A DNA stretch of 64,000 nt from Nitrospirota bacterium (lineage in GTDB: Bacteria; Nitrospirota; Thermodesulfovibrionia; Thermodesulfovibrionales; UBA6898), in assembly GCA_021811105.1 (NCBI GenBank), contig JAJZPM010000012.1:1-64000 (forward strand), read 5' to 3'. Shown here piece after piece: positions 1 to 64,000 of this stretch. Numbering within the stretch: the stretch's first letter is position 1; each line of letters opens with the position of its first letter. The notes beneath the pieces were generated by a model, which was not told the DNA's origin, searched no databases, and saw only the letters and a list, made by a program, of their open reading frames with translations. Made by a program: the position numbers and the translations under genes.

Positions 1-194
1 GACCAAAAACAGAAAAATGAGGGCTGTCCTCGGAAGCTCCGAGACTGATGCAGGTCTCAGCGCTTCCTCCGGACAAAACTAAGGAGTGTGCACTTTATAC
101 TTGCAAAACTTTTTCATAGATGACGGCGAGAGGCGCACTTTTTGAAGAACTGAATTTTGAGAGGTTCTAAGAAGTTCATAAGAAGAAAGACATT

Positions 195-335
195 CTATTG
201 AAAAATCCCTCCTAACCTCCCTTTTCCCCCGCACACAGGCGGGTTCGCCGAGGAGAAAAATGGGGTTGTTTCCCCCTCTTTGGCAAAGAGGGGTGAGGGG
301 AGATTTTATATCCAATGTTCTTTTACCTGTGTACA
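195..335. repeat. Pair of oppositely oriented interspersed hairpin repeats upstream of the first CDS
   Basis: aaaatccctcctaacctccctttt ... ccccctctttggcaaagaggggtgaggggagatttt. Confidence 0.75.
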
Positions 336-368
336 TATTAATAACTATACAAGAGGGGGAAATCGAAA

Positions 369-1973
369 ATGGATCTGAAAGGGATTGTAAAGTCAGGGGC
401 CGGATGGATAAATCTTATATTGCTTACAGGGCTTGCAGTCATGCTTTCTGCGGAGATTTCAGATGCTGCAACATTAGTAGTGACGAATCTCAACAATAGC
501 GGGGCAGGATCGCTCCGCGATACAATCGCCGCGGCTTCTGCCGGTGACACTATCAAATTCGGCGTGACCGGCACAATCACGCTGACCAGCGGGCAACTTG
601 TGGTTACCAAGGACCTCGCAGTCATCGGTCCCGGGGCGTCCATACTCGAGATCAGCCAGAGCACAGCAAGCAGCGTCTTTTATGTGGACGTCGGCACAAA
701 TTTGTTCATCTCGGGACTGACGATTAGCAATGGCAATGCCTCATCGGGCGGAGGCATTTCGAACAATGGGACCCTGAATGTCGTCGATGTATTCTTTTCC
801 AACAATACCGCGAGTATCGGTGGGGCACTCTCATCACAAAACGGACCTGCAGTTATTACGGGAAGCACCTTTTCTGGAAATAGTGCGTTATACGGGGGCG
901 GGGCTATCATTACGACCACCGGCGAGATGACCATAACGGACTGCACCTTCACCGACAACCAGGGTGAATACGGCGGGGGGATCAACACTGCCAACGCGGG
1001 TTCGGTAACGGTCCGGAACAGCACCTTTAATAATAATGGCGCAAATTTTAGCGGAGGCGCAATCTCTGCGGATTACACTGTGAACACGGTGACTCTTTTG
1101 AACTGCACCTTTTCCGGCAATCAGTCTCCGCGTGGCGGAGCGCTCTACATCTCCGACGGCGTCACGGTGAATGCGTCCAATACCATCTTTGCCGACAGCG
1201 CTAGCGGATCAAACTGCAACATGGCGATTACCGGGACAAACAGCCATAATATCGACTTCGGCGGGCCTGCCCCCGCAAATTCATGCGGCGCAGACATTAC
1301 GGACGATCCGGTGCTCGGATCTTTAACAGATAACGGCGGGCAGACGCAGACCATGGCCTTAGGGACCGGAAGCTCGGCTATCGATGCGGGAGCCCAGAGC
1401 AATGCCCCCTCTGCCGACCAGCGTGGCTGGCCGAGGCCTTATGGAACTGCCGTCGACGTCGGGGCGGTCGAATCCATGCCCGAGGCAACGCTCACGGTAA
1501 ACAGGACAGGCAACGGGACGGTCAAATCCTCCCCTGCAGGTGTCTTCTGCGCGACAGGCTGCAGTTCGGACCCGTCGGTGTTTCCGCTCAACGGAACCGT
1601 CTCCCTATCCGCGATCCCGGACCCGGGAACGGACATCTTCTCTCCCGGCTGGAGCGGGACGGGCTGCGGCAGAACCGTTTCGATGACGGGGGACAGGACC
1701 TGTTCGGCTGCCTTTACGCATTGCGGCGGCAATCCCGTCTCCACTCCCGCTCAGTCGTTTCCCTCGATCATGGAAGCATACGGGCAGGGGGCTACGGAAG
1801 TTTTCGTCACCGCATCGCACCGGTTGGAAAACCTGGCCTTCAACGACCACACTATTATCCTAAACGGAGGAAAAGCCTGCGACTTTCAGAGCATAGTTGA
1901 TTATACCTATGTCGACGGGTATATCCTCATCATCGGCGGGGCAGCCATTCTGGACAGGGTCGTGGTCCTATAG
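369..1973 (+). CDS. Secreted right-handed beta-helix (polymorphic outer-membrane-like) protein with InlB-type repeat and C-terminal GGYD-like tail
   Basis: 534 aa; N-terminal hydrophobic signal; 'NNSGAGSLRDTIAAASAGDTIKF' and GGG/NxT/FxxN beta-helix repeats; 'LTVNRTGNGTVKSSPAG' repeat; tail resembles those of the 28118 and 33356 proteins. Confidence 0.8.
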   Translation: MDLKGIVKSGAGWINLILLTGLAVMLSAEISDAATLVVTNLNNSGAGSLRDTIAAASAGDTIKFGVTGTITLTSGQLVVTKDLAVIGPGASILEISQSTASSVFYVDVGTNLFISGLTISNGNASSGGGISNNGTLNVVDVFFSNNTASIGGALSSQNGPAVITGSTFSGNSALYGGGAIITTTGEMTITDCTFTDNQGEYGGGINTANAGSVTVRNSTFNNNGANFSGGAISADYTVNTVTLLNCTFSGNQSPRGGALYISDGVTVNASNTIFADSASGSNCNMAITGTNSHNIDFGGPAPANSCGADITDDPVLGSLTDNGGQTQTMALGTGSSAIDAGAQSNAPSADQRGWPRPYGTAVDVGAVESMPEATLTVNRTGNGTVKSSPAGVFCATGCSSDPSVFPLNGTVSLSAIPDPGTDIFSPGWSGTGCGRTVSMTGDRTCSAAFTHCGGNPVSTPAQSFPSIMEAYGQGATEVFVTASHRLENLAFNDHTIILNGGKACDFQSIVDYTYVDGYILIIGGAAILDRVVVL

Positions 1974-2015
1974 CGGACGGGAACAAAAGCCAGAGGAGAC
2001 GTAAGAAAGCCGCCC

Positions 2016-2930
2016 ATGAACGCAGGAGATCCGAAGATACTGTTTCCAAAAGGCACCCTCCGGGATGCTCTGCTGAAGGCAACGGGACGCGCCCTCGCTT
2101 CTGGCGCTCTCCTGCCTATCCCCACGGACTACGAGTTTGTCGAAGACACGGGCGTCCGCTTTTTTGTCCGGGTCCTTACGAACCTTGCAAGGAAGGACGA
2201 AGAGAAAAAGAAACAGAAGCAGGAAGGCAAACCGGTAAACCCCTTCCTCCCTTTCGATAAGGACCTCTTTGTCGCCGATATCTCCGAAACCCACGTAGCC
2301 GTCCTGAACAAATATAACGTCGTAAAGCATCATCTCCTCGTCGTCACCCGCGAGTTTGAAGACCAGGAGACGCTGCTTACGATCGGGGATTTCGAGGCTC
2401 TATGGGCATGCCTCCGGGAATACGACAGCCTCGGCTTTTATAACGGTGGAGAGGCCGCAGGCGCAAGTCAGCGTCACAAGCACCTCCAGGTGGTCCCCCT
2501 CCCGCTTGCTCCCGAAGGACCGGCAGTCCCTCTTGAGCCCCTTTTGTGCGGCGCACAATTCAAGGGTAAAATGGGAACATTGCCGGGACTCCCGTTCCTC
2601 CACGTATTTGCCAGGTCTGGGACTGCAGGGTCGACAAAGGCGGCCGCAGAAAAGACTTTTCGCCTTTATGCAGATATGCTCAGGCATGTCGGCATGAAAG
2701 GACCCTCAGGGTATGGCCCAAAAAAACAATCAGGGCCGTACTGCCTGCTGGTGACAAGGGAGTGGATGCTGCTTGTCCCGCGGTCCGTGGAGTTCTTTGA
2801 GGGCATATCGATCAACTCCCTCGGATACGCCGGCGCTCTTCTCGTACGGGACCGGAAGCAGATGGCGACTTTGAAACGTTGCGGACCGATGAAAGCACTC
2901 AGGAATGTCGCGCTGTCGCTGAGTACATAA
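2016..2930 (+). CDS. ATP adenylyltransferase / Ap4A phosphorylase family protein
   Basis: 304 aa; 'NPFLPFDKDLFVADISETHVAVLNKYNVVKHHLLVVTREF' and HIT-like 'QRHKHLQVVPLPL'. Confidence 0.85.
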   Translation: MNAGDPKILFPKGTLRDALLKATGRALASGALLPIPTDYEFVEDTGVRFFVRVLTNLARKDEEKKKQKQEGKPVNPFLPFDKDLFVADISETHVAVLNKYNVVKHHLLVVTREFEDQETLLTIGDFEALWACLREYDSLGFYNGGEAAGASQRHKHLQVVPLPLAPEGPAVPLEPLLCGAQFKGKMGTLPGLPFLHVFARSGTAGSTKAAAEKTFRLYADMLRHVGMKGPSGYGPKKQSGPYCLLVTREWMLLVPRSVEFFEGISINSLGYAGALLVRDRKQMATLKRCGPMKALRNVALSLST

Positions 2931-2994
2931 ATCCAGTGTTGCTGCACAGGTGCTGCCCTCATGAAAGATGAGGAGGCGGGGACAACTTATGTTT

Positions 2995-3023
2995 TTGCAT
3001 GAAGCTGGTCGGCGTGATATGAT
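2995..3023 (+). promoter_or_regulatory. Putative sigma70-type promoter for glgP (TTGCAT-17 bp-TATGAT)
   Basis: ttgcat at 2995-3000, 17-bp spacer, tatgat at 3018-3023, 27 nt before the ATG at 3051. Confidence 0.5.
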
Positions 3024-3050
3024 AGCTGGCGGGTAATCAGGACACGGAAA

Positions 3051-5483
3051 ATGCCAAAAAACCGGGAGATACTCCATCAGTCGCTGCTCGATCATCTCAT
3101 ATATGATCTCGCCAAGGACAAATATTCTGCCACACCCCGGGACAAGTACCACGCGGTGGTACTGTCCCTCAGGGAACACCTGATCGAAAAATGGATCCTC
3201 ACCCAGCAGGAATATTACAGGGTCTCCGCCAAGAGGCTTTATTACCTCTCCCTGGAATTTCTCCTCGGAAGACTACTGAGGGACTGTGCCCTCAGCCTCG
3301 ACCTCTCGGACGATTACCGGCAGGCAGTCGGGGCGCTCGGACTGGGGTATGAAGAGATCACCGAACTCGAATGGGACGCGGCGCTGGGCAACGGCGGATT
3401 AGGCAGGCTCGCCGCCTGTTTTCTCGATTCCCTCGCGACACTGGAGCTGCCGGGCTATGGGTACGGGATCAGGTATGAGTATGGGATATTTTCTCAGAAG
3501 ATCGTCGATGGGTTTCAGGTCGAATCCCCCGACAACTGGCTCAGATACGGCAACCCCTGGGAATTCCCCCGGCCGGAGCTTCTCTACCCGGTCCGTTTCT
3601 ACGGAAGGGTCAACACCATCAACGGTAAGAGCGGCAGGTTCCGGATGGAATGGGCCGACGGCGACGAGGTGATGGCGATGGCCTATGATTATCCGGTGCC
3701 GGGATTTCGTAACCAGACGGTCAATACCCTGCGCCTTTGGGCGGCAAAATCCACCCGGGAGTTCAACCTCGACTATTTTAACAGCGGCGATTACATAAAG
3801 GCAGTCGAAGACAAGAGCAGCAGCGAAAGCATATCAAAGGTACTTTATCCGAACGACCAGTCCTCCGCAGGCAAGGAGCTGAGACTCAAGCAGCAGTATT
3901 TTTTCGTCAGCGCCACGATACGGGACATCGTTCGGCGATACAAAAAATTCCATGCGGCGTACAACGAATTCCCCGATGAGGTCGCGATCCAGCTGAACGA
4001 TACCCATCCCTCCATCGCGATCGCCGAGCTGATGAGGTTCATGGTCGATGAGGAAAGGGTCTCATGGGACGAAGCCTGGGGAATCACCACAAAGACTTTT
4101 TCCTATACGAACCATACCGTCCTCCCCGAGGCGCTCCAGGTATGGCCCGAAGGACTCCTTGCACATCTGCTTCCGCGGCACCTCCAGATCATTCAGGAGA
4201 TCGACCGGCGGCACCTGATCGCAGTAAAGGAGAGGTTCTCTGACAGGCAGGGGATAGAGGGAAAAACGGCGATAATCACCGGCGACGGCGACAGGCGCGT
4301 CAACATGGCCCGTCTCGCCATCGTCGGCAGTCACGCGGTAAACGGCGTTTCGAAGCTCCACAGCGACATCCTGAAGAACGACCTCTTCCGCCACTTCGAA
4401 GTCATGACGCCCGGAAAGTTCCGGAACATCACAAACGGTATCACACAGAGACGATGGCTTCTTCAGGCAAACCCCGGGCTTGCGGACCTCATCACCGAAA
4501 GCATCGGAGACAGCTGGATGAGAGACCTCGATGCCCTGCAGGGGCTCAGGGCTCTCGCCGGTGACAGCGCCTTTCGGGAGAAGTTCCGGAGGATCAAGAA
4601 GGAGAACAAAGCGTCGCTGGCCGTGCATCTGGGGAAGACCTTCCGCCTCTCTTTCCCACCGGACTTCCTGCTCGACTGCCAGGTGAAGAGGTTTCATGAA
4701 TACAAGCGCCAGCTTCTCAACATCCTGCATGTGATCACCCTCTACAACAGGATCCGGGAAGGCAGGACCCAAAAACCTTTTGTGCCGAGGGCCGTCCTTT
4801 TTTCCGGGAAATCGGCCCCCGGCTATTTCCTCTGCAAGCTGATCATAAAACTTATCCATAGCGTGTCGGAACTGATCAATGCCGATCCTTTTGTGAGGGA
4901 CCGGCTCCGCGTCGTCTTTGTCCCGAATTACAGCGTCACCCTTGCCGAAAGGATCATTCCCGCTGCCGACCTTTCCGAGCAGATTTCGACCGCGGGCTAC
5001 GAGGCGTCCGGGACCGGCAATATGAAGTTCACGCTGAACGGCGCGCTGACGGTCGGCACGCTCGACGGCGCCAATATCGAGATACGCCAGGAAGTAGGAG
5101 CGGAGAACTTCTTCCACTTCGGGCTCGGCGCAGATGAGATAGTCAGGATGCGGTCATCGTACGATCCTCGCGGGTATTATGAGCGTGACGCGGAACTCAA
5201 ACAGGCGATCGACCAGATTGCGAGGGGATTCTTTTCGCCCGAAGACCCAGGGTTGTTCCGTCCCCTCGTGCAGTCTGTACTGGAATACGACAGGTTTTTC
5301 GTACTGGCCGATTACGCTTCCTACATCGGCTGTCAGGAAAAAGTGGGCGGGACGTACCGTGACGCGGACCGCTGGACTAACATGGCGGTGCTTAACGTCG
5401 CGCGTTCGGGAAAATTTTCGAGCGACCGGGCGATACGGGAATATGCGAAAGGGATATGGGGCATTGCGCCCGTGAAGCCTTAA
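3051..5483 (+). CDS. glgP: Glycogen/starch/alpha-glucan phosphorylase
   Basis: 810 aa; '[19 protein letters not shown]', '[29 protein letters not shown]' PLP region. Confidence 0.95.
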
Positions 5484-6436
5484 CCGGTATCGGCACTTGT
5501 CCCGAGCAGGCTGGAGTGTTTCACATACCAGTCATAAGTCTTCCGGACACCTTCTCTAAGTCCTGTCTTCGCATGCCAGCCGAGGGAATGGAGCCGTGAC
5601 ACGTCGAGGAGCTTTCGGGGCGTGCCGTCGGGCTTTGACCGGTCATACGCGATGCCACCCTGGAATCCGGCAACTTCCCTTACAAGCAGCGCGAGGTCGT
5701 TTATTGAAATATCTTCTCCGACGCCGATATTGACGATTTCGGAGCCGTCATATCGGTCCATCAAAAAAACACAGGCGTCTGCAAGATCGTCTATATAAAG
5801 GAACTCTCTCTTCGAAGTCCCGGTCCCCCATATAGTTACGGAGGGGACCTGCGCTATTTTAGCTTCGTGGAACCTTCGTATCAGCGCGGGGAGGACGTGC
5901 GAGGTTTCAAGATCGAAATTATCAAAAGGTCCGTATAAATTTGTGGGCATAACAGAGATATAATTTGTTCCATGTTGCCTGTTATATGATTGACACATCT
6001 TTATTCCCGCGATCTTGGCGACCGCGTATGGTTCGTTGGTCGGCTCGAGGTCACCTGTCAGGAGATACTCTTCCTTCATAGGCTGCGGACAATATTTGGG
6101 GTATATGCAGGAACTGCCCAGGAAAAGAAGCTTTTTTATCCCCTGTCGGTAGGAAGAATGAATGACATTCGTCTGTATCATAATATTTCTGTAAATAAAA
6201 TCCGCAGGATAGGTGTTGTTGGCTAATATGCCCCCGACTTTTGCAGCCGCAAGAAAAACATATTCGGGTTTTTCCTTTTCAAAAAAAGCCTCAACTTCAG
6301 CCTGACGTGTAAGGTCAAGCTCCTTGCTTGTCTTTACAACCAGGTTTGTATACCCGTCCGCTGCCAGTCTCCTATGAATCGCCGAGCCCACAAGCCCCCG
6401 GTGCCCGGCAACATAGATTTTGGAGGAACTATTCAT
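5480..6436 (-). CDS. fcl: GDP-L-fucose synthase
   Basis: '[18 protein letters not shown]', '[24 protein letters not shown]'; start placed at the internal Met ([11 protein letters not shown]) preceded by GGAGGA; its stop overlaps the glgP stop (convergent ttaa). Confidence 0.93.
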
Positions 6437-6459
6437 AAGTAGTCCTCCAAAATCTATGT
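6411..6459. repeat. Perfect 17-bp inverted repeat with 15-nt loop spanning the fcl Shine-Dalgarno and start codon
   Basis: acatagattttggagga (6411-6427) / tcctccaaaatctatgt (6443-6459). Confidence 0.95.
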
Positions 6460-6586
6460 TTGAGGTTAGAGGTTTGAGGCAACAGAACAAATGCCGGAAA
6501 ACAGAGGTACTGTGAATCAAGCAGAAAATGCCGACAACAGTCCGAGTTAGGACAAATGCTCAAGGTTCGAGTCAAACTGATTTCTT

Positions 6587-7003
6587 TCATTTCTTGGCCT
6601 CCAACCTCTGGGGCAAAACGTCCATCCTTCTTCTTCCTCTCAGACTATTCATCAATCCGTTTAATTTTCTATCTATTGCCTCTCCCGATTCAACAACGAC
6701 TTTGTGCTCTCCAGGTGAGAAAAGACCTCTCCGTCTGAAGATTTCACTAAGAGTTATCATCTCATAAAGCGAGCCTTGCGCGATACTAAGAAACTGGATG
6801 AATTCCTTTTGATGCTGCCTTCCCTTTCCCTCCGCAATATTTTGTGGTACAGAGGTTACCGCCGCTTCCATCTGGGATATCAAACGAAGATGTCTATTAG
6901 ATGGGAGTTTTTCCAGAATGGACAATACATGGTCAGCCAAATTGACCGCCATATTCCACACATCCAATTTTTCAAATGGGAAAATATATCTATCTTTGTC
7001 CAT
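6587..7003 (-). CDS. Four-helix-bundle protein (23S rRNA intervening-sequence/S23-like family)
   Basis: 138 aa; 'FEKLDVWNMAVNLADHVLSI... SVPQNIAEGKGRQHQKEFIQFLSIAQGSLYEMITL'. Confidence 0.88.
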   Translation of the reverse strand: MDKDRYIFPFEKLDVWNMAVNLADHVLSILEKLPSNRHLRLISQMEAAVTSVPQNIAEGKGRQHQKEFIQFLSIAQGSLYEMITLSEIFRRRGLFSPGEHKVVVESGEAIDRKLNGLMNSLRGRRRMDVLPQRLEAKK

Positions 7004-7089
7004 TGTAGTAAGTGCAAGTCTTGTCGCCTAATGCCTCTATCCTCAAACTTCTTGTGCCTCCAACCTCTCGCCTCTATCCTCCAACGTCA

Positions 7090-8175
7090 TTATTCGTGAT
7101 ACTTCATGACGCGATATCCTTCCCTCTTGCAGAGCTGGTCCCTTTCCGCCTCTTTCAGATCCTCCCTAACCATCTCGGAGACGAGCTCCTTGAAAGTAAC
7201 TTCCGGGGACCAGCCGAGATTTTCCCTGGCCTTAGTGGGGTCACCCAGGAGGGTATCCACTTCAGCCGGCCGGAAATAGCGTTTATCAAGCTCGATAATG
7301 GCTTTCCCGCTATCAACGTCATATCCCTTCTCGTCAACGCCTTTGCCCTTCCAATCCAGTTTAATCCCGACTTCATGGAAGGCCTCTGCTACGAACTCTC
7401 TAACGGAATGCTGCTTCCCGGTTGCGATCACATAGTCATCAGGGGTGTCCTGCTGAAGTATCAGCCACTGCGCCTTCACATAATCTTTCGCATGTCCCCA
7501 GTCGCGGCGCGACTCAAGATTGCCCAGATACAATTTTTCCTGCAGTCCGAGTTTTATCCGGGCCACGGCGCGCGTGATCTTCCTTGTGACAAAGGTTTCC
7601 CCACGGATCGGCGATTCATGGTTAAAAAGTATGCCGTTACAGGCATAAAAGTCGTATGCCTCCCGGTAATTCACCGTTATCCAGTAAGAATAGAGCTTTG
7701 CAACGCCGTAAGGACTCCGGGGATAAAACGGCGTTGATTCATTCTGCGGAGTTTCCCTGACTTTTCCGTACAGTTCAGATGTGGATGCCTGATAGAAGCG
7801 CGTTTTTTTCTCAAGTCCCAGTATCCTAATCGCCTCAAGTATCCGCAGTGTGCCAAGGGCGTCGGCATTAGCGGTATACTCGGGGGTCTCGAAGGAAACC
7901 ATAACGTGGCTTTGAGCTGCAAGATTATAGATCTCGTCCGGCTGCACCTCCTGGATGATCCGTATCAGGTTTGTCGCATCAGTGAGATCGCCGTAATGGA
8001 GCTTGAAATTCACCTCTTTCTCATGAGGGTCTTTGTAGAGGTGATCGATCCTGTCGGTATTGAACAGAGAAGCCCTGCGTTTTATGCCGTGGACCGAGTA
8101 ACCCTTTCCCAGGAGAAATTCTGCGAGATAGGCGCCGTCCTGGCCGGTGACGCCGGTGATGAGAGCGGTTTTCAT
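7090..8175 (-). CDS. gmd: GDP-mannose 4,6-dehydratase
   Basis: 361 aa; '[44 protein letters not shown]'. Confidence 0.96.
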
Positions 8176-8312
8176 TGATTCTCCTCGTTTAGCCCGCGTA
8201 TAAGTCGGCTATGCTCTATGGGATACATAACCATTAATTGTACGCTTGAGTATATCAAAATAGAAAACCTGAAAGAAAGAGGCAGGATAATAAAAACAAT
8301 AATACAGCCTTT

Positions 8313-10115
8313 TCAAATCCTAATGGCAAAGTCTTCGCTGTCCTGACTCAGATTAGGACTATAATAAGGGTCGCCTTTTTCAAGGACATTCTTCCATCTC
8401 GACCGGAACAGCAATTCTTCTCTTTTAACACGTTCCCTTTTTTCCATCGTATTGTCATACCCTCTCGTTTTCAACTCGTGGTGATACAGTTCGGCATAGG
8501 GGGTCCATAAAACAAGATATCCCTTTTCTCTGACCCTCAAACAGAGATCTATGTCTCCAAAAGTCACTTCATAGCCTTCGTCAAACCCTCCGACTTCCTC
8601 GAAGGCCCGCTTCCTCATCATCATGCAGGCGCCTGTCACTGCGCTCACGTTCTGTATGATCTTAAGCCTTGCTCTATATCCGAAAGCCTCACGGCGAAGA
8701 AATCTGTGAGAATGCAACACCATACCGTCCGTTCTCAGGACAACGCCCGCATGCTGGATCGTGTTATCCGGATAATAGAGCTTTGCGCCCACCGCCCCGA
8801 TGTCTTTTCGTGCCGCGTGCTCAAGCATTCTCTCAAGCCAGTCGGGATTTATCACCTCAGTGTCATTGTTTAAGAATAGTAATATCTCACCGCCGGCAAT
8901 GCGGGCGGCATAGTTATTGACTGCAGAATAATTGAAAGGCTTTTCCCATTTAATAATTCTTATATTTCCGGTCTCCCTCAATTCATCGTACAACCTGAAG
9001 GTTCTCGCTTCAACGCTGCCATTTTCCACGATAATGATCTCATAATTCTCAAAGGAGGTCCTTGTCAGGACTGACTCAATACATTTCTCAAGCTCATCGG
9101 CGTGATCTCTATTCGGTATGATTATGGAAACCTTCGGATGATCGCCCCTGAGCGACACTTTGTAGAGTCCGGGCAATGCGCCCTCCTCTACGGTACCGTC
9201 CACTTCCATCCTCGCAAGGTGATCGATAAGTGCCCTTTTCCCGGCTTCAAAAGCATAGGGCTTAATATCGGGTCTCCCGGCGCAGGAGCTTTCATTCAGC
9301 CTCCAGTGATAGAGGACCTTCGGAATATGCACAATCTTCTTCGCAAACTCCGTGGCCCTCAGAATCAGATCATAATCCTGGCTTCCCTCAAAGCCCTCCC
9401 TGAACCCCCCGCACTTTTCCAGGAGTTCTCCTTTTAAGACCGTCAAATGAGTGATGTAGTTACAGCTTCTCAAGAGGTCGGGGCTCCAGTCGGGTTTGAA
9501 ATGCGGCTCGAATCTTCGCTTCCCGTCCTCTGAGATCAGGTCTTCATCGGAATAAATAAAGTCCGCGTCTGGACTTTCATTAAGCGTCTTGACGATTTCA
9601 AAAAGAGCAAATGGCGCCAAAGTGTCATCATGGTCGAGAAAGGCTATGTAATCACCCGTTGCAAGCGAAATCGCCTCGTTAGAATTGCAAGCGATGCCTT
9701 TGTTTTCTTTCAACAATTTTATTTTTATTCTCGCATCTTCCCTGCTGCAATCAGATAGTAATTCTTTGGTCTTAGAAATGGTACTGCCGCCGTCGGCGAT
9801 GCATAGCTCCCATTTGGGATAGGTCTGGCTCAAGACAGAATCTATCATTACCTTCAGGAAAAGAGGCCGGGTATTATAGACGGGGACAACTATGCTGACC
9901 TTTGGGGCATACGCGAAATCAGCTTCCTTCTGCTTTAAAAGAACTTCGCCTGCAGGTTCATTTTGTCTTATCCAGACCTTGTACCGTCTCGTAGAGAACA
10001 GCCATGGCCTTTGCAGAATATCCTTCAACGCCTCTTTGAAGAAAAGTCTGACCCCATAGGTACGGAGGAAGAGTGCAGCATTCTTTATCTTCCTCCGCGT
10101 AAAATACCATTTCAT
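8313..10115 (-). CDS. Two-domain family 2 glycosyltransferase
   Basis: 'VSIVVPVYNTRPLFLKVMIDSVLSQTYPKWELCIADGGS' and 'VSIIIPNRDHADELEKCIESVL'; start placed at MKWYFTRRK (ORF open to 10229). Confidence 0.88.
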   Translation of the reverse strand: MKWYFTRRKIKNAALFLRTYGVRLFFKEALKDILQRPWLFSTRRYKVWIRQNEPAGEVLLKQKEADFAYAPKVSIVVPVYNTRPLFLKVMIDSVLSQTYPKWELCIADGGSTISKTKELLSDCSREDARIKIKLLKENKGIACNSNEAISLATGDYIAFLDHDDTLAPFALFEIVKTLNESPDADFIYSDEDLISEDGKRRFEPHFKPDWSPDLLRSCNYITHLTVLKGELLEKCGGFREGFEGSQDYDLILRATEFAKKIVHIPKVLYHWRLNESSCAGRPDIKPYAFEAGKRALIDHLARMEVDGTVEEGALPGLYKVSLRGDHPKVSIIIPNRDHADELEKCIESVLTRTSFENYEIIIVENGSVEARTFRLYDELRETGNIRIIKWEKPFNYSAVNNYAARIAGGEILLFLNNDTEVINPDWLERMLEHAARKDIGAVGAKLYYPDNTIQHAGVVLRTDGMVLHSHRFLRREAFGYRARLKIIQNVSAVTGACMMMRKRAFEEVGGFDEGYEVTFGDIDLCLRVREKGYLVLWTPYAELYHHELKTRGYDNTMEKRERVKREELLFRSRWKNVLEKGDPYYSPNLSQDSEDFAIRI

Positions 10116-10174
10116 CGATAGGTCACTCCCCCAGCATTCGCACTTGCATATCCGTGAAATGCACCGAGCACCGG

Positions 10175-10570
10175 TTAGATGAACTTTATTCTGTTCATTG
10201 CAAAGCTCACCATCTTCAGAAGCAGCCACCCGTGACTGAAACGGGAGATGTTGGTGCTCCCGTATTCCCTCGCCTTGTAGCGTATCGGTACTTCAACTAT
10301 CTTGAGATTGAGTTTGGCCGAACCAAAGATCAGGTCAAAGTCACCAAAAGGGTCTAAGTCTCCGAAATATTCGCGGTTGGCGATAAGTTTTTCATAGTTG
10401 CGTCGCGAAATTACCTTGGTGCCGCATAACGTATCTTTCAATCTCTGCCCCAGGAGAAAAGTAAACATCAGGGAGAAAAATTTATTGCCGAGGATGTTAA
10501 GGGACCTCATCGCGTCATCTTCCATGGGGTAGACAAGACGAGATCCGTTAATGTATTCCATCACTTTGCT
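10175..10570 (-). pseudogene. 3' remnant of a DPM1-like family 2 glycosyltransferase
   Basis: Only the C-terminal half is present: 'EYINGSRLVYPMEDDAMRSLNILGNKFFSLMFTFLLGQRLKDTLCGTKV...GDFDLIFGSAKLNLKIVEVPIRYKAREYGSTNI'; the GT-A nucleotide-binding half is missing and upstream DNA codes for the 697-aa protein in another frame. Confidence 0.75.
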
Positions 10571-12641
10571 CAAGGCCATAAGAAGGTATTTCGAAAGTCG
10601 GGATCTGCTCAATGATTTCTCTGATTCGACGATGCATATCCTCTCTGTCTTTATATCCGGTAAACATTATCTTCACTAGTACCTGAGATCTTTCTTCGCC
10701 GGATGGAATTGTTCCAAAGTCGATGACCGTCCCATGAATTTTGCCATATGGATTCTCATATTTCTTGTAAGTATTCGGGGTATCAATGTGCGACAAAATA
10801 TTTTCAAGCTTATACCAACCATCTTTCCAATAGGTCGTTGCATCTTTGTGACCAAAAAACTCATCAAGATACGGAACAACTAATGCGCCGTGAGACATAT
10901 GGGGTCTTTCGGAGTCCCAAGTTGCATGCAGCCTTACTCCCTTTGATTCAGAAGGCGCATAAGTTCCTGCAAACATTCCGCCATTAAGATCATTATACAT
11001 GCCCATCCAATTGTTCTTCCTGTACCTGTTCGTCTCATCAATTCTCCAGACCCTCGGATAATCGTACTCTCCATCGTCCCAGTATTGACGCACATGCTGC
11101 TGCGACTGCGCGCCCTCGGACAACCATGACCCATCTTGAAAAATATAAATATAATGCAAAGGATCCTTAAATGTATTTCTAATCGATATCATCATGGGCA
11201 CGTAGTTCTTGTTATAGTACATCTCGTGCGTTACAGAAATAGAAGCGGGTGGGGCCTTCCACCCCGCGATCTTAGCCGCAAGATCAACCTCTGCTGCCTG
11301 ACGTAATCCGTAAGCCTCTTTGTAGAAATAAGTCAAAAAAGCCTTTACTCCATCATTCACAAGTCCATGGCTTACGTCCCATTTCAGCGCGTCCGCTCTG
11401 ACAATAAAAGCGATACGTTCATTATATGCGATGATTACATCATCAGGCAGACAGAAATAGTCATACCATTTGTCTACATCATATGATAAAAAATTTTCGT
11501 AAAAAGGAACGTCGTTAACGCTTTCTCCTCCAAACGTCATCGAAATGTCTGTAGCCCTGCTACGATATACTTTTCTGTTGAAGGCAAATTCCCAATTATA
11601 ATATTCGATCTTTGGAGGGGTTTTTAATAAAGACTCGCGTGTAGTGTGTACTTTAAACACAATGTCCTTACCGGAATCGTAATTCTCGTCAATTTGAGAA
11701 GTAAAAACCTCAAATGTTAAATCGTCTCCCTTACTCATCCCATTGATCGTCATACCGCCCCGTACCCCCCCTGCCGAATGCCACGTTCTCACAGTCACGG
11801 CATCGCCGGCCGATGATGCAGGCGATTCAATAACTATATAATATTTGTTCCCTATCTTTGAGTGTACTGGCATAAAGGAAAAGCGATGCCATTCGTCATT
11901 CTTCATCTCGGCTGCATTTACCCTCCTGTATACCAAATCCGTCTTTGAACTAAGATCGTCCTTCAGCCGGAATATGACATCCTTTGTATTATTCCGTCCA
12001 AAGGTCGCAAACATTATGTCGATTTCCGCTATGTCATATGCAGATGAAAACTGCTTAACAACTCTGGTATCGCCGCAGATTTCTCCGGCGTGAGAATTGA
12101 AAACCGGCATACCCGTCAATAATCTTGTCTCACGGCCACCATTTGTAAATCTCCTCGTAACAAATTGTCCGTTAAGATAAGGGTTCTTGTCTGACACCCT
12201 TACGGTAAAAGCATTGCCAACAGCAGAATCGGGAGATTCCAAAACAATATAATATTTGTTCCCTATCTTTGAGTGTACCGGCATAAAGGAAAAGCGATGC
12301 CATTCGTCATTCTTCATCTCGGCTGCATTTACCCTCCTGTATACCAAATCCGTCTTTGAACTAAGATCGTCCTTCAGCCGGAATATGACATCCTTTGTAT
12401 TATTCCGTCCAAAGGTCGCAAACATTATGTCGATTTCCGCTATGTCGTTATCGCAGGTAAACGATTGTATGAATTGTCGGTCCCCAATTAGTTCGCCGCC
12501 ATGGGTATTAAACTCCTTTTGTTCAATAATAGATACCTGTCCTGCTTCATCTGCAACTGCAGTACTCAGAAAAAGGGGCAGTATAACTGCAAACAGCAGG
12601 AACTCTTTTATAATACCTTTAAGAAACTGCTTAAGCCTCAT
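10548..12641 (-). CDS. Secreted protein of unknown function with two tandem ~137-aa repeats
   Basis: 697 aa with signal peptide; repeated 'DIAEIDIMFATFGRNNTKDVIFRLKDDLSSKTDLVYRRVNAAEMKNDEWHRFSFMPVHSKIGNKYYIV'. Confidence 0.75.
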   Translation of the reverse strand: MRLKQFLKGIIKEFLLFAVILPLFLSTAVADEAGQVSIIEQKEFNTHGGELIGDRQFIQSFTCDNDIAEIDIMFATFGRNNTKDVIFRLKDDLSSKTDLVYRRVNAAEMKNDEWHRFSFMPVHSKIGNKYYIVLESPDSAVGNAFTVRVSDKNPYLNGQFVTRRFTNGGRETRLLTGMPVFNSHAGEICGDTRVVKQFSSAYDIAEIDIMFATFGRNNTKDVIFRLKDDLSSKTDLVYRRVNAAEMKNDEWHRFSFMPVHSKIGNKYYIVIESPASSAGDAVTVRTWHSAGGVRGGMTINGMSKGDDLTFEVFTSQIDENYDSGKDIVFKVHTTRESLLKTPPKIEYYNWEFAFNRKVYRSRATDISMTFGGESVNDVPFYENFLSYDVDKWYDYFCLPDDVIIAYNERIAFIVRADALKWDVSHGLVNDGVKAFLTYFYKEAYGLRQAAEVDLAAKIAGWKAPPASISVTHEMYYNKNYVPMMISIRNTFKDPLHYIYIFQDGSWLSEGAQSQQHVRQYWDDGEYDYPRVWRIDETNRYRKNNWMGMYNDLNGGMFAGTYAPSESKGVRLHATWDSERPHMSHGALVVPYLDEFFGHKDATTYWKDGWYKLENILSHIDTPNTYKKYENPYGKIHGTVIDFGTIPSGEERSQVLVKIMFTGYKDREDMHRRIREIIEQIPTFEIPSYGLEQSDGIH
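11837..12035. repeat. Copy 1 of 199-bp near-identical direct repeat
   Basis: One mismatch (gtgtactggc/gtgtaccggc) to 12248-12446; offset 411 bp. Confidence 0.95.
12248..12446. repeat. Copy 2 of 199-bp near-identical direct repeat
   Basis: See copy 1. Confidence 0.95.
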
Positions 12642-12669
12642 ATGGACTTTATCCTATTGTTATCGCGTA

Positions 12670-13407
12670 TCACCCAGTAAATCTTCCGATAGCGGTCATA
12701 AATTGATATGTCGGGTCATAACCAATTTGGAGCGTTTCACACCCGTTGATTTGAAACAATGTCCTCATACTCGGATCAGTATAAAAATAGTAATGGGTGT
12801 CGCAGATATAAGGTTGGTAATACTGAGGCACTTGAATGAAAAATATGCATCCATTGTTCAATTTTGGCCTGAGGTTCCTAAAAAAAAAGTTCGGATCATA
12901 GATATGTTCCAACGTATGCCACATGACTACACAGTCGACTTGATCTTTTGCATCCTTGATATCAGTGACCACTGCGACATTATCTTTAATTTCAATATGC
13001 CGTTTTGTCTCATTGAATGTATTCATGTTCAGATCTATTCCGATCGCCTTCTTAAATCCCAACTGGCTCGCAGCAATCAAAAGAAATCCTCTGCCGCATC
13101 CGATTTCCAGTAAAGTTTTGTCGTGGAGTGATGCCACACCATGGCGATCCATAAAAAAAGGCAGGACGCTTTGAAGAATATTTTTATTGCAGCCGACATA
13201 ATAATCGATTTTCCCTATTTCGTCTTCAGAGTATCTGTAGAAATTATCAAGTCCTTCCTCTTGTAACACAATATTTTCAAAAGTACTTCCATTGGTGATC
13301 ACAAAGCACTTTGAGCAGATGTATATATCATTGATTTTGCCGTTAATATTGAGTTTCTTTTCAAGTAGTATCAAGGTACCAGAGTCACATAGCATGCATT
13401 TTTTCAA
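12670..13407 (-). CDS. Class I SAM-dependent methyltransferase with N-terminal Cys-rich motif
   Basis: 245 aa; 'CMLCDSGTLILL...CSKCFV', 'LLEIGCGRGFLLIAASQLGFKKAIGID', 'WHTLEHIYDPNFFF'. Confidence 0.82.
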   Translation of the reverse strand: MKKCMLCDSGTLILLEKKLNINGKINDIYICSKCFVITNGSTFENIVLQEEGLDNFYRYSEDEIGKIDYYVGCNKNILQSVLPFFMDRHGVASLHDKTLLEIGCGRGFLLIAASQLGFKKAIGIDLNMNTFNETKRHIEIKDNVAVVTDIKDAKDQVDCVVMWHTLEHIYDPNFFFRNLRPKLNNGCIFFIQVPQYYQPYICDTHYYFYTDPSMRTLFQINGCETLQIGYDPTYQFMTAIGRFTG

Positions 13408-13616
13408 TTTATTTGCATCCTCTATTTTGTTATCAATATTCTCGATTCACGCGCCGCAATCTCCGTCAATGACGGATATTTGCTTGACCCATATTCGCAT
13501 TTTATTTCGTCAGCATGGTACCCGGATAATTCTTGATTTCATCCACAAGAAACTGAAAGTTCACATTCTCTTCTCATGGGCGCGATTTTCTCAAGTGATA
13601 AACATAAGACCTGAAA

Positions 13617-14360
13617 TTAGCCCTTCTGAATAATGCCTATTCCGCATGGATCCATATATATAGGCTTGGCATATGAATCTTCCGGAGGATAGATATTGAT
13701 AGCACGCGCGTCACGATATGAAACTAGCCACTCCTCCATGGCACGTGATACTCCACCTTTATTTGTCGAGTCAAAGCTTTTTGCATACGGCCCTGAATCG
13801 TGCAAGAAAATAAAGCCGCCTCTTTCAACCGAAGGATACCACAGTCGTAATTCATGCAAAGTTTGTTCAAACTGATGGGAAGAATCTATTAGGACTAACC
13901 TTGGAGATGCCCCAAACAGCTTCAAGGCTTTCTCGACCATCGTGGCATTTGCCGAGTCCCCCAGTTCAACTCTAACATAGTCACCTAGTCCGGCCCTGTC
14001 TATCCACATTTGAGTATAGTTGCAGCAATGCTCAGAAATATCGACAGTCATTAATGAGTGCTTCTTTTTCATTCTACGTAACATGAATCCCAGCAACAAA
14101 GTAGAATAGCCCGCAAAATGGCCCAGTTGAATAATATTACTAATAGCGCTACCCATCACGAAGCCTTGCAAGACACTCATAAAAGCGACATTACATTCGC
14201 CTAAGAGTTGTTCTTTCTCAGTCTCATCATACCAAGACTCTATAATCGCCCATTCTTCGTCATTTAGGAACGAATATAAGGGAGGGACGAAATTGGTAAG
14301 TCTACACCATGCATAGCGTCCTCCGGCGCGATTTGCAAACTGTAAACTTCGATTTAACAT
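13617..14360 (-). CDS. Class I SAM-dependent methyltransferase (Methyltransf_24-like)
   Basis: 247 aa; 'SAISNIIQLGHFAGYSTLLLGFML', 'SPRLVLIDSSHQFEQTLHELRLWYPSVERGGFIFLHD'. Confidence 0.75.
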   Translation of the reverse strand: MLNRSLQFANRAGGRYAWCRLTNFVPPLYSFLNDEEWAIIESWYDETEKEQLLGECNVAFMSVLQGFVMGSAISNIIQLGHFAGYSTLLLGFMLRRMKKKHSLMTVDISEHCCNYTQMWIDRAGLGDYVRVELGDSANATMVEKALKLFGASPRLVLIDSSHQFEQTLHELRLWYPSVERGGFIFLHDSGPYAKSFDSTNKGGVSRAMEEWLVSYRDARAINIYPPEDSYAKPIYMDPCGIGIIQKG

Positions 14361-14429
14361 ATCCTTAATCCTTTTTGAAAGAAAGTCGACATTGCATGCT
14401 ATTTTGTCCTATTCGAGCATACAGCCCAA

Positions 14430-15356
14430 CTAACCGGGCAGACGCCCTCGTACGGCAGTATTACAATCGTTTGGAGAATATACCTCAATCAATCCAACCT
14501 CCTTAAACCATGCCATCACTTCCTCGCGAGAATGAATGCCGTGATACCGGGGAGAATAACCGTCAAATGTATCAAGGACATCATATTCAACTCCCAAGCC
14601 TTGATCACTCCAGGGGAAAAGCGGTCTAAGAGCCTCGATAATCGGATTGCTCGCATGACGATGCGTTATAGGAATAAACCATTGGCACCACGCGTAAAAA
14701 AGGCTATTAGGGATTCGAGAAGTAAAGGGTATCCACTTCTTTCTGACCCGGAACTGACCCTCGTTGGGATAGACCCAAATAGCGATCGACCCGCCGGGCT
14801 TTAAAAAGGGGACCAGATACGAAAAATAACGAAAAGTGTCCGGCGTATGGTGAAGCACTCCGATTGAAATAATTGCATCAAAAGTACCGTGGCGAAAAGG
14901 CAACGCAGATATATCGCCCTGAACAATCATTACATTTTCCCTGTCACAAAATGATTTATGCGCCGCCTCCACAGCATAACTCAGATCGACACCTACGACC
15001 TCTGCCCCCCATCTGCTCATGATGTCCGTGTATCTTCCGGCCCCAACACCGGCATCAAGAATCAATTTCCCTCTCAAATCACCCGGCGAAAAATCTGTCT
15101 TTGTCATAAACTCTTTTTCTGACACAGCATCATCCCGGAAACAGTCCAGTTGTGTCTTGTTATGTATATTCCATTCCAGGCTGAAGGAGCTTACATAGTT
15201 GTCACTTTGTACAAATCGGGGGATACCGTTTATGACCGGATAATTATGCCCTGTACTTGATATGCAATGAAAGGCTGAGCCATCAAATGATAAAGGCGTC
15301 CGGTCAACCGGGCAAGTTAGCATCTGTATCAGCTTTTCGTTAATCTTTTTTTCCAC
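14430..15356 (-). CDS. Methyltransferase with N-terminal Trm112-like segment
   Basis: 308 aa; 'MLTCPVDRTPLSFDGSAFHCISSTGHNYPVINGIPRFV', 'LILDAGVGAGRYTDIMSRWGAEVVGVDLS'. Confidence 0.85.
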   Translation of the reverse strand: MEKKINEKLIQMLTCPVDRTPLSFDGSAFHCISSTGHNYPVINGIPRFVQSDNYVSSFSLEWNIHNKTQLDCFRDDAVSEKEFMTKTDFSPGDLRGKLILDAGVGAGRYTDIMSRWGAEVVGVDLSYAVEAAHKSFCDRENVMIVQGDISALPFRHGTFDAIISIGVLHHTPDTFRYFSYLVPFLKPGGSIAIWVYPNEGQFRVRKKWIPFTSRIPNSLFYAWCQWFIPITHRHASNPIIEALRPLFPWSDQGLGVEYDVLDTFDGYSPRYHGIHSREEVMAWFKEVGLIEVYSPNDCNTAVRGRLPG

Positions 15357-15415
15357 AGATATCTCCCAGAGAACTACTGATTACCAGCAAATGGGCGCAC
15401 CAAAATATTGCAATA

Positions 15416-15820
15416 CTATTCTTCACGTATCTCATATAGTCGGCCGTTTAGGTTTGGATCGGAGTTATCGCTTGTAGAGAAATAAATAGTATTCCCCCAG
15501 TGGACAAAACGTCCACCTCCTATTTTCCTGATTTCATCATGGCTTGAATGAGGGGGGCCGAGCGCCCGCCCGGATTCGCACACCACCAATTTTGACTTGC
15601 CCTCGCTGTCGGACATAATATTGTCGGGGACGCAGATTTGCCAGCAAAATCCGCTTTGCAGGCGAAATGAACTGACTTTGGCATAAAATTTCCTTCGGCA
15701 CAAAAACCTTATGGTTTTAACGGCTGATAACTGCCGCGTTGTAAGCAATAAGAGCAAAACTAAAGCGAGGTAAGGTGTTACAAATACTACCGCAACGACT
15801 CTTCTTAAAGAATTCATCAT
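15416..15820 (-). CDS. Small membrane-anchored protein of unknown function with a GGGRFxHWG..IYFSTSDNSDPxxNGR motif
   Basis: 134 aa; one N-terminal TM segment; overlaps the asnB stop by 4 nt. Confidence 0.65.
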   Translation of the reverse strand: MMNSLRRVVAVVFVTPYLALVLLLLLTTRQLSAVKTIRFLCRRKFYAKVSSFRLQSGFCWQICVPDNIMSDSEGKSKLVVCESGRALGPPHSSHDEIRKIGGGRFVHWGNTIYFSTSDNSDPNLNGRLYEIREE

Positions 15821-17574
15821 TCCTCGGAATTATAGCATTTCTTATTTGTTTCGAACCAGTAAAGCAGCACAAATAATGTCCATATCTGGATTGGAGTTAC
15901 AGCCCCCTTTTTATAATACCCATGAACAAATGTCCTGATATGTCCTATATTTAAGACTTCCGATATGTTCGAACCACGTGCATTTTCACAGGTGGCAACT
16001 ATGAGAGGCTTAAAATCCTCCAATAACTCGGCGACAGGCACCGTGAACCCCATCTTTGGACGTTGAACAATGCTCTTCGGCAAATAAGGTTTTATTGCAT
16101 CTTTCAAAATCCACTTCGAAATTCCTTCTTTCAGGTTAAGTTTGTAGGCCTGCGGCAGAGCCGAAGCAAACCGGAAGACTTCCCTGTCCAGAAAGGGAAA
16201 ACGTCCTTCGAGAGAGTGTGCCATCATGATCTTGTCGGCCTTCATCATCAAATTTTCCGGCATCCAGGTCTTCATGTCGTAGGACAGCATTCCATTCAGC
16301 AATGGCTGTTCCTCAAAATACTTTCTAAATCTCATCGGGTGCGGAGGAATAGATGGGTCATTCAGAAAATCCAGGTAGTTGCGGAAATACCAGCTTTTTT
16401 GGAGGAAATTGTCAAATCTGCGAGAGTAAGAAACCCCCTCTTTCAGGAGATTGGAGTATTGCGGATATCCCGCAAATAATTCATCGCCTCCTTCGCCTGA
16501 GAGAACGACAGTAACATGTTTTTTCAATTCCCTTGCAAGTATATACAAGGGAAAGCAGGCTGGGTCTGCAATTGGCTCGTCCAGTGCAGATATGACACTG
16601 TCGAGATTGTCGGCAAGCTCTTCCCTGGTAGTCAGAATCTCTACGTGTTTCAGCCCATATTTCTTGGCTACGCTCCTCGAATATTGAAACTCATTCACTT
16701 CCGGAAAGCCGATGTTAAAGGTCGTGAGGTCCGCTCCGAGCTTGTGCACGAAATAAGCTATAGCACTTGAATCAACCCCGCCGCTCAACAGCACACCTAT
16801 CGGGACCTCTCCCATCAACTGAGACTTCACAGCATTATGAATTTTGATCAGCAATTCATTTCTTGCTTCTACGGCGTCAGGATATGGATAAGGACTGCTA
16901 TATGACACGTCCCAATATCTGTATTGCGAGGATTGACCTTTCTTGATCTCAAGATATGTGCCCGCTTCAAGGCGCCTGATTTTACTGAAAAAGGTATAAG
17001 GAGCCTGAACGTAGCGAAACATCAGGTAATCCTGAAAGCCTGCAGGATCTAAGGAAAAGTCCAAGCCGTCTATTCCGAGAAGGCCTTTTAATTCAGATGA
17101 AAAAATCAGCCGCGTCCCGTCCTCATAAATATAAAGCGGCTTTATGCCGAAGCAATCCCGTACAAGGTAAACAACATCCTCCTTCAGGTTCCATATGCAA
17201 AAGGCAAACATGCCATTAAACTTGTCGAAAGAGTCTACCCCGCTCTCCTCAAATGCCTTAAGTATAACTTCGGTATCCGTATTTGTATGGAAACGGTATC
17301 CTTTTCCCTCCAGTTCCCCTCTTAGAATCTTATAGTTATAAACCTCCCCATTGTATATAATTCCAAGGCTCCCGTCCTCATTAAAAATGGGCTGATGTCC
17401 TCCGGCTCTATCCACAATAGAAAGTCTGCGGTGCGCGAAACCATACCTTCCCGCACGAAATTCTCCCGAATCATCCGGTCCCCTGTGGTAAAGAGATTGC
17501 TGAAGAGAATCAAGGCAATCTCTCATATCGAATGAATTTGCTCTTTTATTAATTATCCCAGCAATTCCGCACAT
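15817..17574 (-). CDS. asnB: Asparagine synthase (glutamine-hydrolyzing)
   Basis: 585 aa; 'MCGIAGIINK', 'LYHRGPDDSGEF', 'GVLLSGGVDSSAIAYF', 'VVLSGEGGDELFAGYPQY'. Confidence 0.94.
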   Translation of the reverse strand: MCGIAGIINKRANSFDMRDCLDSLQQSLYHRGPDDSGEFRAGRYGFAHRRLSIVDRAGGHQPIFNEDGSLGIIYNGEVYNYKILRGELEGKGYRFHTNTDTEVILKAFEESGVDSFDKFNGMFAFCIWNLKEDVVYLVRDCFGIKPLYIYEDGTRLIFSSELKGLLGIDGLDFSLDPAGFQDYLMFRYVQAPYTFFSKIRRLEAGTYLEIKKGQSSQYRYWDVSYSSPYPYPDAVEARNELLIKIHNAVKSQLMGEVPIGVLLSGGVDSSAIAYFVHKLGADLTTFNIGFPEVNEFQYSRSVAKKYGLKHVEILTTREELADNLDSVISALDEPIADPACFPLYILARELKKHVTVVLSGEGGDELFAGYPQYSNLLKEGVSYSRRFDNFLQKSWYFRNYLDFLNDPSIPPHPMRFRKYFEEQPLLNGMLSYDMKTWMPENLMMKADKIMMAHSLEGRFPFLDREVFRFASALPQAYKLNLKEGISKWILKDAIKPYLPKSIVQRPKMGFTVPVAELLEDFKPLIVATCENARGSNISEVLNIGHIRTFVHGYYKKGAVTPIQIWTLFVLLYWFETNKKCYNSEE

Positions 17575-17640
17575 AATTCATCGGAGCATTAAAGTAATTT
17601 CATCATTTCTTTCTCGTGGAAACCTTCATATCAGGCAGGA

Positions 17641-18180
17641 TCACTGTTCAATCGTGAGGCTTGCTCCGCTGAAATATGCGGTGGCTTTGTTATCTAAATA
17701 CAGATGAGCTCTTATTAGAGAAGGTTTATCTGCAAATTTCCCCTTGGCGGTCAAATATTCCCATTGGCCAGAACCTGAATATTTAGGCGAATATTGCCAG
17801 TTCACGCCGTCGAAAAGCGCTAAATATGCAGAATTTGCATCCTTGCTGTTGATCCAACACCCGAAGTCAAATTTCCTGCCTTTGTAATTTCCAGCATTGT
17901 CGACATCCTGATAGAGAGCAATTGGCCCTCCGGAAATATGAACAATTCTAATTGAAGTATTCCCCATCTTCACAACGGAAGTTTCCTTGAAAGACTGTCC
18001 CGTTCCATCGCCACCCAACCCCCATGCATCAGGAAACTTGTTCCCCTGGTCCCACAAGGAAAAATCTCCATTCTTTATTACCTCCACCATTGCCGACGGC
18101 TTGTTTTTACAGCTGCATAAAGCTAATAACAAGGCTCCAGTCAGGATTAATACGACCAGCAAATTCTTGTTTGCAGGCAT
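17641..18180 (-). CDS. Lipoprotein with carbohydrate-binding-like jelly-roll domain
   Basis: 179 aa; lipobox-like 'LLLALCSCKN'; 'VIKNGDFSLWDQGNKFPDAWGLGG ... TSIRIVHISGGPIALYQDV'. Confidence 0.65.
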   Translation of the reverse strand: MPANKNLLVVLILTGALLLALCSCKNKPSAMVEVIKNGDFSLWDQGNKFPDAWGLGGDGTGQSFKETSVVKMGNTSIRIVHISGGPIALYQDVDNAGNYKGRKFDFGCWINSKDANSAYLALFDGVNWQYSPKYSGSGQWEYLTAKGKFADKPSLIRAHLYLDNKATAYFSGASLTIEQ

Positions 18181-18214
18181 GGTGAGTCCTCCTTAAGTAA
18201 TAGATTGATAAAAA

Positions 18215-21200
18215 CTACCCCAATATTTCTGAAATCGTTTCTTCCCATGCTTTGAGATACCTGTCATGGTTAAAAATATCCATGGCAGTTATTCTTCCCT
18301 TCATCCCTATCTGTCTGCATTTATCCGGATTTCTCAAAAGAAACAGGAGATATTTCCTCAACTCGTAAGGGTCATTTGAATAGAACCCATTCACGCCGTT
18401 CTTTATGAACATGTCGACATCGTGATTATTGGCGCTGACCGTAACCAGGCCGCACATCATCGCTTCCCCCCTGGCGCGAGGCATGGGTGAGCGCAACGTA
18501 GGATTGAAATATATCGAATACTGGCGAATATTATCAACGTAATTTCTAAACCTGGTGCGCGCGTAAGCGTTTGTGTTTTTTCTGTATGCCTCGCTGGGCT
18601 CGGGGACGAGATAACTTTCGGGCATGAATTCGCCAGGAAAATTCGCAAAAACCTCTTGAAACAGATGATATCCTCTGTAATGTGGCCTTTCCTTCATTGC
18701 TTTACCGAGTGTCAAAATTCCTCTATTGTAAGTCGTAACGGGAAATTCCATTGGGTCGAATCCTTGCCAGATAACCTTTGATTTCTTAAACCCCCACTCC
18801 CTCTGAGCCTGAAAGGAGTTTGTTATGACCAAGGTATGCCCTACGAAATCCACCAATTTCTTCCGTTCCTGCTCGATCACCTGCATCACTTCTGGACCAT
18901 TGGACGGCAAGTTGTATTGCCCGTAGAACTGTGGAGTTCCATGACAAATAGCGATCTTTGGGATCTTTATCTTCATAAACCACTTAAAATTGTCTCCCCA
19001 TTCAGGACCTATTACTCCATTAGTGTTTTGAGGAGAGAGAACATTTTCATCGAAATGCAAAATCGCTATATCAAAATCGTCAGGATCTATTTCGTCAAGA
19101 TTTCTGAAAACTGCATTTTGACGCATCGGTCTCTGATTATACTCCCATTCATTTGTAAATCCCGGCGCTATTCCCCTTACCAATGTGAATAAATAAGGAA
19201 GCTTGTAAAGCTCATACTGATGTGGGCAATGCCAGCGAAAAGTCAGAATTTTAAGACTTGGCACTTTTTTCTTAACGTGAAAGGGATACGGGAGAAAGCG
19301 CTGAAACATATTGTCAAGAAACATTGCATCATAATTTTTGGGATGTTTATAGGAATCCATCCAATCGATAATTTTCTCATATATTTCCAGAGCCCATCGT
19401 CTGGCAACAAAAAGCAGTTCAGGATGTTTTCTAAAAAGTCTTGCAAAATTCCTGAGTGACCTCAAAGGTTGTGCTTGAGGATCAGAAGATGTCGGATGAG
19501 AAACATGAACGATGAATGCATCCCGGACATATTTGATTCTCGCTCCTTTTTTATAAAGACTATAGCCCATTTCGACATCTTCCCATCCAAAACCCGACTG
19601 TTTGTCTTTTGAATATGAAAAAGAAGGGTCAAACATATCGCCGTCAACAAAATCTTTCTTAATAGAAAAATTTCTCGTGATACAATTCAGGAAGCTGTTC
19701 TCATTTATATTATCTTGGAGAACGGTATCTGCCTGAGTTCTCCCGGGATCCCTTTCGTAGTACTCCAGTACTTCAAGAGGATCCTTTCCGTATGTTTCGA
19801 GATTGACAGAACCAACGACGACATCACAATCCCCGTAATAATAAGCCTCGGCATGGGCCTTTAAGAAATCCTTGTTCAACATACAATCGGCGTCAATAAC
19901 AACTATAATATCACCCTCGGCATGGCCAATCCCAATATTACGGGAAGTGCAATTCCCCTCATTTTTTTCATTCCTAAGAATAGTCACTTTAGGTATAACT
20001 TTGTATACCGCGGAAGATTTGGCTCTGTCCATATAGTCTTCCAATGTCTTCACAGAATTATCATGCGAATGATCATCAACAAAAATTATCTCGAACCGTC
20101 CGAGATATGTCTGCCTCAGCAGAGATTCCAGAAAGAAAGTAACTTCCTTTTCTTTACTGTATAAAGCGCTAACAATGCTAAAAAAAGGCAGCCGCTCAGG
20201 ATGTCTAAATTCACTTATTTCGGGAAGGGGCAGAATGTGGTTAACGTCACGAGATCCTTTCCGCGCCACGGTTGCAACTAATTCTTTATGAGACAGTTCA
20301 TTTTCTTGCTGAAGAGGCGAGCAATCAGAATTCTCTATTTTTTTGGAGGTCTCGGAAGACGCGGGTCTGCGAATAAGTCTCCTCACAAAGCGAGACCTTC
20401 TGGAATAAACCGGCATTAACTTGCGATCATAAAACCGCAACATGCGCTCAATAGTTCGCCACGTAAAACTTTCCTCTATGGCCTTTAGCCGAGCAACTTC
20501 TTGTTCGAGTTCAAAAATATAGTGTGCGTCTCTCCTCTGTGATCTTTCATCATTAAGCCTGCTTTCAGCAATGGCCGCCTGAAAATTTACATTCTTTCTG
20601 GCCGCCGAGGCTTCCAATTCTCTGATCTGCGCATCGTCCCGTGTTTTTTGCTCTCGTAATTCTCGCACCACCTTTTCTTTTTGGGTCAACAAGGCCGCCA
20701 ATTCGCTGAGCTGTTTGTTGTCCTTCGAAACTTGCTCCTGCAATTCCTGCAGTTGTCCGTCTTTAAGGCTGACTTCACCCTCCTTGACTGACAACTGTTC
20801 ACTTATCTGAGCCAGACGACCATGCAATTCCCGCAGCTCTTTCTCGCGACTCTCCATCAGCCTGTTATACTTTAATCGCAGTTCTTCATCTTTCCGCCTC
20901 GCCTCTTCCTGCGCCAATCCTATCTGCCTGTCCCTCACCAGAATCTCCTCGTCTTTGCTTTGAATTATGAGATCCCTCTTTCGCAGCTCAAAAAAATTAA
21001 AAATGTCATGCTCACCTGAAACCTTGATCAAGTCGCTGTAATGAAAGCCGATTCCCTTTAGTTTTTCTCTGACGGCAGCTACTTCGAAAAGAGCAAAGAT
21101 TGTTGTGAGCCCAAAAAGCTGATGGTGACGGCTTTCGGTCTCCAATGCCAGAAGACCAACAAAATAAGGGATGAGGTCGTCCGATACTTTGTCTTCATAC

Positions 21201-21976
21201 CGGGTCGCCTGGGGAAAGATTTTCAGGAAATCCCGAACATTGTCAATCCTCAACCAGTGCGACAAAATATTCATATATTCAACAAAAAATCTTTGCGTCG
21301 TCTCCGTACGAAAACCGCTCGCATTTGCATCATTTCTCCTTACTCTGAATTTGACGAGATTCTCCGGCAGAACAAAGATTTCATGCCTCATGCAAAGCCT
21401 TATCCATAAATCAAAATCCGGAAGTTGCGCATAGCGTGGATCGTAGTATCCAATGTCTTCATAGCACCTTTTCCGTATCAGAACGGAGGGGTGGCAGAGA
21501 CAATTTCCGTTATAAAAAAAATAGTTCAGTAATTCGAATCGGCTTCTATTGGGCTGCATGAACCCATGGTTGTAATAATGGCTCTTGTCAGCAAGATCGT
21601 CGCCATTTTCATCGATCACCCGGGCATAGCCGAACACTGCACTTACCTCGGGATTTGAGTCAAGGAACGCAATCTGTTTTTCAAGCTTGTGGGGTAGGAA
21701 AACATCATCCGAACTCAGCATCGCAATATATTCGCCGATAGATTCCTTGATGCAGTTGTTGGCAGCCACGCAGGCGCCTCGGTTCTCGGGAAAAGTAAGA
21801 AGTCGGATTCTTGGATCTGAATACTTTCTGATTTCGGCCACAGTGCCATCCGTCGAGCCGTCATCGGTGATTACTATTTCGAAGTCCTGAAATGTCTGAT
21901 CGAGAACGCTCTGAATCGCCGCACCGACAAACTTCTCGTGATTATAGGACGGAATTATAACACTTACCCGCGGCAT
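18215..21976 (-). CDS. Multidomain glycosyltransferase: GT2, long coiled coil, GT2, GT4-like
   Basis: 'VSVIIPSYNHEKFVGAAIQSVLDQTF'; heptad/KEGEVSLKDGQLQELQEQ coiled coil; 'FFSIVSALYSKEKEVTFFLESLLRQTYLGRFEIIFVDDHS'; C-terminal 'SPMPRARGEAMMCGLVTVSANNHDVDMFIKNGVNGF'. Confidence 0.85.
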   Translation of the reverse strand: MPRVSVIIPSYNHEKFVGAAIQSVLDQTFQDFEIVITDDGSTDGTVAEIRKYSDPRIRLLTFPENRGACVAANNCIKESIGEYIAMLSSDDVFLPHKLEKQIAFLDSNPEVSAVFGYARVIDENGDDLADKSHYYNHGFMQPNRSRFELLNYFFYNGNCLCHPSVLIRKRCYEDIGYYDPRYAQLPDFDLWIRLCMRHEIFVLPENLVKFRVRRNDANASGFRTETTQRFFVEYMNILSHWLRIDNVRDFLKIFPQATRYEDKVSDDLIPYFVGLLALETESRHHQLFGLTTIFALFEVAAVREKLKGIGFHYSDLIKVSGEHDIFNFFELRKRDLIIQSKDEEILVRDRQIGLAQEEARRKDEELRLKYNRLMESREKELRELHGRLAQISEQLSVKEGEVSLKDGQLQELQEQVSKDNKQLSELAALLTQKEKVVRELREQKTRDDAQIRELEASAARKNVNFQAAIAESRLNDERSQRRDAHYIFELEQEVARLKAIEESFTWRTIERMLRFYDRKLMPVYSRRSRFVRRLIRRPASSETSKKIENSDCSPLQQENELSHKELVATVARKGSRDVNHILPLPEISEFRHPERLPFFSIVSALYSKEKEVTFFLESLLRQTYLGRFEIIFVDDHSHDNSVKTLEDYMDRAKSSAVYKVIPKVTILRNEKNEGNCTSRNIGIGHAEGDIIVVIDADCMLNKDFLKAHAEAYYYGDCDVVVGSVNLETYGKDPLEVLEYYERDPGRTQADTVLQDNINENSFLNCITRNFSIKKDFVDGDMFDPSFSYSKDKQSGFGWEDVEMGYSLYKKGARIKYVRDAFIVHVSHPTSSDPQAQPLRSLRNFARLFRKHPELLFVARRWALEIYEKIIDWMDSYKHPKNYDAMFLDNMFQRFLPYPFHVKKKVPSLKILTFRWHCPHQYELYKLPYLFTLVRGIAPGFTNEWEYNQRPMRQNAVFRNLDEIDPDDFDIAILHFDENVLSPQNTNGVIGPEWGDNFKWFMKIKIPKIAICHGTPQFYGQYNLPSNGPEVMQVIEQERKKLVDFVGHTLVITNSFQAQREWGFKKSKVIWQGFDPMEFPVTTYNRGILTLGKAMKERPHYRGYHLFQEVFANFPGEFMPESYLVPEPSEAYRKNTNAYARTRFRNYVDNIRQYSIYFNPTLRSPMPRARGEAMMCGLVTVSANNHDVDMFIKNGVNGFYSNDPYELRKYLLFLLRNPDKCRQIGMKGRITAMDIFNHDRYLKAWEETISEILG

Positions 21977-21978
21977 GG

Positions 21979-23127
21979 CTAAGGTCTCTTCCCCCTGAAG
22001 CTCACCAAAATACTGCAAATCCTTTCCACGTCAGAAGCCGTAAGCTCGCCATAAAGGGGCAAACAGAGCACTTCGGAAGCAATCTTCTTCGCAACAGGAA
22101 GATTTTCGCTGTTGGCAGAAGGAAGATGCTTATAACACTCGTAATCGCTGCAGAGAGGATAAAAGTACTTCCTCGTGAAAACATTGTACTCCCTGAAGCG
22201 GTTATATATCGTGTCACGCGAGCAATAAAATTTTCGCTCATCTATCCTTACAACAACGTACTGATAACTGTTTCTTACGCCCTTCGGCTCTGCCGATAGC
22301 GTTATCCCCTCGACACGATCGAGACATTGCCTATAGACAGCAGATAAGGCGGCCCGCCTCTCTCTCTCTCTTTCTATATACTCCAGCATCACGACTCCAA
22401 GCGCCGCCTGAATCTCATTCATCTTCCCGTTGATGCCAGGCATTACGACCTCCTCCTCGTTCTTGATCCCGAAGTTTTTCAGGAGGTCTATGCGCGCTTT
22501 GAGATTGCCATCGTTAAAGGATAGTGCTCCTCCTTCTGCAGTATGAAAAAGCTTTGTAGCATGGAAGCTGAACATGGAAATATCGCCAAAGGTCCCGATG
22601 CCAGCGCCGTCGATCTCCACTCCAAAGGCATGGGCCGCGTCGTAGATCACACGCAGACCGTATCTTCCGGCCACTTCCTCGATCTTAGCGGTATTGCAAG
22701 GTGTGCCGAAGACATGCACTGCCAGAATGCCGGCTGTCTGGGGCGTTATCAAGGATTCTATTTTGTCCGCATCAATATTCATTGTTTCCGGATCAATGTC
22801 ACAAAAAACCGGCCGAATACCGTTCCACTTCAACACGTGAGGAGTAGCAGGAAATGTGAAAGGAGTTGTTATAACATCTCCTGATAGGCGAAGGCTCTGG
22901 CACGCAACAATGAGGGCAATCGTACCATTGTTAAACAATGAGAGGTAAGGCACCCTCAAAACCTGGCATAGCTTCTTTTCCAGCAATTCGTGCTGTGGTC
23001 CATTGTTCGTGAGCCATTTTGCCCCCCATATTTCTTCAAGCCGAAGGGTCAAATCCCCGATGTCTGGCAGCAACGGACGAGTAATATAGATGGGCACACT
23101 AAAAGGCATGATTTCTTTTTCCATCAT
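21979..23127 (-). CDS. DegT/DnrJ/EryC1/StrS family aminotransferase
   Basis: 'SLFNNGTIALIVACQSLRLSGDVITTPFTFPATPHVLKWNGIRPVFCDIDPETMNID', 'MFSFHATKLFHTAEGGAL'; start at ATGATG just after the upstream stop. Confidence 0.92.
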   Translation of the reverse strand: MMEKEIMPFSVPIYITRPLLPDIGDLTLRLEEIWGAKWLTNNGPQHELLEKKLCQVLRVPYLSLFNNGTIALIVACQSLRLSGDVITTPFTFPATPHVLKWNGIRPVFCDIDPETMNIDADKIESLITPQTAGILAVHVFGTPCNTAKIEEVAGRYGLRVIYDAAHAFGVEIDGAGIGTFGDISMFSFHATKLFHTAEGGALSFNDGNLKARIDLLKNFGIKNEEEVVMPGINGKMNEIQAALGVVMLEYIERERERRAALSAVYRQCLDRVEGITLSAEPKGVRNSYQYVVVRIDERKFYCSRDTIYNRFREYNVFTRKYFYPLCSDYECYKHLPSANSENLPVAKKIASEVLCLPLYGELTASDVERICSILVSFRGKRP

Positions 23128-23128
23128 G

Positions 23129-23665
23129 TCATCCCTTATATTCTGAATCATCCATTAAGAAACGATTATACGTTTCCAGGACAGATTCCTTGTTCCTGTC
23201 GGCAATCTTATTATTCCCCAAATAAATGCCCCACGGCTCAAGGTCTCTTGTCACGACAGAACAAGCTCCAACCATCGCTCCCTCTCCTATTGTCACGCCA
23301 GGCAAGACGACGCTATTTGCACCGACGATGCAAAAACGGCCGATATTAATCGGCACCCGTTTCGTGTTACGATATTTTTCCGGGATGGTTGAATTTCCAA
23401 ATCCCCAATCTTTAAAATCATCGGTGCCTGTCAAAATTCTGCATCCCTGAGAAACTGCGGAAAAATCGCCGATATCGCATTCGGCTCCACCGGTGATGGA
23501 GGCAAAACAGGCGATATGAACATAATTCCCGATTCTGATCCTGCGTGCAGCGTAAATGAGGACAAAATCATCGATTATGATGTTCTTTCCGAAGTCAATA
23601 TTTTCGATCCCAATGATCTTTGTATTCTCAAACATCTTGACACCTGATATATTGTAACGTTCCAC
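23129..23665 (-). CDS. Hexapeptide-repeat acyltransferase
   Basis: 178 aa; 'IGRFCIVGANSVVLPGVTIGEGAMVGACSVVTRDL'. Confidence 0.88.
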   Translation of the reverse strand: MERYNISGVKMFENTKIIGIENIDFGKNIIIDDFVLIYAARRIRIGNYVHIACFASITGGAECDIGDFSAVSQGCRILTGTDDFKDWGFGNSTIPEKYRNTKRVPINIGRFCIVGANSVVLPGVTIGEGAMVGACSVVTRDLEPWGIYLGNNKIADRNKESVLETYNRFLMDDSEYKG

Positions 23666-23678
23666 AGTCGCCTCCCGG

Positions 23679-24221
23679 TTATTTTACTGCTTCCAATATC
23701 AGTTTGGAATCCGCCCGGGTTTCCCTTTTCACCAGTTCGGGGTAGCCGCTCTTATTCAGCTTTTGTCTACTAATGTTCTTGAACCCTGCCTCCCTGAGAC
23801 GTCGCTCTAGCTCTTCATCATTATACAAATATTGATGACCCCATTCCCTAAAGCATAAGTTGATCATCTCGGCCTTAGTCTGCAACCAATCATATCCATA
23901 AGTCTTTATCCAGTTTTGCTTTTTCCAAAAAAATAAGTATCTGCATACTATGTGGTCCAAATCAATTGTTGCGATTCGCAGTACTCCACCAGCCTTCAAA
24001 ACCCTATGAAAGTCTTTCAAAACAGTCAGACCTTCCGCAACAGTTAAATGTTCGACGAAATGCTCATTGTAAACGAAATCAGCAGTTCCCTCGCCATACG
24101 GCAGTGCCGTTCTCATGTCATGCCGGAGGTCCGCTTTTGGCGAATCCATGTCGACGTTGACCCAGCCCGGGAAATAAACACCACCACATCCTATATGCAG
24201 TTTCAGCATATAATTTACCAA
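23679..24221 (-). CDS. Class I SAM-dependent methyltransferase
   Basis: 180 aa; 'LKLHIGCGGVYFPGWVNVDMDSPKADLRHDM...FVYNEHFVEHLT'. Confidence 0.85.
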   Translation of the reverse strand: MVNYMLKLHIGCGGVYFPGWVNVDMDSPKADLRHDMRTALPYGEGTADFVYNEHFVEHLTVAEGLTVLKDFHRVLKAGGVLRIATIDLDHIVCRYLFFWKKQNWIKTYGYDWLQTKAEMINLCFREWGHQYLYNDEELERRLREAGFKNISRQKLNKSGYPELVKRETRADSKLILEAVK

Positions 24222-25609
24222 GGAGTATCCTGTAAAGCTTTGACGCTGACCGTATTATCCCAATGAACACAGCCGTACAAGTATGAATAATTCCTCCGCT
24301 GCAACTGCATCTGAGCAGCTATCGGAACAAAGTCACAAAAATCGACTTGACAAAGTTCAAGGTTGATAGGTATTGATAAAACACAGGCTATGGTATAGCT
24401 GCCCTGCATTAGGGATGCCCGAAATTTCCAGTCAATAACATACTTCTCTCCTTTTTTGGGATACATCAATGAAGAATCTTCGATCATGCTGTCGCTGTAG
24501 ATAATGTCCGCTCCATTTTTGTCTCGAATATGATACCCATATGCTAAAACATGAATATCCTCGCAAACTTCCACGGCCATTCTCAGAACTAAGATCTGTC
24601 CATATTGGACATGAACAATCTCTTTTTCATTCTCATCCAGCAACTGAATATTCACAAAATTCGCCTTGCCATTTTGAATTCTCTGAAATGAAGCCCTCCG
24701 CAAGAACTCCTCATTGTTTAAAAATGCTGCTTGATTCATATTGGTATTTGCTTTGGCGCCTGTACCCTGTGCACTATCTTCATTCGACTCTGTCGTTTGA
24801 GACATCTTCTGCTCATTCTCAACTTTAGAGTAAAAATATTTTTCAACCACTCTATCGGACTTATCATATTCCATCAGTCTGCCATCATGAAGAAGCGCAG
24901 CTTTCCCACACAAACTTTTGACGCTGCCCGTATCATGGCTCACAAAAAGGAGCGTTAATCCACTATCTATCATCTTTTTCATTTTTGTCATACACTTGGC
25001 CTGAAAAAACATGTCGCCGACAGCCAACGCCTCATCAACAATAAGTATTTCTGGAGCAACAGACGTTGCCACTGCAAAAGCGAGTCTTACAAACATTCCG
25101 CTTGAATAGACTTTCGCAGGCTGATAAATGAAGTCCCCGATATCTGCAAATGCCAGGATATCATCAAGTTTTGCATCCATCTCCTCCTTGGTGTACCCCA
25201 TCAGCGTACCGCTAAAATAGACATTCTGTATACCCGTGTATTCCATGTTAAAACCCGTTCCGAGCTCAAGAAGAGCGGAGACTTTTCCGTTTACCGTCAC
25301 TGTTCCCTCACTGGGAGTGAGGACACCCGTGATTATCTTCAGAAGCGTCGATTTGCCTGATCCGTTTCTGCCGATGATACCAACCGTCTCACCCTTTGCT
25401 ACCTCAAAACTAATGTTGTTAAGAGCGTAATAATCCTTATGATACTTTTTCCCTAAGGGATTCAATGCTTCCTTAAGACGATGCTTTGGATTGTCGTAGA
25501 GGTGGTATCTCTTTGAGAGGTTCTTGACGGATATGGCTATGTCGGGACTGGGGATCTGGGACTGGGGATCTGGAACCGGGGGCTGAGCATTATGGTCTTT
25601 CATATGCAT
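24215..25609 (-). CDS. wzt: Polysaccharide ABC transporter ATP-binding protein with Wzt-type C-terminal domain
   Basis: 464 aa; Walker A 'GIIGRNGSGKSTLLKIITG', 'YSSGMFVRLAFAVATSVAPEILIVDEAL'; C-terminal beta-rich extension. Confidence 0.9.
   Translation of the reverse strand: MHMKDHNAQPPVPDPQSQIPSPDIAISVKNLSKRYHLYDNPKHRLKEALNPLGKKYHKDYYALNNISFEVAKGETVGIIGRNGSGKSTLLKIITGVLTPSEGTVTVNGKVSALLELGTGFNMEYTGIQNVYFSGTLMGYTKEEMDAKLDDILAFADIGDFIYQPAKVYSSGMFVRLAFAVATSVAPEILIVDEALAVGDMFFQAKCMTKMKKMIDSGLTLLFVSHDTGSVKSLCGKAALLHDGRLMEYDKSDRVVEKYFYSKVENEQKMSQTTESNEDSAQGTGAKANTNMNQAAFLNNEEFLRRASFQRIQNGKANFVNIQLLDENEKEIVHVQYGQILVLRMAVEVCEDIHVLAYGYHIRDKNGADIIYSDSMIEDSSLMYPKKGEKYVIDWKFRASLMQGSYTIACVLSIPINLELCQVDFCDFVPIAAQMQLQRRNYSYLYGCVHWDNTVSVKALQDTPW
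25544..25582 (+). repeat. 14-bp tandem duplication forming a G-quadruplex-compatible tract
   Basis: gggactggggatct gggactggggatct ggaaccggggg; lies in the 5' coding region of the Wzt-like gene (opposite strand). Confidence 0.85.
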
Positions 25610-25626
25610 TCACCAATCCCTAATGC

Positions 25627-25989
25627 CTAGTCCCTAATCACCTTTTTTTTATAATATCTAATCAATCCTTGGAAAAGTTTTTTCACCGAAGTTACTTTCT
25701 CAAGCAATGCATCAATCTCACTTATGTATTTTAACTTATGGGCTATGATTAATTGGGTTTCCAATTCAGACGCTGAACCTGATGCTATATCCAGAAACTG
25801 AATGAACTCTTTTTCTGTATTTCTGGCTGCGCCTTCGCTTATGTTCGATGAAATCAAAATCGCTGCCCTTCTTAGTTGTCCCGTTAGCCCATATTGTTCT
25901 TCTCTGGGAAAAGCTCCAGTTGCTTGATAAATATCCATCACCAAATCCATGCTCACTTTCCAAACATCCAGATCCTTATGATCTTTCAT
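25627..25989 (-). CDS. Four-helix-bundle protein (IVS/S23-like family)
   Basis: 120 aa; 'HKDLDVWKVSMDLVMDIYQATGAFPREEQYGLTGQLRRAAILISSNISEGAARNTEKEFIQFLDIASGSASELETQLIIA'. Confidence 0.92.
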   Translation of the reverse strand: MKDHKDLDVWKVSMDLVMDIYQATGAFPREEQYGLTGQLRRAAILISSNISEGAARNTEKEFIQFLDIASGSASELETQLIIAHKLKYISEIDALLEKVTSVKKLFQGLIRYYKKKVIRD

Positions 25990-26023
25990 TTGCTAGTTCC
26001 CAGTCCCTGTTTGCCAGTCCCCC

Positions 26024-26848
26024 TTATAAAACATCCGCGAAATGTGGTCTTAACCGCAAAAATATTACAGCCCCAGTTACAAAAGCGACTCCAGTAAATC
26101 CCCAGTAGTAGAGCGTCATCTGCCAGTGTTGCCAAAAGGGCACAGAGTATATGAACGAGTCGCGATATCCCTGAACAATGTAATACATTGGATTAAGTTT
26201 CAGCATCGGCTGGATACTGCGTGGCAACATCGAAAGGTCCCAAAAAATGGGCGTTGCCCAGAAGCCGAATTGCAGTATAACGCCGACAATCTGGGACGTA
26301 TCGCGCGCAAATACATTCACAGAAGACGTAATCCAGCTAACTCCCAGAGCAAGCACTCCCATCGCGAAGAAATAATAGAGTCCCTGCAACCAGAAAACAC
26401 TGACTGGGAAGTGATAGAGTAAAATTAATGCGATCAACAACGCAATAAAAATGGCGTGGGTGATCAGAGAGCCGACAAGTTTAACGACCGGCAGAATACT
26501 TAACGGGAAAACGACTTTTTTCACCAAGTGGGGACTGCCAATAATGACACCCGTGGCACCGCTGACAACCTCACTGAATGTATTCCAGATAGCCATCCCT
26601 GCGGTCAACCAAATAACAAAGGGTACGTTTCCTCTTGGAGCCGTCTTAAATCCGACACTAAAAACAAACCATAAAATAAATATCATGATGAGGGGATTGA
26701 CAAAAGTCCAGAAAAAGCCCAGCATTGACCCCACGTACTGGGTGGTAATGTCCCTTTTAGCCATTTCAAAGATCAATGATCTTCGACGGTACAAAATGGC
26801 AACAAACTCAATAAATCCCTTAAATAATGAAACTGTCTTTTGTAACAT
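26024..26848 (-). CDS. wzm: Polysaccharide ABC transporter permease
   Basis: 274 aa, ~6 TM; 'AKRDITTQYVGSMLGFFWTFVNPLIMIFILWFVFS', 'FARDTSQIVGVILQFGFWATPIFW'. Confidence 0.9.
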   Translation of the reverse strand: MLQKTVSLFKGFIEFVAILYRRRSLIFEMAKRDITTQYVGSMLGFFWTFVNPLIMIFILWFVFSVGFKTAPRGNVPFVIWLTAGMAIWNTFSEVVSGATGVIIGSPHLVKKVVFPLSILPVVKLVGSLITHAIFIALLIALILLYHFPVSVFWLQGLYYFFAMGVLALGVSWITSSVNVFARDTSQIVGVILQFGFWATPIFWDLSMLPRSIQPMLKLNPMYYIVQGYRDSFIYSVPFWQHWQMTLYYWGFTGVAFVTGAVIFLRLRPHFADVL

Positions 26849-27070
26849 TATTACCTTTTTTTTACCCTCTGTGAGGAGAGCAATTTATTCTCTTCCCCCA
26901 AATCCGAGCAACTTTTTCTTTAGCAGAACAGTCTCAATCATTAATTATATCATTTCGGTCATTTTTATATCGACGTTTGCCGTTATATCAAACGGTCCGG
27001 GAACAAGCGATGTAAGACGGGGGCTATTCGTGCATATTGGACAGTGCCGGGCGGGCTGCCTGAATTAGAA

Positions 27071-27090
27071 GGCGGGGTATTCACCCCGCC
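27071..27090 (-). terminator. Stem-loop downstream of the S74-domain gene
   Basis: ggcggggt attc accccgcc, 8-bp perfect GC-rich stem; only a weak following T-tract. Confidence 0.45.
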
Positions 27091-27117
27091 TCGTAGCAGC
27101 CTAAGACGCGTTCTTAC

Positions 27118-27960
27118 CTAATTACCGGAAGTCACGGAAGGGTCAACACTTCCATACACATCTTTTGATTTTATTCTCGCCACCTGCGTTTCCAGTTTGT
27201 TCAATTTTTCAGAGAGTTCTTTTATGGTCTTATTTTGCTCCTGTACTACCTTTGTAAGTACTGCAACGATATCCATAGGATCGATGCTGTCTCTCTTCTT
27301 CTGCGCAACTAGATCAGGCACATCTTCTGCAATAAACCCTACATGTTCTTGAGTATGGTCATTCTTATAGTAAAACTTGACGGGAGCTAAATTGTTAAGC
27401 GCTTCCATCGCCTCGGATGACTTTAAGTCAACAATATCGTCTTTTATCGCCCTTGAAGATCCGTAGACAACTCCGTTGATTCTCGCTTGTCCGTTGACGT
27501 CCAGGGCGTATACGGGGGCTGCCGTACCAATGCCTACTTTCCCGCCAGTTAAGACCAAAGTGTCGGCGACAGCGCCGCTTCGAACAACCTTAAATACGTT
27601 TGCTCCATTTGTCCGTATAAAAAAGTTATGAGTAACAGCATTTAGCAGGGCAGTAGTCGGCATGGAGGGATGGCTGTCTGAAAGAACCTGTAATATGAGA
27701 TGTTCGCTGCCAAGCGGGCCAAGAACTATCTGCTCCTGCGCGGCTGTTGCCGATGCCCCAAAAATATCGGGATTGTTAACTCTAACCCCGACAATTCCGG
27801 TTGTCGCATTCTGCACCTGGATGTCACCCGTATCTTGCACAGTAAAAGTATTATTTGAGCTCCCATCCTTCACAATCAATTTGTCCGCGCTGAACGCCGG
27901 GACTGCCAACAAACACGTAAGAGCCGCAATTGCCATCACAACTACCAATAAATTCTTCAT
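27118..27960 (-). CDS. Secreted protein with C-terminal peptidase S74/intramolecular chaperone domain
   Basis: 280 aa; signal peptide; 'SSRAIKDDIVDLKSSEAMEALNNLAPVKFYYKNDHTQEHVGFIAEDVPDLVA' plus C-terminal coiled coil. Confidence 0.82.
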   Translation of the reverse strand: MKNLLVVVMAIAALTCLLAVPAFSADKLIVKDGSSNNTFTVQDTGDIQVQNATTGIVGVRVNNPDIFGASATAAQEQIVLGPLGSEHLILQVLSDSHPSMPTTALLNAVTHNFFIRTNGANVFKVVRSGAVADTLVLTGGKVGIGTAAPVYALDVNGQARINGVVYGSSRAIKDDIVDLKSSEAMEALNNLAPVKFYYKNDHTQEHVGFIAEDVPDLVAQKKRDSIDPMDIVAVLTKVVQEQNKTIKELSEKLNKLETQVARIKSKDVYGSVDPSVTSGN

Positions 27961-28117
27961 ACTTTTTCTCCTTTCAAAGAAATATTTCAGAAATAACGAT
28001 AGCTCTTGTGATATCCCTCAGTCTTCCCCGAATTAAGACACCTCCTTTTTCCTTATCTGATAACAAAATCTTATCACGAATACCCCAATCTAAACCCTAT
28101 GATACACAATTTCACCA

Positions 28118-31100
28118 TTATTGTATAGTCAGCCGGTCCACGACCAGGGTCCCGCCCACTCCGCCTACTGTCAGGGACCCGCTCTGCAGGGTCGTCATGG
28201 AAAGGGGACTGTTGAAGTTTTGGTCATAGCCTCCAACGAATGTCACTGTGCCCGGTCCCGGTGTGGCAAAAATAATACTTTCTGAGAATGGCACGCCCCA
28301 TGCTTCGATCGTGTCATCAACCTGGGCGGCGGCAAATGCATACGCAAGGGTAGAATAAGGTGTAACGACAGAATGAGGCGTAATTGTCGTCGGAGGCGTG
28401 ACGATCTGCACTGATCCTGACACCGGCATGCCAGAAGGATTCGAAACTATGTAGTTTGTGGACGCTGACGCATCCGGGGCCGGAGACGACAGTCTGGTCC
28501 GCACATCGACGATTATTGTATAGGTCCCAGGAAGTGTCGAAGACGGCATCGTCCACGTGGAGCCGACACCGTAGTCCAGGACCAGGACGCCATTTTGCCA
28601 GAACCGGTACTGGTAGGGGGCTGAGGAACCCGAACCATAGGCAGAAAACAAGACCGGGTTTCCCGCAACCGCCGGACTCGCCGGCGTGGGGATGAGGGTC
28701 ACGCTATCGGCCTTCGTCCATGTCGGCATCATTACCGACGCTGTCGCCGGAAGCAGCGAGTCGCCTTTCTCGTTATAAGCCCAGATTCGGTAGTTGTAGG
28801 TCGCGCCCGAAGCGACCTGCGTATCGGTAAAGTAAATCGTGTCCGGATAAACATATGTTATCGGCGTAAATACGTTCGTTATCGGCACGAATCCGCTGCC
28901 GCTGTCCCGTTCGATGCGGAATCCGATCTCGGAATTCCGGACGGCCTCCGGCAGATTCGTTTGTGGACCTAGGGCATCGTTATCCGTCCAGCTCAATTGG
29001 ACGGTGTTCCCTGTTGTCGCGGGCAACACCGGCGTCGGCACTGTAGCCGCCAGGTTGGTCGGCGCGGCCGGGAAATCGTTAGGGACAAGCATCACAAACG
29101 GACGCATAAAGTCGTTTTCTTCATGGCCAAGGATATGGCAGTGCCAGACGTATTCCCACCCGAAGAATTGATCGGCGTTTGAAACACTAATCGGGTTGCC
29201 GACCACGCCTCCCCCTGGTATCCCGAATGGGCTTATGACGGTTATACTGGAGCTTGACGGAGTCGTAGTGTCCTCGCTATGGACGCTATCCGGTACCGTG
29301 AAGGGAAGCGTCATGGTCCTCGGCTGAAGCGCAACGATAATGTCCTCCAGAGGGTTCATCCTGACGGTCTCCTTCCAGCCGAGTTCATTATCTTCCGGCG
29401 GCCTTATCGCCCCGTCCCAGCCTACCCTGTTGATAATCTGCATGTTGTAGAGGTGAACGTGGACCGGATGGGTGTCGACGCCGTTATGTGTGATCTTCCA
29501 TAGCTGCGTCTGCCCCTCGGGCACGATCTCCGTAGTCGGATCAATGTATCCGAGCGGGATGGTTGTCTGGATGTTGTTATTGGTAAACGGAAGCTCCACG
29601 CCGAGAGTGGCGTTCATCCTGCCGTATGGGTCCCAGAGTTCCTGGATCGCCTTGGGCTGCATCGGGACGGTTACCGGTTCAAAGTTGGCAACGGCAACAG
29701 GAGTAGTGCTGCAGCCGCTGATTGCGACTGCAGGCACAGAAGTATAGCCCAGGCCTCCGTTCGTCACTGTGATCCCGGTAATGACCCCGGCCGATACAGT
29801 TGCAGTAGCAGTCGCCCCTGTGCCTCCGCCACCCGAGAAACTGACAGTCGGAGAAGCAACGCAGCCGGAGCCTCCGTTCGTCACCGTGGCAGACCTGATC
29901 GCCTGGGGAAGCGCCCCAAAATTGACAACGGCGGCAGCGTTGGATCCGTCACCTGAAATCGTAACCTTGGGAGCATAATAATACCCTGATCCAGGGTTCC
30001 CAATGTCTATAGACTGAACAGCGCCGACTGACAGGTTTGCAGTAGCGGTCGCCTGTGTGCCGCCGGGAGGGGGCGGATCGATAGTTACAGTGGCAGTGGT
30101 ATATCCGGTGCCTCCGTTTGTGACCGTTATATTTCTGATCGCCTCAATGCCGCTGGTCAAGATGTTCGGGGTGAAGGTTAAAGAGTATGCCTGGATGGTT
30201 GCAAGCGTATCCGCGACAGCGTTATTGGGAGCAGGAAAAACCGGCTCAGGTACGTGCATCGGCGGTTGCAACGCTGCAAACGCCGCAGGAAGGCCGGTTG
30301 TCTCATTCTGCAGCGCCGCGAGGTCAAGGGTAGTGATCGGGGAGGTGACAGAGGGCGCCACCCGGAATTGCATGACCGTACGCGTGTTGGGACCATAGCC
30401 CGGCAGGGTCGTTGGTGCGCCTCCTGTCGAGGACATGTCAGGGTCGTCTGTGTAGTAGTCGTTGCGCGGGTCGAAACCGGGAACGGGCGCCGGCGCATCG
30501 TTATACATTATCAGTGTCTTCCCTGCAAAGGCAGAGAAGTCTACTATAATGTCGGCCCTTTCCGCAGATCCCAGAAAAATCGCTTTATTTAAGACATTCA
30601 GGACGACTATATCCCTTCGATTGTAGACATAGCCGACCGGGGTCGAGGGTATCACAACCGGCTTCGGCAGAAAGCCCCCTTCAGTGCCTATCTGGACCAT
30701 CGCAGGCCCGGCAGTGGTCGGATCTGGCGCGCCGCCATCTCTTCCGTCTATCGGCCAGGTCGTCGGCCAGCAATTTGCCGGAAGGCCCGTTGCGCCCAGC
30801 GAGAGGTCGGCAAGCGCAAGCCCCGCGTCATTGGTAGCTGTAGCAGTAGTACAGGCAGGAAAAGTGCCCGCGGTCGGCGGCAGAGCAGGCACCATCCTGA
30901 CTTCCGTATTGATGGAAGCTGCCACGGCAGCGCCTGTCCCGGTTCCGTCCGTTATGTTGATAGTCGGAAGCGAAGTACATGTAAGCGAGTCAGAGTTAGT
31001 AACTGTAAGCCCCGTAATCACACCGCCATCCACGGTTGCAGTTGCCGTTGGTTGGGGGGTGCAGCCGCTGCTGCCTATGTTGACAGCCGGCGTGGCAGAA

Positions 31101-32599
31101 TACCCGGAGCCCCCGTTTGTGACACTTATATGGAGAGGTTCTGCAACATAGAACTGCAGGTTGAGCATCCTGTTGTTTGTGGCATTGAGGATACGGAACC
31201 TGTATGCCTTCGGCTCCACGTTCAGATAGGGATATGCGGTGCCGTTGACTATCGCAGTGTCCATGAAAGCTTCAGGCACAATCGAAGGGTCGGGCAGCGT
31301 TGAATGGGCCGCATCAATCGGCACAGGGGGCCAGAACCATGGGCCGTAGTCCCATCTGCCGAACGGGTTGGCGCCGGTCGGGTCATTCGGCTTTTGATTA
31401 GGCTCATAGACATGGGGGAACCAGAGGTCCCCCGGTTTTCCCCATTTGTTGACGTCCCATTTTGCATCCTGTACAGGGACGTCCCAGGGGACGAAGGTCT
31501 TGTCCTGGATGACGAGGGGTATCCCATACCGGTAAACGCAATTAGGAGTGCCGGAAGGACATATATTGGGGATAGTCCCGGCATCGATCAATTTATCTTC
31601 TTCGGGGTCAGTTATCAGGTAGCCCGCCGCCTCGCCCGCATAAACATTAAGCCGCGTGAGTCCGTGAGCGTGGTCATGAAAAAACATAAGCCTGCCGCTC
31701 TGCTGGTTCGTCCAGTAAAAAGTTGCCCTCCCCTGACCGGGGTCGTTTGTCCGGCCCGAACCAGGCGTAGAATAAACGTTATGGCCCGAGTCAAACCACA
31801 TGTCAGGGACGTTTCGTTGGCTCTCCCCTTTAAGATAGGGTGTCGAGTATTCCCCGACCGGCGTGATCCATTGGCGGGGAATACCATCGCTGATCCATGG
31901 GGTGTTGCCGCCGTGGAGATGTATAACAGCCCGGTTCTGGGTGTAGTTGCAGCCGGGGTAGACGCCTCCGCAGTTGGTCCCAAGTGGCCCCTGACCCGCG
32001 CCCATCACCGTAGTGTCAACCGGTATGAAGAGGTCGCCGGTTGTTCCGGTGCCGAGATCGTTTTCAAAGAGGAGGCGCACAGGCCTGTCCCTCCTTGCGA
32101 TGATCAGCGGACCAAGATATTCTGAAACGTTCTGCACCGTGGGATCCGACGTGTCACCGGCATTGATCTGATAATAACCCCTGATCCTGGTACCGGTGCC
32201 GAGTGTGTCAGTCACAGCAGGCATATCGGAATGCATCTTTATCCTATAATCTCTCAAGCCGATCACATAATAGTCAGACCCCGGAAACGTCGAAGTATCC
32301 GGCACGGCAACCGGAATATATTGCCCCAGGTTGTTTCTGTTCGAATACCCCAGGCCGGGCAGACTGTCGACAAACTTCCTGAGAGGGCCGCCGGTAAAAT
32401 ACGACATCCCCTGATAATTCCGGATGCCGGCAGGGCTGTTGGCATAATATGTGCCGAAACCTGGCCCCTCGGGGCAAATCTGGTCCGGCGGGCATGGATT
32501 GGTGATCCCGGGACCGGCATCAGCCGTGTTGATTCCCCAGGGAAAAACCACTGCAAGCAAAAGCACACTCACAAGGACCAATTTTTTGCGCCTGTTCAT
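28118..32599 (-). CDS. Large secreted multicopper oxidase with GGxGY-repeat insertions, Fn3-like domain and C-terminal GGYD tail
   Basis: 1493 aa; Cu motifs 'VIHLHGG', 'FFHDHAHG', 'THPVHVHLY', 'WHCHILGHEENDFM'; repeats 'TVTNGGSGCVASPTVSFSGGGGTGATATATV'; tail 'GTVTFVGGYDQNFNSPLSMTTLQSGSLTVGGVGGTLVVDRLTIQ'. Confidence 0.9.
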   Translation of the reverse strand: MNRRKKLVLVSVLLLAVVFPWGINTADAGPGITNPCPPDQICPEGPGFGTYYANSPAGIRNYQGMSYFTGGPLRKFVDSLPGLGYSNRNNLGQYIPVAVPDTSTFPGSDYYVIGLRDYRIKMHSDMPAVTDTLGTGTRIRGYYQINAGDTSDPTVQNVSEYLGPLIIARRDRPVRLLFENDLGTGTTGDLFIPVDTTVMGAGQGPLGTNCGGVYPGCNYTQNRAVIHLHGGNTPWISDGIPRQWITPVGEYSTPYLKGESQRNVPDMWFDSGHNVYSTPGSGRTNDPGQGRATFYWTNQQSGRLMFFHDHAHGLTRLNVYAGEAAGYLITDPEEDKLIDAGTIPNICPSGTPNCVYRYGIPLVIQDKTFVPWDVPVQDAKWDVNKWGKPGDLWFPHVYEPNQKPNDPTGANPFGRWDYGPWFWPPVPIDAAHSTLPDPSIVPEAFMDTAIVNGTAYPYLNVEPKAYRFRILNATNNRMLNLQFYVAEPLHISVTNGGSGYSATPAVNIGSSGCTPQPTATATVDGGVITGLTVTNSDSLTCTSLPTINITDGTGTGAAVAASINTEVRMVPALPPTAGTFPACTTATATNDAGLALADLSLGATGLPANCWPTTWPIDGRDGGAPDPTTAGPAMVQIGTEGGFLPKPVVIPSTPVGYVYNRRDIVVLNVLNKAIFLGSAERADIIVDFSAFAGKTLIMYNDAPAPVPGFDPRNDYYTDDPDMSSTGGAPTTLPGYGPNTRTVMQFRVAPSVTSPITTLDLAALQNETTGLPAAFAALQPPMHVPEPVFPAPNNAVADTLATIQAYSLTFTPNILTSGIEAIRNITVTNGGTGYTTATVTIDPPPPGGTQATATANLSVGAVQSIDIGNPGSGYYYAPKVTISGDGSNAAAVVNFGALPQAIRSATVTNGGSGCVASPTVSFSGGGGTGATATATVSAGVITGITVTNGGLGYTSVPAVAISGCSTTPVAVANFEPVTVPMQPKAIQELWDPYGRMNATLGVELPFTNNNIQTTIPLGYIDPTTEIVPEGQTQLWKITHNGVDTHPVHVHLYNMQIINRVGWDGAIRPPEDNELGWKETVRMNPLEDIIVALQPRTMTLPFTVPDSVHSEDTTTPSSSSITVISPFGIPGGGVVGNPISVSNADQFFGWEYVWHCHILGHEENDFMRPFVMLVPNDFPAAPTNLAATVPTPVLPATTGNTVQLSWTDNDALGPQTNLPEAVRNSEIGFRIERDSGSGFVPITNVFTPITYVYPDTIYFTDTQVASGATYNYRIWAYNEKGDSLLPATASVMMPTWTKADSVTLIPTPASPAVAGNPVLFSAYGSGSSAPYQYRFWQNGVLVLDYGVGSTWTMPSSTLPGTYTIIVDVRTRLSSPAPDASASTNYIVSNPSGMPVSGSVQIVTPPTTITPHSVVTPYSTLAYAFAAAQVDDTIEAWGVPFSESIIFATPGPGTVTFVGGYDQNFNSPLSMTTLQSGSLTVGGVGGTLVVDRLTIQ

Positions 32600-32800
32600 G
32601 CTATCACTCCTCCTGTGATTTTTTAATCGTTCAGCATCTTGAGCATCTTTAATTATTGACGCCTTATATCAATTGCTTTGAAGTTGCCTATCGGCGGGCC
32701 TCAAGTCCATGAGTATCACTCGCGTATCTTCTTGCAGGATGAAGTTGATAAGCGCCCCCTTTTATTTATTTTTTTATTTACTATGCCAGAACAAAATTAG

Positions 32801-32823
32801 TCAGACAATAGGTCATTGTCTGA
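32801..32823. promoter_or_regulatory. Palindrome (9-bp arms, 5-nt spacer), candidate operator
   Basis: TCAGACAAT AGGTC ATTGTCTGA. Confidence 0.6.
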
Positions 32824-32824
32824 A

Positions 32825-32852
32825 ACTTTTGTAGGAATTTTCCTACAAAAGT
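32825..32852. promoter_or_regulatory. Perfect 12-bp inverted repeat with 4-nt loop, candidate operator or terminator
   Basis: ACTTTTGTAGGA ATTT TCCTACAAAAGT. Confidence 0.65.
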
Positions 32853-32899
32853 AATTTATTTTACAGAAAGTTAGGAATAGCCAAAAAATTCAAATATAA

Positions 32900-33179
32900 T
32901 GCTTCCTAATAATCTCCGGACGCGAACGGAGAGACAACTTCTATTTCGCGACAGGCGCCGGCTCCGGTTGTTCACTGCCATCTTTTCTCGACCTATTCGG
33001 TATGACCATGAGCACAAGCGAAATGGGATTATGGGAGCAGGACGAAATTTATCCCTTGTACCCGAGGTTCAGTTTCGGCCCCGGCCAGCGCTACGGATCA
33101 AAAGGCTGTTATATCGTTCAACTCGCCAGGGGGCCAAAGCCGGAGTTGATAAAAAAAAAGCGACTGGGTTATCCACTGA
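32900..33179 (+). pseudogene. C-terminal remnant of a protein-coding gene with an A9 homopolymer frameshift
   Basis: Open frame 'NFYFATGAGSGCSLPSFLDLFGMTMSTSEMGLWEQDEIYPLYPRFSFGPGQRYGSKGCYIVQLARGPKPELIKK'; removing one A from A9 (33151-33159) gives ...LIKKSDWVIH* ending at 33179; no start and no 5' portion. Confidence 0.6.
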
Positions 33180-33355
33180 ACTATCGCGGCAGGAGCGAAG
33201 CCGCAATGCCGCAGGGTTGATGACAGTCCCGGCACTCCGTTCTCGTTGCATTTTAAATAAATTCATGCATATGATATAAAAAGTTATCAAGAGGGAGGCC
33301 AACCGTGATGACGAACAGTATTAATCTCGGTGCCCACAGCGCCGGGAAGCTATAA

Positions 33356-36145
33356 GTGTCGCGTATTGCTTCAAAGTTTCTCCCGGCAAGAATATGCGGC
33401 GTTCTGTTAATTCTGTTCTGTTTAGCAGGTCCGGCGTTTGGTCGGCCAGTGCCGGGATCGGCGAAAATAGCGACCCCTGGCGGCTATCAGGCTCTCACCT
33501 CAAAGATCGCACAAACGGGAAGCGTACGCCTCATAGTGAAGGTCGACTCTCCCTTTCAACCCATGGCCCGGCCGGAGTCACCCTCATCCCTGCGCCAGAG
33601 GGAGCGTATCGCACAGGCGCAGGATGCCGTTCTATCTCATCTTGCAGCCTTTCGCGTCAGGTCGTATCACAAATACCGCTACGCCCCCTACCTCTTGATG
33701 GAGGTTGATGGGCCGGCGCTGCAGGCGTTGCTGTCATCACCACTCGTAGCCGAAGTTCAGGAAGACATCCCCCATTTTCCGACACTCGACGGGGTCACCC
33801 TGATCGGAGCACCCCAGTTATGGGATCTCTACGGCGCCGGACAGGGATTCGACGGCACGGGTGTTACCGTAGCTGTCCTGGATACCGGTGTGGACAAAGA
33901 CCATCCATTCCTGAGCGGCGCTGTCATTTCCGAGGCATGCTATTCCACCAACTCGGCGAGCGTAGAATCGCTCTGCCCCGGAGGGGTTGAGGAGTCGACC
34001 GCGGCAGGCTCCGCAATGCCTTATGCAAGCGGACTCTGCCCCACCGGGGAATGCGACCACGGGACGCACGTTGCCGGCATTATCGCCGGGAGGCAAAATG
34101 TCTCCGGCTCTCCCGTAGTAGGAGGTGTCGCCCCCGGGGCAAACCTCATTGCGATACAGGTCTTCTCTCTTTTTACGAGCACAGCAGACTGCGGGCTGAG
34201 CGTTCCCTGTATCGGTGCATATACCTCGGATATTATGAAGGGGCTTGAAAGGGTATACACCCTTCGCGAGACAAATATTATTTCATCAGTGAATATGAGT
34301 TTTGGAGGAGGCCTTTATTCAAGTAATTGCGACACCGATCCGACAAAGGCGATAATCGACAGCCTGCGGGCGGGCGGCGTTGCATCGGTAATTTCCTCGG
34401 GTAACAGCTACTCCTGCGGCTCGCTGAGCGCTCCGGCCTGCATCTCTTCCGCCGTCAGCGTGGGGGCCACCGATGTAATCAGTGGAGGGGCCGACATCGT
34501 CGCCTACTATTCGAACAGCGCCGCCTTCCTGAGCCTTCTTGCACCCGGCTCGTACATCACGTCCTCTCTGCCGGGAGGGACGTATGGAACCTTCAGCGGG
34601 ACATCCATGGCGGCGCCTCATATTTCCGGCGCCTGGGCACTGATGAAACAAGCGAAACCGGGCGCTACAGTGGATGATGTCCTTGCCGCGTTCACCTCCA
34701 CGGGACCTTCTGTAACTGACTCGAAATGTACTGGGGTGACGAAAAAACGTATCAAGCTTGACGGCTTGGACGGTGCACTGAATTTTCTCGGGAGCGGCCC
34801 TTCTGCTCAGACGAACGCGGCGACTAACATAACGCAGACAGGTGCGACCTTAAACGGAACGGTCAACGCAAACAACTCCAGCACATCGGTCACCTTTGAA
34901 TATGGAACGACAATCGCATATGGAGACAGCGTCAGCGTCCCTGGCAGTGTCACCGGCACCGCCCTCACTCCGGTCAGCCAGACCATCGCAGGACTCACGC
35001 CCAATACCCTCTATCACTACCGGGTAAATGCGACAAACGGATCTGGCACCTCCTATGGTCCTGACATGACCTTTACTACCCCAGGCCTTTGCGCGGGCAT
35101 CGCGGACGGAAGTTTTGAGGGCGGGACGCCCAATGCCTCCTGGGCCGAGGCTTCCACTTTGTTCGGGACGCCATTATGCAACTATATCACATGTCCCGGA
35201 AGGGCTGCGAGGTCGGGGCTCTGGTTTGCAGAATTCGGCGGGATCCTTGCAGCAGAGACCTCTTCTCTCACCCAGGGTGTGACGATCCCGTCGGGCTCTT
35301 CGCCGAGACTGGAGTTCTATCTGAATCTGCCCGTCCCGTCCAGCGGCAACAACACAGACGATTTCAAGGTGATGGTGGACGGCGCGCCGATCTACTCCGT
35401 AGTCGAAGGGTCTTCTCTAGCCGGTTTTTACAGCAGCGGATATCTCCTGACAGGCCTCGACCTCTCTGCATATGCTGACGATGTTCCCCATAGCCTCAGT
35501 TTTTTATCGGCCGTAACCGGCACCGGCACAGTTCCTACCACTTTTCTCCTCGACGATGTCTCCATTACCTGCGGCAACGGGACGACCCTGCCCGTAGTGG
35601 CGACGGCTGCGGCCGCGTCGATAGCTGCCACCGGTGCCACTCTCAACGGGACAGTGAACGCCAGCAATACTAGCACAACGGTCATCTTCGAATACGGCCC
35701 GACCACGTCGTACGGCAGCACAGTAATCGCTGCCCAGGGCCCTCTGACAGGGAATATTAATACCCCGGTAAGCGCCGCGCTCGACGGGCTTACACCGGGG
35801 ACGACATATCATTACCGCACCGTTGGGTCGAGCGCGGCAGGCCGCGCATACGGCCGTGATATGACATTTGACACTGCATTATGTTCTCCCGGTGCGATTA
35901 CTATCGGGAGCACAGTCTACTCATCAATTCAGTCTGCCATAAACAATGCGTCAAACAATGACGTGATCAAGGTGAAGGTCGCCAATTTTGTCGAAGACCT
36001 GTCTTTTGCGGGGGCGGGGACTGTGACCCTTAAAGGAGGGTACGACTGTGCCTTTGTATCTAACCAGGACTTTACCACTATTACCGGCAAGGTGACAGTG
36101 GCAGACACACGCACCGTTATCCTCGAAAACATTATAGTGCAATGA
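33356..36145 (+). CDS. Secreted S8 (subtilisin) family serine protease with Fn3-like repeats and C-terminal GGYD tail
   Basis: GTG start; 'VTVAVLDTGVDKDHPF', 'DHGTHVAGIIAG', 'GTFSGTSMAAPHISGAW'; two 'TGATLNGTVNA...FEYG...YHYR' repeats; tail 'GTVTLKGGYDCAFVSNQDFTTITGKVTVADTRTVILENIIVQ'. Confidence 0.92.
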   Translation: MSRIASKFLPARICGVLLILFCLAGPAFGRPVPGSAKIATPGGYQALTSKIAQTGSVRLIVKVDSPFQPMARPESPSSLRQRERIAQAQDAVLSHLAAFRVRSYHKYRYAPYLLMEVDGPALQALLSSPLVAEVQEDIPHFPTLDGVTLIGAPQLWDLYGAGQGFDGTGVTVAVLDTGVDKDHPFLSGAVISEACYSTNSASVESLCPGGVEESTAAGSAMPYASGLCPTGECDHGTHVAGIIAGRQNVSGSPVVGGVAPGANLIAIQVFSLFTSTADCGLSVPCIGAYTSDIMKGLERVYTLRETNIISSVNMSFGGGLYSSNCDTDPTKAIIDSLRAGGVASVISSGNSYSCGSLSAPACISSAVSVGATDVISGGADIVAYYSNSAAFLSLLAPGSYITSSLPGGTYGTFSGTSMAAPHISGAWALMKQAKPGATVDDVLAAFTSTGPSVTDSKCTGVTKKRIKLDGLDGALNFLGSGPSAQTNAATNITQTGATLNGTVNANNSSTSVTFEYGTTIAYGDSVSVPGSVTGTALTPVSQTIAGLTPNTLYHYRVNATNGSGTSYGPDMTFTTPGLCAGIADGSFEGGTPNASWAEASTLFGTPLCNYITCPGRAARSGLWFAEFGGILAAETSSLTQGVTIPSGSSPRLEFYLNLPVPSSGNNTDDFKVMVDGAPIYSVVEGSSLAGFYSSGYLLTGLDLSAYADDVPHSLSFLSAVTGTGTVPTTFLLDDVSITCGNGTTLPVVATAAAASIAATGATLNGTVNASNTSTTVIFEYGPTTSYGSTVIAAQGPLTGNINTPVSAALDGLTPGTTYHYRTVGSSAAGRAYGRDMTFDTALCSPGAITIGSTVYSSIQSAINNASNNDVIKVKVANFVEDLSFAGAGTVTLKGGYDCAFVSNQDFTTITGKVTVADTRTVILENIIVQ

Positions 36146-36301
36146 TTCCTGTTTAACTGCTTTCGCCCTGCTGGACCTGAATAGTTGTCCGCACTTTGCA
36201 CGTGAGAAGCTGTTCTTCCGATCGGTCGCTATGATAAAATTTAACATGGCGACTCCCGACTTCAGGAAAAATCTGTCTCTTACCGAAAAGGCCCTTCACA
36301 A

Positions 36302-37405
36302 TTGAAGATAGGCATCAACGCCACATTCCTCCACAACGCACCGACAGGACTTGGAGTCTTCACGCAGGAGGTTTCACGTTGTCTTGTTGAGCGCGACAGG
36401 GACACACTTATCTTCTCACCTTTCCATTTTGACGGCGTTCCACGGTCGGCAATTTCCCTCGTTCCCTCATCAATAGGGGGATCGACGCGTTTTTGGAACA
36501 ACCTTCTGAGAGTGTCTTACCAAAACGCGGTGCTGCCGTTTAGGTGCAGGGCCGGGAAGCGCGATCTACTTTATTGTCCGATGATGGAATATCCCTTTCT
36601 CCCCATGGTGCCGCTTGTGGTCCAGGTCCATGACCTGCACCCTCTCAGGTTTCTTCCTCAATTCGGCAGGGCCGGTCTCTATTTCAAACTCTCACTTGCC
36701 CGTCTTGGCAAAACGGCCCGTCGTATAACCGTTGTTTCTGAATATGTAAAAGAAGAGTTGCTTCGTGAGACTGATATCCCCGACGACAGGATCGATGTCG
36801 TGTTGAACGGATACAACAAAAAAAGGTTTTACCCGCAACCGCTTCAGGAGAGAAAGGAGTTTCTGCAGAGATATTCTTTAGGAGACCGCTATGTACTTTT
36901 TGTCGGAAATCTTTTCCCGTACAAAAATGTCACCTTGCTTATTGAGACATTCCTGCGCATAAAGGAGGAGATCCCCCATGATCTCGTCATCGCAGGCAGG
37001 AGGGAGTTCTTCAACGGGACCCTTCCTCAGGATGAAAGAGTGCGTTACCTCGACTATGTCCCCCAGGGAGACCTTCCCGGGCTCTACTCGTATGCCGACA
37101 TACTTGTCCACCCATCCCTGAGCGAGGGTTTCGGCCTGACGCCTCTGGAGGCCATGGCCTGCGGCACGCCTGTCATATGCTCAAATCGCACTTCATTACC
37201 TGAGGTGATTGGAGACGCGGGGCTGCTCTTTGATCCGGCTGACAGTGCCGCCCTCGGAGAGCTGATCCTGACGACCCTCGGGAATGAGGGGCTGAGGAAA
37301 ACGCTCTCGGCCAAGGGGCTCAAGAGGGCTGAACTATTTTCCTGGGAAAAGACAGCACAGGGAATTCTTCATTCGTGCGAGAAGGCCCTGCAGGGCAGCG
37401 CATGA
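36302..37405 (+). CDS. Family 4 glycosyltransferase
   Basis: 367 aa; TTG start; 'SLSEGFGLTPLEAMACGTPVICSNRTSLPEVIGDAGLLFDP'. Confidence 0.9.
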   Translation: MKIGINATFLHNAPTGLGVFTQEVSRCLVERDRDTLIFSPFHFDGVPRSAISLVPSSIGGSTRFWNNLLRVSYQNAVLPFRCRAGKRDLLYCPMMEYPFLPMVPLVVQVHDLHPLRFLPQFGRAGLYFKLSLARLGKTARRITVVSEYVKEELLRETDIPDDRIDVVLNGYNKKRFYPQPLQERKEFLQRYSLGDRYVLFVGNLFPYKNVTLLIETFLRIKEEIPHDLVIAGRREFFNGTLPQDERVRYLDYVPQGDLPGLYSYADILVHPSLSEGFGLTPLEAMACGTPVICSNRTSLPEVIGDAGLLFDPADSAALGELILTTLGNEGLRKTLSAKGLKRAELFSWEKTAQGILHSCEKALQGSA

Positions 37406-38511
37406 AGGTACTGCATCTTCTCTACGAAAGCGAAGGGGATTATTACGGGACCGGCGGTGTCGGCGTCAGGGCCTATGAGATCTACCGGCACCTGAAGGAC
37501 AGGCACGATATCACGTTGCTCTGCAAGAAGTATCCTGGCGCAGCGGACGGGTACAAGGACGGACTGCGACACCTCTTTGCCGGGACCGAGAGCAAAAGCC
37601 TCACAAAAACGTTCCTCGCCTATGCGTATAAGGCAGCGCAGCTGGTCAGAGATCGTGGAGACTCGTATGACATCATAGTCGAGGAATTTTCTCCTGCAAT
37701 CCCGACGTTTCTCCATGTGGTCGCGGGGAAACCGGTAGTGCTCCAGGTCCAGGGATACACGGGAGCGCTCTATTTCAGGAAATACAATCCTCTCTACGCA
37801 TCGGCCCTCTCCCTCATGGAGCAGTTGCGGCCGGCCTGCTACCGGAACTTTATCTTTGTCAACGATGAGACGGCGGCAAGGTTCCGCAGAAACGCAGGGA
37901 GCCGCACCGCGATAATTGCCAACGGTGTTTCACCGGAACTTCTCAGCGTTCCGATATTCAAAGGAGACTATGTTCTATACTTCGGGAGAATAGACATGTA
38001 CGGCAAAGGGCTTGATCTCCTCCTTGCCGCGTACAAAGAATTTTCGCAAAGGCTTCCTGCCATGCGGCTCGTGATCGCGGGTGACGGACGGGATATGGAA
38101 AAGTTTAAGAAAGCGGTCACGGCCCTCCCAGGCGAAGTACGAAAGAAGATCGAGATCGTCGGATGGGTTTCCGGCAACATGAAGACAGAAGTCCTGAGGA
38201 AAGCTGCATTCGTGGTATTCCCTTCTCGCCACGAAGTCCAGCCGATCGCGGTCTTGGAAGCAATGGCCTGCGGGAAGCCGGTCGTCGTGAGCGACATACC
38301 AGGCTTCAACTTTGTGCAAAAAAACGGTGCAGGACTGTCTTTCAAATCCGGCGACGCCCCCTCCCTGGCACTCTCCATGAAGGAGCTTGCGGAAAGCGGG
38401 GACCGGATAGAGACCGGGCTGCGGGGCAGGGAATCGGCCAAGAACATGACCTGGGAAAAGGTAGCAGAGCGGTTCGAGAAGTTCCTCATCGACACGGCGG
38501 GATTGTCATAG
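37402..38511 (+). CDS. Family 4 glycosyltransferase
   Basis: 'MKVLHLLYESEGDYYGTGGVGVRAYEIYRHL', 'FPSRHEVQPIAVLEAMACGKPVVVSDIPGF'; ATGA overlap with the preceding gene. Confidence 0.9.
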   Translation: MKVLHLLYESEGDYYGTGGVGVRAYEIYRHLKDRHDITLLCKKYPGAADGYKDGLRHLFAGTESKSLTKTFLAYAYKAAQLVRDRGDSYDIIVEEFSPAIPTFLHVVAGKPVVLQVQGYTGALYFRKYNPLYASALSLMEQLRPACYRNFIFVNDETAARFRRNAGSRTAIIANGVSPELLSVPIFKGDYVLYFGRIDMYGKGLDLLLAAYKEFSQRLPAMRLVIAGDGRDMEKFKKAVTALPGEVRKKIEIVGWVSGNMKTEVLRKAAFVVFPSRHEVQPIAVLEAMACGKPVVVSDIPGFNFVQKNGAGLSFKSGDAPSLALSMKELAESGDRIETGLRGRESAKNMTWEKVAERFEKFLIDTAGLS

Positions 38512-38552
38512 GATTTTCAGATTATTACTCCGGCAATAAAATTCCGCAATTT

Positions 38553-38630
38553 GTCATTCCCGCAGTCTTTAGGCGGGAATCCAGAAAGAACAGAGACCCT
38601 GGATGCCCGACAAAGAAACTCGGGCATGAC
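38553..38630. repeat. Interspersed palindromic repeat (gtcattcccgc / gcgggcatgac type)
   Basis: gtcattcccgcagtctttaggcgggaatccag ... ctggatgcccgacaaagaaactcgggcatgac. Confidence 0.8.
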
Positions 38631-38666
38631 GATATTTAATTGCCGGGTTAAGATAAATAGCGATCA

Positions 38667-38787
38667 ACCACAGAGACGCTGAGTCACGGAGCTGAACAAT
38701 ACGGGAATAGACAGGAACAGGCCCCTCACCTCACCGGAGAACTCTCCTCCACCCGTTTTTTCCTCAGTGTCTCCGTGCCTCTGTGGT
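38667..38787. repeat. Imperfect inverted repeat (accacagag... / ...ctctgtggt)
   Basis: accacagagacgctgagtcacggag (38667-38691) and ctcagtgtctccgtgcctctgtggt (38763-38787). Confidence 0.8.
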
Positions 38788-38815
38788 AAATGTACCGCAC
38801 TATCACAGTAAGGGC

Positions 38816-39970
38816 TTACTCTGAAAAAATTACCGGCTTAATGTTCTCTTTTTTGCCGATCTGGACTGCCATTTCACGGGATTTCCCCCTGTCTTCAAAC
38901 TTGCCCACCAGTACCCGATATATGACACCCTTGCCTTTGACGTCGCTCTTCAGGGTAAATGCATCATACCCTTTTTCTTTCAGTTTCTTTGTGAGCGTTC
39001 CCGCATTTGTCTCGTTCCTGAAGACCCCGACCTGGACAGAGTAGACCAACTTGCCCGAGGGTTTTTTCGCTGGGGCCTTTGCTGCAGGCGCTGGTGCCGA
39101 AGATGAGGCAACACCGGCTTTTCCGGGGGGGGCAGGGACAGCAACCGGGGCAGAGGCTGTCTTTTCCTCTGCAACTGGCTGCTTTGCCGGTTCAGCAACG
39201 GGTGAAGCTTCGGGCTTTTCAGGCTTCTCGACCGTTCTGGGCGGCGCCGCCGGAATCTTTGTCTGAAGGCCGGTCCCAGGTATCAGCCCGCTGTAATACA
39301 GAGCTCCCGCCACACCGACGACTATCACTAATACCGCAAGGAGCGCCACCAGCGCTTTCCTGCTCTTTCTTCCCCCGGCGGTCTCTTCTTCAGGGATGTA
39401 GGATTCGGCAGGCTCCTCCCGCTCCTCTTGAGGGCTCTTAAGGACTTCTTCGCCCTCTTCTTCCATGTCCGCTATTTCCGACAAGTCCGACAGACGGGAC
39501 TTCGAAGAGACCTCTTCTTGAAGCCCAGGGGATGGCGATCCAGGAGCAGGCATTTTGTCTTCCCTGAACTCGGGGGCTTTCTCCCTGACACGAAGCACAA
39601 CAGGGGACTTGACGTTGATCGCCTTTTCGGTCTTTTCGAGGAGTTCGGCCGCGCTGACCGGCATTGACAGAGAATCGACTACGCCGAAGGAACTGGGGTC
39701 AGTTCCTCCTGGGCCGGAGGCGAGCAAAATAATCGGCACGGTCTTCAGCGACTCATAGCTGCGTATCGTCCTGCAGACCTCCATGCCCTTCTCGCTTGTA
39801 TCCTCGGGGTTCACGAAAATCAGCGAAGGCCTGACCTTCTGGGCCATCTCGGCGCCCACGTCACCTCCGGGAACTGCAAAAACGAGATAACCTTCGGTTT
39901 CCAGAGTAGACGCGATGAACTGTTCTGTTTCGCTATCGGCGTCGATTACGAGGACCGTCTTACTTGCCAT
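38816..39970 (-). CDS. Pseudo-receiver / single TM / periplasmic SPOR-domain protein
   Basis: 384 aa; N-terminal CheY-like 'TVLVIDADSETEQFIASTLETEGYLVFAV'; TM 'ALVALLAVLVIVVGVAGALYYSGLI'; SPOR 'YSVQVGVFRNETNAGTLTKKLKEKGYDAF...YRVLVGKFEDRGKSREMAVQI'. Confidence 0.88.
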   Translation of the reverse strand: MASKTVLVIDADSETEQFIASTLETEGYLVFAVPGGDVGAEMAQKVRPSLIFVNPEDTSEKGMEVCRTIRSYESLKTVPIILLASGPGGTDPSSFGVVDSLSMPVSAAELLEKTEKAINVKSPVVLRVREKAPEFREDKMPAPGSPSPGLQEEVSSKSRLSDLSEIADMEEEGEEVLKSPQEEREEPAESYIPEEETAGGRKSRKALVALLAVLVIVVGVAGALYYSGLIPGTGLQTKIPAAPPRTVEKPEKPEASPVAEPAKQPVAEEKTASAPVAVPAPPGKAGVASSSAPAPAAKAPAKKPSGKLVYSVQVGVFRNETNAGTLTKKLKEKGYDAFTLKSDVKGKGVIYRVLVGKFEDRGKSREMAVQIGKKENIKPVIFSE

Positions 39971-40006
39971 GATAAATCTCCCGTCTTCAGATGTAGTGAG
40001 AGAATC

Positions 40007-41035
40007 TCAAAGAGGTTCCCAGTATTTCGAGGGCATGTCCTGCGCGAGTTTTAGCGCGCCGTCGGAACCCGCAAATAGAGGGTCTTCGACGCACGACACC
40101 TTGCAGGGACCATATTCCTTCAGCGCATCCTGAAGGTGCTCGCGAAGCCCCCTGATAAGGCTGCCGCCTCCCGCCAGGACGATGTTGTTCTTTATCTTCA
40201 CCTGAAACTCAGGGTCGAATCGCGCGATCATCTCTGCAGTAGTTTCGGCAAGCGCCGGCAGGATACTTTCGCACGCGCGCCTTATCTCGTTCTTGATGTC
40301 GTGCATCACCGGCTTGCCGTCGACTGGGATTTCCACCCGTATCTCATCCGGCGTGTCCCGGACAAAGCTGTACTGCTCCTTGAACTGCCGGACCATATTT
40401 TTGTTGAACTTTGAATTCGGGTATTTCTCGCTGAGGTAACTGAAGAGCTGCTCGTCTATGTAATCGCCCGCCGTCAGGACAGTCTTCTGGTCCTCCTCCG
40501 ACGGTATTGACCCGTGCATAATACAGAAGTCCGCCGTGCCGGCGCCGATGTCGATCACCATCGAGTTATTCAGGAGGTTCATGCCGTACGCCACGGCAAA
40601 CGGCTCCGTCACGACCATCAGCGAATGTACGAACTCCGTCACGGCCTTCCGTATCGCCAGCTTGTTCACCTTCAGCGTGTCGGCGGGAACACCGACGACC
40701 GCGTGTATCTTCTGTCCCGATGCAGGACCGGCAAGTTCGATCAGGTGCCTGATGATCTCCTTCACCGCCTCGTCGTTCCTGCTGATGCCTTCCTTGATTA
40801 CGCCGTGTTCCAGAGGCCGGCAGATGTCGAGTGAAAGCCTGTTCTGGAGCGCCTCGGAGCCGAACAGCACCGGCTTGCCGACCACCTGAAGCGCAATAAA
40901 ATCCTTCGGCCAGCCGACGAAACTCTCTATCCATTCCCTCTTGCCGTTGCCCGCCGAGATCGAACTCCTCGACGTCCCGAGGTCGATACCGACAAACAAT
41001 ACATCATCTTTTTTCCGCGTATCTGTCTGCGCCAT
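40007..41035 (-). CDS. Actin-like ATPase, MamK-like
   Basis: 'VGIDLGTSRSSISAGNGKREWIESFVGWPKDFIALQVVGKPVLFGSEAL', 'MVIDIGAGTADFCIMHGSIPSEEDQ', 'NIVLAGGGSLIRGL', C-terminus 'KLAQDMPSKYWEPL'; ATG at 41035 preceded by AAGGAG. Confidence 0.85.
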   Translation of the reverse strand: MAQTDTRKKDDVLFVGIDLGTSRSSISAGNGKREWIESFVGWPKDFIALQVVGKPVLFGSEALQNRLSLDICRPLEHGVIKEGISRNDEAVKEIIRHLIELAGPASGQKIHAVVGVPADTLKVNKLAIRKAVTEFVHSLMVVTEPFAVAYGMNLLNNSMVIDIGAGTADFCIMHGSIPSEEDQKTVLTAGDYIDEQLFSYLSEKYPNSKFNKNMVRQFKEQYSFVRDTPDEIRVEIPVDGKPVMHDIKNEIRRACESILPALAETTAEMIARFDPEFQVKIKNNIVLAGGGSLIRGLREHLQDALKEYGPCKVSCVEDPLFAGSDGALKLAQDMPSKYWEPL

Positions 41036-42062
41036 AGCCTGCTTCTCCTTTATTGATATAGTCCAATATCCCCGCTTCGAGGTCATGCGCGATATTTTCC
41101 CTGTGCGCCTCGGTATTGAGCTGCTTCTCTTCCTGCCTGTTGCTGAGGCATGACACCTCTGCAAGAACGGCCGGCACTTCGGCGCCGAGGAGCACAACAA
41201 AAGGCGCCCGCTTTACCCCGAAGTTGTAGGCATTTCCGTTTTCCTTTTCCATATTTACAAAAAGGTTCTTCTGTATGGAATAGGCAAGTTCCCTCGATTC
41301 CTGGAGTTTGAGTTTCTGACCGAGCTTCTCGATGATCTCCTTGAATTCACCGAGGCCGTATTGGGAACCGGCGTTTTCCTGTTCGGCGAGCTCCTGCGTC
41401 TTGCTGTCAGCGGATGGGCCGAAATAATATGTCTCGATGATATTGATCGGCTTCGAAGGAAGATAATTTAGATGTATCGAGACGAAGAGGTCGGCCTTTG
41501 CCTCCCGGGCAAGTTCGACCCGCTTATTGAGGGGCAGCGTGACGTCTTCGCTCCGTGTCATGACAACATGGAAACGTCCGTACTTGTCGAGACGGGACTT
41601 GAGACGTTTTGCAATATCGAGGGCGATGTCCTTCTCCGCGGTTCCCATCTTCCCCCTTGTCCCCGAATCCACACCGCCATGGCCCGCATCGATCATGATC
41701 GTCTTGACTCCCAAACCGAAGGTGCGGCTCACCGACACGTCCGCATTGGTGATAAAGGCCTTAAAATCCGAGGGGTTCGGCAATTCAGCGGACGAAGGGA
41801 GCGGACGCATCACTGTTCCCCCCGCTGTCTGCTTTTCAGCAAGCAAGGGGGCATCCAGATAATTACCCCCCGCCAGGACAACTATCGCCGCAATACATAA
41901 TATCAGTAAGAGCCTGTTCGGAGAGAACGTCCGCTGTCTCAAAAGGGCGCCCTTTTTCTTGCCGATTATCCGCAGATTCTCTTCGTAGATCCCTTTCAGG
42001 ATCTCCTGGCGAACCTTCAGCTCTTTTTTCCTGAAAAAAGCGGAAATCATAATAGTATGCAC
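41004..42062 (-). CDS. Membrane-anchored N-acetylmuramoyl-L-alanine amidase (Amidase_3)
   Basis: 352 aa; N-terminal basic cytosolic segment then TM; 'IMIDAGHGGVDSGTRGKMGTAEKDIALDIAKRLKSRL', 'DLFVSIHLNYLPS', 'AEVSCLSNRQEEKQL'; GTG at 42062 or ATG at 42050. Confidence 0.92.
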   Translation of the reverse strand: MHTIMISAFFRKKELKVRQEILKGIYEENLRIIGKKKGALLRQRTFSPNRLLLILCIAAIVVLAGGNYLDAPLLAEKQTAGGTVMRPLPSSAELPNPSDFKAFITNADVSVSRTFGLGVKTIMIDAGHGGVDSGTRGKMGTAEKDIALDIAKRLKSRLDKYGRFHVVMTRSEDVTLPLNKRVELAREAKADLFVSIHLNYLPSKPINIIETYYFGPSADSKTQELAEQENAGSQYGLGEFKEIIEKLGQKLKLQESRELAYSIQKNLFVNMEKENGNAYNFGVKRAPFVVLLGAEVPAVLAEVSCLSNRQEEKQLNTEAHRENIAHDLEAGILDYINKGEAGYGADRYAEKR

Positions 42063-42158
42063 ACTTTAACAATTTACAGGAAAAAATTCAATGACGGCCC
42101 GCCGTAGCCTAAAGAGGCCATCCACCATAGGAGAAGTCCCCCCTTGCCCAAGGGGACA

Positions 42159-42863
42159 TCATTTTGCGTCTTTGCCCGCGATATAATAGTATTGCGCGCC
42201 AAAGGGTATACGTCGCAGATACCTCTCCAGGGGAATGAAGATCGAGAGAAATTTCGGAAAGAATACGGCAAATCGCAACGTCTTCCGTCCAAAGCCGCTT
42301 TCAGACAGTATCCGGCCGGCATAAAGAGGGCTAAGGAGCCTCGCGTCCCTATCGAATTCGCATGAGTGCACCGCCCTTAGTGTGAGCGGGTTCAGCGGGT
42401 TATGCTCGAAAAGGAAGAACTCGCCCCGAGCCTCCAGCCTTTCATAAATATTTTTTAGGACTTCGACGTGCCTTTCAAAGGGGATATGGTGGAATACATT
42501 TGCGGCGAAGATGACATCGAAATCGATATCGAATGGCTGTTTGATCCCGTCAAAGACTTCGAAGACCACATTAGAGAGACCTTTGTTCCTATCTTTAGCG
42601 GCCTCGATCGATTCTCGGGAGACGTCTATCGAAAAGATGGCCGCCTCGGGGAGATATTTCCGGATGAACGCTTCGCTTTTCCCTATCCCGCAGCCGAAAT
42701 TCAGAAAGTTCAGACGCTCCTTTTCCCTGCCCTGGGCCCTTAGAAAATCGAATATTTCCCTTATCTTGTATTCGTCGAAATAGGCCGGGCCGAATCCGGA
42801 GAGGCGGATATTTGCCGCATGCAGTTCTTCGTAGCTCCCGGCATATTTATCGAATTCAGCCAT
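42159..42863 (-). CDS. Class I SAM-dependent methyltransferase
   Basis: 'LNFLNFGCGIGKSEAFIRKYLPEAAIFSIDVSRESIEAA'; start chosen at MAEFDKYAGSYEEL (ORF open to 42908). Confidence 0.87.
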   Translation of the reverse strand: MAEFDKYAGSYEELHAANIRLSGFGPAYFDEYKIREIFDFLRAQGREKERLNFLNFGCGIGKSEAFIRKYLPEAAIFSIDVSRESIEAAKDRNKGLSNVVFEVFDGIKQPFDIDFDVIFAANVFHHIPFERHVEVLKNIYERLEARGEFFLFEHNPLNPLTLRAVHSCEFDRDARLLSPLYAGRILSESGFGRKTLRFAVFFPKFLSIFIPLERYLRRIPFGAQYYYIAGKDAK

Positions 42864-42876
42864 CCGGGTCGTACCC

Positions 42877-43839
42877 TTACCCGTCTCGATCACGGTGGAA
42901 GGTGTCACCGATATTGAGCATCTCCTTGACGAAAAAGAGCGGCCTTCTTTTCACTTCGAGGTATATTTTCCCCACATATTCCCCGATAAGACCCAGGAAG
43001 AGTATGTTCAGGCCGCCGATAAAAAAAAGCGGGATCACCGTCGAAGTCCAGCCGGGGATCGTCCTTCCGGCGAATTTTTCGTAAAAAGCCCATGCGACAA
43101 GGCAGAGTGAAGTGACAAAGATGGTCAGTCCGACAAGAGAGGCAAGCCTGAGCGGCACATTGCTGAAGGAGGTAATCCCTTCCCATGCAAAGGCCAGCAT
43201 CTTGCGTAACGGATATTTGGTAGCGCCTGCAAACCTCTCCTGTCTTTCATAGTAGATGATTTCATGGTCGAACCCGAGATAAGGGAAGATGCCGCGGAGG
43301 AAGATATTGGTTTCCCCGATCTTCCTGAACGCGGCAACAACCTTTTTCGAGATAAGCCGGTAGTCCGCGTGGTCATATATAAGGTCTACCCCCATGATCT
43401 GCATCAGCCGGTAAAAGAACTGCGCAGTCAGCCGTTTGAACATGGTGTCTTTCTCCCTCGTCCTGCGTACGGCGTAGACAACGTCGTTTCCCTGCCGGTA
43501 TTTTTCGAGCATCTCCCCGATCAATTCAGGTGGGTCCTGGAGGTCGGCGTCGAGACTTACGACCGCGTCGCCGGATGAATGGAGTATCCCTGCAGCCAGG
43601 GCACGCTGATGACCGAAATTACGGCTGAAGGAGATGACCTTCACCTTAGGAGATTCTGCCGCAAGTTTTCTGAGGATCTCAAGGGAGCGGTCACGGGAGC
43701 CGTCATCGACAAAGACGATCTCATAGTCATCGATCAGGCCCTTGCCGCGAATTCCGGCAAGCGCCTCCAGCACGGTCGCGTGAGTGGTCCCTATCACCGC
43801 TTCTTCATTGAAGAGCGGGATGACGATGCTAAGTTTCAT
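42877..43839 (-). CDS. DPM1-like family 2 glycosyltransferase with two C-terminal TM segments
   Basis: 'MKLSIVIPLFNEEAVIG', 'YEIVFVDDGSRDRSLEIL', 'FSRNFGHQRALAAGILHSSGDAVVSLDADLQDPPELI'. Confidence 0.93.
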   Translation of the reverse strand: MKLSIVIPLFNEEAVIGTTHATVLEALAGIRGKGLIDDYEIVFVDDGSRDRSLEILRKLAAESPKVKVISFSRNFGHQRALAAGILHSSGDAVVSLDADLQDPPELIGEMLEKYRQGNDVVYAVRRTREKDTMFKRLTAQFFYRLMQIMGVDLIYDHADYRLISKKVVAAFRKIGETNIFLRGIFPYLGFDHEIIYYERQERFAGATKYPLRKMLAFAWEGITSFSNVPLRLASLVGLTIFVTSLCLVAWAFYEKFAGRTIPGWTSTVIPLFFIGGLNILFLGLIGEYVGKIYLEVKRRPLFFVKEMLNIGDTFHRDRDG

Positions 43840-44219
43840 CTCTTTCGATCCCGTGCTTTCTCCCGTGTTCACTCTCGTAAATCCCCTTCCCCCGGACAAT
43901 GTAATTTATCAGGAGTTCACGACGTTCATTATCATTACTGTCTCGAAGTAAAAAAATATTTTGAGTCGGACGAATGCTGCCTTCGAAGGCTAGGATGCGA
44001 CAAGAAGCGCAACCAGGGCAAAGAAGAATATTGCCTTATGTAATTTACTACATGCCGCCCGGGGTGAAAAAAAGCCGCACGACTAGAGATATCCTCTTTT
44101 CCCATTCATAAAAATACCGATTTCATGCCAAATTGTCAACTTATCAGGGTCGTATCGATTCTTATGTGGCAACGGGATTAGAAGATTAGCGCCACACCTG
44201 GCTCAACTCTCTGTAGTAT

Positions 44220-45698
44220 CTACTCACACCGGCCGACGAGGTAGCCGCCAACTTCTTTCAGGCCTTCACATTTGCTAAGCATTTCTTTGAACTCTTTGTC
44301 ATTCGGATCGACAAATTTTGTATCTGCAGCAATCCAGTAAGGAGAAGTATGGCGCTGCGTCTTGTCTCGATAAGTCGTAAAAATCAAATGTGAACCCGAC
44401 ATATATTCCAGATTTGCCGCCGTTGCCCACCACTCAGTGATAACCTTTTCCTGCCCGGCTTGAGATAGGATGCTCGACGCCTTTAACAGGTCCTTTGTCT
44501 CTTTTGAGGGCTCGAAAAATGCCCTGTCTATCATCGAAAAAGGATAGCCCATACGGTCCCACGTATAGGCCGGCCATATGACCAGGAGCGCAAGATACAG
44601 CCACACCCACTTTGTACTATTAGGCAGCAGGAAAGGCAGGGAAGCGACACCGATTACAAGAATCAGGGGAATAATGTAATACCTCGCCCAGCCTATTGAT
44701 AAGAAGGTCCACCATACCGAGTAAAAGATGATCATCGCAGTAAACGTAAGATATAGCCGTCTTATACCCTTGTCCCGGCTTACAAGAGCGCCTACAAGCG
44801 CAAGCAGAAAGACAACACTTTGGAAGGTTATACCAAACCTCTCATAAAGAGTAGACACCCGTGTTTTATAAAGGCTGATCAGAGAGCGGGGGGGGCCGTG
44901 GGCTACGCCCTGATTCCTCAGAAAATCCGCAAAAGATTGCCAACTATGAATGAATTCCGCCGGACCCAGTGACACAAATTTCCAAATCTCGAAGGCCACA
45001 AAAGGGATTATAAAGCCTGCAGTAAAATAAATTGCGTCGCGGGCTGCCGCCTTAAAGCCCTCCCCCGTTCGCTCGACTATATATAATGTTGCAGCTACAA
45101 GCAGAAAAGTCGAGAAAGCAAATATTGAAACAAACTTGGCCAGCACGGCCAGTGACATTGCGACCCCGGAAAGAAGCCGGGTTGACTTAGAATTGTTCTC
45201 GAAATAGATCAGCACAGAAAGGATTATCAGTAGTGCCGCCGGCACCTCTCCCAGCAGCGCGTACCACTGTTCATAGTGATACGTCATAAGCGCGTAACTG
45301 AGATAAAGAAATGAAAAAGTTGCAAACGAAAGACCGAACCCTGCCTGGTATCTCCGGACAAGCAGGCCGATCGACACAAATAATGACACCCATAATAATA
45401 CGTGGGAGATTCCCGGCGCCCAGAAAGTATTCCCAACAAGCCTGATCACCAGGGAAGCAGGAATAATTACGGTTGGCCCCGTGCCGACTAAAGGGTCGAA
45501 TCTGAGGGCGACATAGGCATCCCTCCCCGTCTGGATCGTAGACGTATATCCCAAACCGTCAGCGAGATTTTTTGCAATTACAGCGTGCCAGGCATCATCG
45601 CCGCACCCTATTCCCAAGGAAAACACAAAGATCAGTGCCAATACAGTGAACGCCAAGAGAAATATTGCCGGAAGAACACTAGCGATAATCCTCCTCAT
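44220..45698 (-). CDS. Polytopic membrane glycosyltransferase-like protein (GT39/ArnT-type)
   Basis: 492 aa; many TM segments; early acidic 'GIGCGDDAWHAVIAKNLADGLGYTST'. Confidence 0.75.
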   Translation of the reverse strand: MRRIIASVLPAIFLLAFTVLALIFVFSLGIGCGDDAWHAVIAKNLADGLGYTSTIQTGRDAYVALRFDPLVGTGPTVIIPASLVIRLVGNTFWAPGISHVLLWVSLFVSIGLLVRRYQAGFGLSFATFSFLYLSYALMTYHYEQWYALLGEVPAALLIILSVLIYFENNSKSTRLLSGVAMSLAVLAKFVSIFAFSTFLLVAATLYIVERTGEGFKAAARDAIYFTAGFIIPFVAFEIWKFVSLGPAEFIHSWQSFADFLRNQGVAHGPPRSLISLYKTRVSTLYERFGITFQSVVFLLALVGALVSRDKGIRRLYLTFTAMIIFYSVWWTFLSIGWARYYIIPLILVIGVASLPFLLPNSTKWVWLYLALLVIWPAYTWDRMGYPFSMIDRAFFEPSKETKDLLKASSILSQAGQEKVITEWWATAANLEYMSGSHLIFTTYRDKTQRHTSPYWIAADTKFVDPNDKEFKEMLSKCEGLKEVGGYLVGRCE

Positions 45699-45912
45699 TT
45701 CAGCCTCCCTTTAAGCTTTCACTGTAGCTGCGTCTTTATCTGACAACCATAAAGAGAACTTGTCACTTGCCTCGCTTTGCAAGCATTATGAGACATCCAC
45801 GGAGGTGAAGTTCCTCTCCCCCTGCAGAAGCCGATTTCTCATTTCATCAAACGGGTAGTATGTCATGCTCCTCTAAAGAGATGTCTATATTTTTTTTCTT
45901 AATGAACTACCC

Positions 45913-46428
45913 CGCAGCAGAGCTGCGAGGTATCTATTATTGAATCTGAAAATGTTAATCGAACAAACCGAGTTGATCACGATGTATTTGTTGATATTGC
46001 CTTCCCTGGCTTTTGACATAATTCGCTATCGCAGCTTCATTGCCGTAACGACCAACGGTGTTGACGTAGTATCCGCTTGTCCAAAGATGTCCGCCCCAAA
46101 GTATTTTCTTGACCTCGGGATGTCTCTTGAGTATTTCTTTTCCCGTAATGCTTTTTATCGATTGCACTATATCCTTGGGACTTTTCACTGGCACACTTTG
46201 AACCAAAAAAATGCACATGATCTTCATCTACCCCAATTTCTACAAAATGTATCTCGTACCTTTCTCCTATTCCTATGCACACTTCTTTCAAACTCTCAGA
46301 GACAACTTCCGTAAATACTTTCCGCCTGTATTTTGCAGGACATACAATGTGGTATAGCAAAAGATTTTTGTTATGTCTTTTGTGTATATGCTCACTCACA
46401 CACCATTATACCCCGATGCAAAGCATCG
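45913..46428 (-). mobile_element. tnpA: IS200/IS605-like element with single Y1 tnpA, frameshifted
   Basis: Two overlapping frames: 'MSEHIHKRHNKNLLLYHIVCPAKYRRKVFTEVV...FVEIGVDEDHVHF' (46399 start) and 'VQSVPVKSPKDIVQSIKSITGKEILKRHPEVKKILWGGHLWTSGYYVNTVGRYGNEAAIANYVKSQG' (ends 45955); terminal hairpins CGCAGC-AGA-GCTGCG (45913-45927) and CGATGC-AAA-GCATCG (46414-46428). Confidence 0.88.
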
Positions 46429-46713
46429 AGGAATTCTTTTGATTAAATATCTTATTGAAATATCTTTTCAAATCCATAATAATCACTACCACGGCATATA
46501 ATCTATGATGACGTATAATATACCATTATCATAAGTTATTGGAAATTGAGGAGCGCTGTTTTGAAGAAAAGGCAAGCTATGCTGCAATTTGTCTTCCCCG
46601 AAAAGTGGCCGCCTCAATACGGTTCACTTAGTAGCGGTGAGAACGTCCAAGAAGGGTCGGAAGGCGGCGGATCAAGCCGACAGCTCAGCTTGCCGCAGGC
46701 TCATTGAAACGCA

Positions 46714-49700
46714 TTAATGCAAATCCTGTTGCAGCTCGAGATACTCCGTCAGGTACTCCCTGTAGGCAAGGATCTTCTCTTTCGTCTCTTCCGCCATGTC
46801 AAAGTCCCTCATCACATAATCCTGCATATCCGCGACTTCGCGGTAATGAAGCTCCTTGTCTTCGGACTTCGTGACGCCCCTGTCGTGTCTCCGGTGCAGG
46901 TTCAGAGACTGCGCCTGGTAACCGATCTTGCCCTGCCTGAGCAGCCAGACGTAAAAGAACCAGTCTCCGGCAACCCGGAACTTTACGAGTTGGTCGAGAA
47001 TGGATGAGATGTCGCGTTTCTTGAATACGACGGCCGAAACATTGGGAACGGTATTCTTTACCGCCAGCGTATCCGCTATCTCTTTTGTCCCCTCCCTGAT
47101 ATAGTCGCTTCGCCATTTGTCTTTGTCGATGTCACTCGTGTATTCGAGATAATTGTCCGCCAGTACCCTTCCCTTATCGTCTATCTGCTTGGACTGGCAG
47201 TAGGCCATGACCACATCGGCGTCTTTAGCGAAGCACGCCATAAGCCCTTCCAGAAAATTGCCTTCGCAAAGGTCGTCCGCCTCCGCGATCCAGATATAAT
47301 CGCCTTTCGCCGCCTGAAGACCCTTAGCCCACTGCCTGAATACGGACCCGGAATTGATCTCGTTCGTTATCAGTTTCATATCCTCTCTCCCCTGTATATA
47401 CTTCCGGGCTATCTCCACGCTGCCGTCTGTGGATGCGTCATCCAGGACGATGATTTCATAAACCGGGTACGTCTGCTTCAGTATGCTGTCCATCCTCAGG
47501 GCGAGGTATCTCTCGTAGTTATAGTTGGGGACGATAACGCTCACTTTCTTATACTGATGGCCTAGAAGCGTAAGAAGGGTATAGACGTAGTCGTTGAAAC
47601 CGAACCGCTCTTCGACGAGTTTCGCTGTATTGCGTTCCATCACCTGCATTCTTTGAGGATCGCCAAACAGCTGGAGCACCGCTGCCACGAGGGCGGCTAC
47701 ATTCTCATACGGGACAAGCGCACCCGTGTCTTCGGTCACGATGTCTTTGAATCCGCCAGCATTGTCGAAGCCGACCACCGGCAGTCCGACGTCCATCGCC
47801 TCAAGCACGACGGCGGGGAATGGGTCCTCCCGGGAAGTGAGCAGATAGATATCCGCGCCGGCGTAAAAAAGAGAAGTGTCCGCAACCGCCTTCTGTAGAA
47901 CCAGCTGGCTGCAAAGCCTCGCCGCTTCGAGGATCTTTTTCTCCATTTCGAGGTGAAGATTACCGACCCAGAGAAAATACACGTCGTCGCGCGCGCTCGA
48001 CACGGATTTGGCGGCTTCCACAAACAGATCGATCCCTTTTCTGTAATCAGCAAAGCCGACCCCGAGGACTATCCGTGCATGCTCGGGCAACGATAATCTC
48101 TCCCTCAATGCTTTTCTCGCCTCGTCTTTTCTGCCTCGATAAGGGTTGCCCTTATACAGACCCTGCGGCTGAATCACGGCCTTATCATCATCGACCGGTG
48201 CCACCGCCTGGAACTTTTCCCTGACAAACGCCGCCGGGAACACCACTCTGTCGGAATACTCGGCCAGCAGTCTGGCGTTCCTTTCCAGCCCGTTTTCCTT
48301 AATAATATTCGGCAATTCGTGGACCAAGGTTACCGACCTGATGCCTTTCTTCCGAAACAACTCAGCGAGGTCGCCGCTCGTAACGGTGTTGCAGATCGCT
48401 TCGCGAATGCCCATATCGAAAAGGCGCCTGATAAGACTTCCCCTTTGCTCGGCTGTCCTGTACTCTCTCTCCAGGTTATACACCGTGCCATATTTTGCAT
48501 ATTCCGGCTCAAGTTCTCCCCCGGACTTCAGCAGGAAATGCACATCGTAATGGAAAATGAGTGCAAGTCTCTTTACTATATGGAGCGATAGAAGTTGCGC
48601 GCCGTGAAAATGCCCGTCATGGCAGACATAGGCTATCTTCTTTTGCCCCTTCTCCGCAGCATACTCGATAAACGAATCTGCGATCGCCTGGAGAAAGGCA
48701 TACCCGTATCTCCTGTCCGGCTCCAGATACGCCCCCTCCGCCCATTCATTCCAGGCGTTTACGAACAATAATTTTTCACCGGATTCAAAATTCCGGTCGA
48801 CAAAAAGAAAGAGATCTTTCAGCCACTTTTTGAAAAAATGAGGGAAGGCATTCACCAGCACAGTACCCCGGCCGGGTTTCCTTGCCTCGTTGTCCCAGCT
48901 CGGGAAGACGCCGCGAAATTTCTTGTAGGAGGGCGCAGAATATTGCCCGCTAAGTGCCATCGCTTCCCGGTAGTCCAGAACAACACCCCGGTAATTCGGG
49001 TTCACTACGCGGAATTGATCCGAGACGTCTCTCAGAGGAAATGTGTTGGGTGGAAATTCGATGGCGGCATCGAACCCGATACTCGCCGGGTCGATGTGGT
49101 CAAAGGCATGGGTTGCCGTCAGGTAAATCTCCCCAATTCCGTTTTCGCGGCACCACCGTCGCCACCTTTCGGCAGTCGCCGCAGGGTTCGGCAGAAGGCT
49201 GGGCCGGTACACCACCAAAAGCGGCCTCCCGCTTACCCTGATGTAGTTCTTGTTTTTGAGATATGCGGAAATATATTGAATAAAGGCGACATCATCTTCC
49301 GGAGAGTGCTTCTGGGAAATCAGCACATCGTTTTCCTTGCCGTCCCATCTTCTCGTCCAGTTCTCGTTAGCCCAATTAAGGCAGAAGGGGAAATCGAAAT
49401 CCTCGGCGAACCTTCTGACTGGTCCCTCGAGCAGCGTCTTGCCGCCGAACCAGTAAAAATGAAAACAGAAACCGTAGACGCCATATTGCCTTGCCAGTTC
49501 GACCTGCCTGCGCTGCACATCCGAAATTCTCAGGTCATAAAATCCCAGATCCCCCGGCAGCCGTGGCTGATAATGTCCGATAAATTGGGGAACCGCCCTC
49601 GTTACGTTGGTCCATTCCGTGAAGCCTTTCCCCCACCATTCGTCATTTTCCGGGATAGGGTGAAACTGCGGAAGATAAAAGGCGATGAGTTTTATCCCGG

Positions 49701-51141
49701 GGTCGGGAATGCGAGGGAAAGCCAGAGGGACGTATTCGTCGGACGCTCCGCTGTTCAGTTCGGACACGAACGAGAAATAGTCCGAGGAACCTGCAGTCGC
49801 GGAAAGGCATGACTCCTTTGTATCGCCTCGACCGCCCTCGATGAATTCATCCGAGAGCTTCTGATCTATCTTCTTCTGGAGGGTTTCGGGGTCGGACCTT
49901 CTCAGGTAGTAGAAAAATTTCTGGAGATTCGATTTCCGGAGATTCCTCAGGACCTCTTTGGGGTGGGCCATCGTTTTCAGGAACAATTTGGCAAAAAGCC
50001 TGCGCCTCGTCCCTTCCGGCAGGATGCTGTCCCTCAGCGCATAATATTGCGACAGGAGTTTCCAGCCGTGGCCGGAATGGATCAAGTGGATATATGCCTC
50101 CTTCTCCCGCAATGCGCCCTCGACCGCGCTGATATACTCGTCCTTCTTGCCCAGCGAGTCTTTCAGCTCCCCGATTTTCGTATCTCTGCCCTTGATGTCT
50201 GACAAGAGGGCGGCAAGATCCGATTCGAGGGCCTTGATCCTCGCATCTGACGCGGCAAGGTCAGCTCCGAGGCCTTCGACCGTTTTCCGGAGATTGGCGA
50301 TGCTCGCATCATCACTCACAACCCTCGATCGTAAGGTCTTTATATCCTCCTGGTATCGGGACCTCATATGGGCATGACCGGCAACGAATCCATGAATCCT
50401 GTCCTTTGTGATCTTTTCGACATGTCTGGAGAGTACTGCCAGATAGGAATTTCTCAGAAAAACGCGGTCCCTGTTCTTCTGTGCAATTTGCATATCGCCT
50501 GCCCACTGGTTATACAGGGCAGTCGTCTTTTTTATATGGAAGAATGGATGCCTCTCGCCCACCCGGATAAGAAGGTCCCAGTCCTCATAGAGTTCCAGGC
50601 TTTCGTCGATGCCGCCGGCTTCTTTCAACACCTCTTTCCCGAACATGAGGCACATAAAGGGGATGTAATTTTCGAAAACGAGCTCGTCGTAATCATAATC
50701 CTTCGAAAATTCGATTTCTCTTCTTTCTTCTCTTATTTGATAGGTCTGAGGATCGTAGCTTTTATAGACCATCAGCGAATCCGTATAAGCAACCTTATAT
50801 TCGCTCTGTTCAAGAAACGATAACAGCGTTTCGACATGTTCCGGATAAAACTCGTCGTCGTCATCGAGGAACCCGACGTACGCTCCTTTCGCATTCCCTA
50901 TTCCCACGTTCCCCGCATGCGCCCTACCCTTGTTTTCTTCGAGTCTTACATAGTTGAGCGGCACGTCGCCGAGAAGCGTCTTCAGCTCTTCCCTATCGAG
51001 TTCGCAGCCGCCGTCGTTGACGAGGACGACTTCAATAGGCCGGTATGTCTGGGCAGAGATACTCGCAAGCGCCTTTTTAAGAAGCTTGGGTCTGTCTTTT
51101 GTTCTGACAATTATGGAAACTAAAGGTCTTCGTTCTTCCAA
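46714..51141 (-). CDS. Multidomain glycosyltransferase: GT2, coiled coil, WbsX/GH99-like, GT4, GT2
   Basis: 1475 aa; 'VSIIVRTKDRPKLLKKALASISAQTY', 'KLIAFYLPQFHPIPENDEWWGKGFTEWTNVTRAVPQF', 'TSREDPFPAVVLEAMDVGLPVVGFDNAGG', 'KVSVIVPNYNYERYLALRMDSILKQTYPVYEIIVLDDASTDGS'. Confidence 0.9.
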   Translation of the reverse strand: MEERRPLVSIIVRTKDRPKLLKKALASISAQTYRPIEVVLVNDGGCELDREELKTLLGDVPLNYVRLEENKGRAHAGNVGIGNAKGAYVGFLDDDDEFYPEHVETLLSFLEQSEYKVAYTDSLMVYKSYDPQTYQIREERREIEFSKDYDYDELVFENYIPFMCLMFGKEVLKEAGGIDESLELYEDWDLLIRVGERHPFFHIKKTTALYNQWAGDMQIAQKNRDRVFLRNSYLAVLSRHVEKITKDRIHGFVAGHAHMRSRYQEDIKTLRSRVVSDDASIANLRKTVEGLGADLAASDARIKALESDLAALLSDIKGRDTKIGELKDSLGKKDEYISAVEGALREKEAYIHLIHSGHGWKLLSQYYALRDSILPEGTRRRLFAKLFLKTMAHPKEVLRNLRKSNLQKFFYYLRRSDPETLQKKIDQKLSDEFIEGGRGDTKESCLSATAGSSDYFSFVSELNSGASDEYVPLAFPRIPDPGIKLIAFYLPQFHPIPENDEWWGKGFTEWTNVTRAVPQFIGHYQPRLPGDLGFYDLRISDVQRRQVELARQYGVYGFCFHFYWFGGKTLLEGPVRRFAEDFDFPFCLNWANENWTRRWDGKENDVLISQKHSPEDDVAFIQYISAYLKNKNYIRVSGRPLLVVYRPSLLPNPAATAERWRRWCRENGIGEIYLTATHAFDHIDPASIGFDAAIEFPPNTFPLRDVSDQFRVVNPNYRGVVLDYREAMALSGQYSAPSYKKFRGVFPSWDNEARKPGRGTVLVNAFPHFFKKWLKDLFLFVDRNFESGEKLLFVNAWNEWAEGAYLEPDRRYGYAFLQAIADSFIEYAAEKGQKKIAYVCHDGHFHGAQLLSLHIVKRLALIFHYDVHFLLKSGGELEPEYAKYGTVYNLEREYRTAEQRGSLIRRLFDMGIREAICNTVTSGDLAELFRKKGIRSVTLVHELPNIIKENGLERNARLLAEYSDRVVFPAAFVREKFQAVAPVDDDKAVIQPQGLYKGNPYRGRKDEARKALRERLSLPEHARIVLGVGFADYRKGIDLFVEAAKSVSSARDDVYFLWVGNLHLEMEKKILEAARLCSQLVLQKAVADTSLFYAGADIYLLTSREDPFPAVVLEAMDVGLPVVGFDNAGGFKDIVTEDTGALVPYENVAALVAAVLQLFGDPQRMQVMERNTAKLVEERFGFNDYVYTLLTLLGHQYKKVSVIVPNYNYERYLALRMDSILKQTYPVYEIIVLDDASTDGSVEIARKYIQGREDMKLITNEINSGSVFRQWAKGLQAAKGDYIWIAEADDLCEGNFLEGLMACFAKDADVVMAYCQSKQIDDKGRVLADNYLEYTSDIDKDKWRSDYIREGTKEIADTLAVKNTVPNVSAVVFKKRDISSILDQLVKFRVAGDWFFYVWLLRQGKIGYQAQSLNLHRRHDRGVTKSEDKELHYREVADMQDYVMRDFDMAEETKEKILAYREYLTEYLELQQDLH

Positions 51142-51321
51142 ACTTATTATTCCTCATTCAAAGTTCTCTGGGTTCTCGCTTCGAGTCGCCTGAGGAGACC
51201 CGCCTGCGCGGGAATGACAAACATGCTATCCCTAAAATTCCCGTAAGTCTGCGTTTTTATTATATTGGATAAGGCCCTCATATTTCCATGACGGCCGGGC
51301 GACAGCGAAGACGAAAAGAGA

Positions 51322-52695
51322 TCAATATGCCCCTTCACGCTTGACCACAATTTTCACTGTCTTGAACAAGATAACGATATCCAGCCAGAGGTTCCAGTTT
51401 CGCACGTACCAGGAATCGAGGGCGATCCGGTAATCGTAGCTTGTATTGCTTCTTCCGCTAACCTGCCACAAACCGGTAATGCCGGGCAGCACGCTGAAGC
51501 AGAGTTCCGCCATCTCACGGTAGTGCCTGTCTATCTCGTCCTGCGTCACCGGCCTGGGTCCGACGAAACTCATTTCGCCCCTCAGCACATTCAGTATCTG
51601 CGGCAGTTCATCGAGGGAGGTGGTCCGGAGAAACCGGCCTATCTTGGTCACCCTCGGATCGTCATTCAATTTCCAGTACTGCTGCCACCTGTTATTCACC
51701 TCCGGGTCATCCTGCAGCAACCCCTCGAGCCGGGCTTCCGCGTCCTCGAACATCGTCCTGAACTTATAACACCGGAACGTTGTTCCCTTCCTGCCTACCC
51801 TCTCCTGAGAAAAAATAGCCCTCCCAGGCGAACCAATCCGGATGAGAAAGGAGATGAGCGCCATAGGGAAAAAGAGGAACGGCAGAAGCACTACGCTCAC
51901 CACTATGTCAAAACTCCGCTTTATGAAAATGTTGAAGGGGTTTGCCAGGTTGTTCTTCATCTCGAAGGCAAATGCCTCTTCATGGAAAAAATGCTGAAGG
52001 TTTGTGCCAAGTACGGCGATGCCGAATATATCCGGGACAAAGAGGATGCGGTCGACCTTGTGCTGAAGACCGTTTATCAGTCCTTGGAGACGCTCCTTGC
52101 CCGCGCCAGGCATGGCGATGACGAGGTCGTCGATGCCGCACCGGTTTATATATGTTGCCGCCCTGTCCGTCCCCTTATGGATTTTGACGCCCTCTATCTC
52201 CCTGCCCAACTTGCCGGGGTCGTCGTCCAGGAATCCCTTGATCTCGTATCCGTAATTCGGCTCTTTCTTGAGCGCCCTGACAATGAGTTTTCCAGTCTTT
52301 CCCGCGCCCAGGATGAGCACTCTCCTCTTCAGAAATCCCAAACTTCTGAGGACCTTCTTCGCGACCATCCGTATGAGCGGAAGGGACAAAAGGGAAATCG
52401 TACCCATAAGGGCCACAACCGTCCGGGACATCTCATCGCTCAATTTTCCGATCGACACGATAGTAAAGACGCCGACAGTCGAAAAAAAGGATACCTTCCA
52501 CAACACCCGTATCTCATCCCAAAAGGAGAACCTTTTTGTGTAGAGCCCCTCATAGTAGAAGAAAAAAACCCATACGACAAGGACCCACCAGATGTCGAAA
52601 AGGCCTCTGAACGGCATCCCTTCAGGAAAGCCTGCATAAAAAAAAGGGAGGATGCTGGTCCTCACGAACACCGCGCAATAGAACGTTACCGCCAC
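51322..52695 (-). CDS. Undecaprenyl-phosphate sugar phosphotransferase (WbaP-type)
   Basis: 457 aa; 'KRSFDIVVSVVLLPFLFFPMALISFLIRIGSPGRAIFSQERVGRKGTTFRCYKFRTM', 'TSLDELPQILNVLRGEMSFVGPRPV'. Confidence 0.93.
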   Translation of the reverse strand: MAVTFYCAVFVRTSILPFFYAGFPEGMPFRGLFDIWWVLVVWVFFFYYEGLYTKRFSFWDEIRVLWKVSFFSTVGVFTIVSIGKLSDEMSRTVVALMGTISLLSLPLIRMVAKKVLRSLGFLKRRVLILGAGKTGKLIVRALKKEPNYGYEIKGFLDDDPGKLGREIEGVKIHKGTDRAATYINRCGIDDLVIAMPGAGKERLQGLINGLQHKVDRILFVPDIFGIAVLGTNLQHFFHEEAFAFEMKNNLANPFNIFIKRSFDIVVSVVLLPFLFFPMALISFLIRIGSPGRAIFSQERVGRKGTTFRCYKFRTMFEDAEARLEGLLQDDPEVNNRWQQYWKLNDDPRVTKIGRFLRTTSLDELPQILNVLRGEMSFVGPRPVTQDEIDRHYREMAELCFSVLPGITGLWQVSGRSNTSYDYRIALDSWYVRNWNLWLDIVILFKTVKIVVKREGAY

Positions 52696-52759
52696 GGTGG
52701 CGATATCGACGAAGAAGACGGCCAGAAATTCGGAAGCGAATTTCAGATTGCTGAGGGTC

Positions 52760-53530
52760 CTAATATTCGCCTCCTGTCAGCGTTGCGGTGACATTCCCGA
52801 GCGCCACTTTCGTCTGCAACTTGACGGGTACACGTTTTTCGTCGTCCGTAAGCCATATATACATGTCCCCCCTCCTGTTGAAGAGACCCTCCGATTTCAA
52901 GAGAGGTTTTATCACTATGGTATCAAAAACCCCGAGTTTCGTGGTAATTCTTTCCTTCCTGATGACCTGCACCTCGACATTCCATAATTTCTTGCTGTCC
53001 ACCACGTACACGTAGACGGACTTTCCGGGCACGGACTTGATCGTCCTGAAATAATAGAAACTCGAAAGGGGATCGAAGGTTTTGTCGCGGATAAGAATGT
53101 CCTTTCGCTCTCCATTCAGATAGTCGGTATAAAGAGCCTTGCGCTTCGCCCCGTCAAAGACGATCTCCTTGTTCCGCCTGTACCGCCCTTCCCTGATACT
53201 GATGCGGTAATGCAGCGGATTGCCGATCGCAGCGTGACGCAGGGGTTTTGAAAGGACGGACTCTGTTCTGTCGTCGACGGTGTAAAAAAGAGAGACCCAG
53301 GCGGCAGAGCGGGCGGTCGAAACAATCCTCGTCGCCCCGTTTTCTTCCCTGATTTCGAGCGTTGCGGTGCCTGTCTTGATTCCTCCCCAGGTAAGGTCGT
53401 AGACAAGCTTTTCGGGAACGCGGAAGGCATAGGCATCCGGAATCGCGGCGAAAACCGGCAAAAATGATAAGAAGAATGCGCAGAGAAGAAATTTTATTGT
53501 GACAGACTTTCCTTTTTCCCGGAACCCCAA
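52760..53530 (-). CDS. DUF3108-like periplasmic protein
   Basis: 256 aa; signal peptide; 'EKLVYDLTWGGIKTGTATLEI', 'TKLGVFDTIVIKPLLKSEGLFNRRGDMYIWLTDDEKRVPVKLQTKVALGNVTATL'. Confidence 0.85.
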   Translation of the reverse strand: MGFREKGKSVTIKFLLCAFFLSFLPVFAAIPDAYAFRVPEKLVYDLTWGGIKTGTATLEIREENGATRIVSTARSAAWVSLFYTVDDRTESVLSKPLRHAAIGNPLHYRISIREGRYRRNKEIVFDGAKRKALYTDYLNGERKDILIRDKTFDPLSSFYYFRTIKSVPGKSVYVYVVDSKKLWNVEVQVIRKERITTKLGVFDTIVIKPLLKSEGLFNRRGDMYIWLTDDEKRVPVKLQTKVALGNVTATLTGGEY

Positions 53531-53576
53531 GGGACCTCCTGGAGAATTAAAGATTTTTTTCTGCTATATTAATATT

Positions 53577-54305
53577 ATGTTTATTATTCCCGCAATAGAT
53601 TTGAAAGACGGCAACTGTGTGCGCCTGCTTCAGGGGAAGAAGGATGAGGTGACCGTGTACTCCCGCGACCCGGTTGCGACCGCAAAAAAATGGGAGTCCG
53701 CCGGAGCGAAGATCCTTCATGTCGTCGACCTCGACGGGGCCTTTACCGGGCACCGGAAGAATATCGATATCGTGCTTAAGATCAGAAAGTACGTGAAGAT
53801 GGTCATCGAAGTCGGCGGAGGCATACGCGACATCGAAACGGTTGAACAACTTGTAAAGGCCGGAATAGAACGGGTCATTCTCGGCACGTCGGCGGTGGAA
53901 GACTCCGCCTTCGTGGTCGAAGCGTGCAATAGATTCCCGGGGAAGATCCTTGTCGGGATAGATGCAAAAGACGGCAAGGTGGCGGTCAGGGGATGGGAGG
54001 AAGTGAGCACCGTCGGGGCCAAAGAACTTGCCAGGAGAGTGGAGTCCGCCGGGGTTGCGGGCATTATCTATACCGACATTTCAAGGGACGGCATGCTTAC
54101 CGGCCCCAATGTAGCCGCCCAGCAGGAGATGGTGAAGAGCGTGACCGTTCCGGTGATCGCTTCGGGCGGCATTGCCACGCTCGATGACGTCAGGAACCTC
54201 CTTAAGATCAAAGGCCTATGGGGCGCGATTACCGGCAAGGCGATCTACTCCGGTTCCCTCGACCTGAAAGAAGCGATAAAGCTGGCCGCGGATTATACCG
54301 GATAA
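53577..54305 (+). CDS. hisA: 1-(5-phosphoribosyl)-5-[(5-phosphoribosylamino)methylideneamino]imidazole-4-carboxamide isomerase
   Basis: '[29 protein letters not shown]', '[16 protein letters not shown]'. Confidence 0.96.
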
Positions 54306-55144
54306 TGCTCGCGAAACGGATCATCCCCTGTCTCGATGTGAAGGACGGTCGCGTGGTCAAAGGGGTGAGTTTCGTCAACCTGCGCGATGCCGGCGATCCT
54401 GTCGAAAACGCTATATTCTATGACGGGCAGGGTGCCGACGAACTCATCTTTCTCGACATCACCGCCTCGCATGAAAAACGGAAGATCATACTCGACGTGG
54501 TCGAGCGCACCGCCGAAGACGTGTTTATGCCTCTTACGGTCGGGGGAGGGATAAAGACCCTCGACGACATCAGGGCGCTCCTCAACGCCGGATGCGACAA
54601 GGTCTCGATCAACACGACCGCGGTGAAGGACCCCTACTTTGTGAGCAGGGCGGCCGAAAGATTCGGGAGCCAGTGCATCGTAGTGGCGATCGACGCCAAG
54701 AGGGTCACTGGCGACATGTCCGATGCGACCGGCGAGGGTTGGCTGGATGACCCGTCTCTCAAAGAGGTGCGTCTTTCTCTTCCTGCCACAGGCCTCAGCT
54801 GGGCGATTTCTACTCACGGCGGAAGAAAGATGAAACTGATCGACGCGGTCCGGTGGGCGAAGAAGATGGAAGAGCTCGGCGCCGGCGAATTCATGCTGAC
54901 GAGCATGGACAAGGACGGGACAAAGGACGGTTATGACATCGAATTGACAAGGGCCATATCCGAGGCGGTCTCGATACCGGTAATCGCCTCGGGAGGGGCC
55001 GGCACGCTCGAACACCTCTATGAAGGACTGGTTGACGGCAAGGCCGATGCTGTGCTTGCTGCCTCGATATTCCACTTCAGGGAGTTTACGGTGCGGGAAG
55101 CAAAGGAGTACCTCAGGTCCAAAGGCGTGCCGGTAAGGCTGTAG
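54305..55144 (+). CDS. hisF: Imidazole glycerol phosphate synthase cyclase subunit
   Basis: '[34 protein letters not shown]', TIM-barrel; TAATG overlap with hisA. Confidence 0.96.
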
Positions 55145-55428
55145 CACCCTTCAGAAAATACGGTTGTGATCGCGGCCCTTCGCTTTAAAGGCCCGATTTC
55201 TGCCGTTCTATGCTCACTCCGCTGTCCCGGATGCTTTCGGGATGAAACTCACCCTGCGGGTTCAGACAGTCACGTCTGCGGACGCTCCATTTTGCGAAGA
55301 ACGGCCACGAAATCGGCCCATGCCGCTCTTTGCCGCCATCCCAACTTTATGGATTAGGTTGATGTTGATAATGTCCGCCGATATGATAAGGTTAATATAT
55401 AGATCACTTTTTTCGAGGAGGAACGATC

Positions 55429-55608
55429 ATGAGGATGGAACTCGAAGGGACGCTCCTGAAGATGACGCCGGAGAACGACCGCGAAAAAGAAGAGCTCAAC
55501 CAGCTCTGGACGATTATCATCGGCTGCGTGAGCGAAGGGAAGAGGCTGGTACCGGTCGGAGAGTATCTCCCCGGGATTAAGGAAGTCGCGGTCTTCAATA
55601 TAGAGTAG
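55429..55608 (+). CDS. Small conserved-looking protein, unknown function
   Basis: 59 aa 'MRMELEGTLLKMTPENDREKEELNQLWTIIIGCVSEGKRLVPVGEYLPGIKEVAVFNIE'; RBS gaggagg upstream; absent from the ORF track (length cutoff). Confidence 0.6.
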   Translation: MRMELEGTLLKMTPENDREKEELNQLWTIIIGCVSEGKRLVPVGEYLPGIKEVAVFNIE

Positions 55609-55615
55609 TGCAGCA

Positions 55616-55855
55616 ATGGCGGATAAAAAGATCGATGTCGTCTGCTATGCGGGCTATAAGGGCGAAGAAAGCCCGCGTTCTTTCCTGCTCGGGGATGAGA
55701 GGATCGAAGTTGCCTCCATAACAAAAGAGTGGGTCGAGGAGAACGCTGCAGACATAACGCGAAGAAGGTTTTTTAGAGTCAAAGGCAGCAACGGATTTAT
55801 GTATACCCTCTGTTATGACGAGGGTGTATCGGCGTGGTTCCTGGCAGGCAGCTGA
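55616..55855 (+). CDS. Small protein, unknown function
   Basis: 79 aa; 8 nt downstream of the 59-aa ORF; 'DVVCYAGYKGEESPRSFLLGDERIEVASITKEWVEE'. Confidence 0.65.
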   Translation: MADKKIDVVCYAGYKGEESPRSFLLGDERIEVASITKEWVEENAADITRRRFFRVKGSNGFMYTLCYDEGVSAWFLAGS

Positions 55856-55984
55856 GGTTTTCCTGAGAGTCTCTCCTCACCCCTCTCCGGGATCATAACT
55901 CCCCTTTTACCCCCTCTTATCTTAAGAGGGGGAGAGGCGCAGCCTGGGGGCGTTACTCCAAAGAATGGCAACTTTCCTCCCTTT

Positions 55985-56032
55985 AGCAAAGGGAGGTTAG
56001 GAGGGATTTTCTAATCTAATGTCCTCATATTT
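55985..56032. repeat. Interspersed hairpin repeat (cctccctttagcaaagggaggttaggagggatttt)
   Basis: Also present in reverse orientation near 195-235 and as a related copy near 275-335. Confidence 0.75.
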
Positions 56033-56208
56033 ATGAACTTCTCATTAATTGAGATTTCTTTGCGTCATTCCCGCGCAGGCGGGAATCCATGTTTTTTTAG
56101 TCCTTAAGTGGCCCTCCGCTTTCGCGGGGGTGACGGATACTTTCGGTAAGTTGATTTTGAGATAGGTTCTAGAAAGTTTTTTGGAGCATTTCACTGCAGG
56201 AATTCCGA

Positions 56209-57453
56209 TTAATGTAATCCTCTAAGCCTCCTGATCCGTTCGACGATCGGTGGATGAGAAAAGTAAAACTTGGCGTAGAACGGGTGGGGATGGAGATTGG
56301 AAAGGTTGTCCTTCGAGAGCTTGATGAGCGATATCGCGAGGCTCTCCGGATGTCCGGACAACTCTGATGCGAACCTGTCCGCCTCGTCTTCGTGTCTCCT
56401 CGATATATAACTCGAAACAGGGGTAAAAGGGAAAGACACGATACCGAAGATGAAGCCGAGTATAATCAGTTTTGCGAAGAACGTCTCTCCCTGGATATGA
56501 AAAATATTTGACAGAATGTCTGTCCTGAGGATGCGGAAAGCAACATACGCACCGACCAGGGAAAGGCATTCGAACGCGACGATGCGCTTCAGCACATGCT
56601 TTTTCTTCCAGTGGCCGGCCTCGTGGGCGAGCACGGCGAGTATCTCATTCTGCTCCATAATCTCGATCAGCGTGTCGAAGAGCACGATCCTTTTTGTCCT
56701 TCCGATGCCGGTAAAATAGGCGTTTGTGTGCGTGCTTCTCTTCGACGCGTCGATCTTGAAGACCCTGCTCACCCGTATACCGACCTTTTTCATCATCTCC
56801 CTGATCTTCATATCGAGTTCCCCGCCTTCGAGCGGCGTGAACTTGTTGAAGAGGGGCTCGATCACATAGGGTGAGATATACATAAGGAATATGCTGAGGA
56901 TGAAGAAGAACCCCCATACGAGGAGCCACCAGTAGTCGGGACTCTGCCGGACAATATAGAGTCCGGCAAACAGGGCTATCCCGAGGATGAGGGCAGAGAG
57001 AAAAAGCGACTTTACAAGGTCCATCAGCCACAGTGCCGGCGTCATGGTATTGAAGCCGTATCTGTTTTCGATCCTGAACGTCCTGTAGAGGCTGAAGGGA
57101 ATCGAGAGTCCCGTGTTGACGAAGCTCAGAATGAGGAAGAATACCGCGCCTTGCAGAACAAAAGATAGCTTGAAGGAACCGATCCAGTTGTTGTAGGCAT
57201 TCAGAAGTCCGCCAAAGAGGAAGATGATCATCACGGCACTGCTGAAGACCGATTCGGCAAGCGAAAGCCTGCTCATATCGAGGGTGTAGGCCTGCGTCTT
57301 CTTCAGCACGGACCCGTCGATATATCCTTCGAACCCGGCCGGCACTTCCGCCCCGTACTTCTTCATATACCGGAGGTTTATAAACCTCAGCCAGTATTCG
57401 AACCCCTCAACAAGGAGGTAGCAGATCAATATGATAAACTGGTATTTCTGCAT
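56209..57453 (-). CDS. M48 family (Ste24/CAAX prenyl protease 1-like) metalloprotease
   Basis: 414 aa; 'LAVLAHEAGHWKKKH', multiple TM, 'RHEDEADRFASEL'. Confidence 0.93.
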   Translation of the reverse strand: MQKYQFIILICYLLVEGFEYWLRFINLRYMKKYGAEVPAGFEGYIDGSVLKKTQAYTLDMSRLSLAESVFSSAVMIIFLFGGLLNAYNNWIGSFKLSFVLQGAVFFLILSFVNTGLSIPFSLYRTFRIENRYGFNTMTPALWLMDLVKSLFLSALILGIALFAGLYIVRQSPDYWWLLVWGFFFILSIFLMYISPYVIEPLFNKFTPLEGGELDMKIREMMKKVGIRVSRVFKIDASKRSTHTNAYFTGIGRTKRIVLFDTLIEIMEQNEILAVLAHEAGHWKKKHVLKRIVAFECLSLVGAYVAFRILRTDILSNIFHIQGETFFAKLIILGFIFGIVSFPFTPVSSYISRRHEDEADRFASELSGHPESLAISLIKLSKDNLSNLHPHPFYAKFYFSHPPIVERIRRLRGLH

Positions 57454-57492
57454 ATGAGACTGTGGCTATTATACCATTACAGTTGCCGGCAT

Positions 57493-58530
57493 CTACCCTA
57501 TCCTCAGGACCTTCGCCCCCCGGATCTTTCTTTCCTTGAGCTCGCGCAGCGCCGTGTTAGCCTCTTCCAGCCGGTACTCCTGAATCTCGGGCCTGATCGG
57601 GATCTCCGCCGCAAGCCGCAGAAACTCTTCGACATCCTTTCTCGTGATATTCGCGACACTCCTGATCTCTTTCTCCATCCAGAGATCACGCGAGTAATCG
57701 AGCGAGAGAAGCTCTCCCTTGTCGCCTTCTTCCTTCCTGATGGCATTGATGACGAGCCTTCCACCTCTCTCCAGGTTTCTCAGGCTTTGTACGACAGGCT
57801 TCCACGCCGGCGTGGTGTCGATCACCGCGCGCAACTTTTCGGGCGCCTCCTCTTCGGTATCTCCTGTCCAGCATGCGCCGAGCTCTTCCGCAAAATGCCT
57901 TTCCGACGCGGTCCTCGAAAAGACGAACACCCCGGATTTGGGATACAGGTGCCGGAGCATCCTCATCACGAGATGACCCGATGCGCCGAAACCGGTAAGG
58001 CCGATGCGTTCCCCGTCCCGGAGTCCCGTAAGCCGCAACGAACGATACCCGACAGCCCCGGCGCAAAGAAGGGGAGCGGCTTCCGAATCCGAAAAAACCT
58101 TCGGAATCATATAGGCAAAATCCTCGCCGACTACGGCGTACTCCGCATATCCACCGTCCGCGTCCCTGCCGGTTGCCGTGAACGAATCGCAGAGATTTTC
58201 CATTCCGCCCCGGCAGAAGCTGCAGACGCCGCAGGCCGATTTGATCCAGGCCACGCCTACCCTGTCTCCCGCCTTGTACCTTGCCGCGTTGCGACCCTCC
58301 CCCGCCACCCTGCCGACTATCTGGTGTCCCAAAATAATCGGGAAGCGCGAAGGCGGCGTCCTTCCCTCGATTTCATCCAGTTCGGTGTGGCATACACCGC
58401 ATCGTGAAACCTTGATGAGAATTTCTTTTTCTCCCGGGACGGGGACCGGCGCCTCGGCAAGTTCCAGGGGAGCTTTCTCCATTCCCAAATCCGAGATCCC
58501 CTTTAGTACCATGGCCTTCATCGTCTTCAC
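57493..58530 (-). CDS. Zinc-dependent alcohol dehydrogenase family protein
   Basis: 345 aa; 'CGVCHTELDEIEG', 'GHQIVGRV', 'CGVCSFCRGGMENLCDS', 'GLTGFGASGH'. Confidence 0.93.
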   Translation of the reverse strand: MKTMKAMVLKGISDLGMEKAPLELAEAPVPVPGEKEILIKVSRCGVCHTELDEIEGRTPPSRFPIILGHQIVGRVAGEGRNAARYKAGDRVGVAWIKSACGVCSFCRGGMENLCDSFTATGRDADGGYAEYAVVGEDFAYMIPKVFSDSEAAPLLCAGAVGYRSLRLTGLRDGERIGLTGFGASGHLVMRMLRHLYPKSGVFVFSRTASERHFAEELGACWTGDTEEEAPEKLRAVIDTTPAWKPVVQSLRNLERGGRLVINAIRKEEGDKGELLSLDYSRDLWMEKEIRSVANITRKDVEEFLRLAAEIPIRPEIQEYRLEEANTALRELKERKIRGAKVLRIG

Positions 58531-58729
58531 CTCTTTCCTTCAATGATACCGCCCTGTCATTCAAAATTGAACTCGTGCCCCGCGAGCAGCGGACCTGCCA
58601 CCATCTTCAGAGTGCGATCACAAAAAATGGGAAGGTGAAGGCGAGGTCCATACAGGCGAAGAAATAAAAAAGTCATGGAAGGGCCCCAAAACGGGAAAAG
58701 CGGTGCAGTACCCTTCGGTCAGGAAGGTC

Positions 58730-58975
58730 TTAACGCAGGTGGGCCTTGCTCGCGAAAATTACCTTTCTCAGGTCATCCAGTTTGTTCTGTATCTCTATCA
58801 GTTCCGCCCTGACCTTCGATTCCTCAAGATCCGGGAAACGCCCCGCCTTTTCCAGGAGCAGGACACCGAGTTCCGCCAGTTTCGACTGGAGGTCGACAGC
58901 CGTTGTCTCGCCCTTCACATACTTATTTCCCCGTCCGGCAGCGATACTCATTAATTCCTTAAGTGCGGCATCCAT
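58730..58975 (-). CDS. Small helical protein, unknown function
   Basis: 81 aa; 'MDAALKELMSIAAGRGNKYVKGETTAVDLQSKLAELGVLLLEKAGRF'. Confidence 0.5.
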   Translation of the reverse strand: MDAALKELMSIAAGRGNKYVKGETTAVDLQSKLAELGVLLLEKAGRFPDLEESKVRAELIEIQNKLDDLRKVIFASKAHLR

Positions 58976-59059
58976 AATCCCTCCGAAAAAAAGATTGATT
59001 CTACACTATCAGATTTTTAGGGATACGTCAAATCGAAAAGACCGTCCCCCCCCGGCCCT

Positions 59060-61669
59060 CTATTTTTCCCCGTATCGCTGCAGAACGAACCTCTTTTCGT
59101 CCTCTTCGGTCTTGAACTTTCCCCTCAGTCTCCCGTCGAGGAGCTCCCGGAATATCTTTGAAAAGAGCGGCCCTTCGGCGATGCCGAGTTTCTTGAGGTC
59201 ATCGCCCTTCAGGAGCGGTTTTATCTTCCTCAGCTCGACGAGGAACTGCGATATCTGTTTCTTCTTCCGCGTATCGTTAGTGAGCGCCATAGAAAAAAGT
59301 ATCAGCTCGAGGCTTTTGTCCGCCAGCAGATGGTAAACTCCAGCGGGGTCCCGAAGGGGCAGTTTTGCGAGAACGTCGGCCGATTCCGTCACGCTCCCGA
59401 GGATGACCTCCTTCGTCTTCTGCGGCGGGGCCAGTCTTTCGAGCGCCGCGGTCCTCTGCGCGGCGTCAAGGTTCGAAAGGAGCGCGGCAAGGTAGAGCGT
59501 CCCTTTGTCCACTTTCTCGTCGAGATAGAGGAGGTCGTACCAGGCAAGCGTTTCGTACATCGAAGAGAGCGTCGCCTCGAGCTTTTCGTCGAAAAGGAGG
59601 TCCTTGTGGATCACCTTGAGAAGGCCGCAGGAAGAAAGCCTCTTGAGCGTCCTGACCGGGTTCGTTTCTTCGAAGGCGAGCCTGAGTTCATCGAAAAGTC
59701 TCGACCCGGAGAGACGTTCGAAGAGGTCCATCTGGATCGCCGACTTGATCAGGTTCTCGGTGTGCTTGCTGAGCTTGAACCCGAACCTCTCCGCGAACCT
59801 CACCGCCCTGAAGGCGCGCGTAGGATCTTCCACGTAACTTAGGTTGTGGAGGACCCTGATCGTTTTTTCCCTCAGGTCGCGCTGGCCCCCGAAGAAATCT
59901 ATAAGCTGGCCGAAATCGCGGGCGTTCAGCTTTATCGCAAGCGTATTGATCGTAAAGTCCCTCCTGTAGAGGTCCTTTTTTATCGACGACATCTGCACTT
60001 TCGGAAGTGCGGCGGGAGATTCGTAATACTCGGTCCTCGCCGTGGCCACGTCCAGCTTCTGGCCGTCCAGGCTGATATTGGCCGTGCCGAATCTGTGATG
60101 AGACCGCACCTTCGCCTTCAGTCTCTCCCCGAGTTCCTTCGCAAAGCGGATCCCGTCGCCTTCTATGACAAAGTCAATATCGAGGTTCGCCTGCCCGAGA
60201 AGGAGGTCCCGCACGGAGCCGCCGACGAGGTACGCGTTGACGCCCAGATCCTCGGCGACATTCCCCGCAAGCAGGAGGATGCGGTACACCGGTTCCGGAA
60301 ACCTCTCTTTCAGCCACACCGCGAGGTTCCTGCCGGAGGGCGTCCTCTCGAACACGTCCTCCTTGCTGATATGCCTCTTCCTCAGAAATTCCTCGTAAAG
60401 GACCCTTAAAAGGTCGGTCCTCGTGATGGCGCCGACGATCTTGCTCTCCTCCACCACAGGCATGAACCTCTGGTTCTGTTCGATCATGGTCGCCTCGATT
60501 TCCCTGATCGGCGTGTCCTTGCCGACCGTGGCCGCATCGGAAGTCGAGAAGTCGACGCACTTGTTATTCTTGAAACCGTGGAAGAGGGCCTTTTCGACGA
60601 TCTCCCTCGAAATCAGGCCGATGAACTTTCCGTCCCGGAGGATCGGCAAAACGTTGACGCCGTAACGGGTCATCATGTCTTCGGCCTCCTTGAGGCTGCT
60701 GTCCCACTGGATAGTAATCACCGGGCTCGTCATGATGTCCGAGGCGACCTTTCCCGTTTTCACGTGGGTGTTGAGAAGTTCCCTGATCCGGTCGTCCACC
60801 ACCTCGAGGGAAGCCTCCTTTATGGTTGCCGACGCCGCGGTCGGGTGGCCGCCGCCCCCGAACTCCTTCATCAGCTCCGCAACGTCCAGTTCGGGCGCCC
60901 TGCTCCTCGCCACGATCAGTATCTTCCCTTCCATGTCGAGAAGCAGGAGCACGGCATCGATGTCTTCCATCTCCATCACCCTGTGCGCAAGATGGGCCGC
61001 GTCGCCGAAGTAAGAGTCGCGGGATGCCTTCGTGATGACGATCCTCAGCCCCCTCAGCACGACTTCGGTCGAGGTCTTTACGAGTTCATTGAGCAGTTCG
61101 AGTTCCTCTCTGTTCAGCCCCATCTTCAGGTAACTCGAAACAATATTCAGATTCGCCCCCTTCTTGAGGAGGTATGAGACCGCCAGAAGGTCCCGTTCGG
61201 TCGTCGAGGGGAAAAGGAGGGAGCCGGTCTCTTCGTAGATCCCAAGCGCAAGGATGGTCGCCTCCATCGGGGACGGATGCAGTTTTTTCTCCATCAGGAG
61301 TTCCGTGAAGATCGTCGCGGTGGCTCCGACGTCCTCGGTCCTCTCTACCTCGCCCCGTATATCGTTCTTCTCAAAAGGGTGGTGGTCGAAGATATGTATC
61401 TTGACCGCCTTCTTGTGAAGCAGCGGAGCCAGGGGCCCTATTCTGTCGGCATGCTTCGCATCCACTATGATCAAATGGGTGACTGCGTCGGGATCGATGT
61501 CCTTCAGCCGTTTGATTTCCACCGGGTTGAAGACCTCGATAAAGTCGCGCACCTTGCGCTCCTGCGAGCCCGGGAAAACGATCTCCGCCCCGGGATAGAT
61601 CCTCTTCGCCGCTATCATCGAGGCAAGGGCGTCGAAATCGGCGTTTATATGGGACGTGATCAGCTTCAC
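59060..61669 (-). CDS. DHH/DHHA1-CBS-CBS-tRNA nucleotidyltransferase (poly(A) polymerase-like)
   Basis: 869 aa; 'HIFDHHPFEKNDIRGEVE', 'GGGGHPTAASATI', CBS 'VNVLPILRDGKFIGLISREIVEKA', 'AYLVGGSVRDLLLGQANLDIDFVIEGDG'. Confidence 0.93.
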   Translation of the reverse strand: MKLITSHINADFDALASMIAAKRIYPGAEIVFPGSQERKVRDFIEVFNPVEIKRLKDIDPDAVTHLIIVDAKHADRIGPLAPLLHKKAVKIHIFDHHPFEKNDIRGEVERTEDVGATATIFTELLMEKKLHPSPMEATILALGIYEETGSLLFPSTTERDLLAVSYLLKKGANLNIVSSYLKMGLNREELELLNELVKTSTEVVLRGLRIVITKASRDSYFGDAAHLAHRVMEMEDIDAVLLLLDMEGKILIVARSRAPELDVAELMKEFGGGGHPTAASATIKEASLEVVDDRIRELLNTHVKTGKVASDIMTSPVITIQWDSSLKEAEDMMTRYGVNVLPILRDGKFIGLISREIVEKALFHGFKNNKCVDFSTSDAATVGKDTPIREIEATMIEQNQRFMPVVEESKIVGAITRTDLLRVLYEEFLRKRHISKEDVFERTPSGRNLAVWLKERFPEPVYRILLLAGNVAEDLGVNAYLVGGSVRDLLLGQANLDIDFVIEGDGIRFAKELGERLKAKVRSHHRFGTANISLDGQKLDVATARTEYYESPAALPKVQMSSIKKDLYRRDFTINTLAIKLNARDFGQLIDFFGGQRDLREKTIRVLHNLSYVEDPTRAFRAVRFAERFGFKLSKHTENLIKSAIQMDLFERLSGSRLFDELRLAFEETNPVRTLKRLSSCGLLKVIHKDLLFDEKLEATLSSMYETLAWYDLLYLDEKVDKGTLYLAALLSNLDAAQRTAALERLAPPQKTKEVILGSVTESADVLAKLPLRDPAGVYHLLADKSLELILFSMALTNDTRKKKQISQFLVELRKIKPLLKGDDLKKLGIAEGPLFSKIFRELLDGRLRGKFKTEEDEKRFVLQRYGEK

Positions 61670-61687
61670 GGGACCCCCGCTTATCTT

Positions 61688-63085
61688 CTATTGTCCGTAG
61701 ATTGCCACGCGGTTTCTGCCGCTGTTTTTTGCGGTGAAGAGGGCGTTGTCGGCGAAGGCGATAAGTTCGTCGTGCGTCTTGATGCCTTCGTCAGGGAAGA
61801 CCGCAACGCCGGCGCTCACGGTAAGGCCGCCCTTGTTCTTGAGGCTCCTGAACTTATGTTTCCTCACAAATTCACGAAGCCGCTCTGCTTCGGAAACCGC
61901 GCCGTTGAGCGGGGTCTGGGGCAGCAGGAGGATGAACTCTTCTCCTCCATAACGGGCCAGTACATCGCTCTTTCGTGAATGCTTCTTCAGGAGCTGCGCG
62001 AATTCCCTGAGTACGAGGTCGCCCGTCTTATGCCCGTAGACGTCGTTGACCTTCTTGAAATGGTCGACGTCAAGCATGAGGCAGCTGATCGGCAGTCCGT
62101 ATCGCACGGCCCGGCTGAACTCCTCGATGATGCGGTGATAGAAGTACCTCACATTATAGATGCCGGTAAGGAAATCCGTGATGGCGAGCTTTTCGAGCCT
62201 GGACTTTTCGTCTTCCACCTGTTCGAAGAGAAAGGCGTTATAAAGCGCGTTCGCGGAGGCGTTCGCGATTGTGTTCAGCAAACGGATCTCGTTTTCACTA
62301 AAGGAATGCCCCGCCCTCGAAGTCCTCAGAAACAGCGTCCCGATCACCTTGTCCCTGAAAAAGATGGGAATGACAAGTATCGAGCGTATGCCGAGGTGTG
62401 CAATAATATCCCTCACGCCGGCCATGAGCGGGTCGGTCGAGACATCCTTGATGATGACCGCCTTTTTCGAAGTGAGCGATTCCATGATCTCCGGGTACTT
62501 CCGGAGGTTCAGTTTGATGCCCGCGACACGCGGGTCCTCGAAGCTCGCCACGACAAAGGCGGACCGGTGAAGCCAGTCAACCCGTATCACCGAGCAGCGC
62601 GTGACCGGCATGATGTCGGCGATCTTCCTGACGATCCGGTAAAGAAGTTCCTTCGGGTCGAGCGTCGAGGAGATTAGTTGGGTTAGCGCCACCACGGCCT
62701 CGAGTTCCTTCATCTCGCCCGCCAGTTTTTCCAGCGCGTATTTTTCGAGGATCGCGGACTCGAGCTTAAATTCCAAATCTCTCTCCAGGTAAGGCCGGTA
62801 GAGATAATGCTTCACATTGCGGGCAATGACATTTTCGACGCCTTCCCTGATGTCCCCGGAGATGACGGCGATGGTCGGGCATTTGGTGATCTTGTCGGCG
62901 ACCGACTTCAGGAGCGAAGCCTCTACGATCACCGCCGCCGGCATTTTTCCCCCGACATTTTTTGAAAAAATGTCCGCCTTCGCGTAATACGTCGTCTTGT
63001 AAATTTTACATCCCTTAAAGAACGTCCTCAGAAATCCAAGAACGGCGCTGCCCTTTGCAATTACGGCGACTTCCTTTTGTGCCAT
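61688..63085 (-). CDS. GAF-GGDEF diguanylate cyclase
   Basis: 465 aa; 'DFLTGIYNVRYF', 'LMLDVDHFKKVNDVYGHKTGD', 'RYGGEEFILLLPQT'. Confidence 0.93.
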   Translation of the reverse strand: MAQKEVAVIAKGSAVLGFLRTFFKGCKIYKTTYYAKADIFSKNVGGKMPAAVIVEASLLKSVADKITKCPTIAVISGDIREGVENVIARNVKHYLYRPYLERDLEFKLESAILEKYALEKLAGEMKELEAVVALTQLISSTLDPKELLYRIVRKIADIMPVTRCSVIRVDWLHRSAFVVASFEDPRVAGIKLNLRKYPEIMESLTSKKAVIIKDVSTDPLMAGVRDIIAHLGIRSILVIPIFFRDKVIGTLFLRTSRAGHSFSENEIRLLNTIANASANALYNAFLFEQVEDEKSRLEKLAITDFLTGIYNVRYFYHRIIEEFSRAVRYGLPISCLMLDVDHFKKVNDVYGHKTGDLVLREFAQLLKKHSRKSDVLARYGGEEFILLLPQTPLNGAVSEAERLREFVRKHKFRSLKNKGGLTVSAGVAVFPDEGIKTHDELIAFADNALFTAKNSGRNRVAIYGQ

Positions 63086-63193
63086 GCGCCTTTGCTCTCC
63101 CTCGGTGACGCTAGTACATTAGTAGATATTTTGCGTTATATTATTGCCGTTTTCAGCCAAAGTGTCAATTGAAGCGGGAGTAATCCCGCGGGT

Positions 63194-63222
63194 TTGACAC
63201 CGGTCCGGCGATTTCTTATACT
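63194..63222 (+). promoter_or_regulatory. Near-consensus sigma70 promoter TTGACA-17 bp-TATACT
   Basis: ttgaca 63194-63199, 17-bp spacer, tatact 63217-63222, ATG at 63229. Confidence 0.75.
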
Positions 63223-63228
63223 TCAGGT

Positions 63229-63645
63229 ATGCTTAGGATAGCGGTAATCGACGGCCAGGGCGGCGGGATAGGCAACCTCATCGTCAAGCGGCTCAGGGAG
63301 GAGTTCAAAGAGACGGTCGAGATCATCGCACTCGGCACAAACGCCGCGGCAACGACGTCGATGATGAAGGCGAGGGCAAACAAGGGCGCAACAGGGGAAA
63401 ACGCCATCGTCTGGAACTCACAGCGGGTCGATGTCATCGTGGGACCCCTCAGCATCGTACTTCCTGATGCGATGCTCGGGGAGGTGACGGCAAAGATGGC
63501 ATCGGCCGTCGTTGCGTCGGGGGCTAAGACGATCCTCCTTCCTTTGAACCAGGAAGACCTCGAGATCGCCGGAGTGAACAGGGAGCCGCTTCCGCATATG
63601 ATAGAGCACATCGTATCAAGGATAAAGGAGATCGAATATGTGTGA
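63229..63645 (+). CDS. DUF3842 family protein
   Basis: 138 aa; 'RIAVIDGQGGGIGNLIVKRLREEF...ALGTNAAATTSMMKARANKGATGENAIVWNS'. Confidence 0.88.
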   Translation: MLRIAVIDGQGGGIGNLIVKRLREEFKETVEIIALGTNAAATTSMMKARANKGATGENAIVWNSQRVDVIVGPLSIVLPDAMLGEVTAKMASAVVASGAKTILLPLNQEDLEIAGVNREPLPHMIEHIVSRIKEIEYV

Positions 63646-63826
63646 GGCAAACGCATACATCTACAAAGACGGCGACGAGGAACTCTACCTGGAAAACGTC
63701 GATGTCATGAAGCCCGAGGAGGGGAAGATATTCCTGAAGAACCTCTTCGGCGAGCAGAAGGTCTTCGAGGGACAGATCAGGGAGATCTCGCTCCTTCGCC
63801 ATAAGATCCTGCTTGAAAAGAAATAG
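63638..63826 (+). CDS. cooT: CooT family protein (small nickel-binding protein family)
   Basis: 62 aa; 'MCEANAYIYKDGDEELYLENVDVMKPEEGKIFLKNLFGEQKVFEGQIREISLLRHKILLE'; overlaps the DUF3842 3' end. Confidence 0.8.
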   Translation: MCEANAYIYKDGDEELYLENVDVMKPEEGKIFLKNLFGEQKVFEGQIREISLLRHKILLEKK

Positions 63827-64000
63827 CCCTCACCCCGGAGCCGCATGCCTGCTGAGAGTTTTTGGGGGCCGCTCTTGCAATTTGGGCGGTTGAAAAAGCT
63901 GATGCAGAAAAGTTGCATCTCCGGGAAAAACTTAGTAGTATCTTATTGTTGCCCCGAAAAGGGAGCGCATCGGGTTCTGGTGTCCCGCACGGCCTTCAAA

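Follow-up and report, generated by a model that had tools for sequence, protein, structure and literature searches.

The stretch of Nitrospirota DNA analysed here (64,000 nucleotides, hereafter the window) encodes a MamK-family actin and, in an overlapping reading frame, a membrane-anchored N-acetylmuramoyl-L-alanine amidase. On balance, we consider it probable that the locus represents the form taken in Nitrospirota by a widespread module, in which a non-magnetosome actin of the MamK family is joined by an overlapping, bitopic and probably autoinhibited amidase that docks via a conserved cytosolic helix. The core of the module is the two-gene amidase-actin unit. The features of the locus are:

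41004..42062, minus strand: gene for the membrane-anchored amidase (Amidase_3), 352 aa, Pfam Amidase_3 7e-44; GTG start codon at 42062, alternative ATG at 42050
41967..42014, minus strand: candidate peptide for docking on the actin, a conserved amidase helix on the cytosolic side with the sequence VRQEILKGIYEENLRI
41856..41912, minus strand: transmembrane (TM) segment of the amidase, hydropathy maximum at residue 51, N terminus cytosolic
41067..41699, minus strand: catalytic domain of the Amidase_3 type, with a regulatory insertion as in AmiA/B/C; codon of the invariant Glu (Glu229) at 41376-41378
41004..41035, minus strand: overlap of the amidase and actin frames, 32 bp, from sequence
40007..41035, minus strand: gene for the 342-aa MamK-family actin of the amidase-linked clade A, start codon ATG
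39971-40006: gap between the actin gene and the third gene, 36 bp
38816..39970, minus strand: third gene, pseudo-receiver (REC)-TM-SPOR protein, 384 aa, a Nitrospirota-specific accessory
38828..39043, minus strand: SPOR domain of the third protein, residues 310-381, PF05036 2.7e-13

The three minus-strand genes described in a first-pass annotation of this DNA, their order, the overlap and the gap were all reproduced from the sequence, and the identities given there (Amidase_3, MamK-like actin, pseudo-receiver-TM-SPOR) were confirmed by profiles and structure matches. Independent promoters would have spoken against a joint unit; no promoter-like site was found between the three genes on their own strand. 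Elsewhere in the window, what look by eye like pieces of an apparently frameshifted IS200/IS605 TnpA transposase lie beside glycosyltransferase genes (46037-46399).

The distribution of the pair was surveyed with a profile of same-order actins, without use of the amidase, against one genome per species of GTDB. This yielded 148 loci, 80 of which were kept. In 80 of 80 loci with upstream sequence, the window counted, the gene immediately preceding that of the actin encodes the amidase; locus L081, starting at a contig edge, was excluded from this count. The two frames overlap in 76 of the 80, most frequently by 32 bp. By NCBI phylum, with individual labels possibly wrong as many of the loci are metagenome bins, 33 belong to Nitrospirota, 26 to Thermodesulfobacteriota, 5 to Pseudomonadota, 4 to Myxococcota, 2 to Acidobacteriota and 1 to Rokuibacteriota, with 9 unassigned, including Aminicenantes. 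Carriage by Desulfobacterota was confirmed by named strains, e.g. NaphS2 and Desulfosarcina cetonica. Judged by these sequences, the amidase-actin pair is present in at least five phyla of non-magnetic bacteria, and since it is conserved in every usable locus across at least six named phylum-level groups, the adjacency is not due to chance. The same arrangement occurred in all 29 orthologue loci fetched from same-order relatives (L004-L032), in which the glycosyltransferase neighbours of the module are mostly limited to single genera. Two actin-amidase pairs (L065 and L202) come from genomes labelled Desulfobacterota, with an actin 80-83% identical to that of the Nitrospirota window; they represent either recent inter-phylum transfer or mis-binned contigs.

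Among 399 Nitrospirota genomes, MamK-family actins fell into two groups with 63-100% and 41-47% identity to the query. Members of the latter (group B) mostly reside in clusters with genes for MamB/M-type cation transporters, MamQ/LemA, PDZ, protease and TPR proteins, and an amidase was next to none of the 16 group-B loci. In an IQ-TREE phylogeny of 83 rows, 45 amidase-linked actins (clade A) were split off by one branch with an SH-aLRT value of 100; the FastTree value for the clade was 0.83. Clade A is sister to the gene-cluster (magnetosome) MamK of Nitrospirota and Desulfobacterota, with AMB-1 MamK outside both. An independent sample of 327 genomes drawn with the MamK profile gave the same pattern: the amidase adjoins 8 of 8 clade-A actins and 0 of 20 other MamK-family actins, namely 0 of 11 magnetosome-type MamKs, 0 of 7 presumed Bbp-like actins, and 0 of 2 actins of genome G624. 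The neighbourhood survey that the first-pass annotation had proposed thus extends the adjacency beyond this genome, and within clade A the amidase-actin coupling is near-universal.

The AlphaFold2 (AF2) model of the amidase best matches AmiA and AmiC (AmiA 8c2o, E 5.9e-19, Foldseek), and the zinc-binding and catalytic H, E, H and E are invariant in 63/63 amidases. Equally invariant (63/63) is a Glu that aligns with Glu167 of AmiA, the autoinhibition latch on the blocking helix of that enzyme (PMC10268282); the module amidase is probably autoinhibited as well. It carries a single TM segment (residues ~51-69) behind a cytosolic N-terminus of ~50 residues, and no AMIN domain was matched. Fold, zinc ligands and latch Glu are thus shared with AmiA/AmiB/AmiC, which act with FtsEX-EnvC or NlpD. 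In contrast, these amidases are exported periplasmic enzymes that have an AMIN domain or signal peptide and no cytosolic part, whereas the module amidase is TM-anchored and exposes a helix to the cytosol; where they have known activators, it has an actin partner instead. The module was not found to encode an activator of the LytM type. The genome itself encodes two further Amidase_3 paralogues, one of them AmiC-like.

The N-terminus had previously been described as short, basic and cytosolic. Its net charge is about +5 between motif and TM in 73 orthologues, and it contains a conserved helix that had been overlooked. Its consensus IL[RK]G[VI]YE[ED]NL, most commonly ILRGVYEENL, occurs in nearly all amidases with an intact start, at a median of 22 residues ahead of the TM segment. 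Because it precedes the TM segment with the positive charge in between, the helix is cytosolic. Modal identity reaches 0.75 over the helix core; the catalytic domain has 0.67, the TM segment 0.32 and the linker 0.29. AF2 predicted a helix at residues 2-27 with a pLDDT of ~89 over the motif. Neither of the genome's two amidase paralogues has the motif, and a degenerate DNA pattern of it has a single match in this genome, within the amidase gene. In relatives, the off-target pattern matches inspected for other motif-bearing clients were short or unrelated frames. A helix kept so strictly in an otherwise free N-terminus calls for a cytosolic partner. As the actin is always encoded with it, we infer that the actin is this partner, and most likely the helix binds to it as a filament or as a monomer, although the motif might have some other protein of the cytosol as its target. 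Docking on the actin is also favoured by a similar terminal motif in unrelated proteins encoded next to other MamK-family actins (see below).

In the mechanism that we propose alongside the observed conservation, clade specificity, motif, topology and intact catalytic and latch residues, the helix would dock the amidase on an actin filament or monomer. The actin cytoskeleton would thereby cluster and position the amidase in the periplasm and might contribute to its activation; autoinhibition would be lifted locally, either through contact with the filament or by another activator. In many Nitrospirota, the SPOR protein may in addition bind the denuded glycan left by the amidase and report to the cytosolic side, like FtsN with FtsA. 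Amidases are dangerous enzymes, and cytosolic control of where and when they cut is a central question of cell division, for which FtsEX-EnvC is the known route. In this module, overlapping genes, and probably a conserved helix too, tie an actin to one particular amidase in several phyla, whose carriers are largely known from metagenomes only. This suggests that the pair is an unrecognised cytoskeleton for the control of wall cutting.

The first-pass annotation had proposed a full loop of three parts, in which SPOR senses the glycan denuded by the amidase and the actin is positioned by the pseudo-receiver. Profile and structure analysis agree with the domain layout of the third protein. Besides the SPOR domain, Pfam gave a Response_reg match (7.8e-6, under the Pfam cut-off); a single TM segment is located at ~206-224, and AF2 yielded confident REC and SPOR domains with low-confidence linkers between them. 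At position 54, 20/20 orthologues have N, K, S, R or E, never Asp. As the phospho-acceptor Asp is absent from all of them, the earlier label of pseudo-receiver is justified. The gene follows the actin gene in the 26 Nitrospirota loci that carry it, here after 36 bp. SPOR domains bind glycan denuded by amidases (PMC6895207), and FtsN sets a precedent, combining a SPOR domain with a cytosolic part that contacts the actin relative FtsA (PMC8998562). A likeness to FtsN-FtsA, and to RgsS-AmiC of S. meliloti (PMC7822825), exists in the cytosolic part, the TM segment and the SPOR domain, which would bind amidase-denuded glycan, and possibly in a link to an actin relative. However, the cytosolic part is a pseudo-receiver and the actin belongs to the MamK family rather than being FtsA; with 24.5 bits against a cut-off of 107.65, the protein falls outside the FtsN family profile. 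The 26 loci with the REC-TM-SPOR gene are all among the 33 from Nitrospirota, compared to 0 of 47 other loci, and in several Nitrospirota genera the gene is replaced or missing; SPOR feedback is for this reason not the general mechanism, and the protein is, as judged by its distribution, a lineage-specific Nitrospirota layer. The amidase motif was not found in the REC-SPOR protein as a common docking site, so nothing in its sequence ties it to the actin. Of the proposed loop, the amidase-actin coupling is conserved while the third component is limited to one phylum, and we regard the full loop as doubtful. In L032 (and L087), an apparent receiver-PilZ protein, assigned by eye, follows the actin in place of REC-TM-SPOR.

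Alternatively, the amidase might be the membrane anchor of the filament rather than its client, the actin requiring a wall-gripping bitopic partner for shape, curvature or polarity, with cutting being secondary. The architecture of helix and TM segment would fit an anchor, and other MamK-family actins have motif-bearing partners that are not enzymes. These partners, unrelated to the amidase, were revealed by running the motif profile over open reading frames near group-B MamKs; 753 control frames reached a maximum of 8.9 bits. The best match (14.0 bits) was the C-terminus of a CheW-like protein in L127, whose gene immediately precedes that of a MamK-family actin. The N-terminus of long MamQ followed with 12.8 bits and displays the same order of motif, basic stretch and TM, while a small coiled-coil protein adjoining MamK scored up to 11.4 bits at its C-terminus. 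Family means were 38.6 bits for the amidase, 11.7 for long MamQ, 3.4 for the coiled-coil protein and at most 1.4 for all others among the 34 families, and the likeness between the amidase motif and the coiled-coil C-terminus is modest. A regular expression, composed after both the amidase and the coiled-coil family were known, gave 6 matches in 54,141 residues of the independent sample, all C-terminal in a gene beside MamK, and one non-amidase match in the control set. Since the expression postdates knowledge of both families, the test shows the coiled-coil motif to be constant, and does no more than suggest that it is the same motif as the amidase helix. Among Desulfobacterota MamK neighbours outside the magnetosome gene cluster (MGC) type, no convincing motif partner was found. 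Still, an anchor would not need catalytic and latch residues that are invariant throughout, and we consider the reading as an anchor unlikely.

Tentatively, a terminal helix of the form phi-L-[KR]-x-phi-phi-x-x-N-phi-x-phi may be a general docking peptide of the MamK family, with the amidase as cargo in non-magnetic bacteria and MamQ and the coiled-coil partner as cargo in magnetotactic ones, where it would place magnetosomes. If so, a single ancient cytoskeleton for tethering membranes would underlie both the positioning of magnetosomes and the remodelling of the wall, and cargo docking by MamK could be probed with a 15-residue peptide. In L127 (G189:C39; frames L127_8/L127_9), the coiled-coil CheW-like protein ends in the motif AILSELIKDNLLIKR directly upstream of the MamK-family actin, which lies outside any obvious magnetosome cluster; this may represent a chemotaxis-actin pair.

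Overlapping genes may adjoin for the timing of expression alone, and the amidase and actin might thus be co-transcribed for use at the same stage, e.g. division, without contact, the helix binding some other cytosolic partner. The constancy of pair, order and overlap across phyla while the flanks vary argues against co-transcription alone, as does the helix, which tracks the actin and has similar counterparts beside other MamK-family actins. We therefore judge such an arrangement to be quite improbable, and docking of the amidase on the actin remains our preferred reading.

The actin is assigned to the MamK family by profile and by fold, with MamK 5jyg as best PDB match (6.5e-89), and the Nitrospirota/Desulfobacterota cluster MamKs are its nearest clade; it differs from them in belonging to a separate, amidase-paired clade that lacks a magnetosome gene cluster. 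A third MreB was considered and rejected: two MreBs are encoded elsewhere in the genome, and the tree separates them from this actin. That it is a true or relic magnetosome MamK of an organism that is or was magnetotactic is highly improbable, since, although it clears the NCBIfam MamK cut-off of 400 by 10 bits (410 bits), it falls outside the magnetosome MamK clade, no mam genes occur near the module, an MGC marker protein is missing here and in six other genomes with the module but occurs in 5/5 MGC genomes, and group-B MamKs form a separate clade, mostly in mam/mad-type clusters and never with an amidase. A present magnetosome function was accordingly rejected as largely refuted by marker absence and gene context; a relic origin is still conceivable. 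A Magnetochrome Pfam search of the genome was uninformative, its control having given no match. The 400-bit cut-off of NF040964 (MamK) admits amidase-linked actins of non-magnetosome genomes, so that automatic annotation will call clade-A actins MamK. Genes that NCBI would name 'MamK' are hence often not magnetosome genes, which affects surveys calling genomes magnetotactic.

Steering of a wall hydrolase by an actin homologue has a parallel in MreBH-LytE and Mbl-FtsEX-CwlO of Bacillus. These systems involve other actin and hydrolase families, and have neither an overlapping gene pair nor a bitopic hydrolase with a docking helix. A literature search, with subscription papers and preprints outside its range, found no report joining MamK with SPOR domains or N-acetylmuramoyl-L-alanine amidase, and none that describes the pair. 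The nearest published case is Bbp ('big bacteria protein'), a MamK-like actin of bacteria without magnetosomes whose published cluster comprises the actin, a hypothetical and a Kelch-like protein and no amidase (PMC10580974). The candidates L207-L213, assigned as Bbp only by inference, form another clade without an amidase neighbour; identity of clade A with Bbp, a comparison that depends on these assignments, was not supported. The module offers a lead on the role of MamK's sister clade and on the way in which filaments of the MamK type keep hold of membrane cargo, and a clue to the tasks of such actins other than magnetosomes. Some Desulfobacterota (L142, L143, L147, L148 and L154) encode two MamK-family actins close together, with no amidase neighbour, and in a further Desulfobacterota branch of the family (L149-L151, L153) the actin gene is located beside genes for long coiled-coil proteins, one of them with a TM segment.
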